Source: Bacillota bacterium | Lineage (GTDB): Bacteria > Bacillota > Limnochordia > DTU087 | Direction: 5' to 3' | DNA length: 43,412 nt | NCBI GenBank assembly: GCA_012518315.1 | Contig: JAAYSL010000172.1 | Coordinates: forward strand, 1 to 43,412 | In this document: one piece after another, positions 1 to 43,412 of the stretch | Position numbering within the stretch: position 1 is the stretch's first letter | How the letters are laid out: every line of letters starts with the position of its first letter | Made by a program: the position numbers and the translations under genes | The notes under the pieces: generated by a model | What the model was told of the DNA's origin: nothing | The model's database searches: none | The model's input: the letters and a program-made list of their open reading frames with translations, nothing else

Positions 1-433
1 GCCGCTTAACCCAAGTTTCTACATTAGCGACACGACTGGCAAGTGAAGGGGGAAGCCAACCCTCGGGCCTACGTCGATTGGAGAAACGGGGTTTCCGATA
101 ACGTGTTTTACGAGATCGTCTTGCTCGCCTGAGTTGGCGACGGGATAAAAGCGCACCTTGAATCTGTTGCCCGCGGTGGCTCAATTCCGCCGCGAACACA
201 ACTCTACCATTCTTATCATCAGCGATGGCTAGGCCGGTCACTCGGCTGCCCGGGTCAATTTTGAGCCGAAGTGATGAAGGTGCCACATCAGGCACTTCAC
301 GTTTCAGAATAATAGTAAAAGGATATCGACGAAATACTGCCGCCTTACCATCTCGAAGCAGCTGCCTGGCCCTAGCGGGATGACAAGGCTGCAAAGGCCT
401 TTTCTTTGTGTCTAGTACAAATACTTTACTCAT
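1..433 (-). CDS. iscB: IscB-family OMEGA RNA-guided HNH/RuvC nuclease, N-terminal part (truncated by window edge)
   Basis: Manual reverse-complement translation from ATG at 433: MSKVFVLDTKKRPLQPCHPARARQLLRDGKAAVFRRYPFTIILKREVPDVAPSSLRLKIDPGSRVTGLAIADDKNGRVVFAAELSHRGQQIQGALLSRRQLRRARRSRKTRYRKPRFSNRRRPEGWLPPSLASRVANVETWVKR... Shows a PLMP-type N-terminal domain (PLQP), RuvC-I (LKIDPGSRVTGLAI) and Arg-rich bridge helix. Open to the window edge, so not in the ORF track. Confidence 0.9.
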   Translation of the reverse strand, partial: MSKVFVLDTKKRPLQPCHPARARQLLRDGKAAVFRRYPFTIILKREVPDVAPSSLRLKIDPGSRVTGLAIADDKNGRVVFAAELSHRGQQIQGALLSRRQLRRARRSRKTRYRKPRFSNRRRPEGWLPPSLASRVANVETWVKR

Positions 434-665
434 AACGAGTCACTCCGTTCGGAGGTAATGTTTGCCTCGCCAATGTTATCGGGTGGTTTTATATGTGACC
501 AGCACTGACCTATACCCTCAGTCTGTTTAGCTGGTCACCGCAGAGTTCGGAGCTGGCACGCACCCCGAAGTGCCTACATATTCACCCATAACGTAGCCCT
601 CGTAGGGCTTAGGCTGGTCAACACGAGCTCTTACAAGCTCACGACTTTAGTCGTGGGTAGTTGAC
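434..665 (-). ncRNA. Putative HEARO / IscB omega-RNA, including the transposon end
   Basis: About 230 nt noncoding directly upstream of iscB with nested inverted repeats: 640-646/649-655 (cacgact/agtcgtg), 625-629/636-640, 595-600/604-609 (agccct/agggct), 495-503/530-538 (gtgaccagc/gctggtcac), 443-447/450-454 (ctccg/cggag). Position and architecture match HEARO RNAs upstream of IscB. Confidence 0.75.
640..665. mobile_element. IS200/IS605-type terminal hairpin and element end of the IscB element (other end outside window)
   Basis: cacgactttagtcgtgggtagttgac: small imperfect palindrome near the tip of the element, characteristic of IS200/IS605-type ends; near-identical copy at 28669-28694. Confidence 0.6.
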
Positions 666-680
666 AACTCGCATCTAGAT

Positions 681-721
681 GGGCGCAAGATAGCTATCAC
701 AACGATAGAAAATATGCGCCC
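681..721. terminator. Two-tier hairpin downstream of FGGY kinase, possible terminator without clear U-tract
   Basis: gggcgca(681-687)/tgcgccc(715-721) outer stem, gatag/ctatc inner stem. Confidence 0.35.
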
Positions 722-843
722 CACCTCCCTCCCTGTTGTATGGGGTCATCTCTTCTCGATATTACACTGGTTTTGCTGTGAAACATGAGGATATGTTTAA
801 ATGAGCCCACCAATCCCCCTACTGCGGAACAAAGGCCATCGTG

Positions 844-2367
844 CTAGCCAAGCTCGGCTAGACGGTGCAGCTGACTTTTGAGAGCTATGTAGCTATCAAG
901 ATAAAGCTCGTATAACTCATCATACAAACTTGTATTGGCCTTAGGCTCATACCACTTCCTGATTTGACCCATCTTTCCTAGTGCCTCCCGCCAGTTTGGA
1001 TAGGCACCCACCCCTATTCCTCCTAAGAAGGCTGCCCCAAATACTGTACCATCATCTATACTGGGAACTCCAAGAGGTAACTGGGTAACATCGGCCTTAA
1101 TCTGGCACCATATCTCGCTTTTGGCACCGCCACCGACACTGATCAAATGCGATGGTCTAATCCCTGCTTGAGCAGCCACCTCCAGATTATGCCGGAGGGC
1201 AAACGCAGCACCTTCCATAAGAGCTCTGATTATGTCAGCACGTTTCTTTTCGTAGGAGAGTCCCAAAAAGACTCCCCTTGCCAGAGGATCCCAGATAGGC
1301 GTTCTCTCACCGGCCATATATGGTAGAAATACCAATCCACCGGCACCAGCCGGTGATGTTTCAGCCTCTTGGCTAAGCAGCTCAAAGGGATTTTGTCCAC
1401 CTGTAAGGGGCAGGCCTGCACCCCCAAAAGCCAAGACTTGATCATAAAACCAGCCCAGGACTCCACCACTGACTGTCCCACCAGATAAGTGCCACAGCCC
1501 TTCTATCACATGGCAGCCACTAATTAGCCGCAAGTCTTTATAGGGGCGATCAGTAACAATGGTCATCCCCCCTGCTTGGCCGGCCTGTTCTTGGGTGGCA
1601 CCATGCCAAGTCAACCCAGCTCCAAGACAAGCAGCAGCACAATCCACTCCTCCAGCTACCACCGGGGTACCCGGCAATAGGCCAGTGGCAAGGGCGGCCT
1701 GGGAGGTAACCTCCCCAACTATCACCCCTGATTCGTATACATCGGGAAGCAATCTGTAGTCAACTCCCATGAGCTTGCATGCTTCCGGTGACCAGTTGCG
1801 TTTATCTGTATCAAACACATAGTAACCATAACCCTGGGAGACATCCTGGGTAAATACACCGGTTAGCTTGTATACAATGAAGCTATTTGATTGCAGAAAT
1901 TTATAGGTATCAGCATAGATTTCAGGTTCGTTATTTCTAATCCAAAGCATCTTGGGCACGCAATAGGCAGGATCTATCCTATTGCCACTAAGATGGAGTA
2001 CGTATTCCCCCCCTACCACTTGCTCTAGATGTTGGCACTCCCTAAGTGACCTTCTATCTAGCCATAGCATAGCATGGCGGAGGGGGTTGCCTTGGCGATC
2101 CACAGGCAATGTCGCCCAGCTATGACCCACAACCCCAATAGACGCTACATCCCTGGCACTAAAAGCACCAGCATCTAGGAGCTCTCCGATACACAGGCAA
2201 ACCGCTTGCCACCACCAGTTCCCGTCTTGCTCTGCCTCATAGGCCTTGTCTCGGATGATCTCGTAAGCTTGAGTGGCCGTTCCCAGGGCTTCCCCCGCTA
2301 AGGAAAAAGCGCCCACTTTGCAGCTAGATGTACCGATATCTATTCCTAAAAGGACGTTCTTGGGCAT
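844..2367 (-). CDS. FGGY-family carbohydrate kinase (xylulokinase-like)
   Basis: ORF; N-term LLGIDIGTSSCKVGAFSLAGE, GGVDCAAACLGAG and GGGAKSEIWCQIKADV motifs of FGGY kinases. Confidence 0.88.
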   Translation of the reverse strand: MPKNVLLGIDIGTSSCKVGAFSLAGEALGTATQAYEIIRDKAYEAEQDGNWWWQAVCLCIGELLDAGAFSARDVASIGVVGHSWATLPVDRQGNPLRHAMLWLDRRSLRECQHLEQVVGGEYVLHLSGNRIDPAYCVPKMLWIRNNEPEIYADTYKFLQSNSFIVYKLTGVFTQDVSQGYGYYVFDTDKRNWSPEACKLMGVDYRLLPDVYESGVIVGEVTSQAALATGLLPGTPVVAGGVDCAAACLGAGLTWHGATQEQAGQAGGMTIVTDRPYKDLRLISGCHVIEGLWHLSGGTVSGGVLGWFYDQVLAFGGAGLPLTGGQNPFELLSQEAETSPAGAGGLVFLPYMAGERTPIWDPLARGVFLGLSYEKKRADIIRALMEGAAFALRHNLEVAAQAGIRPSHLISVGGGAKSEIWCQIKADVTQLPLGVPSIDDGTVFGAAFLGGIGVGAYPNWREALGKMGQIRKWYEPKANTSLYDELYELYLDSYIALKSQLHRLAELG

Positions 2368-2414
2368 GTTCCATTGTCACCTCTTCCCTCTTAAGAACAT
2401 AGCCTTCCCTGGGA

Positions 2415-3608
2415 TTATCCCTTAAAGGAATCTAGATATGCCTTCCAATCAAAGACCTTATCGGGGGCATTCTGGCGTTCATCTCGCCGCAGCTCCTCCA
2501 ACAACTCATCAAACTCATCTTCACACACCGGCACTTCGACGGTGCGGCCTCTTATTCCCGAGAGCAACATAGCATTGGCGAGTTCTACAGAGTTAGGTCC
2601 TTCGGTTCCTGGTGCAATCAATGCTTCCTTACCCAAGATGGCATTGATCACGTTTTGCGTGACAAACCTGTGTCCATGGGCCCTAGCCTCCACTGGTATC
2701 TCAATCACCTCAGGGCTAGCAGAATAGAAGCCCTTGTCACTTTGCTCAAGGATCCTCTGCACCGAATCCTCAGTTTTGAAGAAAGTCAGTCGACCACCCT
2801 CTAATACCAGTTTACCATTCTCTGCGGCGATCTCCAATCGATTGGTTCCAGGAGTATCCGCGGTGGTTGTGATAAAGCTAGCTGTAGCACCATTGGCAAG
2901 TTCCATGAGAACTGAGACATCATCCTCTACTGTGATATCATGCCATTTCCCCAAGTATACTAAGGCATTAAGCCGTTTGGGGAGCCCAAAGAACCACTGG
3001 AAAAGATCCAAATTATGAGGGCACTGGTTCATCAAGACCCCACCACCCTCACCGGTCCAATTACCCCGCCAGCCACCGGAATCATAGTAGGCTTGGGTGC
3101 GGAACCAGTTGGTGATGATCCAGCTCACTCGGCGAACCTCACCAAGGGTTCCATCGCTTAACATCTCCTTGATCTTGATATACGTCGGATCTGTTCTCAT
3201 TTGAAACATAGCGGCATAGACAACATTCGAATTGGCATGGGCCGCATTCATCTCCCGAGCTTCCCGCCCGGTGATTGCCACTGGTTTTTCGCAAATCACA
3301 TGAATACCTCGGCGAAAAGCTTCTTTGGCCATCTCTGGATGGAAATAATGGGGCACAGCGATAATAACAGCGTCTACCTTGCCACTGTCCAACATTGCGC
3401 GGTAGTCGGTATACTTGGCTATCTTTTCATCTAGGCGAGTAGCACCAGTTGCATGATCAAAATCCTTAGGAACCTTTAGCTCCTTGAGTTTGGCCGGATC
3501 AATATCACAGATAGCAGTAAGCTCTGCATCTTCCAGTTCGGGAAAATAGCTAAAATGGTGAATACCAATATTCCCGAGCCCAATTAGACCACATCGCACT
3601 TTCTTCAC
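2415..3608 (-). CDS. Gfo/Idh/MocA family oxidoreductase
   Basis: ORF (track start 3641); GLIGLGNIGIHHFSYF Rossmann motif, VICEKPVA signature. GTG start at 3608 preferred: preceded by AAGGAG. Confidence 0.9.
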   Translation of the reverse strand: MKKVRCGLIGLGNIGIHHFSYFPELEDAELTAICDIDPAKLKELKVPKDFDHATGATRLDEKIAKYTDYRAMLDSGKVDAVIIAVPHYFHPEMAKEAFRRGIHVICEKPVAITGREAREMNAAHANSNVVYAAMFQMRTDPTYIKIKEMLSDGTLGEVRRVSWIITNWFRTQAYYDSGGWRGNWTGEGGGVLMNQCPHNLDLFQWFFGLPKRLNALVYLGKWHDITVEDDVSVLMELANGATASFITTTADTPGTNRLEIAAENGKLVLEGGRLTFFKTEDSVQRILEQSDKGFYSASPEVIEIPVEARAHGHRFVTQNVINAILGKEALIAPGTEGPNSVELANAMLLSGIRGRTVEVPVCEDEFDELLEELRRDERQNAPDKVFDWKAYLDSFKG

Positions 3609-3761
3609 GTGTATTTTCTCCTTTCCATAATGCACTCCCACATTTTTAGTCCACTTTGATAATTCTTGTTAAGTAGCGTAGTTCCTTTGTGCCTTAGTCA
3701 GGATGATCCTTAGCCAGAGTCATTACCCATTTCCAACCCATGCTATGCCATTCTTCTTATC

Positions 3762-3805
3762 AGGCTGTGTTCAGGCCTGACAATATGTTACAATAGACAC
3801 AGCCT
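3762..3805. promoter_or_regulatory. Inverted repeat in divergent intergenic region, candidate operator
   Basis: aggctgtgt(3762-3770)...acacagcct(3797-3805) perfect 9-bp arms, with internal perfect palindrome tcaggcctga (3771-3780). Confidence 0.35.
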
Positions 3806-3844
3806 TTGCCAATTGGCTAGACTTGTACTAAGGGGGTATATTAG

Positions 3845-4507
3845 ATGCAGAATCTGCCTTTTCGTCAAGGAGATCGTATCCTTTTTCAAGGAGATAGTGT
3901 AACTGATTGTGGGAGAGACCGGGCCGACAACTATTCACTGGGCACCGGTTATCCGTCCCTTATCGCGGCATATCTTTGGGCCCATTATCCCGAGTTAAAG
4001 CTCACTATCCTCAACAGAGGAGTAAGTGGTGATCGGGTCTATGACCTAGTGGACAGGTGGAAGGCGGACTGCATCCAGCTAGAGCCAGACTGGGTCAGCA
4101 TTTTGGTTGGTGTTAACGATACATGGCGCCGCTATGATAGTGACATTCTCTCACCTATCGCCGAATTCCAGGCAGCTTACCGCCAGCTGCTGGAGCTTAC
4201 CCACAGACATACGAAAGCCCGAGTGGTCTTATGTGACCCGTTTGTACTCAACTACCCCGCTGATCGCCTGGCCTGGAGGGAGGATCTTAACCCTAGGATC
4301 GAGGCGATTCGGCAGTTAGCCGCAGAGTTCTCTGCCATATACATTCCCTTAGATGGGATCATGGCATCAGCCTGTACCAAGGCAGAACCTGCTTTCTGGG
4401 CAGCAGATGGCGTCCATCCTACCTTGGCAGGCCACGGCATTATTGCTAGTGCTTGGTTACGGGCCATCGGGTCTATATCGCAATCTTTTTCCAGCCCCCC
4501 CGATTAA
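3845..4507 (+). CDS. SGNH/GDSL-family hydrolase
   Basis: ORF; ILFQGDSVTDCGRD (GDS block I), NRGVSGDRVYDL, VGVNDTW and DGVHPTLAGH motifs. Confidence 0.9.
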   Translation: MQNLPFRQGDRILFQGDSVTDCGRDRADNYSLGTGYPSLIAAYLWAHYPELKLTILNRGVSGDRVYDLVDRWKADCIQLEPDWVSILVGVNDTWRRYDSDILSPIAEFQAAYRQLLELTHRHTKARVVLCDPFVLNYPADRLAWREDLNPRIEAIRQLAAEFSAIYIPLDGIMASACTKAEPAFWAADGVHPTLAGHGIIASAWLRAIGSISQSFSSPPD

Positions 4508-5909
4508 ACCTGTGGGAAATAACCAGTGCCCTTGTACACTGATCTAGTGCCATGCCCATCCAGGCACCCAATAGCCCAAGACCCAGCTGTACAGCGAGGA
4601 AGTAACCCACCACCACCCTCACTCCCCAAATCCCGAGGATGGTGGAATACAATGGCCAACGGGTATCCCCGGCACCTCGTAACCCGCCCGACAGGATAAA
4701 CTGGGTGGACTGGGCGGGTTGTACTACACCAATGATCTTTAGCACCATGGCAGTCCGTTGAATCACCTCGGGATCATCGGTATATAGAGCGGCAATGAAG
4801 CGTCCAAAAAAGAACATTGTGGCTGCAATCACGGTGGAGATAATCATTCCGAGGCGACGTGTCTCTAGAGCACTTCTCTCCGCAAGGTTGGGCTGGGCCG
4901 CCCCTAGTCCCTGCCCGACTAGGGTGGTGGCGGCAATGCTAAAAGCCTGCCCCGGCATGAAGGAAAGTGAGAGAATGTTCATCCCTATTTGGTGGGCGGC
5001 AAATACCGATGTACCAAAGCTCGATACAATCCTCACATAGGTTAGCTGCCCACCTCGAAAGACAAACTGTTCGATGGCAGCAGGAAAACCAACACTGAAA
5101 ACACTCCTGAGAATTTCCCAATTAGGACGATATTTACCAGTCAAAGGGATGTGGATTAGAGATCGACCAGTTGTCATGATCACCAGGAAGAAGATACAGG
5201 CAACAACAGATGATAGGCTGGTAGCTATAGCTGCCCCTGCTATCTCAAGCCGTGGAAACCCCCAGTGTCCGTAGATAAGTAAGTAATTGCCCAGCACGTT
5301 GACGAAATTGGCGGTTAGGTTCACCACCATCGGTATGCGGGTATCCCCCGCCCCCCGCAACACTGAAGAACACACCATGCCCACCGTCTGGAAGGGAATC
5401 CCCAGACAGACGATCTGCATATATGTAATCCCCAGTGGGAGCACATCTGCCTCCGCGCCCATCGCGACCATCACCCAAGGGGTGATGAGATATCCCAAGA
5501 CACCGACTAGGGCCCCAAGCAGGATGGTCACGATTAGGCTTTGTTTGGCAGTGGCATTGGCATCCTTCTTCATTCCTGCCCCAACGAACCGGGCTACCAA
5601 GGCAGTTGTTCCTACGTTTAGGGCTTGAAATATCCCAATGGCAAAGAAAATCGGTTGATTGGAAAGCCCCACAGCCGCTATGGCCGGAGGCCCAAGCCTT
5701 CCCACCATAATCATGTCTGCCACACCCACGAAACTCACTAATACCATTTCTGTCAAGGCCGGTGCCGCAAGATCCACTACCTGTTTGCGAATCTCTGTTA
5801 CGGACACCTGGCTGTCGCTTTCGACTACCATATCAGGAGCTGACTTTCCATAGGTAAGTTCATTGGCTTCTGACGACCCTTTCTTCGGCATAGTCGGCGA
5901 ATGCTTCAC
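4473..5909 (-). CDS. MATE-family efflux transporter
   Basis: ORF (track start 5933); multi-TM, VGVADMIMVGRLGPPAIAAVGLSNQPIFF, GALGDTR-like SSVLRGAGDTRIP repeats. GTG at 5909 has AAAGGAG RBS; start uncertain. Confidence 0.9.
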   Translation of the reverse strand: MKHSPTMPKKGSSEANELTYGKSAPDMVVESDSQVSVTEIRKQVVDLAAPALTEMVLVSFVGVADMIMVGRLGPPAIAAVGLSNQPIFFAIGIFQALNVGTTALVARFVGAGMKKDANATAKQSLIVTILLGALVGVLGYLITPWVMVAMGAEADVLPLGITYMQIVCLGIPFQTVGMVCSSVLRGAGDTRIPMVVNLTANFVNVLGNYLLIYGHWGFPRLEIAGAAIATSLSSVVACIFFLVIMTTGRSLIHIPLTGKYRPNWEILRSVFSVGFPAAIEQFVFRGGQLTYVRIVSSFGTSVFAAHQIGMNILSLSFMPGQAFSIAATTLVGQGLGAAQPNLAERSALETRRLGMIISTVIAATMFFFGRFIAALYTDDPEVIQRTAMVLKIIGVVQPAQSTQFILSGGLRGAGDTRWPLYSTILGIWGVRVVVGYFLAVQLGLGLLGAWMGMALDQCTRALVISHRFNRGGWKKIAI

Positions 5910-6233
5910 GGCTATGCTCCTTTCATTAGACAAGTCAAGGCTGTGTTCAATAACCTAAGGCCAACTAAGGTTACATATATACTTCCGGCATCTTAGTCAA
6001 TTCTTCATACAATGAGGATCTCCTTGACACTTTCTTACAGGATCTCCCAGACGCTCTCATAATGGATAGTGTCAGAATAGCGACTGAAACGATGCAAAGA
6101 CATGAGGTGATGGGCTAGCCACACACGAAACCTTTCGGGCAGGAATCCCCAACCGAATATGGAAATCTATTAGTTAGAGTCTATCAAACTAGCCTACTTA
6201 GGTTTGGCTAATCGCAAGGGAGGAGACCAGTAC

Positions 6234-6719
6234 ATGCTCAAGGTAGAGGAACTAACTGTCACGGCCTTTGCACCTTTTGGCCGCTTCTTGAACCCCCAGG
6301 ATTGTGGAGACCCGGCTGGCAGCAAAGAAGACCCCGTTAGGTTCTATCCGGATCGAGTCTTGCAGCAGTTTTCTGCGTCCAACTATGTAGCCTTTAACCC
6401 ACTAATCATCGAGCCCCGCCCCTTCGTCATTACCCTAGCTGAGATTCATGAGCGAACAGAGGAAGTCTTCGGTGGTTTTACCAAAGATGTCTGTTTTCAT
6501 GTGGGCCCTGCCGGTGATTGCACACCACCAGTAGAGGAATTCCGAGTGTTTCGCTTGCCGGCAGGCTGGTGGGCAAGGATTAAGCGAGGAGTCTGGCACC
6601 ATGGACCTTTCGTGATGGGAGAAGAGACGACAGTAGGGATGGTAGTTCTCCCACCCCACACATATACCAATGACTGCTATGTAGTAGAGCTAGATGAAGC
6701 AATCAAGATCAAACTCTAG
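6234..6719 (+). CDS. Ureidoglycolate lyase (AllA)-like cupin-fold family protein
   Basis: ORF (track start TTG 6204); ATG 6234 with GGGAGGAG RBS. FAPFGRFLNP N-term and RIKRGVWHHGPFV motif resemble the AllA family. Confidence 0.6.
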   Translation: MLKVEELTVTAFAPFGRFLNPQDCGDPAGSKEDPVRFYPDRVLQQFSASNYVAFNPLIIEPRPFVITLAEIHERTEEVFGGFTKDVCFHVGPAGDCTPPVEEFRVFRLPAGWWARIKRGVWHHGPFVMGEETTVGMVVLPPHTYTNDCYVVELDEAIKIKL

Positions 6720-6758
6720 CAAACTCTAGCACTTGGTCTTGGTCTGTCGGCGCTCTAG

Positions 6759-6795
6759 GCCCCATAAGGGCGGGTCAAACCCGCCTTTTTGGGGC
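6759..6795 (+). terminator. Rho-independent terminator
   Basis: ggcgggt-caa-acccgcc followed by TTTTT (6769-6790), enclosed by an outer gcccc/ggggc stem. Confidence 0.85.
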
Positions 6796-6803
6796 TTCTA
6801 GAT

Positions 6804-7565
6804 CTAATTTCGATCTAGCAGCACCTGGATAGATGGCCGCAATCCCTCCCAAAGCTTAGCAAAGGAGATGGTAAACTCAGGAATACCTGAGGAGTAAGGG
6901 GCTACCTCATAGAGGCCATAGTAGATGACAATACCCTCTGGCGTAAGACAAAAATCATGATCTTGGGTGATCTTTTGATCTCGCCAGTCTTCCTCGAAAT
7001 AGTCCATGGGCTTTGCCTCTATCTGGCGGACTACTTCATCCTCAATGACCTGGCAGTAATCATACCCTGCTACAAAAAGATCGGCAAGGATAAGGTCTTT
7101 GCCTGTAGATAAATCTACATTGGTGCTCTTATGGTAAGAAAACCCATGGGCTCCCCCGGTATAGCGATAGTACACTGTGGAAATGCTTACCAGACTTTCA
7201 TCGAGATACGCAACCCGGTAGTCAACTCCCACCTGGAAGGGTAGCCAGTGAGCTAGCTCCTCTTCAAATTCTTTGGAAAAGTCCTGAGCTGCATCTTTGA
7301 TTTCATCTACAAATCCAGTGGTCTCTTCACTCCACCGCTCATTTAGCTTCTCCTGGAGATCTGGATTGCCCAGGCCCCGAAGCACCGGTATGTTCACTTC
7401 TCCTTGGATTAGATCTGTCTCGTAGGCTATCGTTTCGGTGTCCATCGATAGCTGGGGCCTTGCTTGTATAGCCTTTCCCCACCCTGCGGAAGGAAGCGCC
7501 GCAAGTAAGAGCAATGACACCACAAGGCCAAATAACCTTGACTTCCGTCCACCTATATTCACCAA
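6804..7565 (-). CDS. Secreted DUF3298/RsiV-like domain protein
   Basis: N-terminal signal sequence; YYRYTGGAHGFSYHKSTNVDLSTGKDLILADLF and IVIYYGLYEVAPYSSGIPEFTISFAKL are typical of DUF3298. Confidence 0.75.
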   Translation of the reverse strand: MVNIGGRKSRLFGLVVSLLLLAALPSAGWGKAIQARPQLSMDTETIAYETDLIQGEVNIPVLRGLGNPDLQEKLNERWSEETTGFVDEIKDAAQDFSKEFEEELAHWLPFQVGVDYRVAYLDESLVSISTVYYRYTGGAHGFSYHKSTNVDLSTGKDLILADLFVAGYDYCQVIEDEVVRQIEAKPMDYFEEDWRDQKITQDHDFCLTPEGIVIYYGLYEVAPYSSGIPEFTISFAKLWEGLRPSIQVLLDRN

Positions 7566-7651
7566 AACACCTCCCCCATGGTATAAGAGGGCCCACCCTT
7601 GAGCCCTCTACTGTTATTCTACCTTAAGTATGCATCAATGCAATCAGTTCT

Positions 7652-9034
7652 TCATTTGCCAGTTTTCGCCAGAAACGCAAATCTGGCTGGCTCGCTAAAC
7701 TCTCCTTTTACCCAAACCACCAGATCATGGCCAGATACCTGGAACCGAAAGTCTTCTTCCCTAAGTGTTTTGTCATCGACCTTGACTACTACTTGTGGTG
7801 CATTCCAGCCATTGATTAGGAAAACGGGGTTCACCTGCGTCACAGAGGGTTTTAAGGTTAGCTTAACTTCATCTTTGCCTTGCTTGCGGAAGGTATAGGC
7901 TCTCAGAGCATAATCATAGCCTTCCAATAGTACTCTACCACGATGGAGTTCCTCCGGTTCACCGGGGTCTCGCTCGATCTCCACTCGCGCCGGTTGATAG
8001 TAAGAGTGGGCAATGGCCTCAAGCTCTGAGCCATCGGTCCCCTGGGATGTGGCACCCACCAAAAGATACCACGTGGCACCCTGATCCGGTGTGGGGATGT
8101 AATCGTCACTACTACGCCTTAGGGCAAAATTCACATCCATAAAGGATGTATGGGTAGCTACTTTTCCAATGTCATCACCGGCTGGTACCCACTGGATAAA
8201 GTCTTCCATATCGGTGACCGGCCAATGCTTGTAGATGTTGTAGAAGTCCTTCCCGGGAAACATGTTGAAATACGGGTGGTTCTTCTTGCAAGCATTACAC
8301 GGCATGAAAGGAAATAGCCGCTGGTCTTTGCAGATAATGATAAAAGGATTGGGTACACCCTCAAGGTTTATTTTCCCAATATACATGGGCCAATCTGCAA
8401 GCTCGGGATAGTGATCACAGAAAGGCTCAAAATCATTGGCAGGCAAAGGCCAAGGTACATCGATCTGGGCACCCTTGCCATTCCTTAATGTGAAGGGAGT
8501 TGGCATCTGGAGAAAATCCAAGGGGCTAGTCCCTGCCGAATTAATCAGGATCCACTCTGCCATCTGCCAAAGATTAGCATTGCCACCATGGTTATTCTCC
8601 GTTCCTGGCCACAAGACGACCTCTCTGACTGCTACACCATCAGGATAGATTGTATAGATTTCTTCTGCTCTAGTGTTGCCGTGAAAGATCCGATAACGCA
8701 TATCCGGCAAAGTATAAGTCCATTTTACCCGGGCCCTAGCTGGCCCTGTCTCTAAGATCTGCACCCGACTCCAGCGAAGCTGTTTGTCCATAATCGGCTC
8801 ATAGCAATGCAGATCATTGGGGGAATTAGTCTCACACCATTCCGACGTAAACCAGACTCCTTTACCCACATCGACACAACCGACATACTGGGCCTTGTCC
8901 CAGAAAACAAAACGCCAAGGCCAGTCACCTTCAACGATCACCGCATGTCCTTTTTCACCAGAGAACTCCAATTGTGTTTCATAGGCCCGCAATTCAGTCT
9001 CAGCTCCTTCCGTAATCAATGGATTTTTTGCCAT
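7652..9034 (-). CDS. Uncharacterised protein, probably carbohydrate-metabolism associated
   Basis: Long ORF with consistent strand and context between DUF3298 and URO-D genes; no family recognised by eye. Confidence 0.75.
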   Translation of the reverse strand: MAKNPLITEGAETELRAYETQLEFSGEKGHAVIVEGDWPWRFVFWDKAQYVGCVDVGKGVWFTSEWCETNSPNDLHCYEPIMDKQLRWSRVQILETGPARARVKWTYTLPDMRYRIFHGNTRAEEIYTIYPDGVAVREVVLWPGTENNHGGNANLWQMAEWILINSAGTSPLDFLQMPTPFTLRNGKGAQIDVPWPLPANDFEPFCDHYPELADWPMYIGKINLEGVPNPFIIICKDQRLFPFMPCNACKKNHPYFNMFPGKDFYNIYKHWPVTDMEDFIQWVPAGDDIGKVATHTSFMDVNFALRRSSDDYIPTPDQGATWYLLVGATSQGTDGSELEAIAHSYYQPARVEIERDPGEPEELHRGRVLLEGYDYALRAYTFRKQGKDEVKLTLKPSVTQVNPVFLINGWNAPQVVVKVDDKTLREEDFRFQVSGHDLVVWVKGEFSEPARFAFLAKTGK

Positions 9035-9051
9035 ACTGTGTCATCCGGCTG

Positions 9052-10209
9052 CTATACACTAGGTTTGCTGCCGTCATACTGACCATACTTGAGACCTGCT
9101 TCCACGAACCGTCGGATATTCTCCGGAGGAGTATCCCGTCCACACTGATCCCCGGTAGAAAGGATATATCCACCACTCAGAGCGGCATCCTCGATACACT
9201 GTTTCACCGCAGCCTCTACATCATCGGGGGTTCCCCGCAGCATCACCTCAGTTGTATGCACATTGCCCATCAAGGCCAGGCCATCACCATACAGGCGCTT
9301 AATCTCACCCAAATCGCAATCACCCATAGGCGGTATTTCTAACGGATTAATGGCATCAAGATCAGTTTCTTCTGCACAGATCTTGACCAGTTCTTTCTGC
9401 TTGCCACAGGAGTGCAACATAGTCGGCACCCCAGCTTCCTTACACATCCGGGTAATCTTCTTTAGGGTTTCAAGGCCCGTATCACGGAAGATCTCCGGAG
9501 ACTGTAGGGTTAAGGTACCTGAATGGCCGGTTTGGATGAAATCTGGTTTGGCCTCCAAAGCCCGCTCTAGGTAGCGAACAGCCCACTGATCCCACAGATA
9601 GACAAATTCTTTAACTAGGTCATAGTTGTCGTAATAGTCGTAGTAGGCATTTTCATGTCCATCCCGGTAATCAAACATCAGAATGGGATAGTTGATCCAA
9701 AAGCCCACCACCGCATCATCTCCAGCTAGCTGTTTCCCAATTTGAAACTCGTCATCATCTGAGTCCCTAGGATCGGGGAAGAAGTACTTAAGATGGGCGA
9801 AATCCCGCTTCAGATCCTTAATCCACTGCCGGGTAACCACTGGTGGATCGTTCCTTCTATAGGTCGTCTCCTGCCAAAGCTCTCCAACCGGTGTCTGGCA
9901 ATAGGTTCTAACCACCAGCTCATCCTTGGTACGGGTAATGATCTCATCCCGATACTGTCTCTGATCGTGCTTACTTCTTCCCAGCCCGACATACCAGAAC
10001 CAGCCATCGATATTGTAGTGACGTACTGTATCAAGATATGCTTTCCAAAGAGGTGGGTCATTATAGTAGTAAATATCCCAAAACGGCTTGCCGGTCAACT
10101 TACAAGGAATCATGTTGGATAGATCCGGACAGATGGGCACACGATCCGGAATACCATTGGTCATAGCCACCAACATCCGTTCCTTGGAGGTCATCTCCTC
10201 TTTTCTCAT
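9052..10209 (-). CDS. Uroporphyrinogen decarboxylase (URO-D/MtaA) superfamily protein
   Basis: MTSKERMLVAMTNGIPDRVPICPDLSN, PTMLHSCGKQKEL, LALMGNVHTTEVMLRGTPDDVEAAVKQCIEDA, GGYILSTGDQCGRDTPPENIRRFVEA. Confidence 0.88.
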   Translation of the reverse strand: MRKEEMTSKERMLVAMTNGIPDRVPICPDLSNMIPCKLTGKPFWDIYYYNDPPLWKAYLDTVRHYNIDGWFWYVGLGRSKHDQRQYRDEIITRTKDELVVRTYCQTPVGELWQETTYRRNDPPVVTRQWIKDLKRDFAHLKYFFPDPRDSDDDEFQIGKQLAGDDAVVGFWINYPILMFDYRDGHENAYYDYYDNYDLVKEFVYLWDQWAVRYLERALEAKPDFIQTGHSGTLTLQSPEIFRDTGLETLKKITRMCKEAGVPTMLHSCGKQKELVKICAEETDLDAINPLEIPPMGDCDLGEIKRLYGDGLALMGNVHTTEVMLRGTPDDVEAAVKQCIEDAALSGGYILSTGDQCGRDTPPENIRRFVEAGLKYGQYDGSKPSV

Positions 10210-10313
10210 TTAGCTCACCCCGGTTCGGTCACCGCATTTTCTTACTGTTTTCTCTTGGAGCTTGGCAATTATTGTTGTCTCGGCTCACTGTTTCTCTAGG
10301 TTAGTGCTCTTCC

Positions 10314-10325
10314 GGAAACGTTTCC
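10314..10325. promoter_or_regulatory. LacI-family operator candidate
   Basis: Perfect 12-bp palindrome GGAAACGTTTCC with central CG, about 105 bp upstream of the URO-D gene start and 60 bp downstream of the lacI-family gene end. Confidence 0.6.
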
Positions 10326-10387
10326 TGTGGTTGGACTACAGAGCCTCCCCACCGGCTTATTCCATCGGCAGGGAGGCCAAATTCCCT

Positions 10388-11410
10388 TCAATCCCCGGAG
10401 CGGAGATGCTGCCCGCAGGTCTTGCGGACTATTAGGTAGGGACTAAAGGTCACCTGCCGTGTAGCTCTTGGCTCATCATTCAGTCGCTCAATCAAAAGGT
10501 GCACCGCTTCTTGGCCTACCTCCTGTTTCGGTTGGGCAACTGTGGTCAAATCGATGCCACCTGCTGAGGCCAGCTTGACATCGTCAAAGCCAACTATGGC
10601 TATATCCTCTGGCACCCGATACCCCTTAGACCGTAATCGGGTCATGGCCTCAATAGCCATCAGGTCATTAGCAGCAAAGATGGCCGTCGGCGGCTTGGGT
10701 CGATCCAATAAGACCTCTACCGCCCGGGCACCAGAGCCTTCTCGAAAGGTGCCTCTGGCGATTAGCGATTCATCCAGGGGTAAACCATACTCCCTTACGG
10801 CGGCCCTATAGCCCTTAAGCCGCTGTTGGCTGCCAGTTGGATCATCTGGTTCTGCGATATAACCAATGGTGCGATGTCCTAGCCGAATTAGATGGGCCAC
10901 CGCCTCAAAAGCACCACTGGCATCGTTGACACAGACACTGTCAACATCTCCCCAGACGGGTTCTGGTGTGATGATCACAATGGGGACATGCCTTTGCTCC
11001 AATACCGTCTGTAGTTTACTCTTGTTGTGGGGAGCATACCAGATCAACCCATCAACCTGCTTCTCCAAGAAGAGGTCAATACCAACCTCCTCTTGATTGG
11101 AATCATACTGTGTGCTGCAAAAAAGCACCGTATAGCTTTTCTCTCGGGCAGCTACCTCCACTGCCTCTGCCACTTCACCAAAGAAGGGGTTGCTAATCTC
11201 AGGCACCGCTAGCCCAATACTTTTGGTGTGCCTCCGCTTCAGGCTCCTAGCAATCTCATTAGGCTGGTATTGGAGCTCATCCATCACCGCCAAGACCTTT
11301 TCTCTAGTCTCCTGACTGACATAGCCACTTTCGTTAATCACCCGGGAAACCGTAGAGATCCCCACCCCGGCCTCCCGGGCCACATCTTTGATTGTCGACA
11401 TTTTACGCAT
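10388..11410 (-). CDS. LacI-family transcriptional regulator
   Basis: ORF (track start 11431); STIKDVAREAGVGISTVSRVINESGYVSQETREKVLAVMDELQYQPNEIARSL HTH/hinge plus periplasmic-binding domain (FDDVKLAS). Confidence 0.95.
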   Translation of the reverse strand: MRKMSTIKDVAREAGVGISTVSRVINESGYVSQETREKVLAVMDELQYQPNEIARSLKRRHTKSIGLAVPEISNPFFGEVAEAVEVAAREKSYTVLFCSTQYDSNQEEVGIDLFLEKQVDGLIWYAPHNKSKLQTVLEQRHVPIVIITPEPVWGDVDSVCVNDASGAFEAVAHLIRLGHRTIGYIAEPDDPTGSQQRLKGYRAAVREYGLPLDESLIARGTFREGSGARAVEVLLDRPKPPTAIFAANDLMAIEAMTRLRSKGYRVPEDIAIVGFDDVKLASAGGIDLTTVAQPKQEVGQEAVHLLIERLNDEPRATRQVTFSPYLIVRKTCGQHLRSGD

Positions 11411-11446
11411 CTCTATCTTCCACCTAATCACCGGTTACTCCATGAT

Positions 11447-11466
11447 GGCAGGGCTGAGGCCCTGCC
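11447..11466. other. Intercistronic stem-loop between the GH106-like and LacI genes
   Basis: ggcagggc(447-454)-tgag-gccctgcc(459-466): perfect 8-bp stem, no U-tract. Confidence 0.5.
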
Positions 11467-11478
11467 TAGGAGTTACGA

Positions 11479-14400
11479 CTATGCCAGCTTTAGTTCACAG
11501 ATGGCATAGGGCGTTAATCGGACTTTGCCCTGCAGGCCAGAGGGTTTTTCCACGCCCTCTAGGATATTGACTAGTGAGTTAGTCACCTGAACCGTGATTG
11601 TATTGTTGCCTGGTTGTAGGAATTGACTAATCTCCACTTGGTAAGGATGCCATGTGCACACTCCCGCCTCCTTGCCATTCACCAAGACAGTCAGGAGGTC
11701 ATCGGCACATTCGACATCCAAGTACACCCGACCTTTTAGAAAATCGGCATCCAGGTCTACTTGCTGGCTGTAACTACCGGTGCCAGAGAAGAACGGGTAA
11801 CCTTGATCTGTCCAACTAGCACCCTTCACCTCTTTGATGGGAGCAACTACCACATAGTCACTAGCGGTATCGGGTCTTGTCAGGCTAAAGCCGCCGATTA
11901 GCTTCAATGGATCAACGATCCCGTCATTCCGGGCATGGACAACTAGTCGAACAGCAATCACGTTCCACCCAAGCTGCAAGTGCTCTCGTATAGAGACTTC
12001 CCGCATCATACAATCGAGCTTGCTTTGCTTGGAGTCATCATCTAATTTCTCTCCGTTGACATATATCTCCTTCTCACCTTTCATACCATCGATTACTAAG
12101 CGCATATCAGTGGGAAGGCAATCACACCTAAACCCAGTCCTGTACCAAAGGGTGACAGGATAGGTTTTCTCATCTCTCTCCTCAGGCAATTGCATCTCCC
12201 AGGCTCCCTGTGTAAAGGTAAGCCACTCGGAATCATCGGTATCCGGCAAATAGTAACCCTTTCTATGGCCGGTATTGTCATGATCGACAATCACCTGCCA
12301 CTTATTTAATAGCAGCGCATTATCACCATCGGTGCTAAAGGCCCATTTTCCCGTTAGATGAATGGGATCAGCCACCTTGCCAACTGGTGCCTTGACTACT
12401 TGAGTCTTGCCATCTTTGACTACCTCAAGCTCCACAGTATCTAGCTCTCTGACCCGCACAGTAACTGACTGACCATCAACAGCTTCCACCGGGGTGTTGG
12501 CTTTAGTGATCATGACCTTGGGCAGATCCTTCTGCAATACGATGAGAGCAGAACCGAAAGGTGCCAGGCTCAATGGAAAAGAGGTATAGTCGGTACCGAT
12601 TTCACAGACATAGATTGGCCTAATCTCACCGGTCTCTGAGACCCAATGCTCAGGGCGACCAGCTTTAGCTAAGCGACACCGGATATCCCGCGCCTTATCT
12701 GTAGGGTTCGCGAAGAAATAGATGTCTTGGCCATCTTTGACACGATGGAGGTAGAATACCTCATCACAATCGATCTCAACATCAGGACTAATGCAAAGAC
12801 GAATCGCCTCATCTAACCATGCGGCATCATCCACCTCATATAGACCGGGGGACTCTAGGAAGACCGCTTTGCCTCCTGCCTCGTTTTGGCTAACATGTCG
12901 GCGCCTGTCAGCTTGCCCTTCCAGGAATGAGGCCCGCACTCTCTCTGGGTCAATCTCAAACAGAGCCTCGATGCGGTGACCAAGCTTTCCTTCACTACCT
13001 TGCAGGTTTTCCGTGGGCAACACAGCATCACCCAGTAGCTTCCCACCCGCCTTATAGAATTCCTCCAGCTTAGCCAAGGTAGGATCATCAAGGTTCGTCA
13101 CAGGTGGAAGCAAGATTAGCTCATAAGCTTCATCAGCTACCTGTAATTTGCCATCTTTGACTTTGCCTTCGGCCAGTACCTTCTCATCGATGATGTCATA
13201 GTCAAAGTGTAGCCGCAGTAAAGTATCAGCTAGGTAGTAGAAGTCATTTTCAATGACTTTGGAGAAAGGTGTGTGGCCTTGGGGCACATAGTTGGCCCAC
13301 ATGCTGTTAATCGGATACAGCATCGCCACTTTTGCTACATGATAGCCACCACTTAGCATGTAGCTATTGCGGGTAACATAGTCATTGAACCGCTTATACT
13401 GCTCCCACCAAGTGTGATGGTAGAACTGAGATGGCGGCCAATCTCTTTTTCGCTCACCTTCAATGGAGTAATGAAAACCATGGGGGTTAAACAAATTGAT
13501 CCCCAATACATACTCCCAATCCGCGATCCATTTCATCCGTTCCATGGTGACATCCCAATATGTGCCACCTAGGGATTCACACAACACCCGCACCGATCCA
13601 AAGTGGTGAGCGGCCGAACTACCGATCTTGTGGGGAACATGCTGATCGGGGCGTTCCCGGGTACCGATCTTAGGATATAGGTGATCAACCCCCACAATAT
13701 GCAGTTGCTTGAGTTGATCAAAGATATTGCCTTCGTTGCGAGCATGCAGCCTTAGCATATCCTCAAACAAGAGGTGGCCGGTGAAATAGACACCATTATC
13801 CTCGCACCAGTCTCGAATCTGCTTATAGAACGCTCTGGTATACTGTTCACTTACCGCCTGCCAGAAGTCTAGTCGGATCTTAGTGGTAATCTCACCCATA
13901 TTCAAGAAAAGAGCTGGTAGATATGGCTTTAGGTCATATCCATTTCTATCTCGAAAGAGCTTGAACATGCGCTTGGACCAGGGAACAATATAATTATCGA
14001 CACCGGTCTCAAAGTAGTGCAATGCCGGTTCATCGGTATAAAACCCAGGCAAGACATCACCGAAATACTCGCCAGCCTCTTCCTTATATCGCTCATGGGT
14101 CATTTCGATGAACTTCTTGGTGGACTCAGGGTTTAGTGCATCAATGTAGTATTTAGCCCTTCTCTCAATGAAATAGAGGAGTTTCCAGCTTCCCGGAGGT
14201 GCCTCCCACGGGACAATCTTATCAAAGGACAAATTGGGAGTCAGATCGATAATCTCTTTGATCTCTCCATGGAACTCATCCTCGCTAATTGCATACGCGC
14301 AAACCGGATCCGAATCCTGCATATCTACATAGCGGGAATCTGTACCCTCCAGATAAGTGAACAAAGGTCCATCTACATGCAAAATAACCATTTCCAGATA

Positions 14401-14751
14401 CCGCTGCTGCAAATCAGGGTACTCAGTCGGAATCTGCCAGCCCACTGTCCCACTGGGCCAATTCTTTTCATCATATACCCAGGCCTGTAGGCCGATCTCC
14501 TTTGCCTTTTCACAGGTAAAGCGCACCCGCTCAAACCAGTCGTCTGATAGATATGGAACCTCTAGACCAAAGCGGGAATGGATGAAGAACCCCGGCATGC
14601 CCTTGTCGTAATACTCGTGCATCTGTCGTTCCATTTCTTCATACCGAAGATCCCCATTCCAGAACCAGAAAGGCAGAATGCCCAGCTCCCTGGGTGGAAC
14701 GGCGAAGCTCTTTGGATCAAGCTTGGCACCATGTACGAGAGTTTTTACCAT
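11479..14751 (-). CDS. Large glycoside hydrolase, GH106 alpha-L-rhamnosidase-like with C-terminal beta-sandwich domain
   Basis: ORF (track start 14760); LPFWFWNGDL, MPGFFIHSRFGLEVPYLSDDW, WVYDEKNWPSG, YTDEPALHYFET motifs. ATG 14751 preceded by GAGGTG. Confidence 0.72.
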   Translation of the reverse strand: MVKTLVHGAKLDPKSFAVPPRELGILPFWFWNGDLRYEEMERQMHEYYDKGMPGFFIHSRFGLEVPYLSDDWFERVRFTCEKAKEIGLQAWVYDEKNWPSGTVGWQIPTEYPDLQQRYLEMVILHVDGPLFTYLEGTDSRYVDMQDSDPVCAYAISEDEFHGEIKEIIDLTPNLSFDKIVPWEAPPGSWKLLYFIERRAKYYIDALNPESTKKFIEMTHERYKEEAGEYFGDVLPGFYTDEPALHYFETGVDNYIVPWSKRMFKLFRDRNGYDLKPYLPALFLNMGEITTKIRLDFWQAVSEQYTRAFYKQIRDWCEDNGVYFTGHLLFEDMLRLHARNEGNIFDQLKQLHIVGVDHLYPKIGTRERPDQHVPHKIGSSAAHHFGSVRVLCESLGGTYWDVTMERMKWIADWEYVLGINLFNPHGFHYSIEGERKRDWPPSQFYHHTWWEQYKRFNDYVTRNSYMLSGGYHVAKVAMLYPINSMWANYVPQGHTPFSKVIENDFYYLADTLLRLHFDYDIIDEKVLAEGKVKDGKLQVADEAYELILLPPVTNLDDPTLAKLEEFYKAGGKLLGDAVLPTENLQGSEGKLGHRIEALFEIDPERVRASFLEGQADRRRHVSQNEAGGKAVFLESPGLYEVDDAAWLDEAIRLCISPDVEIDCDEVFYLHRVKDGQDIYFFANPTDKARDIRCRLAKAGRPEHWVSETGEIRPIYVCEIGTDYTSFPLSLAPFGSALIVLQKDLPKVMITKANTPVEAVDGQSVTVRVRELDTVELEVVKDGKTQVVKAPVGKVADPIHLTGKWAFSTDGDNALLLNKWQVIVDHDNTGHRKGYYLPDTDDSEWLTFTQGAWEMQLPEERDEKTYPVTLWYRTGFRCDCLPTDMRLVIDGMKGEKEIYVNGEKLDDDSKQSKLDCMMREVSIREHLQLGWNVIAVRLVVHARNDGIVDPLKLIGGFSLTRPDTASDYVVVAPIKEVKGASWTDQGYPFFSGTGSYSQQVDLDADFLKGRVYLDVECADDLLTVLVNGKEAGVCTWHPYQVEISQFLQPGNNTITVQVTNSLVNILEGVEKPSGLQGKVRLTPYAICELKLA

Positions 14752-14819
14752 AGATTTCACCTCAACTTCTCTTTGTTACAAGCTCTACTGCGTATTTTTC
14801 TTCTATAATCGCTACCACG

Positions 14820-16868
14820 TTACCGTTTGGGTATCAGGATCAACTGATCCCACGGTTCCAGGGTAACACCTAAAGAGCGACTCTCCCGACAAACCCGACA
14901 CTGGCCGGATTTACCGGAGCGGGCATCTTGCCACAAGGCACCCAAAAGTTCTTCACTTGCTCCTTGAGGCAACGTTGCCTTAAGCTCTCTATATTCATCA
15001 GAGAAATTCAATAACACCAGGGCGATGGCATCCTTCTTTTCATCGTATCTCCAATAGCCATAGAAGTCGCCATCAGCACTTGACTCCGCCGGTTCCCACA
15101 GTTCTCCATGTAGTGCCCTCTCCCCCCGACGTAGGTGGATTAGCTCTTGGTAATGTTGCCGCAAGCCGTGTTCATCCCACCAAAGCAGGGGCCATGCATA
15201 CTTATATGGCTCAAATTCCTCGCCGTCTTCTTGACCGGTATATACAATCGGAATGCCCGGTAGTGTCAATAACATGGTTGCCGCCACCCGGGTCATCTCC
15301 AGGCCATAGCGGGTAATGAACCGAGGACCTGTATCGTTATTCTCCAAGAACCTGACTAGGATGGCATCTTCGTGGTAACCCTTACCATTATTGGTTAGTG
15401 CCTTATGCAACCGCTCTCCTATTTTCCCCTTTTCTTCAAAGACCTTTTCCATGGACCAATGGCCAAGTTCACTAGTCCAATCATAGGCCGCATCAAAGCC
15501 ATGGGTATAGTTGTATTCATCCCGGGCACTAGCTTCGGCGGTGAGCAAAAGGTCTGCCTTAATTCGCTTCATTTCCCGCCGCCACTTTGGCCAAAAATCA
15601 GGCCTTCTGTACTGGACTCCCCAGCAGGCATCTACCCTAAACCCATCTATGTCACATTCCCTAATCCAATAACTAAAGGCTTCCATGATCCAGTTCCAAA
15701 CTTCGGGGTTATCGTAGTTAAGGTTAGGTAGGTTTTGCCAGTCAAAATAGTGGGTGGGGTTGCCATTATCATCCCGATCATAGAAACCGTAATAACTTGA
15801 GCTCTCCCCATGCTCTAGGGCATCTTGCATGTAGCGATGGGCGGAAGAAGTATGATTAGGCACAAAATCCAGAAGTACCTTGATGCCCCGAGCATGGGCT
15901 TCTTTAACTAATTCCTTTAGGTCATCAATCGTACCAAAATCCGACCTGACGGAGAAATAATCCCGCACATCATATCCATGACCACCATAGAAAGTGTCAT
16001 AGATGGGAGAAATCCACAAAGCGTTTACCCCAAGCTCCTGCAGGTAGTCCAGCCGCTCGATAACGCTTTTTAGACCTTCTAGACCGAAGTAATGGGGCAT
16101 GACCCCGTAGATTACCAAGGACTTGACCCAGTTTGGCTGCTCTTTGTCGAAATTAGCAACCTGAGGCTTCCCATCTCTAGCAACAAAATAGGTTCTTGAA
16201 CTATCTTTCCGCCCCTGCTGGTCAATGGCTGTCATCGTTATATAGTACTCACCATCGATTGTGGGTGACTCAAGCTTTAGTGTGCTACCTTCTGCCTGCT
16301 CCAAGGGTTCCTTGGAGCCGACTAAGTAAAGAGAGCCCGGATTTTCTCTTGGTGATATCTCCCAAACATACTGGGTAATCGGCGAGCCACCATGCCCCAC
16401 CTGGCTGTTGGCGCCAGTTAGCAAAATCCCCCTATCGGTTACTTGGATATCGACCTGGGCCCGTGGTTTATCTACCAGTTTTTGTGTCAGAGTAAGAGTA
16501 TTTGAGCGATACTCTGTTCCATCTGACAACTGACAAACGGCTACGACCTCATTAATACCATCATCCAAAGGTATCGTTGCCTCAAACTCTCCCGCCTGCC
16601 ACTTGGCTGTGACTGAGTTCCCATTGACTTCTACGGTGATGCTTTGCACCTCACCAGGACAATAGTACTTGCCTTCAATCGTTCTTTCCCATGCCCAGAC
16701 ATCACTGTCGGTACCTAGAATTAGTATTCCCTTCCCACTTGCCGCCTTACCTTGACCTGAAGACATTGCTACAGTTCCTAGCGATAAGACGGTGAAGGCC
16801 CAAAAAGAACGTTTGAGTAAATTCTTGCCAGGGATAAACAAAGACCTCAACTTGGCCACCTCCTGCAT
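14820..16868 (-). CDS. GH13 alpha-amylase-family enzyme, probably exported, with N-terminal beta-sandwich domains
   Basis: VLLDFVPNHTSSAHRYMQD (region I), CDIDGFRVDACWG (region II), LLLTAEAS (region III), FLENNDTGPRF (region IV); hydrophobic N-term. Alternative TTG start at 16850 after AGGAGG. Confidence 0.9.
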   Translation of the reverse strand: MQEVAKLRSLFIPGKNLLKRSFWAFTVLSLGTVAMSSGQGKAASGKGILILGTDSDVWAWERTIEGKYYCPGEVQSITVEVNGNSVTAKWQAGEFEATIPLDDGINEVVAVCQLSDGTEYRSNTLTLTQKLVDKPRAQVDIQVTDRGILLTGANSQVGHGGSPITQYVWEISPRENPGSLYLVGSKEPLEQAEGSTLKLESPTIDGEYYITMTAIDQQGRKDSSRTYFVARDGKPQVANFDKEQPNWVKSLVIYGVMPHYFGLEGLKSVIERLDYLQELGVNALWISPIYDTFYGGHGYDVRDYFSVRSDFGTIDDLKELVKEAHARGIKVLLDFVPNHTSSAHRYMQDALEHGESSSYYGFYDRDDNGNPTHYFDWQNLPNLNYDNPEVWNWIMEAFSYWIRECDIDGFRVDACWGVQYRRPDFWPKWRREMKRIKADLLLTAEASARDEYNYTHGFDAAYDWTSELGHWSMEKVFEEKGKIGERLHKALTNNGKGYHEDAILVRFLENNDTGPRFITRYGLEMTRVAATMLLTLPGIPIVYTGQEDGEEFEPYKYAWPLLWWDEHGLRQHYQELIHLRRGERALHGELWEPAESSADGDFYGYWRYDEKKDAIALVLLNFSDEYRELKATLPQGASEELLGALWQDARSGKSGQCRVCRESRSLGVTLEPWDQLILIPKR

Positions 16869-16873
16869 AGACC

Positions 16874-17710
16874 CTAGCCTTTCAATCCGGTTAGTGTAAT
16901 GCCTTCAATAAACCACCGCTGTGCAAAAAGGAAGACGATCAAAAGCGGTACCGTTGCCGTTGTAGATGCGGCCATCATCAATGTCCAATTGGTATTATAC
17001 TGATCTTTGAACATGGAGATACCCGTGGTAATAACCCGCATTTCCTCGCTATTGGTCACGATGAGTGGCCAGATAAAGCTGTTCCATTGGCCCATAAAGG
17101 TAAAAATCCCTATGGTAGCTAGAGCTGGCTTAGATAAAGGCACATATACCCGCCAGAGGATGCCAAAGCGACTGGCACCATCGATGACAGCAGCATCATC
17201 GAGCTCCCGGGGGATGGTTAAGAAAAACTGCCTCATTAAGAAGATGCCAAAAGCATTAAATAGCGATGGCACGACTAATGCATAATAGGTATCGATCCAG
17301 TTTAGCCAGTGCAAAATCAGGTAAGATGGTACTAGCATGATGGTACCTGGTAACATCATGGTGCCAATTACTCCGACAAACAAGACATCCCTCCCGGGAA
17401 AACGTAGCCGGGCAAAGGCATAAGCTGCCATAGAGCAGATGATGAGCTGGCCCAAGACTACCATAGTCGCCACAAACACAGTATTCGCGTAGTATCTTCC
17501 GAAGGGAGCCGTCTCCCATGCCTCAACATAGTTTCTCCAGATGGGAGTTTCCGGCAGCCACTGCATTTGAGGTGTAAATACTTCCCAGTCTTGTTTCAAT
17601 GAAGTTGTAACCATCCAGACAAAAGGTATGATCATGATCACGACTCCAATGATAAGAACCAGGTGAACAAGTAGCCGTGTCCCTATGGATAAGGTTCTAC
17701 CTCTAGCCAC
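16874..17710 (-). CDS. Carbohydrate ABC transporter permease (MalG-like, CUT1)
   Basis: TM profile; MRQFFLTIPRELDDAAVIDGASRFGILWRVYVPLSKPALATI EAA loop. Confidence 0.93.
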   Translation of the reverse strand: MARGRTLSIGTRLLVHLVLIIGVVIMIIPFVWMVTTSLKQDWEVFTPQMQWLPETPIWRNYVEAWETAPFGRYYANTVFVATMVVLGQLIICSMAAYAFARLRFPGRDVLFVGVIGTMMLPGTIMLVPSYLILHWLNWIDTYYALVVPSLFNAFGIFLMRQFFLTIPRELDDAAVIDGASRFGILWRVYVPLSKPALATIGIFTFMGQWNSFIWPLIVTNSEEMRVITTGISMFKDQYNTNWTLMMAASTTATVPLLIVFLFAQRWFIEGITLTGLKG

Positions 17711-17731
17711 TAGATTGCCCCCTTTACATCC

Positions 17732-18649
17732 TTAGCCTTGCTCGTAGTAGACATACTTGCTACTAACCCGCATGTTGATTAATGTCAGGGCAAAGATGAT
17801 TACTGCCATTAAGTAACCCACTGCTGAAGCATAACCCATCTCGTTATACCGAAAAGCATAGTCATACATGTACATGAAAACGACGTATGTGGCTCGCATG
17901 GGGCCCCCACCGGTCATGATGTAGATCTGCTCAAAGACCTGAATAGCCCCGATTATGCCCATAATAAACATGAAAAAAGTTGTGGGGGTAACTAAAGGCC
18001 AAGTGATATAGCGAAATTGCGCCCAGGGACCGGCTCCATCGATTTTGGCTGCTTCATAGAGATGTCCCGGGACTCCCTGTAATGCCGCAAGATATAAAAC
18101 CACATTCCCACCCAAGCCCTTCCATAGGGAAAAAATCACCACCGAGTACATGGCAATATCCGGGTTAGTCAGCCAGCCAACTCGGGAGCCACCTAACCGA
18201 GTAAGGAAATCGTTGAGTAGGCCGTAGTCTGTATTAAACAGAAATGACCATACCACAGCCACTGCTACACTGGAGGTGACCACCGGTACGAAATACCCTG
18301 TACGATACAGATTAACTCCCCGAATCGGCTGATTGAGAAGCATGGCTACAGCCAGTGCCAAGATAATGCTAAGGGGTACATAGAGAACTGCATAGTGTAA
18401 AGCATTCCTCAGACTAAGCCAAAAGACCTCATCCTGCAAAATCCGTTGGTAGTTTTGCCATCCTACAAACTTTTTCGGGCCAAACATAGGCCATCTTTGA
18501 AAACTAAGTACCAAGGAAAAGAAAACTGGAAACACCAAGAACACAGCTGCATAAAGCAGTGTCGGTAAGAGGCAAAGATAGCCCGTGACGATTTCCTCTG
18601 TCTTGGTTGACCAAAATCTTCGCTTTCTTCGCCCGGAAGAATCCTCCAA
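17732..18649 (-). CDS. Sugar ABC transporter permease (MalF-like, CUT1)
   Basis: TM profile; ALQGVPGHLYEAAKIDGAGPWAQFRYITWPLVTPTTFF EAA loop. Confidence 0.93.
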   Translation of the reverse strand: MEDSSGRRKRRFWSTKTEEIVTGYLCLLPTLLYAAVFLVFPVFFSLVLSFQRWPMFGPKKFVGWQNYQRILQDEVFWLSLRNALHYAVLYVPLSIILALAVAMLLNQPIRGVNLYRTGYFVPVVTSSVAVAVVWSFLFNTDYGLLNDFLTRLGGSRVGWLTNPDIAMYSVVIFSLWKGLGGNVVLYLAALQGVPGHLYEAAKIDGAGPWAQFRYITWPLVTPTTFFMFIMGIIGAIQVFEQIYIMTGGGPMRATYVVFMYMYDYAFRYNEMGYASAVGYLMAVIIFALTLINMRVSSKYVYYEQG

Positions 18650-18689
18650 TCCTCTACACCTCGCTTTCCAAAGCTACGTAGGTTCTTGG

Positions 18690-18724
18690 CTTGAGGGGAG
18701 GCAACTTGGCCTCCTCCCCTCAAG
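18690..18724. other. Strong intercistronic stem-loop between the SBP and permease genes
   Basis: cttgaggggagg(18690-18701)/cctcccctcaag(18713-18724): perfect 12-bp stem, 11-nt loop. Confidence 0.8.
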
Positions 18725-18756
18725 TAAGGTCGTGTTTGGTTCCTAGCCGGCCTTCC

Positions 18757-20091
18757 CTATTCCTGCCTAGCTTCTAGGCGAGACATGACCTGCTCATACT
18801 CTTCAGGATAGTCCTCCCAGTAACGCTTGATAGCCTCATTGGCCTTAGCTGCAGCATCGTCTATGCCCTTATCTAAGGTAACCTTGTTATTCATGATGAG
18901 TTCCACAGCTGCTGCGTAGGTGTCGATTACCTTGTTCCAGCTAGGAACGTATTCACTAACGGTGCCATAATCTAGACCTTTGACGAAATACTCAAGCCCT
19001 GGAGTTTTCTCCACATGGGCGGCATAAATCGGGTCCTCTAGAACTGAGCGACGGGTGGGCAGATACCCAGAGGTAATGGCCCACTTTGCCATATTGTCAG
19101 TCCTCATCCAGAACTTAACAAACAACCAGGCTTCCTCAGGATACTTAGCATCCTTAAAGATAGTCACTGGTTCACCGGCACTAGGATGATACCGCTTGCC
19201 TGAGGGGCCCACTGGGTAAAGCATGGTACGCCATGGGAACCGCAGTTTTTCAAACTGAGGAATACTCCACGGACCATCAAGGGTAATGGCCACTTTCCCC
19301 ATAGCAAAGGCCTGATCCGCTGGGGTAATGGTACCACCCTTGTACTCGTGCATCAGATCATAGAAGAACTTGACTGCTTCTTTGGCTTCCGGTGAATCAA
19401 AGGCGACTGATTGTAGGTCATCGGAAATGTACTTTCCACCTGCCGCCCAGATAAAGGGACGGAAGATCCAGTCAAAATAGCCTGCCATACCACCGGAGAA
19501 CACGGGAATGTGGAAACCCCAAATACCCTTTTGCGGGTCAGAGAGCTTGCCTGCTGCAATGGCGAAATCTTCCCATGTTTCAATCCCAGGATTGTCAGGA
19601 TCCATTCCTGCAGCAGCGAACATGTCAGCGTTGTACACAAAGGTTATGGTGGTGGCATTAACCGGCAATACCCACCATTGGTCATCATAGTTGTATTCAC
19701 AGTAGGTCTTCATCACTGGGAAGAAATCATCCAATTCTTCGTTACTGAGACCATCAGGCCGCCGGATGAAATCCTCCATCTTGTAGATGGCACCAGCCTT
19801 AGCGAACTCCCCATATTCGCCACCATGGGTCCAGGCCAGATCCGGTGGGTCTCCAGCAGCTACAGCCGCCTGAAGTTTCTGCATCAAGGCATCTCCCACA
19901 TATTGTGGTTTTACCTTTATCCCAGGATTCTCTTGCTCAAAATCAGCGATCAGGTTCTTGAGAGCCTCTAGCGTGTTGCTGGTGAAGGCATGATACATGG
20001 TTAGGGTTTTCGATGCTGCCAAGGAAACGGTGCTGAAAGCAAGTACGAGACACACGGTCACAACCATACTGATTTGTAATGCTCGCCTCAT
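18757..20091 (-). CDS. Sugar ABC transporter extracellular solute-binding protein (family 1)
   Basis: ORF (track start 20136); signal peptide MRRALQISMVVTVCLVLAFSTVSLAASK; LTMYHAFTSNTLEALKNLIADFEQENPGIKVKPQYVGDALMQKLQAAVAAGDPPDLAW. ATG 20091 with AAGGGAGAAAGG RBS. Confidence 0.93.
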   Translation of the reverse strand: MRRALQISMVVTVCLVLAFSTVSLAASKTLTMYHAFTSNTLEALKNLIADFEQENPGIKVKPQYVGDALMQKLQAAVAAGDPPDLAWTHGGEYGEFAKAGAIYKMEDFIRRPDGLSNEELDDFFPVMKTYCEYNYDDQWWVLPVNATTITFVYNADMFAAAGMDPDNPGIETWEDFAIAAGKLSDPQKGIWGFHIPVFSGGMAGYFDWIFRPFIWAAGGKYISDDLQSVAFDSPEAKEAVKFFYDLMHEYKGGTITPADQAFAMGKVAITLDGPWSIPQFEKLRFPWRTMLYPVGPSGKRYHPSAGEPVTIFKDAKYPEEAWLFVKFWMRTDNMAKWAITSGYLPTRRSVLEDPIYAAHVEKTPGLEYFVKGLDYGTVSEYVPSWNKVIDTYAAAVELIMNNKVTLDKGIDDAAAKANEAIKRYWEDYPEEYEQVMSRLEARQE

Positions 20092-20514
20092 TAACCTTTC
20101 TCCCTTCTTTACTTTCGCTTCTCTAACCCTATACAACTACAATGGCCAGACTGCCCCCATACATCACCTCCTGATAAAATCCAATGGGTTTCATAACATG
20201 GATAATAGCAGGATTCCTGTTCGATCAATTGCCGAATCACATCTGCAGATGTTGGTTGATGTATTTTTCTCTCGGTGCAATGACATCACCGAAGCCCACC
20301 TGTTGGAGCATGGTAACGTTTCTACATCCATTATTCACCACAATGTCAGTGATCTCCTGCTTAAGCAGATGTATCTAGCAGGAGAACCATGAATTATTGC
20401 CAAGGGTGAAGACTCGGCAAACTTTCATGTAAGATTAACTAATTGAGAAGGATTATGGCGATACGCAAGGAAGACATATTTGCAGTTACTACCACTTTTA
20501 GGAGGGTTACACGA

Positions 20515-21279
20515 ATGTCTAGCTCGGTAATTGCGGCCACGCTTTACACAGTCCGCCAGTTCACGCAAACTAAGGCAGAGCTCGCCAGTACTCTTAAAAA
20601 GGTGAAATCTATCGGCTATGATGCAGTACAGCTCTCAGCCTTAGGCCCCATCGACACCAAGGAGCTCAAAAACATGCTCGATGGTGAAGGGCTAACCGTG
20701 GCTGCTACCCATACAGACTATCGACTTTTGCGGGATGAGCCGCAAAAGGTCATTGACGAACACCAATTGCTGGGCTGTAAATATGTGGCCATCGGTAGCA
20801 TACCTGCAGAGTATCGTCATGAAGAAGGATACCACCAGTTCGCCCGGGAGGCTTCAGAGGTAGCGGGAAGACTGCGAGAAAGTGGACTCATTTTTGGCTA
20901 TCATAATCATAGTTTTGAGCTGGAGAAATTTGGTGAAAGAACAGCCCTAGAGATCCTATACGCGGAAAGCGATCCAGAGTTATTCACCAGTGAGATTGAC
21001 ACCTATTGGATTCAGCATGGTGGCGGTGATCCGGCCCTTTGGATCCGCAGTCTCAAAGGCCGCGCACCCTTGGTTCACCTCAAAGACATGACTGTGAAAG
21101 ATGGACAACCGATCTTTGCTGAAGTGGGCGAAGGCAATCTCAATTGGCCTTACATCTTGGATGCCTGTAGGGAAGCTGGAGTCCTCTGGTACATCGTGGA
21201 ACAGGATATCTGCCAAAGGGATCCCTTTGAAAGCTTGGCCCTAAGCCTCAGGAACCTCAAAGCCATGGGTTTAAGCTAG
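20515..21279 (+). CDS. Sugar phosphate isomerase/epimerase (xylose isomerase-like TIM barrel)
   Basis: ORF (track start 20443); ATG 20515 with AGGAGGG RBS. LKKVKSIGYDAVQLSA, GYHNHSFELE, EIDTYWIQHGGGDPALWIRSLKGRAPLVHLKDM. Confidence 0.9.
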   Translation: MSSSVIAATLYTVRQFTQTKAELASTLKKVKSIGYDAVQLSALGPIDTKELKNMLDGEGLTVAATHTDYRLLRDEPQKVIDEHQLLGCKYVAIGSIPAEYRHEEGYHQFAREASEVAGRLRESGLIFGYHNHSFELEKFGERTALEILYAESDPELFTSEIDTYWIQHGGGDPALWIRSLKGRAPLVHLKDMTVKDGQPIFAEVGEGNLNWPYILDACREAGVLWYIVEQDICQRDPFESLALSLRNLKAMGLS

Positions 21280-21376
21280 GCCTTTGGTAGGAGGAACTCC
21301 AACCGGGAAGGTGGAACTAGTAACAATGATGGGCAAACTGGGATTTTTCACAAACGATCATACCAGCTGAGGTGAG

Positions 21377-22885
21377 ATGTACATGAAGCCTGATCAGGTC
21401 TTGGTTAAGACCGTCGGTATTTCCAAGAGCTTTTCCGGTGTAACAGTCCTGGATAACATCAATGTCGAAATACTCCAGGGAGAAATCCTCGGTATCATTG
21501 GTGAAAATGGTGCAGGCAAGTCCACCTTTATCAAGATCCTCAATGGTACATATACCCCATCTGAAGGACGAGTGTTCTTTGCTGGAAGCCCAGTTCATAT
21601 CCGTGATACCAGCGTAGCCAAGCGATTAGGTATTAGTACCATTCCTCAAGAGTTCAATCTAATTAACCACCTTAGTGTCTATGAGAATATCTTCCTTGGT
21701 AAAGAACTAGTCAAAGGCAATCGCCTACTAGATAAGCAGCAGATGAAGGAGAAGACTAGTGAGCTTTTGCGGGAACTCGATACTGACATTCCTCCAGATG
21801 CCAAACTGCAAGACTTGAGTGTAGCCCAGAAGCAAATGGTGGAGATTGCTAAAGCCATCGCCTATGACTCACGCCTACTGATTATGGATGAGCCCACCAC
21901 GGTTCTAACACAACACGAGATTGATATCTTGTTTAATCTCATGCAAAGGCTAAAGGAAAAAGGCGTAACCATCATCTACATATCCCATAAGCTGCGAGAA
22001 GTGAAGCGGATCTGTGACCGGGTGATAATCCTTCGTGATGGGCAGTTTATCAGTCTTGATCCCACAGACGCTTTGGATGAACAAGAGATGGCCCGCCGTA
22101 TGGTCGGACGAGAGCTAACCCAGATCTTTCCACCTAAGATTCAGCCCCAGGCTAATGCTGTGCTCCAAGTTCGCAACCTTTCCGTCTCTGGCCTTCTACA
22201 TGATATTAGCTTTGACCTTAGGAAAGGTGAGATCCTCGGTTTCTCTGGCCTGATTGGTGCAGGGCGAACAGAACTAGCTGAGGCTCTAATCGGCATTCAC
22301 CCCATCACTTCCGGCCAAATCATGATTAATGGCAAAACTCAGGTGATCTCCTCCCCCATCGATGCCGTCAACAATGGCATCGCCTATCTTTCTGAAGATA
22401 GGCAGGGAACAGGAGTGCTAACCAGCTTCGATGTAGCTAGCAATGTCACCCTCGTATCCCTAAATGAGTATTGCAAACCACTTATCGATAGAAAAAAAGA
22501 AAAGGCTCAAACAGAAGAATACATCAAGGCCTTCAACATCCGCACACCCTCTACTAGGACTTTGTTGGAATACTTAAGTGGAGGCAACCAGCAAAAGGTA
22601 TCTTTGGCAAAAAGTCTAGACCCCAAACCAGAGATCTTCATCATAGATGAACCTACTCGAGGGATAGATGTCAATGCCAAGAAAGAAGTCTACTACTTCA
22701 TCCATGAGCTAGTCAAAACTGGCATTTCCTGTATTCTCATTTCCTCCGAGATGGAGGAAATCCTAGGGCTGTGTAACCGAGTAGTAGTCATGCGAGAGGG
22801 GCGGGTTACCGGCATCTTGGAGGCCGACGAGATGAGTGAAGCAGAGATCATGTTTTATGCAACAGGTTTGAAAGAGGGTGCTTAA
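21377..22885 (+). CDS. Sugar ABC transporter ATP-binding protein (RbsA/MglA-like, tandem ABC)
   Basis: Walker A GENGAGKST, DLSVAQKQMVEIAKAIAYDSRLLIMDEPTTVLT, second cassette LSGGNQQKVSLAKSLDPKPEIFIIDEPTRGIDV. Confidence 0.95.
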   Translation: MYMKPDQVLVKTVGISKSFSGVTVLDNINVEILQGEILGIIGENGAGKSTFIKILNGTYTPSEGRVFFAGSPVHIRDTSVAKRLGISTIPQEFNLINHLSVYENIFLGKELVKGNRLLDKQQMKEKTSELLRELDTDIPPDAKLQDLSVAQKQMVEIAKAIAYDSRLLIMDEPTTVLTQHEIDILFNLMQRLKEKGVTIIYISHKLREVKRICDRVIILRDGQFISLDPTDALDEQEMARRMVGRELTQIFPPKIQPQANAVLQVRNLSVSGLLHDISFDLRKGEILGFSGLIGAGRTELAEALIGIHPITSGQIMINGKTQVISSPIDAVNNGIAYLSEDRQGTGVLTSFDVASNVTLVSLNEYCKPLIDRKKEKAQTEEYIKAFNIRTPSTRTLLEYLSGGNQQKVSLAKSLDPKPEIFIIDEPTRGIDVNAKKEVYYFIHELVKTGISCILISSEMEEILGLCNRVVVMREGRVTGILEADEMSEAEIMFYATGLKEGA

Positions 22886-22887
22886 TC

Positions 22888-23841
22888 ATGCAAACAAATA
22901 TACTCAAAGGTAAGCTTGATCTAGAGAAACATGGGCCCTTGTTTGCTTTGGTAGTTTTGTTTATTCTATCATCCATAGCCAGCCCTTATTTTCTCCAAAC
23001 CCGCAACATCCTGAATATCTTGCGTCAGGTTTCCTATACCGGCATCATCGCCCTGGGCATGACCTTTGTGATCATTTCCGGAGGGATTGATCTGTCTGTC
23101 GGTTCCATGACAGCCTTAATTGGTGGACTGGTGATCATGGCACTCAACTATTTCGGAGGCGGGATCATGGCGATTATCATTGCCATCCTGTTTGGGCTCC
23201 TTCTAGGGATGTTTCTAGGCGCGATTAATGGCCTCATCATCACCAAGGGTAAAGTCGCACCCTTTATCGTTACCCTTGGTACCATGGCCATCTATCGCTC
23301 TTTCACTCTATATGTCAGTAATGCCGGTGAATTCCGCTCCACCAGTAACCTCTATCCCAAACTAGGCATGGGCTATTTTCTCGGTATTCCCATCCCTGTG
23401 TGGTTGTTTTTTGGCCTTGCCGCACTCTTTGGTGTCATATTGAACAGTACTCGTTACGGACGCTATGTGTGTGCTGTGGGGTCTAATGAACGTGTTGCTA
23501 GGTATTCCGCCATCAATGTTGATCGAGTCCGCCTCATCGCTTACATAATCGTTGGATTTACCGTGGCTGTTTCTGCCATTCTCATGTCTTCTCGTCTGAA
23601 CTCACTGAGTTCTTCGAATGCTGGCGTCAATTATGAGCTGGATGCAATTGCCGCCGTGATCATTGGTGGTACTGCCATGACCGGAGGCGTAGGTAGCATG
23701 TCTGGCACGGTAATCGGGGCGATTATTCTTGGTATTATCAATAACATGTTAAACATGTTAGGGGTCTCACCCTATCTGCAGGGTACGGTAAAAGGCTTGG
23801 TAATCATTGGTGCTGTTCTAATCCAACGCAAGAAAGCATGA
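22888..23841 (+). CDS. Sugar ABC transporter permease (RbsC-like)
   Basis: NILRQVSYTGIIALGMTFVIISGGIDLSVGSMTAL, NGLIITKGKVAPFIVTLGTMAIYR, AAVIIGGTAMTGGVGSMSGTVIGAIILGIINNMLNMLGVSPY. Confidence 0.95.
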   Translation: MQTNILKGKLDLEKHGPLFALVVLFILSSIASPYFLQTRNILNILRQVSYTGIIALGMTFVIISGGIDLSVGSMTALIGGLVIMALNYFGGGIMAIIIAILFGLLLGMFLGAINGLIITKGKVAPFIVTLGTMAIYRSFTLYVSNAGEFRSTSNLYPKLGMGYFLGIPIPVWLFFGLAALFGVILNSTRYGRYVCAVGSNERVARYSAINVDRVRLIAYIIVGFTVAVSAILMSSRLNSLSSSNAGVNYELDAIAAVIIGGTAMTGGVGSMSGTVIGAIILGIINNMLNMLGVSPYLQGTVKGLVIIGAVLIQRKKA

Positions 23842-24052
23842 AACTGAGCTCAGGCTCTATTGCGGCTTGGAAGCAAACCAAGATCAAGTGCTCCATATTG
23901 CAGTATCGATGTAACTGAGTACTAAGGCCAATGAAGAGGAGGTGACGTGACAGCATAGGCTGCTAGTAGCTGAGGTTTGACGGGAACCAAACGACCATTC
24001 TAACCGACAATCTAGACGAAAGCAAGAAAGCGAAAGTACAGGAGGGTTATAG

Positions 24053-25024
24053 ATGAAAAGGTCTGCTTGGATCGTAGTCATGGCATTGGTTGTAACTATG
24101 CTGTTCTCTTTACCCATCTTGGCGGCTAAACCGCTTCGTATAGGAGTCTCTATACCCACAGCTGATCATGGGTGGACTGGTGGGATCGTATGGTGGGCTA
24201 ACCAAGCGATCAATGATTGGAAAGCCAAAGACCCCGATGTCACCTTCTTCCTCGTCACCGCTGATTCGGCTACCCAGCAGGTTGACCAGGTTGAAGACCT
24301 GATGGTTAAAGGCATCGATGGCCTTGTAATTCTAGCCCATGACTCTGCCCCCCTTACCCCCATCGTCGAGAGGGTATACAAGGAAGGCATCTTTGTGGTC
24401 TCCGTTGATAGGGGCCTAACCAAACCGGTAGAGCATGTCTATGTCGCCGGAGATAACCCGGGTCTGGGACGTGTTGCCGCCGAATGGATTGTTAGTGAGC
24501 TAAATGGCAAGGGCAAGGTCGTCGTTCTAGAAGGTATCCCCTGTGTGATCAATACTGAGCGGGTAGAGGCCTTTAATGCAGTTATGAAAGACTATCCCGG
24601 TATTGAGATCCTGGACTCTCAACCTGCCCACTGGTTAACCCAAAAGGGCCTGGAGATCATGGAGAACTACCTCCAGAAATACAAAGAGATCGATGCAGTT
24701 TGGGCACAGGATGATGACGTGCTCAAAGGCGTCCTACAGGCCTATAAAGAGTCAGGACGGAATGACATCAAGCTGTTCCTCGGTGGTGCCGGATCCAAGG
24801 ACATTATTAAGATGATCATGGATGGCGATCCACTGGTAAGGGCAGATGTTACCTATCCACCTTCCATGATTGCTACCGGCATTAGCTGCGCTGTGATGGG
24901 CCTACGGGGCGAGAAACTAAGTGGATTCTATCAGGGTAAGATCCCATCAAAAATCATCCTAGCAGCGGAGCTAATCACCGCGGAGAACGCAGAGGACTAC
25001 TATGTACCAGAGTCCATCTTCTAA
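24053..25024 (+). CDS. Sugar ABC transporter substrate-binding protein (RbsB-like)
   Basis: AGGAGGG RBS, signal peptide ...SLPILAAKPLRIGVSIPTADHGWTGG; VDQVEDLMVKGIDGLVILAHDSAPLTPIVERVYKEGIFVVSVDRG. Confidence 0.93.
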   Translation: MKRSAWIVVMALVVTMLFSLPILAAKPLRIGVSIPTADHGWTGGIVWWANQAINDWKAKDPDVTFFLVTADSATQQVDQVEDLMVKGIDGLVILAHDSAPLTPIVERVYKEGIFVVSVDRGLTKPVEHVYVAGDNPGLGRVAAEWIVSELNGKGKVVVLEGIPCVINTERVEAFNAVMKDYPGIEILDSQPAHWLTQKGLEIMENYLQKYKEIDAVWAQDDDVLKGVLQAYKESGRNDIKLFLGGAGSKDIIKMIMDGDPLVRADVTYPPSMIATGISCAVMGLRGEKLSGFYQGKIPSKIILAAELITAENAEDYYVPESIF

Positions 25025-25045
25025 GAGTTAGGCTACTTGCGTAAG

Positions 25046-25075
25046 GGGTCGCCTGCTCTGTGGGCGACCCTTTTT
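25046..25075 (+). terminator. Rho-independent terminator
   Basis: gggtcgcc(25046-25053)...ggcgaccc(25063-25070)+TTTTT directly after the SBP gene. Confidence 0.92.
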
Positions 25076-25099
25076 GGTTTGCTCAGTATGTCCTTTTGC

Positions 25100-26368
25100 T
25101 TACTGCACTTCTTGACAACATTTTTTGTACTTCTTGCCACTGCCACAGGGACACGGATCATTGCGACCCACATGACGCCACAGGGCACTAACTTTGGCGG
25201 CCATTGCCTCCCGCATCATCATAGGTGATGCTTTTTGATGAAAGAGGCTAGCCAAATCCTCCATGAAAGGAGTTATATAGGTGAAAAACTGCTTGTACCC
25301 ATCACAAAGATAGTTAAGACCTGATTCTCCTTGGGGACTTAGAAGAAACCGATCTTTCAAACATCCCCCATTACACACAAATCGCACCGAACACTGATGG
25401 CAACAACTTGGTAACCGGTCCCGCTTGCTTGCACCAAAATCTCGCTGCTTGGATGAATCGACTAGCTCATCAAGGGGCCGATCCCAAAGATTTCCCAATT
25501 TGAATTCAGGAAACACAAAATGGTCACAGGCATATACATCGCCATTGTGTTCTAGGATTAACCCTCTGCCACAGGTCTCTGCAAAAATGCAAAGGTGAGC
25601 ACCATAACCTGCCCACACCGATAGGCATTCCTCGAATATCTGAATGAAAATCTCTCCTAGATCATGTGCTGCCCACTGATTGAAAATAGCAATAAGAAAG
25701 CGGGCATAATCTGAGGCTGGTACTGTCCTCTGTGTCACCCGGCCATTGCCTAAGTGTTCAACCAGGGGGATAAACTGGATATGCTGGACACCCTCTTCAC
25801 GGTAAAAATCATATACCGCCAAAGGGTGTTTGGCATTTACATTGTTGACAACACAAAGCACATTGTATAGGGCACCGCTTTCCTGCAAGAGGTGCAAGCC
25901 CCGCAGCACAAGAGGTGATGTAGGGCCACCTTGTTTGGTGTGGCGGTAGGTATCATGGAGCCAAGGCGGGCCATCGAGACTAATTCCCACCAAAAACCCA
26001 TTCTCCCGAAAGAAGTCACACCACTCCTGAGTAAGTAAGGTACCATTGGTCTGGAAGGCGTTCTCTACCCGCCAACCTGAAGGTAGGTAATGATTCTGTA
26101 GCTCCACCACTTTTCTAAAGAAGTCCAGACCCATTAGGGTGGGTTCACCACCCTGCCAGGCAAAGGGCACCACCGGGCCAGGCTGATACTGAATGTATTG
26201 ACGAATATACTCATCTAGGGTAGCTTCTTCCATCTGGAAAGCCTGTGTCTCGGGATAAAGGCCAGACTTGCTTAAGTAGAAACAGTATTCACAGGCTAGA
26301 TTACAGGCCGGGCCTGCTGGCTTTGCCATCACATGAAAGGGCATAGTACTATCGGCCATTATTTTCAC
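25100..26368 (-). CDS. Anaerobic sulfatase-maturating-type radical SAM/SPASM protein with C-terminal SEC-C motif
   Basis: CNLACEYCFY radical SAM CxxxCxxC, FAWQGGEPTLMGLDFF, SPASM-type cysteines (CCHQCSVRFVCNGGC), C-terminus NDPCPCGSGKKYKKCCQ = SEC-C. Confidence 0.9.
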   Translation of the reverse strand: MKIMADSTMPFHVMAKPAGPACNLACEYCFYLSKSGLYPETQAFQMEEATLDEYIRQYIQYQPGPVVPFAWQGGEPTLMGLDFFRKVVELQNHYLPSGWRVENAFQTNGTLLTQEWCDFFRENGFLVGISLDGPPWLHDTYRHTKQGGPTSPLVLRGLHLLQESGALYNVLCVVNNVNAKHPLAVYDFYREEGVQHIQFIPLVEHLGNGRVTQRTVPASDYARFLIAIFNQWAAHDLGEIFIQIFEECLSVWAGYGAHLCIFAETCGRGLILEHNGDVYACDHFVFPEFKLGNLWDRPLDELVDSSKQRDFGASKRDRLPSCCHQCSVRFVCNGGCLKDRFLLSPQGESGLNYLCDGYKQFFTYITPFMEDLASLFHQKASPMMMREAMAAKVSALWRHVGRNDPCPCGSGKKYKKCCQEVQ

Positions 26369-26412
26369 ACCTCAATACGAAACACACTTCCTGGGAGTCT
26401 AGCAGATTCTCG

Positions 26413-26715
26413 TTAACTCAGAATATAGACCACTAGGAAAGCAATGATGACAGTAATTACTAGGTTATTCCATTTCCAGCTAACCAAAATCGCAGCAAGG
26501 CCACCGATTAACCCTAGCCAGGGCCTTTGGGGATCCACTGTTAAGATTCCGGGAAAGATCAGGGCTCCCAAAGCCGCATAGGGAACCAATTTCAGCCATC
26601 GTTCTAACCAAATCGGTAGTGGGCGCCCAGTGGGAAGTAAAAGGGGAAGCAACCGGGGTAGATAAGTCGCAAGTACCATCCCTATGAGAGTTACGCCAAA
26701 GGTGTTTGCCGTCAT
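26413..26715 (-). CDS. azlD: AzlD family branched-chain amino acid transport subunit
   Basis: About 100 aa, TM-rich, TYLPRLLPLLLPTGRPLPIWLERWLKLVPYAALGALIFPG; overlaps azlC by 4 bp. Confidence 0.88.
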   Translation of the reverse strand: MTANTFGVTLIGMVLATYLPRLLPLLLPTGRPLPIWLERWLKLVPYAALGALIFPGILTVDPQRPWLGLIGGLAAILVSWKWNNLVITVIIAFLVVYILS

Positions 26716-27518
26716 AGCCTGTCAACCCCTTCTCCCCAGAGCCAGACCCCGAAGCCGGCTACAATAGTTGTTGCCAAGATCATTGCCCAACCGAAGGATA
26801 GATACTGGCTAAATAGCCAGCAGCACCCACCACTAGCTATAGCTATAACCCCCACACCCAACGACTTGGCTACTGTCGGAATAAGTAGAGCAATAAACAT
26901 TGCATATAAGACAACCCCCATGCCAATGGTTAAACCCGGGGGCAAAACGCTGGCAAACACAACACCCACATAAGTACCACCAATCCAGCCAAGATAAGAT
27001 ACGACACTTACACCAAGGGCAAAGTCAGTGGGCAGAATGTCATCCTTGGAATTGGCTTCATGATCGGCATTGGTGCTGTTAGCTTCGTCGGCAATAATCT
27101 CTCTGGGATGAGCCAGATAATTCATGATGAAGGTCTCATCAGTAACCCCAAAGCCAATGAGTGCCGCCTCCAGCCAACTTAGTCGAAGCCGTCTTGACAG
27201 GCTGGCGGACATCACAAAATACCTTAGGTTAACTACAAGATTGGCCGTGACAATCGCCATCGGTGCCGCTCCTCCGGCGATCAGATTAACAGCCAGAAAT
27301 TGCCCGGCACCGGAAAACACCAGTAAAGACATGAGCATTGCCTGAGCGGCGGTAAGGCCAGCTGCCAGAGCAACCACCCCAAAAGCCAATGCTGTGGGAA
27401 AGTATCCTAAGGCAATGGGAAGACCAGCACGGACACCTTGGCTAAAGTACCAGATCGATTGCTGCCGGGGTGTATGGTGCCTGCTTGTTGTCTGGTGTGG
27501 AATAGATGCGTGGGACAT
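26712..27518 (-). CDS. azlC: AzlC family branched-chain amino acid permease
   Basis: GVRAGLPIALGYFPTALAFGVVALAAGLTAAQAMLMSLLVFSGAGQFLAVNLI. Confidence 0.92.
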   Translation of the reverse strand: MSHASIPHQTTSRHHTPRQQSIWYFSQGVRAGLPIALGYFPTALAFGVVALAAGLTAAQAMLMSLLVFSGAGQFLAVNLIAGGAAPMAIVTANLVVNLRYFVMSASLSRRLRLSWLEAALIGFGVTDETFIMNYLAHPREIIADEANSTNADHEANSKDDILPTDFALGVSVVSYLGWIGGTYVGVVFASVLPPGLTIGMGVVLYAMFIALLIPTVAKSLGVGVIAIASGGCCWLFSQYLSFGWAMILATTIVAGFGVWLWGEGVDRL

Positions 27519-27559
27519 GGCATGGCTCCTCGTCCGGTATCCTATTAACTCCTATTACG

Positions 27560-27592
27560 GCAAGTGCAGGCAGAATACCTGCCTGCACTTGC
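27560..27592. other. Perfect 14-bp stem-loop between mrp and azlC
   Basis: gcaagtgcaggcag-aatac-ctgcctgcacttgc; no adjacent T-tract on either strand. Confidence 0.75.
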
Positions 27593-27625
27593 ACCGTAGC
27601 TAACTTAACAACCTGTATGCAATCC

Positions 27626-28423
27626 TTAGCTATTTAGCCACCCCTGGATTTTGGAAATCACATCACCATCATATTGTTCCACTTTCCCAAGGTCACATAA
27701 GGCAGTCAACTTGGGGTCTAGTGGTATGGTACCTAGAAAGGGAATGCCGGTATCCTTCGCAACCTCAGCCCCTCGGCTCGGCCCAAAGAGCTCCCATTTT
27801 TCTGAGCAATGGGGACAGATAGCATAACTCATATTTTCGACCAAGCCAATGATGGGGATTTGCATCTTCTCAGCCATCTTGATGGCCTTTCTTACAACCA
27901 TGTTGGCTAGTTCTTGGGGTGACGTAACGATGATCAGTCCACTTAACGGAAAGATCTGCATGACGGTTAGAGGGGAATCACCAGTGCCCGGTGGCAGATC
28001 GATCAAGAGATGATCTAGTTCCCCCCAGATCACATCAGTCCAGAATTGCTTGACTGCACCGCCGATGAGTGGCCCCCGCCAGATTACAGGATCATCCTCC
28101 TCATCTAGCAGTAGGTTCAAAGACATGATCTCTATCCCTGTCTCTGTACGAGGCGGAAACATGCCCATCTCCGAGATCTCGGGCCGCTGGTGGACTCCAA
28201 ATAACCGCGGAATACTAGGCCCGGTGATATCTGCATCCAGCACTCCTACCTTAAGACCCTTGCGGCCAAGGGCAGTTGCCAAGAGCGCCGTAACTGATGA
28301 TTTGCCGACACCACCCTTGCCACTCATGACGGCAACCACATGCCTGATCTTACTTAGTTCATGGGGTGGTACCTTGGCAATACCATGGGATTCATCGATG
28401 CCATGTTCACTTTGGCTATCCAT
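27626..28423 (-). CDS. Mrp/NBP35-family P-loop ATPase (Fe-S carrier-like)
   Basis: ORF (track start 28501); VMSGKGGVGKSSVTALLATALGRKGLKVGVLDADITGPSIPRLFG. ATG 28423 with AAGGAGG RBS. Confidence 0.93.
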   Translation of the reverse strand: MDSQSEHGIDESHGIAKVPPHELSKIRHVVAVMSGKGGVGKSSVTALLATALGRKGLKVGVLDADITGPSIPRLFGVHQRPEISEMGMFPPRTETGIEIMSLNLLLDEEDDPVIWRGPLIGGAVKQFWTDVIWGELDHLLIDLPPGTGDSPLTVMQIFPLSGLIIVTSPQELANMVVRKAIKMAEKMQIPIIGLVENMSYAICPHCSEKWELFGPSRGAEVAKDTGIPFLGTIPLDPKLTALCDLGKVEQYDGDVISKIQGWLNS

Positions 28424-28568
28424 AGAAAAAGCCTCCTTAGTAGAGCATCCAGATTCCGAGCTTCCTTGTCCAAATATACTCTCTTTATGGGCATATGTCA
28501 ATAACCTTGCCGACTCGTCTCCTACAGTTTTTTCAACAAAGGTCAGGTTAATGCCCGAAAACAGGTGA

Positions 28569-28694
28569 GGGATGTCAATCTCACATGCTTACCATGATTG
28601 AGATGACATCCCTTATCTCGCTTCTTGTCACTCTTCTAACTCTCGACGAGAGTATTGCCAATTCCTCCCACGGCTTTGGTCGTGGGTAGTTGAC
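28569..28694. mobile_element. IS200/IS605-type end in a short, non-autonomous, hairpin-rich element or relic
   Basis: Terminus cgtgggtagttgac (28681-28694) identical to the IscB element end (652-665). Three stem-loops: 28569-28612 (gggatgtcaatctca/tgagatgacatccc), 28639-28653 (actctc-gac-gagagt), 28667-28686 (cccacggctttggtcgtggg). Confidence 0.5.
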
Positions 28695-29734
28695 TATCTA
28701 TAACGCCCATAGGTCTCGGCTGTCTCCACCATCACTTCTGCATTGCGAAGATCGGCATTAGCAGGGTACTCACAACCGGTAGCTAGGATATAGCCACCAC
28801 CTTGCTTATATTGGTCAATTTGTTCCTGGCAGCGGGCCCTCACCTCATCCTCACTAGCTTGTACAATCCAGGTAGGATCCACATGACCGATTAAAGTTGT
28901 CTTCCGGCCATACTTCGCCTTCAGCTCAGCCGGAGATGTGACATCATCTGGAAGATGAAGAAAAGAAATGGCCTCAGGTTGCATCGTCTCTATCTGGACA
29001 TCGAAGTAAATGCCATTTCCACAGTTGTGGATCATCATCATGCAGCCTCGCTGGTGGACCTTCTCTGCCAGTCCCCTCATGTATTCACCCTCGAACTCAA
29101 GCCACATGGATTTACTCATGATGGACTTCGAGGCAAACAAAGTGTCTACCATGATCGCATGGACACCAGTGTCCATCAAAGCATCATAGTACTCCATCAA
29201 GGTCTCCGCAACCGCGGAAACAGCATATTTCACAGCCTCTGGTTCTAGCACCAGATCCATGAACATCTGCTCCTGGCCCCGTAACATACTCACAATTCCC
29301 AGAGGCCCGAAGGTAAAGGCAATGATGGGCACTTCCTTCCCCTTGGCTGCTACTAGTTTTTCGCATAGTCGAATATGTTCACTCATGCGCTTACCTTGCT
29401 GAGGCTTTATGGGAGTGATGGACTTGTAGTCTTCTACAGTCTCAATCAAGCGATGGCCGAAATCCGGATGGGCCGCTTCGTTTTCTGGGTAAATTATCTT
29501 TGCACCAAAATCAGCTGCTTCCACCGATAGGTCAGTTAAGGTGCAGATCGCATCTAGTCTATATAGCTCAGCAGCCTTAATATAAGCAGCGGCACAAGTA
29601 TCTGCTTCAAGAGCCCACTGTTCGTAAGTAGCATTCACCAGTGTGCGGGTAACACCACTAAGCAGCGGGTATACCGGTACTCGATCTGGCTCTTCAAATT
29701 TTAGGGTTTTGCTAACTCGTTCCAAAGAAGTCAC
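28694..29734 (-). CDS. Uroporphyrinogen decarboxylase (URO-D) superfamily protein
   Basis: MTSLERVSKTLKFEEPDRVPVYPLLSG, CMMMIHNCGNGIYFDVQIETMQPEAISFLH, TTLIGHVDPTWIVQASEDEVRARCQEQIDQYKQGGGYILATGCEYPANA. Confidence 0.88.
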   Translation of the reverse strand: MTSLERVSKTLKFEEPDRVPVYPLLSGVTRTLVNATYEQWALEADTCAAAYIKAAELYRLDAICTLTDLSVEAADFGAKIIYPENEAAHPDFGHRLIETVEDYKSITPIKPQQGKRMSEHIRLCEKLVAAKGKEVPIIAFTFGPLGIVSMLRGQEQMFMDLVLEPEAVKYAVSAVAETLMEYYDALMDTGVHAIMVDTLFASKSIMSKSMWLEFEGEYMRGLAEKVHQRGCMMMIHNCGNGIYFDVQIETMQPEAISFLHLPDDVTSPAELKAKYGRKTTLIGHVDPTWIVQASEDEVRARCQEQIDQYKQGGGYILATGCEYPANADLRNAEVMVETAETYGRYR

Positions 29735-29902
29735 TATTGGTACCCCCTTAGGTGTTCATTGTCTTTGTCTCCTACTAATACTATATCGGTGTTCTTGGAG
29801 GCGAACCAGGGATTCTCTTGCGAATTCTAGCAGGATTTTGCTATATAGGCCCTATCTGGGGTATACTGCAAACAGATATTGCCAAAAAGGAGGCCTCGAT
29901 CA

Positions 29903-30484
29903 TTGAAATCTCGACAATGGTTTTGGACACTATCGGGTTGGATTCTAGCTATTGTCCTGGGCGTCCTCTTGTGGAGTGCCCCCCGGAAACCCCCTACACA
30001 GCCAACACCCCCACCAGTAGAAGTCAAGGTACCGGCAGAGCAGCCCACCACAATCGATTTGCTTGACAAAAACTATCCTACAGTGGCCCAAAATGAACCG
30101 GGTTGGGATTATAAGCAGACGGTAGCCGCGGATCTTGATGGCGATGGAACCCAGGAAACAGTGGTGATCATGGCCCGGGTGGAGCGTTCCCCAGATAATC
30201 CCCATGAATACCTATGGGATGATGGCCAGCCCTGGCAGGTATTGGTAGAGTCATCCTCAGGTGGCCAGACTCCTGTCTATTCTCGATGGGTACAGATCGG
30301 TCAGCTAAAGGGCTTTATCAGCGAGGAAAAAAAGGATGGAGGACATGACTTGATCCTCCTAGAGCTAACTGGTGCTGGTGTATCTCTTTATCGGGTGGAG
30401 TATGATGGGCCCCGCCAGGTGACATCTACCCGCCTTGCCACAGCTCTCACCATCGATCAGGCTGGCCCAGTACCTCTTCCTTAA
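29903..30484 (+). CDS. Membrane-anchored/exported hypothetical protein
   Basis: ORF (track start 29879). TTG 29903 preferred: preceded by AAGGAGG. N-terminal TM (WFWTLSGWILAIVLGVLLWSA), Pro-rich linker, then globular part with ADLDGDGTQETVV. Confidence 0.65.
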   Translation: MKSRQWFWTLSGWILAIVLGVLLWSAPRKPPTQPTPPPVEVKVPAEQPTTIDLLDKNYPTVAQNEPGWDYKQTVAADLDGDGTQETVVIMARVERSPDNPHEYLWDDGQPWQVLVESSSGGQTPVYSRWVQIGQLKGFISEEKKDGGHDLILLELTGAGVSLYRVEYDGPRQVTSTRLATALTIDQAGPVPLP

Positions 30485-30557
30485 GCAAGTTGCCAGGGCC
30501 CACTATCAGATCAAGGACTACGACTTGCAGTGGGCCCACTGCGTCATCTTTTCTTAC

Positions 30558-31142
30558 CTAGGCAGTTATGTGCGGATCCTCGGACTCATCTCTTTCCCAA
30601 AACCGGGGCTTTCGGGAGTGTTCTTCACCTCTATCCAGTAATGTATAAGTGGCATTGTCGATTAGCCGATTGGGCACTGTATGGAGCACACCTTCCTTGT
30701 CCCGGATCTTGGTCTTGCGAATAGTCACTGATTCTACCTGTCCCTCCAAACCTGCGGCTTTAACGGTGTAGCCCACCTTGAAATCCTGATCAGCGATAAG
30801 AAAGACTCCTGCCAGAAGATCCTGTGTAACTGAATTGACACTAGAGGCCAAAGCCATAGCAACCAGGGCAATAGAGCCTCCTAATGCCAGCGAAACCTGC
30901 TGCATCCCCAAAGAGGCCGTGGCAGCTGCTAGCACAAAAACCCAGCCTGCGAAACCGACCACGGACTGCAACAAGGTTCCTAAAGTCGGATCAAGCCGAG
31001 CCACCACAGTGGCACGACCTGTTATGAACCTTATTGCCTTCACGACTACAGCTCCTACAGCTAGAGTAAATATAGCTGCCGGTAGTTTGTTTAGTATCCC
31101 TGTCATCTGTGATAATGATTCCATATACCAGGCATCAGTCAT
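30558..31142 (-). CDS. Small mechanosensitive ion channel (MscS) family protein
   Basis: GSIALVAMALASSVNSVTQDLLAGVFLIADQDFKVGYTVKAAGLEGQVESVTIRKTKIRDKEGVLHTVPNRLI. Confidence 0.88.
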   Translation of the reverse strand: MTDAWYMESLSQMTGILNKLPAAIFTLAVGAVVVKAIRFITGRATVVARLDPTLGTLLQSVVGFAGWVFVLAAATASLGMQQVSLALGGSIALVAMALASSVNSVTQDLLAGVFLIADQDFKVGYTVKAAGLEGQVESVTIRKTKIRDKEGVLHTVPNRLIDNATYTLLDRGEEHSRKPRFWERDESEDPHITA

Positions 31143-31219
31143 TCATGTCACCTTTCCAAGACTCACTGAAACGCAGCGAGAAGCCTTTCGGCTTGCACTA
31201 CTAGCCGTGGGGGCTATGA

Positions 31220-32203
31220 CTAACTAATCTCAAGCCACATCCGCCCGGTGAAAGTTTCTCCCCCATCCAAAACAATTAAGCCTGTCTCTTCTGCTGGTAA
31301 TGATAGATTCGGTGCATTGGTTACCCATGTATAAGGCTCAAGACAGACAAAGGGGTCCTGTAGAGTTTTGCCTGTCCATACCACCCAATGCTTAAACTCC
31401 GAAGTGGAACCGTATTGGACAGTGATCGCAGCACCATTATCTTTAAATTCGGCTACGGATGCACCTTCCGAGAAGTTCAGGTCAGTATATACATCATCTA
31501 GCATGATTGTACCCAAGGGCTTGGGTTGCCGTAGATCCCGCTCATCGCTGACAGGTAACCGTCGACCGGTAGGGATTAGCTCTTCTAGCTCCCAGGCTTT
31601 GTTTGCCGGAACTTGAACCGTACACTGGCTTTTAGAGCTCTTCGGGGATAAAGGCACATTGAAGTACGGGTGGAACCCAATCCCAAAGGGCATGGGCTCG
31701 TTACCAAAGTTCTCTGCCTCCACTATGAAATCCATCCGAGCTTCTCGGAGTGAGAATGTCATCCGCACCTCAAAGGAATGTGGATAGGAACGCTTGATAC
31801 TAGGATGATCATCAGACCGAATGGCGGTGGTGACTGATGCCGATTCTGCGGTACTAGTAGCCACTACCCGCCAAGGCAGGCTGTGCACCAACCCGTGAAT
31901 ATGATATTTGCCTGCTTCATTGATCTCGAAAACATACTCCCGCCCACCAAAGGTGAATCTGCCATGATTGATCCGATTGGGGGGCATGAGTACCGGAAAA
32001 CCCCAACCCACAGGCTTAACCTTTAGTGCATCAAGGTTCTCGGGAGTCCGCAAGATACTAATCCCTTGGCTGTTCGATTGTAAGGCAATTAGATTACTAC
32101 CAAACCCGGGAACCAGAGTCCCCTCCCAACCACTTTCCATATCTTTTAAGCGTAGAGCTTCTAAACCGTCGAACTGGCAGTCTTCTACTTGGAATCTAGA
32201 CAA
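31220..32203 (-). CDS. Aldose 1-epimerase family protein
   Basis: PVLMPPNRINHGRFTFGGREYVFEINE, HGLVHSLPWRV, GFHPYFNVP, VCLEPYTW. Confidence 0.9.
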   Translation of the reverse strand: MSRFQVEDCQFDGLEALRLKDMESGWEGTLVPGFGSNLIALQSNSQGISILRTPENLDALKVKPVGWGFPVLMPPNRINHGRFTFGGREYVFEINEAGKYHIHGLVHSLPWRVVATSTAESASVTTAIRSDDHPSIKRSYPHSFEVRMTFSLREARMDFIVEAENFGNEPMPFGIGFHPYFNVPLSPKSSKSQCTVQVPANKAWELEELIPTGRRLPVSDERDLRQPKPLGTIMLDDVYTDLNFSEGASVAEFKDNGAAITVQYGSTSEFKHWVVWTGKTLQDPFVCLEPYTWVTNAPNLSLPAEETGLIVLDGGETFTGRMWLEIS

Positions 32204-32481
32204 AAGAACCCCTCCTTTTCTTCTTGACAGATTTAGAGTTCAACTTGCTACGCCTCTATCCCTTTCTTTTGCTGCTTGTTATTGACCTGCCCGGTGAAAC
32301 CTGGGAAGGGATAGCATGGCAGCAGCAGGCTAGATTAACCAAAAATCCTTAGTCAGTTCGGGAGTCCTCACTGATACAAGCTCATTTACCTCAAGTATTC
32401 ACAATGGCAGGATACTTCTCATATACCAGGAATTTATACTACAGCAGCTAATGCTCAACCTTTAGTTAAGGAGTGGTGAAT

Positions 32482-33432
32482 ATGGTGAAAATCGCAATGG
32501 TCGGATGTGGAGGAATGGGCAACTACCATGCAAAACAGCTCCTTCAGATCCCGGGTACCAAGATTCAGGCGGCGGTAGATATCGTTCCAAACCGAGCAGA
32601 GAAACTGGCCCAGGCGGTGGGATGCCAGGTTTTCACTGACTACCATCATGCCCTAGACAGCGTAGACGCGGTCTGGGTATGCACTCCTCCTGATAGCCAC
32701 CTAGACATAACTGTCACATCCCTCGAAGCCGGCAAGCATGTTTTCTGTGAAAAACCTATGGCCCTATCTCTGGACGAGGCAGACGGGATGATTGATGCGG
32801 CAAACCGCAATCAACGGCTGCTGGGCATCGGTTACTGTCTCCGTTTTTCACCGTGGGCCCAAATGTGTAAAGAGATCGTCTGGAGGGGCGACATCGGCGA
32901 GATCACATTGGCTTGGATAGCCCGCATGAGCCCAATTCCCCCTACCCCTTGGCTAAAAAGCCAGGAAGTTAGTGGGGGAATGCTAACGGAGCAGACTACG
33001 CACAATCTCGACTGGCTGCGTTATGTCGTTGGAGATGTAATAGAAGCTACGGCTTTCACCAAGACAGCCCTGCCCGATGTGGATATTAGTGACAATGTGG
33101 TGGGCCTGCTTAAGTTCGCCCAAGGCGCCATTGGTCAGATCATGGCTTCATGGTCATCAAGGGCAAGCTGGATAGAATCTGGTCTCGTGGGAACCGAGGG
33201 TGTACTCCGCACTGGCCAAGGTGGAGCCATAACAGTGCACACCCAAGGCGGTGAGCCTGTTATCTACCACCCAGAGGACTTGGATATGTACCTAGAACAA
33301 GATCGCATTTTCATTGAGGCTATTAAAGAGGGCGATACTTTTCCGCTAGATCCAAGAGAGGCGAGAGAAAGCTTGGCTGTCAGCCTGGCACTCCTGGAAG
33401 CGGCTAGGACCGGCCGAGCCGTCACCTTGTAG
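32482..33432 (+). CDS. Gfo/Idh/MocA family oxidoreductase
   Basis: ORF (track start 32473); KIAMVGCGGMGNYHAKQL, VFCEKPMALSLDEADGMI. ATG 32482 with AAGGAG RBS. Confidence 0.92.
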   Translation: MVKIAMVGCGGMGNYHAKQLLQIPGTKIQAAVDIVPNRAEKLAQAVGCQVFTDYHHALDSVDAVWVCTPPDSHLDITVTSLEAGKHVFCEKPMALSLDEADGMIDAANRNQRLLGIGYCLRFSPWAQMCKEIVWRGDIGEITLAWIARMSPIPPTPWLKSQEVSGGMLTEQTTHNLDWLRYVVGDVIEATAFTKTALPDVDISDNVVGLLKFAQGAIGQIMASWSSRASWIESGLVGTEGVLRTGQGGAITVHTQGGEPVIYHPEDLDMYLEQDRIFIEAIKEGDTFPLDPREARESLAVSLALLEAARTGRAVTL

Positions 33433-33449
33433 CCCTAGCACACATAAGC

Positions 33450-33495
33450 GGGAGACCCCCGTGGCTCTTCCATGGTTAAGGCCTCGGGGTCTCCC
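33450..33495. terminator. Bidirectional terminator-like hairpin between convergent genes
   Basis: gggagacccc(33450-33459)/ggggtctccc(33486-33495), 10-bp perfect stem. Confidence 0.65.
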
Positions 33496-33500
33496 ATTCC

Positions 33501-33914
33501 CTACTCTTCGACTATCTCGTAGCTATAGTCTACTTTGGCATTGAGCGAATGCAAAACCGAGCAATACTTCTCCGTGGAAAGCTGTACTGCCCTAGCCACC
33601 CGATCTTCTGTTAGCCCTTTGCCGCTAACAATGTAACGCAGAGTGATATGGACAAAACGCCGGGGATGCTCCTCTGCCCTCTCACCTGACACCTCTACTC
33701 TGAGGCCAGCTAATGGCTGCTGCATTTTCTGCAGAATACTAACGATATCTATACCTGTGCAACCACCAATAGCGGAAAGCAACAACTCTGTTGGCCGTGG
33801 GCCGAGATTATTGCCACCTGCCTCTACCGATGCATCCATGTTCCAAGAATGACCTGAATCTGCGCTGCTGCGAAACTCCATACCCTCTACCCAAGACACA
33901 TCTACCCGCATCAC
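33501..33914 (-). CDS. OsmC/Ohr family peroxiredoxin-like protein
   Basis: NLGPRPTELLLSAIGGCTGIDIVSILQKM and STEKYCSVLHSLNAKVDYSYEI; both conserved Cys present. Confidence 0.92.
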   Translation of the reverse strand: MMRVDVSWVEGMEFRSSADSGHSWNMDASVEAGGNNLGPRPTELLLSAIGGCTGIDIVSILQKMQQPLAGLRVEVSGERAEEHPRRFVHITLRYIVSGKGLTEDRVARAVQLSTEKYCSVLHSLNAKVDYSYEIVEE

Positions 33915-33938
33915 TTGCCCTCCTCGCTTACATTTCCT

Positions 33939-34214
33939 CTAGAGAGTGTATTTCCTGATCACCTGCAGTAACTCATCGATAGATTCATCGCCCTGATCAG
34001 TCTTGATGGCATTTGTCACACACCCGCGAATGTGTCCCTCTAAGAGGATCTGTCCAACACTATTTAGGGCGGATCTTACGGCAGAGATTTGGTTGAGAAT
34101 ATCGACACAGTACTGGTCTTCTTCAACCATTCTAGTGATTCCCCGGATCTGCCCCTCAATCCGACCTAGCCGAAGCAAAAGATTCTTCTTTCGGCGGGGG
34201 TTGGAATGTGGCAT
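33939..34214 (-). CDS. CsoR-family metal-sensing transcriptional repressor
   Basis: ORF (track start 34235); LLLRLGRIEGQIRGITRMVEEDQYCVDILNQISAVRSALNSVGQILLEGHIRGCV. C-x24-H-x3-C spacing as in Cu(I) CsoR. ATG 34214 with AAAGGGG RBS. Confidence 0.92.
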   Translation of the reverse strand: MPHSNPRRKKNLLLRLGRIEGQIRGITRMVEEDQYCVDILNQISAVRSALNSVGQILLEGHIRGCVTNAIKTDQGDESIDELLQVIRKYTL

Positions 34215-34278
34215 CTTAGAACCCCTTTCTCCCATACTATCAACCCATTTGCTATCTTGTCATATCGACCAGTTATAC

Positions 34279-34297
34279 TATACCCGCCCATGGTATA
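34279..34297. promoter_or_regulatory. CsoR operator candidate
   Basis: TATACC-cgcccat-GGTATA: perfect 6-bp arms about 65 bp upstream of the csoR-like start; resembles the A/T-flanked TACC..GGTA CsoR boxes. Confidence 0.5.
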
Positions 34298-34405
34298 TTG
34301 TACTAAAAGAAAGGCCCGAGGACAAGCCTGAAATATCACCCTGCTTGTCTTAAGGCAAATCCTGCTAGGTGAGAGCCCAGACAGGTATGTACACAGAACA
34401 AGATA

Positions 34406-34436
34406 ACCCGGGCCGATCCGCTGGACCGACCCGGGT
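34406..34436. terminator. Terminator-like hairpin downstream of the GH127 gene
   Basis: acccggg(34406-34412)/cccgggt(34430-34436). Confidence 0.4.
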
Positions 34437-34487
34437 AGTCTTATGTTTACGGTACTATACTATTCACGTTCCCTAGGCCACCGATAC

Positions 34488-36380
34488 TCACTCAAGGAGT
34501 AACGGAAACTCAGTCACTCTAAGGTTAGTACAACCATAGGGAATTAGGGTCAGCTTCTCTGCTTTCTCCTTAGATCTGGTGGGGCTTTGCGGAATGGTGC
34601 CTGCCCAGTTACCCTCAAGGCGCCATTCTGGTACCAATCGTCCAGTAACCTTCAGCTCTATGGGAGCCCCCTCCGGTGAAAATGGCATCTGGCCCACCGG
34701 TTTTGTGGTTATCTTCACTGACCTAGCGGGATTTGTTGGATCTATCACCAAACCATAGTTCCAAGGTGTAGTGGGATAGACTTCCCAATCAGCATGGGGC
34801 TGTGTACCACCGATATGTTTCCAGCTCTCCCCAATTTTCAAGGAATACACCAAGGGCCCCCTGATTACCGCTACAGATCCTTGATAGCGTCGCTCTGTCT
34901 CGATCTCCATGGGAAGTGTCAGCTCTAGCTGGTCACCAGGCTGCCATTCCCGGATGATAGTGTGAAAGGACTGAGAAGACAAAGAAAGGATCTCGCCGTC
35001 TGGCAAAATGAGAGTTGCTCCTTTGGCCCAAGATGGTATCCTCAATTTCAAAGGAAAGGTTACGGCCCGAGCAGATTGAATAGTGAAAACCAGAGTTTCA
35101 TCAAAGGGGTAGTTGGTCTCCTCGATGATACTGACCTCTTGGTTGTTGTCACCTACACGGGCAGTCACTTGGGATGGACCATAGGCCACAGCAGCCAAAC
35201 CGTTATCTGGAGTTTTCATCCAAAGACTACTAACATACTTGGGCCAGCCTTGATGCATATTGGCTGTACAGCAGCCGAAATTGGGTTCCAGTCCGAAAAT
35301 GTTGGCATCAGGAGAATTCGTCCAATCTCGCTCCGCCACATTGCAGATAACCTGGTTAGCCTGCTGGTCATACTGATGTGCCCACATATCTGGGGAAAAA
35401 GTAGCTGGCAAAGCATTGAAGGTGATTTTCTCTAATCGATCGGCCAGAACCGGGTCACCGAGGATGGAGACTAAGTGCTCTAGTGAAAACATGTACTCAA
35501 CCACGGCACATAGCTCTGTCCCCTGGGAGGGGTTCTTGCCCGAGAAGTGCTCATCACCGGTGAAGATGCCGGTAACCTGTCCATGGAATTTGTCAAGATT
35601 CTCCATACCTTCATAGACTGCTTCCCGGTCTGTAGCTGCATCGGACTGCCGATACCATACTCCCGGGGTCTTCAGCCCCATGGCGTTATTCACCACATGA
35701 CTTTCCAGTGTGATCTTAGATTGCTTCCGTGTATGACGGAAATGGGTAAAATGATCCTGCCAATCATACCCCTGTCCCTTGATCTTTTCGGCTAGCTCTA
35801 AAAGCCAATCCTCACCGGTTCGCTCATACAGCCAATGTATACTAATAACGAAGTCTGCCCAGCGAAACTTAGCCCATGACTCCAAAGGCCGCTCATCTAT
35901 GTGCTCTTGCATGTAGCGACAGAAATTGATCATTACAGGTATGACCCGCTCATCCCCAGTAGCCTCATGATACTGGGTAAGCACCTTTAACACGATAAAC
36001 ACCGGCCATGGATCATACTCGGGATATGCCCGGGCTCCTAAGACACCCTGTACCGGCCCGATCCAGCCATTGGCTTCTTGCCCACCAAGAAAGGCTTCCA
36101 CCCATTTTTGGGCTTTTGCTTTGAGTCTTTCATCATCTAGCAAATATGCTAATGGCACCAGCCCATCAGCATAATAGGGACCTCTCTCCCAGCCTTCCTC
36201 GTCCCCACCAAACCACTGGTTATCTGGGCCGAGGTCTTTCCAAAACTCATCAATATGCCCAGATAACCCATCTGCCTGGATCTGCAATTGCTGTTTAAGC
36301 CACCCTAGTGGTTTTACAGCCCCGAGGGGTAACATCTCAAAGTTTTTTGCTCTTAACTCATTCCCATTTTCTGCTGGCAT
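34488..36380 (-). CDS. GH127 (beta-L-arabinofuranosidase, DUF1680) family glycoside hydrolase
   Basis: PLGWLKQQLQIQADGLSGHIDEFWKDLG, GPYYADGLVPLAYLLDD, NFGCCTANMHQGWPKYVSSLWM (Cys-Cys motif of GH127). Confidence 0.85.
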   Translation of the reverse strand: MPAENGNELRAKNFEMLPLGAVKPLGWLKQQLQIQADGLSGHIDEFWKDLGPDNQWFGGDEEGWERGPYYADGLVPLAYLLDDERLKAKAQKWVEAFLGGQEANGWIGPVQGVLGARAYPEYDPWPVFIVLKVLTQYHEATGDERVIPVMINFCRYMQEHIDERPLESWAKFRWADFVISIHWLYERTGEDWLLELAEKIKGQGYDWQDHFTHFRHTRKQSKITLESHVVNNAMGLKTPGVWYRQSDAATDREAVYEGMENLDKFHGQVTGIFTGDEHFSGKNPSQGTELCAVVEYMFSLEHLVSILGDPVLADRLEKITFNALPATFSPDMWAHQYDQQANQVICNVAERDWTNSPDANIFGLEPNFGCCTANMHQGWPKYVSSLWMKTPDNGLAAVAYGPSQVTARVGDNNQEVSIIEETNYPFDETLVFTIQSARAVTFPLKLRIPSWAKGATLILPDGEILSLSSQSFHTIIREWQPGDQLELTLPMEIETERRYQGSVAVIRGPLVYSLKIGESWKHIGGTQPHADWEVYPTTPWNYGLVIDPTNPARSVKITTKPVGQMPFSPEGAPIELKVTGRLVPEWRLEGNWAGTIPQSPTRSKEKAEKLTLIPYGCTNLRVTEFPLLLE

Positions 36381-36399
36381 TTCCCGCCCTCCTTGTATA

Positions 36400-36415
36400 C
36401 TGTGATTACACAGTT
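36400..36415. promoter_or_regulatory. Palindromic operator candidate upstream of the GH127 gene
   Basis: ACTGTG-atta-CACAGT, perfect 6-bp arms, 20 bp upstream of the ATG. Confidence 0.45.
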
Positions 36416-36563
36416 CGGCCTTTGACCTGAAAGCACAAAGTCAGTCTCACAATGGCCCGGTGGCACTATCTAAGCACCCCCGATTGGGATTCCACCATAC
36501 AAACTTCGCCAGGATGCGGGGCAATCCTGCCGATCGCTCCCGGGATAGCCATTTGCCGAACTA

Positions 36564-36598
36564 TAAGAGCCGTAAGCTAACATAGCCTACGGCTCTTA
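36564..36598. terminator. Long hairpin downstream of the cell-wall hydrolase gene
   Basis: taagagccgta/tacggctctta 11-bp stem, continued by gcta/tagc after one mismatch, 3-nt loop. Confidence 0.6.
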
Positions 36599-36634
36599 GT
36601 ATGACACTTGCTGATTATCGTTATTTGTCCCTAT

Positions 36635-37348
36635 CTAGAGAGCAAAGACATGGTGACCAATCCTGTTAATCACCGGTCTAGTATAAATCCAACGGGAGGT
36701 GCTGCGGGCTGGATTATAGAAATACAGTGCACCACCAGAAGGATCCCAACCACTGGCAGCTAATCTCGCCGCCCTTAAGGCATTACTATCTGGCGATAGA
36801 TTGATCTGACCATCCCGCACAGTGCAAAAGGCTCCCGACTCATAGATCACTCCAGCCAAAGAACTGGGGAAACGGCTATCCCTGGTACGGTTGAGCAAAA
36901 CTGCACCGATAGCCACTTGGCCTTCTAGAGATTCACCTCGCCCTTCGGCATGGATGAGCTGAGCCATCAACCATATGTCTCCCTCAGACAGGCCACTAGA
37001 CCGCCTTTCCGGCAAAGCCGCCTGAGCCTGTGTGCCAGTACCATTGGTTTTGCTTGGGCCTGGCATACCACCAGAGTTTGCCTCAAAGACTGGAGCCCGG
37101 GCTTTAGGCTCCTCTACCTGTCTTTCTCTAGTTTGACTTCGATCTGCAGTTTTCGGTGACGATGGTCTTATATTAGTCCCCTGGGCAACTTTGGCCTTCT
37201 CCTTGTCTTCCTCCAGGCTCTGGGCCATACTTAGTGTATCTGGGGGCATTTGGGCAGCTGATATTGCCATCATGAGACTCACGACCATTAGGCCTATAGC
37301 CAAAGCTGAGCCAAGTGCTTTTATATACTTGTCTTCAAATAACAGCAT
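36635..37348 (-). CDS. Cell wall hydrolase, SleB-like (Hydrolase_2)
   Basis: ORF (track start 37432); LMAQLIHAEGRGESLEGQVAIGAVLLNRTRDSRFPSSLAGVIYESGAF...GGALYFYNPA. ATG 37348 with AAAAGGAGGG RBS. Confidence 0.9.
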   Translation of the reverse strand: MLLFEDKYIKALGSALAIGLMVVSLMMAISAAQMPPDTLSMAQSLEEDKEKAKVAQGTNIRPSSPKTADRSQTRERQVEEPKARAPVFEANSGGMPGPSKTNGTGTQAQAALPERRSSGLSEGDIWLMAQLIHAEGRGESLEGQVAIGAVLLNRTRDSRFPSSLAGVIYESGAFCTVRDGQINLSPDSNALRAARLAASGWDPSGGALYFYNPARSTSRWIYTRPVINRIGHHVFAL

Positions 37349-37491
37349 TGCACAACCCTCCTTTTGCAAGATGAGCAAACAGAAGCGATGCCCCTCCAGG
37401 AGCACCGCCTCATTATTGTAGCCTATTGTCATCCATTTTGCAATTAGTAATACCTGTCAGTCAGAAGTCGTGATTGGGATTTTCCCCGTTT

Positions 37492-40400
37492 CTAGGCCAT
37501 CGAGACAGCCACACGCCCCTGAAGGAAGTACAAATATGCTTGCCATACCTTCTGCCCAAAGATCATCTCTACAGCTTGGCAGTACTGATCAATTTGGATC
37601 TGGTAAGCAGTTGCCGCTTTCGGCGCCTCCTGGGAGGAGACACTGTCGGTCTTGAAATCTACCAAAAGAAAACCCCGAGGCTCCTTAACCAGGCAATCGA
37701 TGACACCCTGGATGATCACACTATCGTTATTCCTTCCTTGGTGTCCATAGATTTTCTCCGTAGGAATGGCCAGAGTAAAAGGCACCTCCCGCCAAACAGC
37801 CCCCGGATGCTCTAGTAGCCGCTGCCCCAAAGCCCCTTGGAAAAAATACCTGATTGATTCGAGATCTACAGCCGCCAACTGTGCTTCTGTAATAAACCCT
37901 GACTGAACTAAGCGGGTTGCCTCCCTCTTGAGAACTACCATCTTAGCCAAGTCTTTGGTAAGATCAAGATGCTGTAAGGTCGTATGAGTCCATATACCCC
38001 TTTCTATGGCACTGACCTTGTCTTGTTCTGCCAGAACAAACCTCGGTCTGCGGGTTACATGGCGCCGATTCCCAGCGGATAGATGACTACTGCCATGGGC
38101 GGGGCTCCACTGGTCTATGTAACCATCCATATGGCCATCATCGGCTTCTGCAGCCACCCATCGCTTTAATTCGGTGACAGAGATCTTGGCAGGAAGGTTT
38201 GCCGCCGACTGGGCAGGATACTGCCACAGGAGTCGCTGAGCAAATCGCTCATCTAGTTCTTCAGGCCAAGTCCAATCATGAACTGGCTGCAACTCTCTAA
38301 TCCGCTGCCACGGTATCATGTTGTCTGTTTTGGCATCTAACGGCTCATACAGCCAACTAAGGGGCTTAGAATAACCCTCCACCCAAAGGTACCAGCTAGA
38401 CGGATCATCTGCTACAATCGAGTCTACTGATAACGGGTCCTTCATTCCACCGGCGTTTCGCAAGGTCTCTCCATCCCGGTGACGACAAACAGCCGGGCAT
38501 AGCCAATCTAGATAATGCTTGGCCGAAATCAATAGATCACTGGATAGATGCAAGTCTTCAGCCAAAACCCCAGATACCCATTTTGCACAGTTTTTGGCCA
38601 AATCCCGGCCACTACCCACCAAAATAAGTCGCTCCCGGGCCCGGGTCATGGCCACATAGAGTATACGCATCTCCTCTGCCAGGCTATCCTGAAGCAAACG
38701 CCCTTTGATCACTTGGTGGGACAAAGAGCTATACTGAAACCGCTTGTCCACATCGATGACATTTAGCCCCAGACCTAGATCCTTATGGAGCAAAATATCT
38801 TGCTTTAGATCCTCTTGGTTGAAGCCTTTTCCTAGATTAGCCAAGAAAACCACGGGAAACTCTAGCCCTTTGCTCTTGTGCATGCTCATCACGCGGACAA
38901 CATCTTCACCTTCGCCAATGGGCCTGACTTCCCCTAAATCATCTTCCTCCTGCAATCTTTCTAGGAACCGGACAAAGCGAGATAGGCCTCTCCCGGAAAA
39001 CTCATCAAACTCTCGGGCCCGATCATGCAAACCTCGCAGATTTGCTTGTCTTTGCTCTCCCTTAGGCATAGAGCCTGCATAATCGTAAAAACCAGTTTCT
39101 CTGTACAGATGCCAGATAAGCTCACTCAAGGGCAGACGGCGAGCCAAGGTTCGCCATCTATCTAGACACTCAAGGGTTTGCCGGAGCTTTTCTCCTAGTT
39201 CATCCGGCTGGCGAGATGCTATCATTACCGCAGCATAGAAGCTCCCTAGGGGCTGGGCTAGTCGCACCAAGGCTAGTTCGTCCTCTGTTAGGGATACCCA
39301 AGGTGCTCGGAAAACCGCAGCCAAAGGTATATCCTGCTGGGGATTATCTAGTACCTGGAGCAAGGAAACCATCAACTTCACTTCGATAGCGGCAAAATAA
39401 CCGGAACCCAGATCAGCATAGGCGGGAATACCAGCTTGCCTAAAAACCTCCATCACTTGATTAGCCCGACCTTTGACCGAACGCATCAAGACCACTATGT
39501 CCCGATATGCAATGGGTCTGTAGCCCTTTAGGGACTTGTCCCAAACAAGTGTAGGCTCATTTTGCCCTTCGTCTTGCATTTGGCCATCCCAGGTTTCCCC
39601 GTCACCATTCACCATCCGATGAATCCTCCGGGCAATCAGCCAGGCTTCCCGCTCAAGCTGCTCCAATTCGGCATGGTCAATATCACCTCGGAAATCCCCT
39701 TTGAGCCTATCTCCCTCCACACCATGATCGTCATCATTGACGCCATCGCCACCATCATCGGTAAGCCCAGCTGCATCGGCCTCTCTTACAGACCCGGATT
39801 CCAAGAGATAGAATTCCAGTCGCCGTTCCCTCAATGAAGTCCCTTCGGCATCCAAAGACTCCTTTGCCGCGGCCACCTCTATCGTCTCCGGTACGATTTG
39901 TGGATAAGTGGCTCCATACTTCAGCTCTGCTTCCTCATCATAGCAGATGCCGGCAAGATCCATGCTCATCAGCTGCCTAAAGATATAGTTCACACCATGG
40001 ATGATCTCCTCCCGGCAGCGGAAATTGGTGCTTAGATCGATGCGCCTTTGTGGTGCCTCACGCCGCGGCGAGAATGCATGGTACTTATGCAGGAAAAGTC
40101 CCGGATCCGTTAAGCGAAAACCGTAAATCGATTGCTTAATATCCCCCACCATGAAGCGAGGGGTAATGCCCGGGCCTTGTGCCTTAACACCGGCAACCAT
40201 AGCTAAGATGCAATCCTGCACCCCATTGGTGTCTTGGTATTCATCAATCAAGATCTCATCAAACCGATCCTGCATGTCCAAAGCCACATTAGAAGGACCC
40301 AATCCTCCTCCATCAAGGGGGATCGTAAGCAGCTTCAGAGCCGACTGCTCAAGATCGGCAAAATCCAATATCCCCTGGCGCCACTTAGCTTGTTGATACT

Positions 40401-41505
40401 CCTTGGTAAATTGATTAACTAACTGGAAAATCAGTTGGACCTTGGGATAAAGCTCCTTCATTTCTCTGACTATCTCAGATTCTCGCCGAGAAAGATAACT
40501 TGACCCTAGCTTTTTGAACCGATCCTTGGCGGCATTCCTTAGTTTTTGGCATTCGGCCTTCAATTCCTCATCCACCTGCATTGCCTTGGTAATACGGGGA
40601 AGAGATGTAAAGGGATCAGGTAAATGGCAGAGCTCATCCCAGACTCCGCTTTCCGCCATCTGCCATAACTCCATCAAGGCCGCCTTCTCCTCTAGCAGGC
40701 GGTCGGCATAACGCTCTGGCCCACTAGGCAAATAGCATAGCCGAAGAGCCTCATCTAGCATCCCCACTATTCGTCGGGCTTCCAATACTACTTGCCTCTG
40801 AGCCTCCCCTACTAGAGGTGAAATCCGGAAGGCCTCCGGATCATTAGGCCAGAAACTGGCTAGTACTTCTTGCTGCCATGCCCGGGGGCTAGGTAAACTC
40901 ATCTGAAACTCGTGGAGGCGGAGGATTAACTTCTTCACCGCCTCATCTCCATTTCGCCCACCATAGGCATCGACCAGATCCAATACCGCCTCATTACCTT
41001 CCAGATAACACTCAGCCAGCACTTGGTCAATTGTCTCATATTTGAGCAAGCTAGCTTCAGCTTCAGTCATGATTCGAAAGCCTGGATCCAAGCCCAGATG
41101 GTAAAAGTATTGCCTTAGTAGTCGGGAGCAAAACGCATGAATTGTCGAGATAGATGCCAGTGGTAGACGGGCAAGTTGCCCCTGTAGCCGTGAGTTCTCT
41201 GGTTCTTGTCCCAATCTTCTTTCCAAAGCTTCCCTAATCCGCTGGCACATCTCCGCCGCTGCCGCCTCAGTGAAGGTGACCACCAAGAGGCGCTCAATGT
41301 CCAGTCCTCCGTCTTTGGGATCGGCGACTAGGCCCTGGATAACCCGCTCTACCAAAACTGCGGTCTTTCCTGCTCCTGCCCCGGCGGACACCAAAACATC
41401 ACATCCCCTAGTATAGATGGCATCAGTCTGCTCTGGTGTCCAAGTTGGGCCAGTTGTCTCTGGTGTCATGTTCTGCATTCTATCTGGCATCCCCATCGAC
41501 TCCAC
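37492..41505 (-). CDS. addA: ATP-dependent helicase/nuclease subunit A (AddA/RexA)
   Basis: WTPEQTDAIYTRGCDVLVSAGAGAGKTAVLVERVI (Walker A), DEILIDEYQDTNGVQ, RVMSMHKSKGLEFPVVFL, GFLLVDFKTDSVS nuclease motif. Confidence 0.96.
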   Translation of the reverse strand: MESMGMPDRMQNMTPETTGPTWTPEQTDAIYTRGCDVLVSAGAGAGKTAVLVERVIQGLVADPKDGGLDIERLLVVTFTEAAAAEMCQRIREALERRLGQEPENSRLQGQLARLPLASISTIHAFCSRLLRQYFYHLGLDPGFRIMTEAEASLLKYETIDQVLAECYLEGNEAVLDLVDAYGGRNGDEAVKKLILRLHEFQMSLPSPRAWQQEVLASFWPNDPEAFRISPLVGEAQRQVVLEARRIVGMLDEALRLCYLPSGPERYADRLLEEKAALMELWQMAESGVWDELCHLPDPFTSLPRITKAMQVDEELKAECQKLRNAAKDRFKKLGSSYLSRRESEIVREMKELYPKVQLIFQLVNQFTKEYQQAKWRQGILDFADLEQSALKLLTIPLDGGGLGPSNVALDMQDRFDEILIDEYQDTNGVQDCILAMVAGVKAQGPGITPRFMVGDIKQSIYGFRLTDPGLFLHKYHAFSPRREAPQRRIDLSTNFRCREEIIHGVNYIFRQLMSMDLAGICYDEEAELKYGATYPQIVPETIEVAAAKESLDAEGTSLRERRLEFYLLESGSVREADAAGLTDDGGDGVNDDDHGVEGDRLKGDFRGDIDHAELEQLEREAWLIARRIHRMVNGDGETWDGQMQDEGQNEPTLVWDKSLKGYRPIAYRDIVVLMRSVKGRANQVMEVFRQAGIPAYADLGSGYFAAIEVKLMVSLLQVLDNPQQDIPLAAVFRAPWVSLTEDELALVRLAQPLGSFYAAVMIASRQPDELGEKLRQTLECLDRWRTLARRLPLSELIWHLYRETGFYDYAGSMPKGEQRQANLRGLHDRAREFDEFSGRGLSRFVRFLERLQEEDDLGEVRPIGEGEDVVRVMSMHKSKGLEFPVVFLANLGKGFNQEDLKQDILLHKDLGLGLNVIDVDKRFQYSSLSHQVIKGRLLQDSLAEEMRILYVAMTRARERLILVGSGRDLAKNCAKWVSGVLAEDLHLSSDLLISAKHYLDWLCPAVCRHRDGETLRNAGGMKDPLSVDSIVADDPSSWYLWVEGYSKPLSWLYEPLDAKTDNMIPWQRIRELQPVHDWTWPEELDERFAQRLLWQYPAQSAANLPAKISVTELKRWVAAEADDGHMDGYIDQWSPAHGSSHLSAGNRRHVTRRPRFVLAEQDKVSAIERGIWTHTTLQHLDLTKDLAKMVVLKREATRLVQSGFITEAQLAAVDLESIRYFFQGALGQRLLEHPGAVWREVPFTLAIPTEKIYGHQGRNNDSVIIQGVIDCLVKEPRGFLLVDFKTDSVSSQEAPKAATAYQIQIDQYCQAVEMIFGQKVWQAYLYFLQGRVAVSMA

Positions 41506-43412
41506 CTTTACCTCCCACTTCCTGCCTTTGGCCTACAGCCTCCGCCATGTACGCTAGAGCTTCGTCACTAGAGAGTTCGGGAATATACCGGTATCCACAG
41601 CCAGGTACACCGAGCTCAAAACGGCATACTGGCATATAGGGACAATAAGTACAAGGTCGGCTCCTTACCTTCCGATAAGGCCAGATACCAACTTCACCCT
41701 TTAGAATTGCTTTTGCTTGATTGCGGATGTGGTCTTTAACATACTCTAGCAGTACTTGACAATCATGGGCCGAGTAGGCGGAGGAGTCCGAATAAAACCC
41801 TCCGTCTTTCTTAATGCCAACAGGCAATAATTCAGATCGACCACTAAGCCCGCTTTCCATAAGGTCAATTACATCGGCATCAGCCAGCATTATTCCACTG
41901 GTCTTGTACTTGGCTAGAAGGGCTGCCTCTAAGTCCTTTTCATCGACTGGGCCCTCTAGCTTAACTAGAGGTTCACTTAGGGGAAAATACAGAGCGCCAA
42001 CAGGTATCACCCGTAGGGCACCTTCGCTTATGACTGCCTGTCTATTATCCATAAGAGCACCGACATAGGCCAAAAGCTGCAAAGAGAACCCATGATAGAC
42101 ATCGGCAAGGCCGAGTTTTTTGCCTCCCCGCTTAAAGTCGATTACCCGCAAGTATAGTGTATCACCGACTTTGGCAGCCTCAATTCGATCGATTCTGCCC
42201 CTGAGGTGCACAGAGTTATGCGCATCCAAGGGTATTTCCCAAGCTGACAGCTTCTGGGATGATCCGAAAGCAGCTTCCACTGCTATGGGGCGAAACTGCC
42301 CCCGGCGGGCGTGTTCAGCCAACACCATCACCACCCGCTGGAAACCCCGACCCATCCGTGCAATTCTGGAGGCATAGCTTTCCACGACATCGGCATATGC
42401 CGGTGCATACTTCTGGGCAGTTGTTTGCCAAATCTCATCGGCTAAGTTCTTAAGCTCAGCATCATCTAGTTCAGCCAGATCTTGTCTTTTCTTCCATAGA
42501 TGCCTAGTGAGACTAGCTAAGGCTTCATGCCAAAGCTGGCCTTCTACCCGAGGATCCCACCTTAGTACAGCCCTCTCTTCTAGCCTTAGCACCGCCCGGG
42601 CAAAAAACTGGAAAGGACACGCGGCCGCCGCTTCTAAGTGATGGATATTGGTAACAAAAGTGTCTCCGTGTAATTGCCTGGTAATTGCATCACTTAGTGG
42701 GCCCGCCTGATTTGTATAGGTAAGCCCCGCTAAACACCGCTTTAGAGTCACTCTACCCTGTTCTTGGCCAAGGAGCCAATCATAAAGAGCAAGGACTCTC
42801 TGCAAGTTAGTACTGTCTATTTCCCCCTGTAGACTATCCTTGTACTTTCCCAGAGTGGTGCCCACAAAGCTTGCGGCATCAGCTATGGTACAAGGCAACT
42901 GGGCATCTTTGTCTATGGGTGTGTCAGAAAAATGATCTGCCTCCTGAGCATTCGCTCCCCCCTCCAGTCCGGGGAATAGCTCCTTTAAGTCCTTTACTAT
43001 TGTGGCGGGTCCCAAAGCCTTGCCATCCCCATCAGCTAAGGGATAGCTAACATAAAGACTCTCCTTGGCTCGGGTAAATAGGGAGTACCAGAAAAACGGT
43101 TCCCGAACCATCTGTGACTGCCTCTGGGGCTCAAGCGACCAGCCTCTAGGTTGTAGGGCCAATCGTTCTGCATCGTTTAGGATTGTATCTTCTCCCTCAA
43201 CAACCCGTAGGTGTTTTTCGTCACCTCCAAGGATCATAAGCACACTCACCTCGACATTGACTAGCCTATTGGGAGTGCTAACTAAGACCTGATCAAGTCC
43301 TTGGGGGATACGGGTGAGGCGCAAATTATCTAAACTTGCTTGCATTACGCTAGCAAACTCTTCCCAGATAAGTAGTGTATTGCCGAGACTTTGCATAAAG
43401 TCATCAACTAGA
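41480..43412 (-). CDS. addB: ATP-dependent nuclease subunit B (AddB), C-terminal part, truncated at window edge
   Basis: LYLRVIDFKRGGKKL nuclease motif and C-terminal 4Fe-4S cysteines (CTYCPYMPVCRFELGVPGC). Frame stays open past the track start (LVDDFMQSLGN...). Overlaps addA by 26 bp. Confidence 0.93.
   Translation of the reverse strand, partial: LVDDFMQSLGNTLLIWEEFASVMQASLDNLRLTRIPQGLDQVLVSTPNRLVNVEVSVLMILGGDEKHLRVVEGEDTILNDAERLALQPRGWSLEPQRQSQMVREPFFWYSLFTRAKESLYVSYPLADGDGKALGPATIVKDLKELFPGLEGGANAQEADHFSDTPIDKDAQLPCTIADAASFVGTTLGKYKDSLQGEIDSTNLQRVLALYDWLLGQEQGRVTLKRCLAGLTYTNQAGPLSDAITRQLHGDTFVTNIHHLEAAAACPFQFFARAVLRLEERAVLRWDPRVEGQLWHEALASLTRHLWKKRQDLAELDDAELKNLADEIWQTTAQKYAPAYADVVESYASRIARMGRGFQRVVMVLAEHARRGQFRPIAVEAAFGSSQKLSAWEIPLDAHNSVHLRGRIDRIEAAKVGDTLYLRVIDFKRGGKKLGLADVYHGFSLQLLAYVGALMDNRQAVISEGALRVIPVGALYFPLSEPLVKLEGPVDEKDLEAALLAKYKTSGIMLADADVIDLMESGLSGRSELLPVGIKKDGGFYSDSSAYSAHDCQVLLEYVKDHIRNQAKAILKGEVGIWPYRKVRSRPCTYCPYMPVCRFELGVPGCGYRYIPELSSDEALAYMAEAVGQRQEVGGKGGVDGDAR

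What the first reader, a model, noticed from the sequence alone, without database searches (positions are those of the whole stretch)
1..433. Edge-truncated IscB, an OMEGA RNA-guided nuclease missed by the ORF track
The minus strand from 433 to beyond position 1 encodes a recognisable IscB N-terminus: PLMP-like domain with PLQP instead of PLMP, RuvC-I with its Asp, and a full Arg-rich bridge helix. No frameshift or stop occurs in the visible 144 codons, so it may be intact. IscB is the proposed ancestor of Cas9. The rest (HNH, RuvC-II/III) lies outside the window.
Basis: partly seen in the sequence, partly recalled or inferred. Interest (0 to 1): 0.85.

Follow-up and report, generated by a model that had tools for sequence, protein, structure and literature searches.

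The report
IscB nuclease element split by contig break
The window edge cuts through a normal IscB (a Cas9-like RNA-guided nuclease carried by a small mobile element) with its guide RNA; the other half lies on another contig of the same genome and only about 28 bases are unseen, so it is a new but ordinary member of a known family.

Summary
Window 433→1 (minus strand) encodes the first 144 residues of an IscB (NCBIfam guided_IscB 202.8 bits, cut-off 175). Just upstream lies a full-length omega RNA (Rfam HEARO, window 665-455, 151.8 bits, gathering 83). Position 1 is a contig end. The missing half lies at the end of contig C204 of the same genome: RuvC-II Glu, HNH and RuvC-III, then a normal stop. 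In 93 of 93 homologues exactly 10 residues separate the two halves, so only about 28 nt are unseen. Two facts join the contigs. In ten related genomes the flanking sugar-kinase gene is followed directly by the Zn-alcohol dehydrogenase (ADH) gene that follows iscB on C204. Joining the two flanks recreates the undisturbed site of the nearest relatives. The element (about 1529 nt, about 422-aa IscB) therefore sits after codon 3 of that gene, between ...GAGTT and GTGGC..., without target duplication. The natural guide, CTTGCGCCCATCTAGATGCGAGTT, matches the element's own empty site. A decayed second copy on C240 also sits before GTGG. All 96 strongly conserved residues of the family are kept. No intact Y1 transposase was found. 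This is a new member of a known kind.

The parts
1..433 (-). iscB 5' part (144 codons + 1 base): PLMP-like domain (PLQP, residues 13-16), RuvC-I (D60), bridge helix (~98-116). Runs off the contig start.
455..665 (-). omega RNA scaffold (Rfam RF02033 HEARO, full model 1-211); its 5' end at 665 coincides with the left end of the element
666..689 (-). natural guide of the omega RNA, 5'-CTTGCGCCCATCTAGATGCGAGTT-3' (24 nt assumed from the spacer preference of HEARO MG35-1). Host DNA: the last bases before and the first three codons (ATG CGA GTT) of the interrupted ADH gene
   Evidence: PMC9755519
844..2367 (-). FGGY-family sugar kinase, the left flanking gene; in relatives followed directly by the ADH gene
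1..1 (.). Contig break. About 28 unseen nt, then contig C204 61130 to 60323 (minus strand) with the iscB 3' part (RuvC-II, HNH, RuvC-III, C-terminal domain, stop), the right-end nested hairpin, element end before GTGG at C204 ~60294, then the ADH gene

Best explanation
An IscB (OMEGA) mobile element of about 1529 nt, split by an assembly break, encodes an apparently intact ~422-aa IscB and its omega RNA. It is inserted after codon 3 of a Zn-ADH gene inside a sugar-metabolism operon. Shown: the two halves, the omega RNA, the flanks, the empty site in relatives, both ends and the target 5'-...GAGTT|GTGGC. Inferred: the omega RNA is transcribed through the left junction, so its first ~24 nt are host sequence and guide IscB to the empty (element-free) site next to a motif beginning GTGG. 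Cleavage with RuvC plus HNH there would cause repair from an element-bearing copy, which retains or spreads the element. Movement would need a Y1 transposase in trans.
For: IscB family scores for both halves. Complementary profile coverage, 1-141 and 152-314, with a gap of exactly 10 residues in 93/93 homologues. All catalytic residues, and all 96 columns at least 95% conserved, kept. HEARO RNA at 151.8 bits immediately upstream. Kinase-ADH adjacency in ten relatives, and joined flanks that align with undisturbed G001 and G004. Right-end nested hairpin with RTGR shortly after it, also seen in relatives (18 of 45 against 6 of 45 at a control position). A second, decayed HEARO copy on C240, sitting before GTGG where relatives lack it. 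Guide matches its own locus only.
Against: About 28 nt of the gene are not in the assembly, so a stop or frameshift there cannot be excluded. No expression, cleavage or motif-requirement data exist. No intact Y1 transposase was found, only 24-26 aa fragments, so present mobility is doubtful.
Confidence: 0.9

Rival explanations
1. The two contig ends come from two different, each truncated, iscB copies, or a binning mix, and do not form one gene.
For: The assembly has 281 contigs and 3% contamination; mobile elements often break assemblies.
Against: Only one N-terminal half, one C-terminal half and one intact HEARO exist in the genome. Profile coverage and orientation are complementary. The kinase-ADH adjacency in ten relatives and the exact reconstitution of the empty site join these very contigs.
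Confidence: 0.04
2. A decaying, inactive IscB pseudogene.
For: 28 nt unseen; the other copy in this genome (C240) has decayed to a partial omega RNA; no transposase.
Against: 412 visible codons without a stop and every strongly conserved residue kept, so there is no visible decay.
Confidence: 0.1
3. A domesticated IscB that now regulates the sugar operon through its guide (which covers the ADH start) instead of maintaining the element.
For: Guide sequence spans the ADH start codon; same orientation as the operon; an alternative start for ADH is supplied by the element.
Against: The guide's position is the automatic result of insertion; the nuclease residues are intact; the IscB is absent from the other genomes of the family, so there is no sign of long retention.
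Confidence: 0.03

Closest known systems
IscB / HEARO OMEGA systems (RF02033 RNA + NF040563 protein; ISC elements of the IS200/IS605 type)
   Same: PLMP-like N-terminus, RuvC-I, bridge helix, RuvC-II, HNH, RuvC-III, full HEARO RNA directly 5' of the gene, structured ends, no target duplication, insertion before RTGR
   Different: Only ~60-72% identical to the nearest loci (Chloroflexi MAG L012: 72% N half, 67% C half); flank motif GTGG where ATGA, GTGA and ATGG are the commoner forms
Cas9d / type II CRISPR nucleases
   Same: RuvC + HNH arrangement
   Different: Size ~422 aa; Cas9d model only 9.7 bits with cut-off 375; single HEARO-type guide RNA
IsrB
   Same: PLMP, RuvC, bridge helix, omega RNA
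   Different: IsrB lacks HNH; here HNH is present (PF14279 47.6 bits, PF01844 46.4 bits)

Membership tests
IscB (OMEGA) | PLMP-like N-terminal domain, RuvC-I Asp and Arg-rich bridge helix | tested here: met
IscB (OMEGA) | RuvC-II Glu, HNH, RuvC-III His/Asp in one reading frame | tested here: met
   Present on C204 in an open frame; the single frame is inferred across 28 unseen nt
IscB (OMEGA) | HEARO / omega RNA directly upstream of the gene | tested here: met
   151.8 bits, gathering 83
IscB (OMEGA) | Guide equals the host flank at the element's left end; empty site rebuilt by joining the flanks | tested here: met
   against G001 and G004
IscB (OMEGA) | RNA-guided cleavage next to a target-adjacent motif | not testable with these tools
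   needs in vitro or plasmid interference assay
Autonomous IS200/IS605-type ISC element | Own Y1 transposase gene | tested here: not met
   none within the element; only 24-26 aa PF01797 fragments elsewhere in the assembly
IsrB | No HNH domain | tested here: not met
   HNH present
Cas9d | Cas9d model above cut-off | tested here: not met
   9.7 bits with cut-off 375 on the N half

The most novel reading that the evidence does not exclude
The insertion has been tolerated because the element supplies the interrupted ADH gene with a new start (GTG at the junction, or ATG in the overlapping end of iscB), so nuclease and host enzyme are translationally coupled and the guide polices the ADH start region.
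Probability: 0.1. Interest if true: 0.45.

Novelty: new member of a known kind. Interest (0 to 1): 0.27.

Why it matters
It adds an apparently intact, compact IscB (~422 aa) with its natural guide, both element ends, an empty site in relatives and a predicted target-adjacent motif starting GTGG. That is a ready test case for IscB target choice and element retention, but it does not change the picture of the family.

Tried and rejected
HNH protein on C111 (34 bits) rejected as IscB: it matches the HNH part only. First version of the right-end structure test was too strict and kept 14 loci; repeated with looser limits. The key early papers (Kapitonov 2015; Altae-Tran 2021) are not in the library, so the ATGA/GTGA insertion preference rests on my own knowledge. 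An IsrB or Cas9d assignment was rejected. No structure prediction was run, because the sequence evidence is decisive.

Full report
Observation. The minus strand of window 433→1 is a single open frame of 144 codons starting with ATG. It matches Pfam RRXRR (193 bits) and NCBIfam guided_IscB (202.8 bits, cut-off 175, profile 1-141 of 314) and solved IscB proteins such as TbaIscB and OgeuIscB. Immediately upstream, window 665-455 (minus) is a complete HEARO RNA, the omega RNA of IscB (151.8 bits, gathering 83). It is the only Rfam hit at gathering level in the window.

The missing half. Window position 1 is the first base of contig C35 of a 2.72 Mb, 281-contig genome. A search of that genome with the IscB model finds one other strong piece: C204 60656-61129 (minus), profile 152-314, 226.5 bits, ending at the end of that contig. 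It reads SMELVKFD..., HNH...HWIDALCVG... and ends in a normal stop. In 93 of 93 full-length homologues exactly 10 residues lie between the homologous points. Each contig end carries one extra base of a partial codon, so about 28 nt are missing if the frame is kept. The contig ends do not overlap.

Are the two contigs neighbours? In ten related genomes the kinase gene (window 844-2367) is followed directly by the Zn-ADH gene that in this genome lies downstream of the iscB half on C204. Joining the host flanks of the element gives GCGCCCATCTAGATGCGAGTT|GTGGCAATTCATGG. Relative G001 has GCGCCCAAACAAGATGAGAGTTGCGGCAATTCACGG and G004 the corresponding TTAGTGAGAGTTGTAGCAATTCACGG. This fixes the insertion point to within one base: after ATG CGA GTT, codon 3 of ADH, without target duplication. 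The element is about 665 + 28 + 836 = 1529 nt, and IscB about 144 + 10 + 268 = 422 aa.

Integrity. Against 93 homologues, all 96 columns conserved in at least 95% are unchanged, including D60, E157, H212, N226, N235, H304, D307 and the four HNH-region Cys. PLQP is within the family's range: the third position is mostly Asn. In a tree of 94 IscB proteins it groups with Chloroflexi MAG sequences L012 (100/94 support) and L042. None of the other ten genomes of the same family has an IscB above cut-off, which suggests horizontal arrival (inference).

Ends and target. The right end folds as an outer stem (GCCGA/TCGGC) around CCCCACGACTAAAGGCGTGGG, followed 9 nt later by GTGG. The left end carries a like hairpin, CCCACGACTAAAGTCGTGAG. 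Among 45 loci where such a nested hairpin was found, RTGR starts +4..+11 after it in 18, against 6 in a control position further downstream. This fits the ATGA/GTGA target preference of HEARO elements (own knowledge; the source papers are not held). The same genome holds a decayed second copy: C240 20498-20701 (minus), HEARO 37.5 bits, without iscB. Relatives read GTTAATATATGTGG, whereas here GTTAATATAT is followed by the HEARO start GTCAACTACCC. So both insertions lie before GTGG.

Mechanism. Transcription through the left junction gives an omega RNA whose 5' end is host DNA. With the 24-nt preference of HEARO MG35-1 (PMC9755519) the guide would be CTTGCGCCCATCTAGATGCGAGTT, found in this genome only at its own place. 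The matching target is the empty site, next to GTGG. By analogy with the IS200/605 nuclease TnpB, which records its insertion site in its guide and cuts element-free copies (PMC11870625), IscB would keep or spread the element. That step is inferred. No intact Y1 transposase was seen, so any movement would be in trans or no longer occurs.

Effect on the host. The ADH gene lost its ATG and first three codons. The frame after the junction is intact and could start at GTG (the target itself) or at an ATG in the overlapping end of iscB. Which start is used is not known.

Verdict. A real, apparently intact IscB element and a new member of a known kind. It is a useful, well-delimited test case, but not surprising.

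Noticed in passing
L008 1501-1704 (G000:C240 20498-20701, minus): Decayed HEARO/omega RNA without iscB, inserted before GTGG upstream of the thrS T-box leader; absent in relatives G001 and G004, right end lost.
   Followed up: yes
G054 (loci L172, L177, L180): A genome of the same class with 13 HEARO matches (8 over the gathering score) but hardly any IscB; possible stand-alone omega RNAs or many contig-edge copies.
   Followed up: no
G025 (loci L157, L175, L179, L181): A genome of the same class with 15 IscB pieces, many with stops, and 9 weak HEARO matches: a burst of elements now in decay.
   Followed up: no
L136 10324-10364: The end of iscB overlaps an in-frame upstream extension of the ADH frame (GTG/ATG starts), so the element may supply the gene's new start.
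   Followed up: partly
G074:C214 59727-61003 (L154): IscB of a same-phylum genome matched in two pieces (profile 1-221 and 111-314): frameshifted, or two overlapping copies.
   Followed up: no

Follow-up and report, generated by a model that had tools for sequence, protein, structure and literature searches.

An omega-RNA of the HEARO family belonging to an IscB element at the start of a dehydrogenase gene

Introduction

What is the function of the structured noncoding segment that precedes an iscB gene at the end of a Limnochordia contig? IscB is a transposon-borne RNA-guided nuclease and an ancestor-type relative of Cas9. The segment occupies the minus strand of positions 434-665 of the window (the whole stretch of 43,412 nucleotides that was analysed), between an FGGY carbohydrate kinase gene and the ATG of iscB (433-431). 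The window starts at the end of contig C35 of the genome under study (G000) and therefore opens inside iscB; its edge is an assembly break. An initial annotation had described the segment as structured and noncoding, likely a HEARO/omega-RNA, and both its coordinates and its stems were confirmed. The locus is the HEARO/omega-RNA of IscB, and it is part of a mobile element that interrupts a dehydrogenase gene at its start.

Table 1. Features of the locus and of its continuation on contig C204 (window positions unless a contig is named)
Feature	Position	Strand	Evidence or remark
iscB N-half (PLMP, RuvC-I, bridge helix)	2..433	-	PF14239, E 3.8e-57; NF040563 positions 1-141; exits contig end
iscB C-half (RuvC-II, HNH, RuvC-III)	G000:C204:61129-60326		At contig end; NF040563 positions 152-314
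Terminal hairpin CUCC-GAAC-GGAG (454-451/446-443)	443..454	-	Directly 3' of the Rfam model; covaries in 15 loci
HEARO/omega-RNA scaffold (RF02033)	455..665	-	cmscan 151.8 bits; 59/67 pairs; covariation, 26 loci; begins at the element left end
3' strands of nexus stem (473-469/610-614) and nexus pseudoknot (466-464 GGC/557-555 GCC)	463..473	-	26-locus counts
9-bp stem of the initial annotation (538-530/503-495), with extension to 504-526	495..538	-	HEARO helix
Predicted omega-RNA guide 5'-CATCTAGATGCGAGTT-3'	666..681 (window 681-666)	-	Host DNA outside the element left end
FGGY carbohydrate kinase	844..2367	-	Pfam FGGY_N/FGGY_C; upstream neighbour, host gene outside the element

Results and discussion

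The scaffold matches HEARO over its full length

The whole window was compared with Rfam 15 by cmscan, and HEARO (RF02033) was the sole match above the gathering score. The match covers all model positions (1-211/211), with an E-value of 3.9e-32 and a score well above the cut-off of 83 bits. Together with the adjoining iscB gene, this full-length match bears out the proposed family. The model proper, however, accounts only for 455-665; the remainder of the span that had been assigned to HEARO consists of an extra conserved hairpin (443-454) and the spacer to the ATG (434-442), both of which lie outside the model. An HNH endonuclease gene follows directly downstream on the same strand, with 21 nt between the end of the model and the iscB ATG, and 29 related loci of other organisms likewise have HEARO at this position before iscB.

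The fold of the scaffold has been maintained through changes in sequence. In 15 of the consensus pairs that are standard, both bases differ from the consensus. An alignment of 26 HEARO loci contains two-sided changes in 45 of 62 pairs; no shuffle matched any of the measures, and a shift of the partner by one to three columns approximately halved the paired fraction. The gtgaccagc/gctggtcac stem that was noticed initially is indeed a HEARO helix, with all nine pairs standard; in five of these, both bases differ from the Rfam consensus. Folding energy is much less telling than the family match: the minus strand of 434-690 folds at -90.8 kcal/mol (z = -2.7), and one of 200 dinucleotide shuffles was equally good. 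On energy alone, which is modestly unusual, one might argue for an intergenic region that folds by chance, but the full-length covariance-model match and the compensatory changes refute this reading and leave it with practically no probability.

The pairs of the nexus pseudoknot form in 97% of the cells of the 26-locus alignment, with exchanges between GC, UA, AU and CG, and the nexus pairs 613/470 and 612/471 show double changes. The counterpart of these strands in the OgeuIscB omega-RNA is C93-C96/G155-G158 (PMC9640706).

The ctccg/cggag hairpin reported about 10 nt before the ATG (443-447/450-454) is present and covaries, but it has four pairs, since five would leave a loop of 2 nt, and it lies outside the Rfam model. 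Over 15 loci its cells are paired in 77% (51% when shuffled) and 17 cells carry double changes as compared with 7.0 (a level reached by 0 of 500 shuffles); shifting the partner reduces the pairing. The RNA thus has the nexus pseudoknot and the terminal hairpin of an omega-RNA, both covarying, and the latter matches the position of 'terminal hairpin 1' in the solved OgeuIscB omega-RNA.

The GGAG of the terminal hairpin, 9 nt before the ATG, is likely the Shine-Dalgarno sequence of iscB. This location, and the covariation of the hairpin, would also fit a segment that acts mainly as a cis-regulatory 5' UTR, in which the hairpin hides the Shine-Dalgarno sequence and translation is coupled to IscB binding (autoregulation), besides or instead of a guide function. 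In several relatives (L083, L067 and L069 among them), however, the Shine-Dalgarno sequence is found further downstream, beyond the hairpin, so its hiding is not conserved. Moreover, in OgeuIscB the PLMP domain binds the terminal hairpins of the omega-RNA within the RNP (PMC9640706). We consider a mainly regulatory role very improbable.

The neighbouring gene encodes an IscB and is split by a contig break

The neighbouring open reading frame had been taken for iscB, and both of its halves exceed the cut-off of 175 bits of the NCBIfam equivalog NF040563 (N-half 202.8 bits, C-half 224.6 bits). The halves are split across contigs C35 and C204, with approximately ten codons missing at the break (model positions 142-151). 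In the relative G004 the genes for the kinase, the dehydrogenase, gnd and zwf are located on a single contig, whereas the same genes are distributed here over C35 and C204; this gene order supports the junction of the two contigs. Read from the two pieces, iscB may be an intact open reading frame. Disruption of the gene by an insertion or by pseudogene formation was considered and set aside: with about ten missing positions and the gene order of G004, the simplest explanation would be a mere gap in the assembly.

The motifs LKIDPG (RuvC-I), SMELVKFD (RuvC-II), VEHIVP (HNH) and HWIDALCVG (RuvC-III) are all present. In alignments to solved IscB chains, the RuvC-II glutamate and the HNH histidine line up with an OgeuIscB-type chain, and the RuvC-I aspartate was also aligned. 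The HNH domain encoded on C204 (PF01844, PF14279) rules out IsrB, the HNH-less relative. The genome contains one copy of iscB.

The element ends and the empty site

The element spans about 1.5 kb: the omega-RNA occupies the left end, iscB comes next, and the right end carries a subterminal hairpin. We placed the left end at 665 because approximately 30 HEARO loci, with few exceptions, begin with GTCA, while the sequences upstream of it are all different. The right end follows the hairpin GCCGA-TTCTCCCCACGACTAAAGGCGTGGGCTCCC-TCGGC just past the iscB stop codon, and the subterminal hairpins of the left end (CCCACGACTAAAGTCGTG) and the right end (CCCACGACTAAAGGCGTGGG) are similar.

An uninterrupted junction between kinase and dehydrogenase was found in five relatives (G001, G004, G005, G007 and G008), whose homology to the dehydrogenase of the genome under study begins at residue 23-24 of the latter. 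The corresponding bases of the empty site are GTGAGAGTTGTAGCAATTCAC in G004 and ATGAGAGTTGCGGCAATTCAC in G001. When the left flank (ATGCGAGTT) and the right flank (GTGGCAATTCAT) of the element are joined, they encode M-R-V-V-A-I-H, in line with the dehydrogenase start M-R-V-V-A-I-H-G in G004 and M-R-V-A-A-I-H-G in G001; the exact empty junction sequence would be ATGCGAGTTGTGGCAATT. Since the flanks rejoin into the start found in the relatives, the element was placed after codon 3 of the zinc dehydrogenase gene, inserted without target duplication, at a junction that is ambiguous by a shared GT. Insertion without target duplication is also characteristic of IS200/IS605, and subterminal hairpins and a target motif beside one end are likewise present here. 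As part of an overall explanation that we regard as very probable, the element belongs to the IscB elements of IS200/IS605 type.

On its upstream side the dehydrogenase frame reaches into iscB, whose 3' end contains in-frame ATG codons that may act as starts, so the insertion has left the frame open. On contig C204 (L005 5233-5193) this overlap adds about 22 N-terminal residues that derive from the right end of the element.

A predicted guide and target-adjacent motif

The guide of OgeuIscB measures 16-17 nt (PMC9640706), and this length was adopted here. With the insertion after codon 3 of the dehydrogenase gene, the predicted guide becomes the sequence given in Table 1, followed in the empty site by GTGG. 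The first three codons of the interrupted gene, ATG included, fall within it. In agreement with a guide at the 5' side, conservation ends at 665, and the left and right flanks together rebuild the junction of G001 and G004.

Based on its location to the right of the guide in the empty site, GTGG is predicted to be the target-adjacent motif (TAM), and it is compatible with the NNRR of OgeuIscB (PMC9640706). GTGR recurs beside the right end of about 15 related elements: a script located it 5-14 nt past the right-end stem in 14 of them, and inspection by eye added L081 and further elements; the script failed for most cyanobacterial elements and misplaced the stems in L074, L076, L094 and G054c, which were judged by eye. 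In host windows of similar size GTGR occurred in 9 of 48. We also considered GTGG as a part of the element itself, which is unlikely, as its removal would shorten the conserved start of the dehydrogenase relative to the five relatives; the constant length of that start marks GTGG as host DNA.

A second exact target of the guide is absent from the genome under study, the best other sites having two mismatches, as expected if the genome holds no empty allele. Additional genomic targets were discarded, since such matches were about as many as those of a reversed control pattern.

The proposed role in retention of the element

The most likely role of the RNA is to direct IscB to the empty site that excision leaves behind, where IscB would cut. 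The 16-17 nt of host DNA outside the left end would be transcribed as the 5' guide, and IscB, bound to the scaffold, would be directed to the guide sequence followed by GTGG. This combination exists only where the element is missing, that is, in a site re-formed after excision or in a sister or allelic chromosome without the element. A cut at the empty site would favour repair from the element-bearing copy, and the element would thereby be retained or spread. Such retention is established for TnpB and IscB elements; Altae-Tran 2021 and Meers 2023 are reportedly the papers on IscB discovery and transposon retention. We are highly confident of the reading as a whole, in which positions 665-443 (minus strand) encode the omega-RNA of an IscB element that takes its guide from the flank and is retained in this manner. 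Our direct observations are the RNA family with its structure and covariation, the identity of IscB, the element ends and the empty site, and from these we infer expression, guide use, TAM, cutting and retention.

No sigma-70-like promoter was detected in positions 1-900 of the window, hence transcripts may originate in the upstream operon. The element contains no TnpA, and a TnpA (Y1) transposase would work in trans. Full-length TnpA was not found in the assembly, only N-terminal stretches matching PF01797, two of them at contig ends. At the ends of contigs C209 and C274 (L164, L165) there are two almost identical left ends of the IS200-like type, in which a Y1 transposase gene begins but is cut by the contig end. 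These copies are probably broken by the assembly and may supply TnpA in trans.

Alternatively, the element might be dead or domesticated, the RNA being a HEARO leftover, a host cis leader of the operon or part of an RNA-guided repressor, without nuclease activity. The single iscB copy and the missing complete transposase would fit, as would a second HEARO without iscB (37.5 bits) upstream of a thrS T-box leader, which indicates that decay does occur in this genome. A long-dead copy, however, is expected to have lost its structure, motifs and ends, whereas here 59 of 67 pairs are kept, the protein halves are open with the RuvC-I, RuvC-II, HNH and RuvC-III motifs present, and the TAM-like GTGG and the element ends are intact. 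We therefore consider a dead or domesticated element improbable. Because the dehydrogenase start codon falls within the guide and the 3' end of iscB provides an in-frame start, it is also conceivable, but hardly to be expected, that element, omega-RNA and operon form a regulated unit with a partly domesticated IscB, beyond self-retention; the level of IscB would then be set by the hairpin that hides the Shine-Dalgarno sequence. Our preferred reading remains an RNA that guides IscB to the empty site.

Comparison with known systems

With other HEARO (RF02033)/IscB omega-RNAs the RNA shares the full-length match, the position directly upstream of iscB, the helices, the nexus pseudoknot and the terminal hairpin. 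The guide adaptor is shorter than in many relatives and the terminal loop is GAAC, where many have a GNRA-type loop; otherwise there is no substantial difference. The OgeuIscB-omega-RNA complex (PDB 7XHT, 7UTN; PMC9640706) likewise has a 5' guide, a nexus pseudoknot and a terminal hairpin, its scaffold being 206 nt as compared with about 220 nt here, and both proteins have PLMP, RuvC and HNH domains. The similarity of OgeuIscB to the C-half of the present IscB is distant (phmmer 34.6-37 bits), and the TAM (GTGR) is a prediction here.

Comparable elements occur in Peptococcaceae CEB3 (L068), Alicyclobacillus (L085), Fermentithermobacillus (L069) and cyanobacteria; there, too, HEARO and iscB are followed by a right-end hairpin and then GTGR. 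The IscB C-half is 62-71% identical to those of L068, L085 and L069; the guides and insertion sites differ in all of these elements from those found here. TnpB with its omega-RNA (IS605/IS607) is likewise a transposon-borne RNA-guided nuclease with a guide from the flank. TnpB is not known to have an HNH domain, and its RNA lies 3' in the gene, at its end, whereas the RNA described here lies 5' of the gene.

The kind of system is thus already known, and what is new is the member itself with its predicted guide and TAM. A known family, the picture of which is unchanged, thereby gains one further compact RNA-guided nuclease. The system is a well-delimited IscB-omega-RNA whose guide and TAM (GTGR) are predicted and whose empty site can be seen in relatives, so that guide use and retention are directly testable.

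Other HEARO copies in the genome and its relatives

The second HEARO of the genome is degenerate (G000:C240:20498-20701; L002 1501-1704, minus strand; L006) and over 167 nt shows 83% identity with the HEARO of the window. Immediately downstream of it come a T-box leader (117.6 bits) and a gene identified by its sequence as encoding threonyl-tRNA synthetase, and a promoter-like TTGACA..TATAAT follows the broken 3' end of this HEARO. In the relative G006 (contig C55; L154 403-459), the first 57 nt of HEARO directly precede a T-box leader (104.9 bits); the open reading frame after this leader starts, as we take it, like an isoleucyl-tRNA synthetase. This neighbourhood, seen twice in one family, may be due to chance or to HEARO ends being taken up near T-box promoters.

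The relative G054 contains about a dozen HEARO copies, and no RRXRR/IscB match was found in its genome. Four of the copies are complete (L147, L148, L150 and L151); they are more than 91% identical, measure approximately 370 bp and have both ends, different flanks and a GTGGTGA-like right end. These four are small non-autonomous elements with one omega-RNA each.
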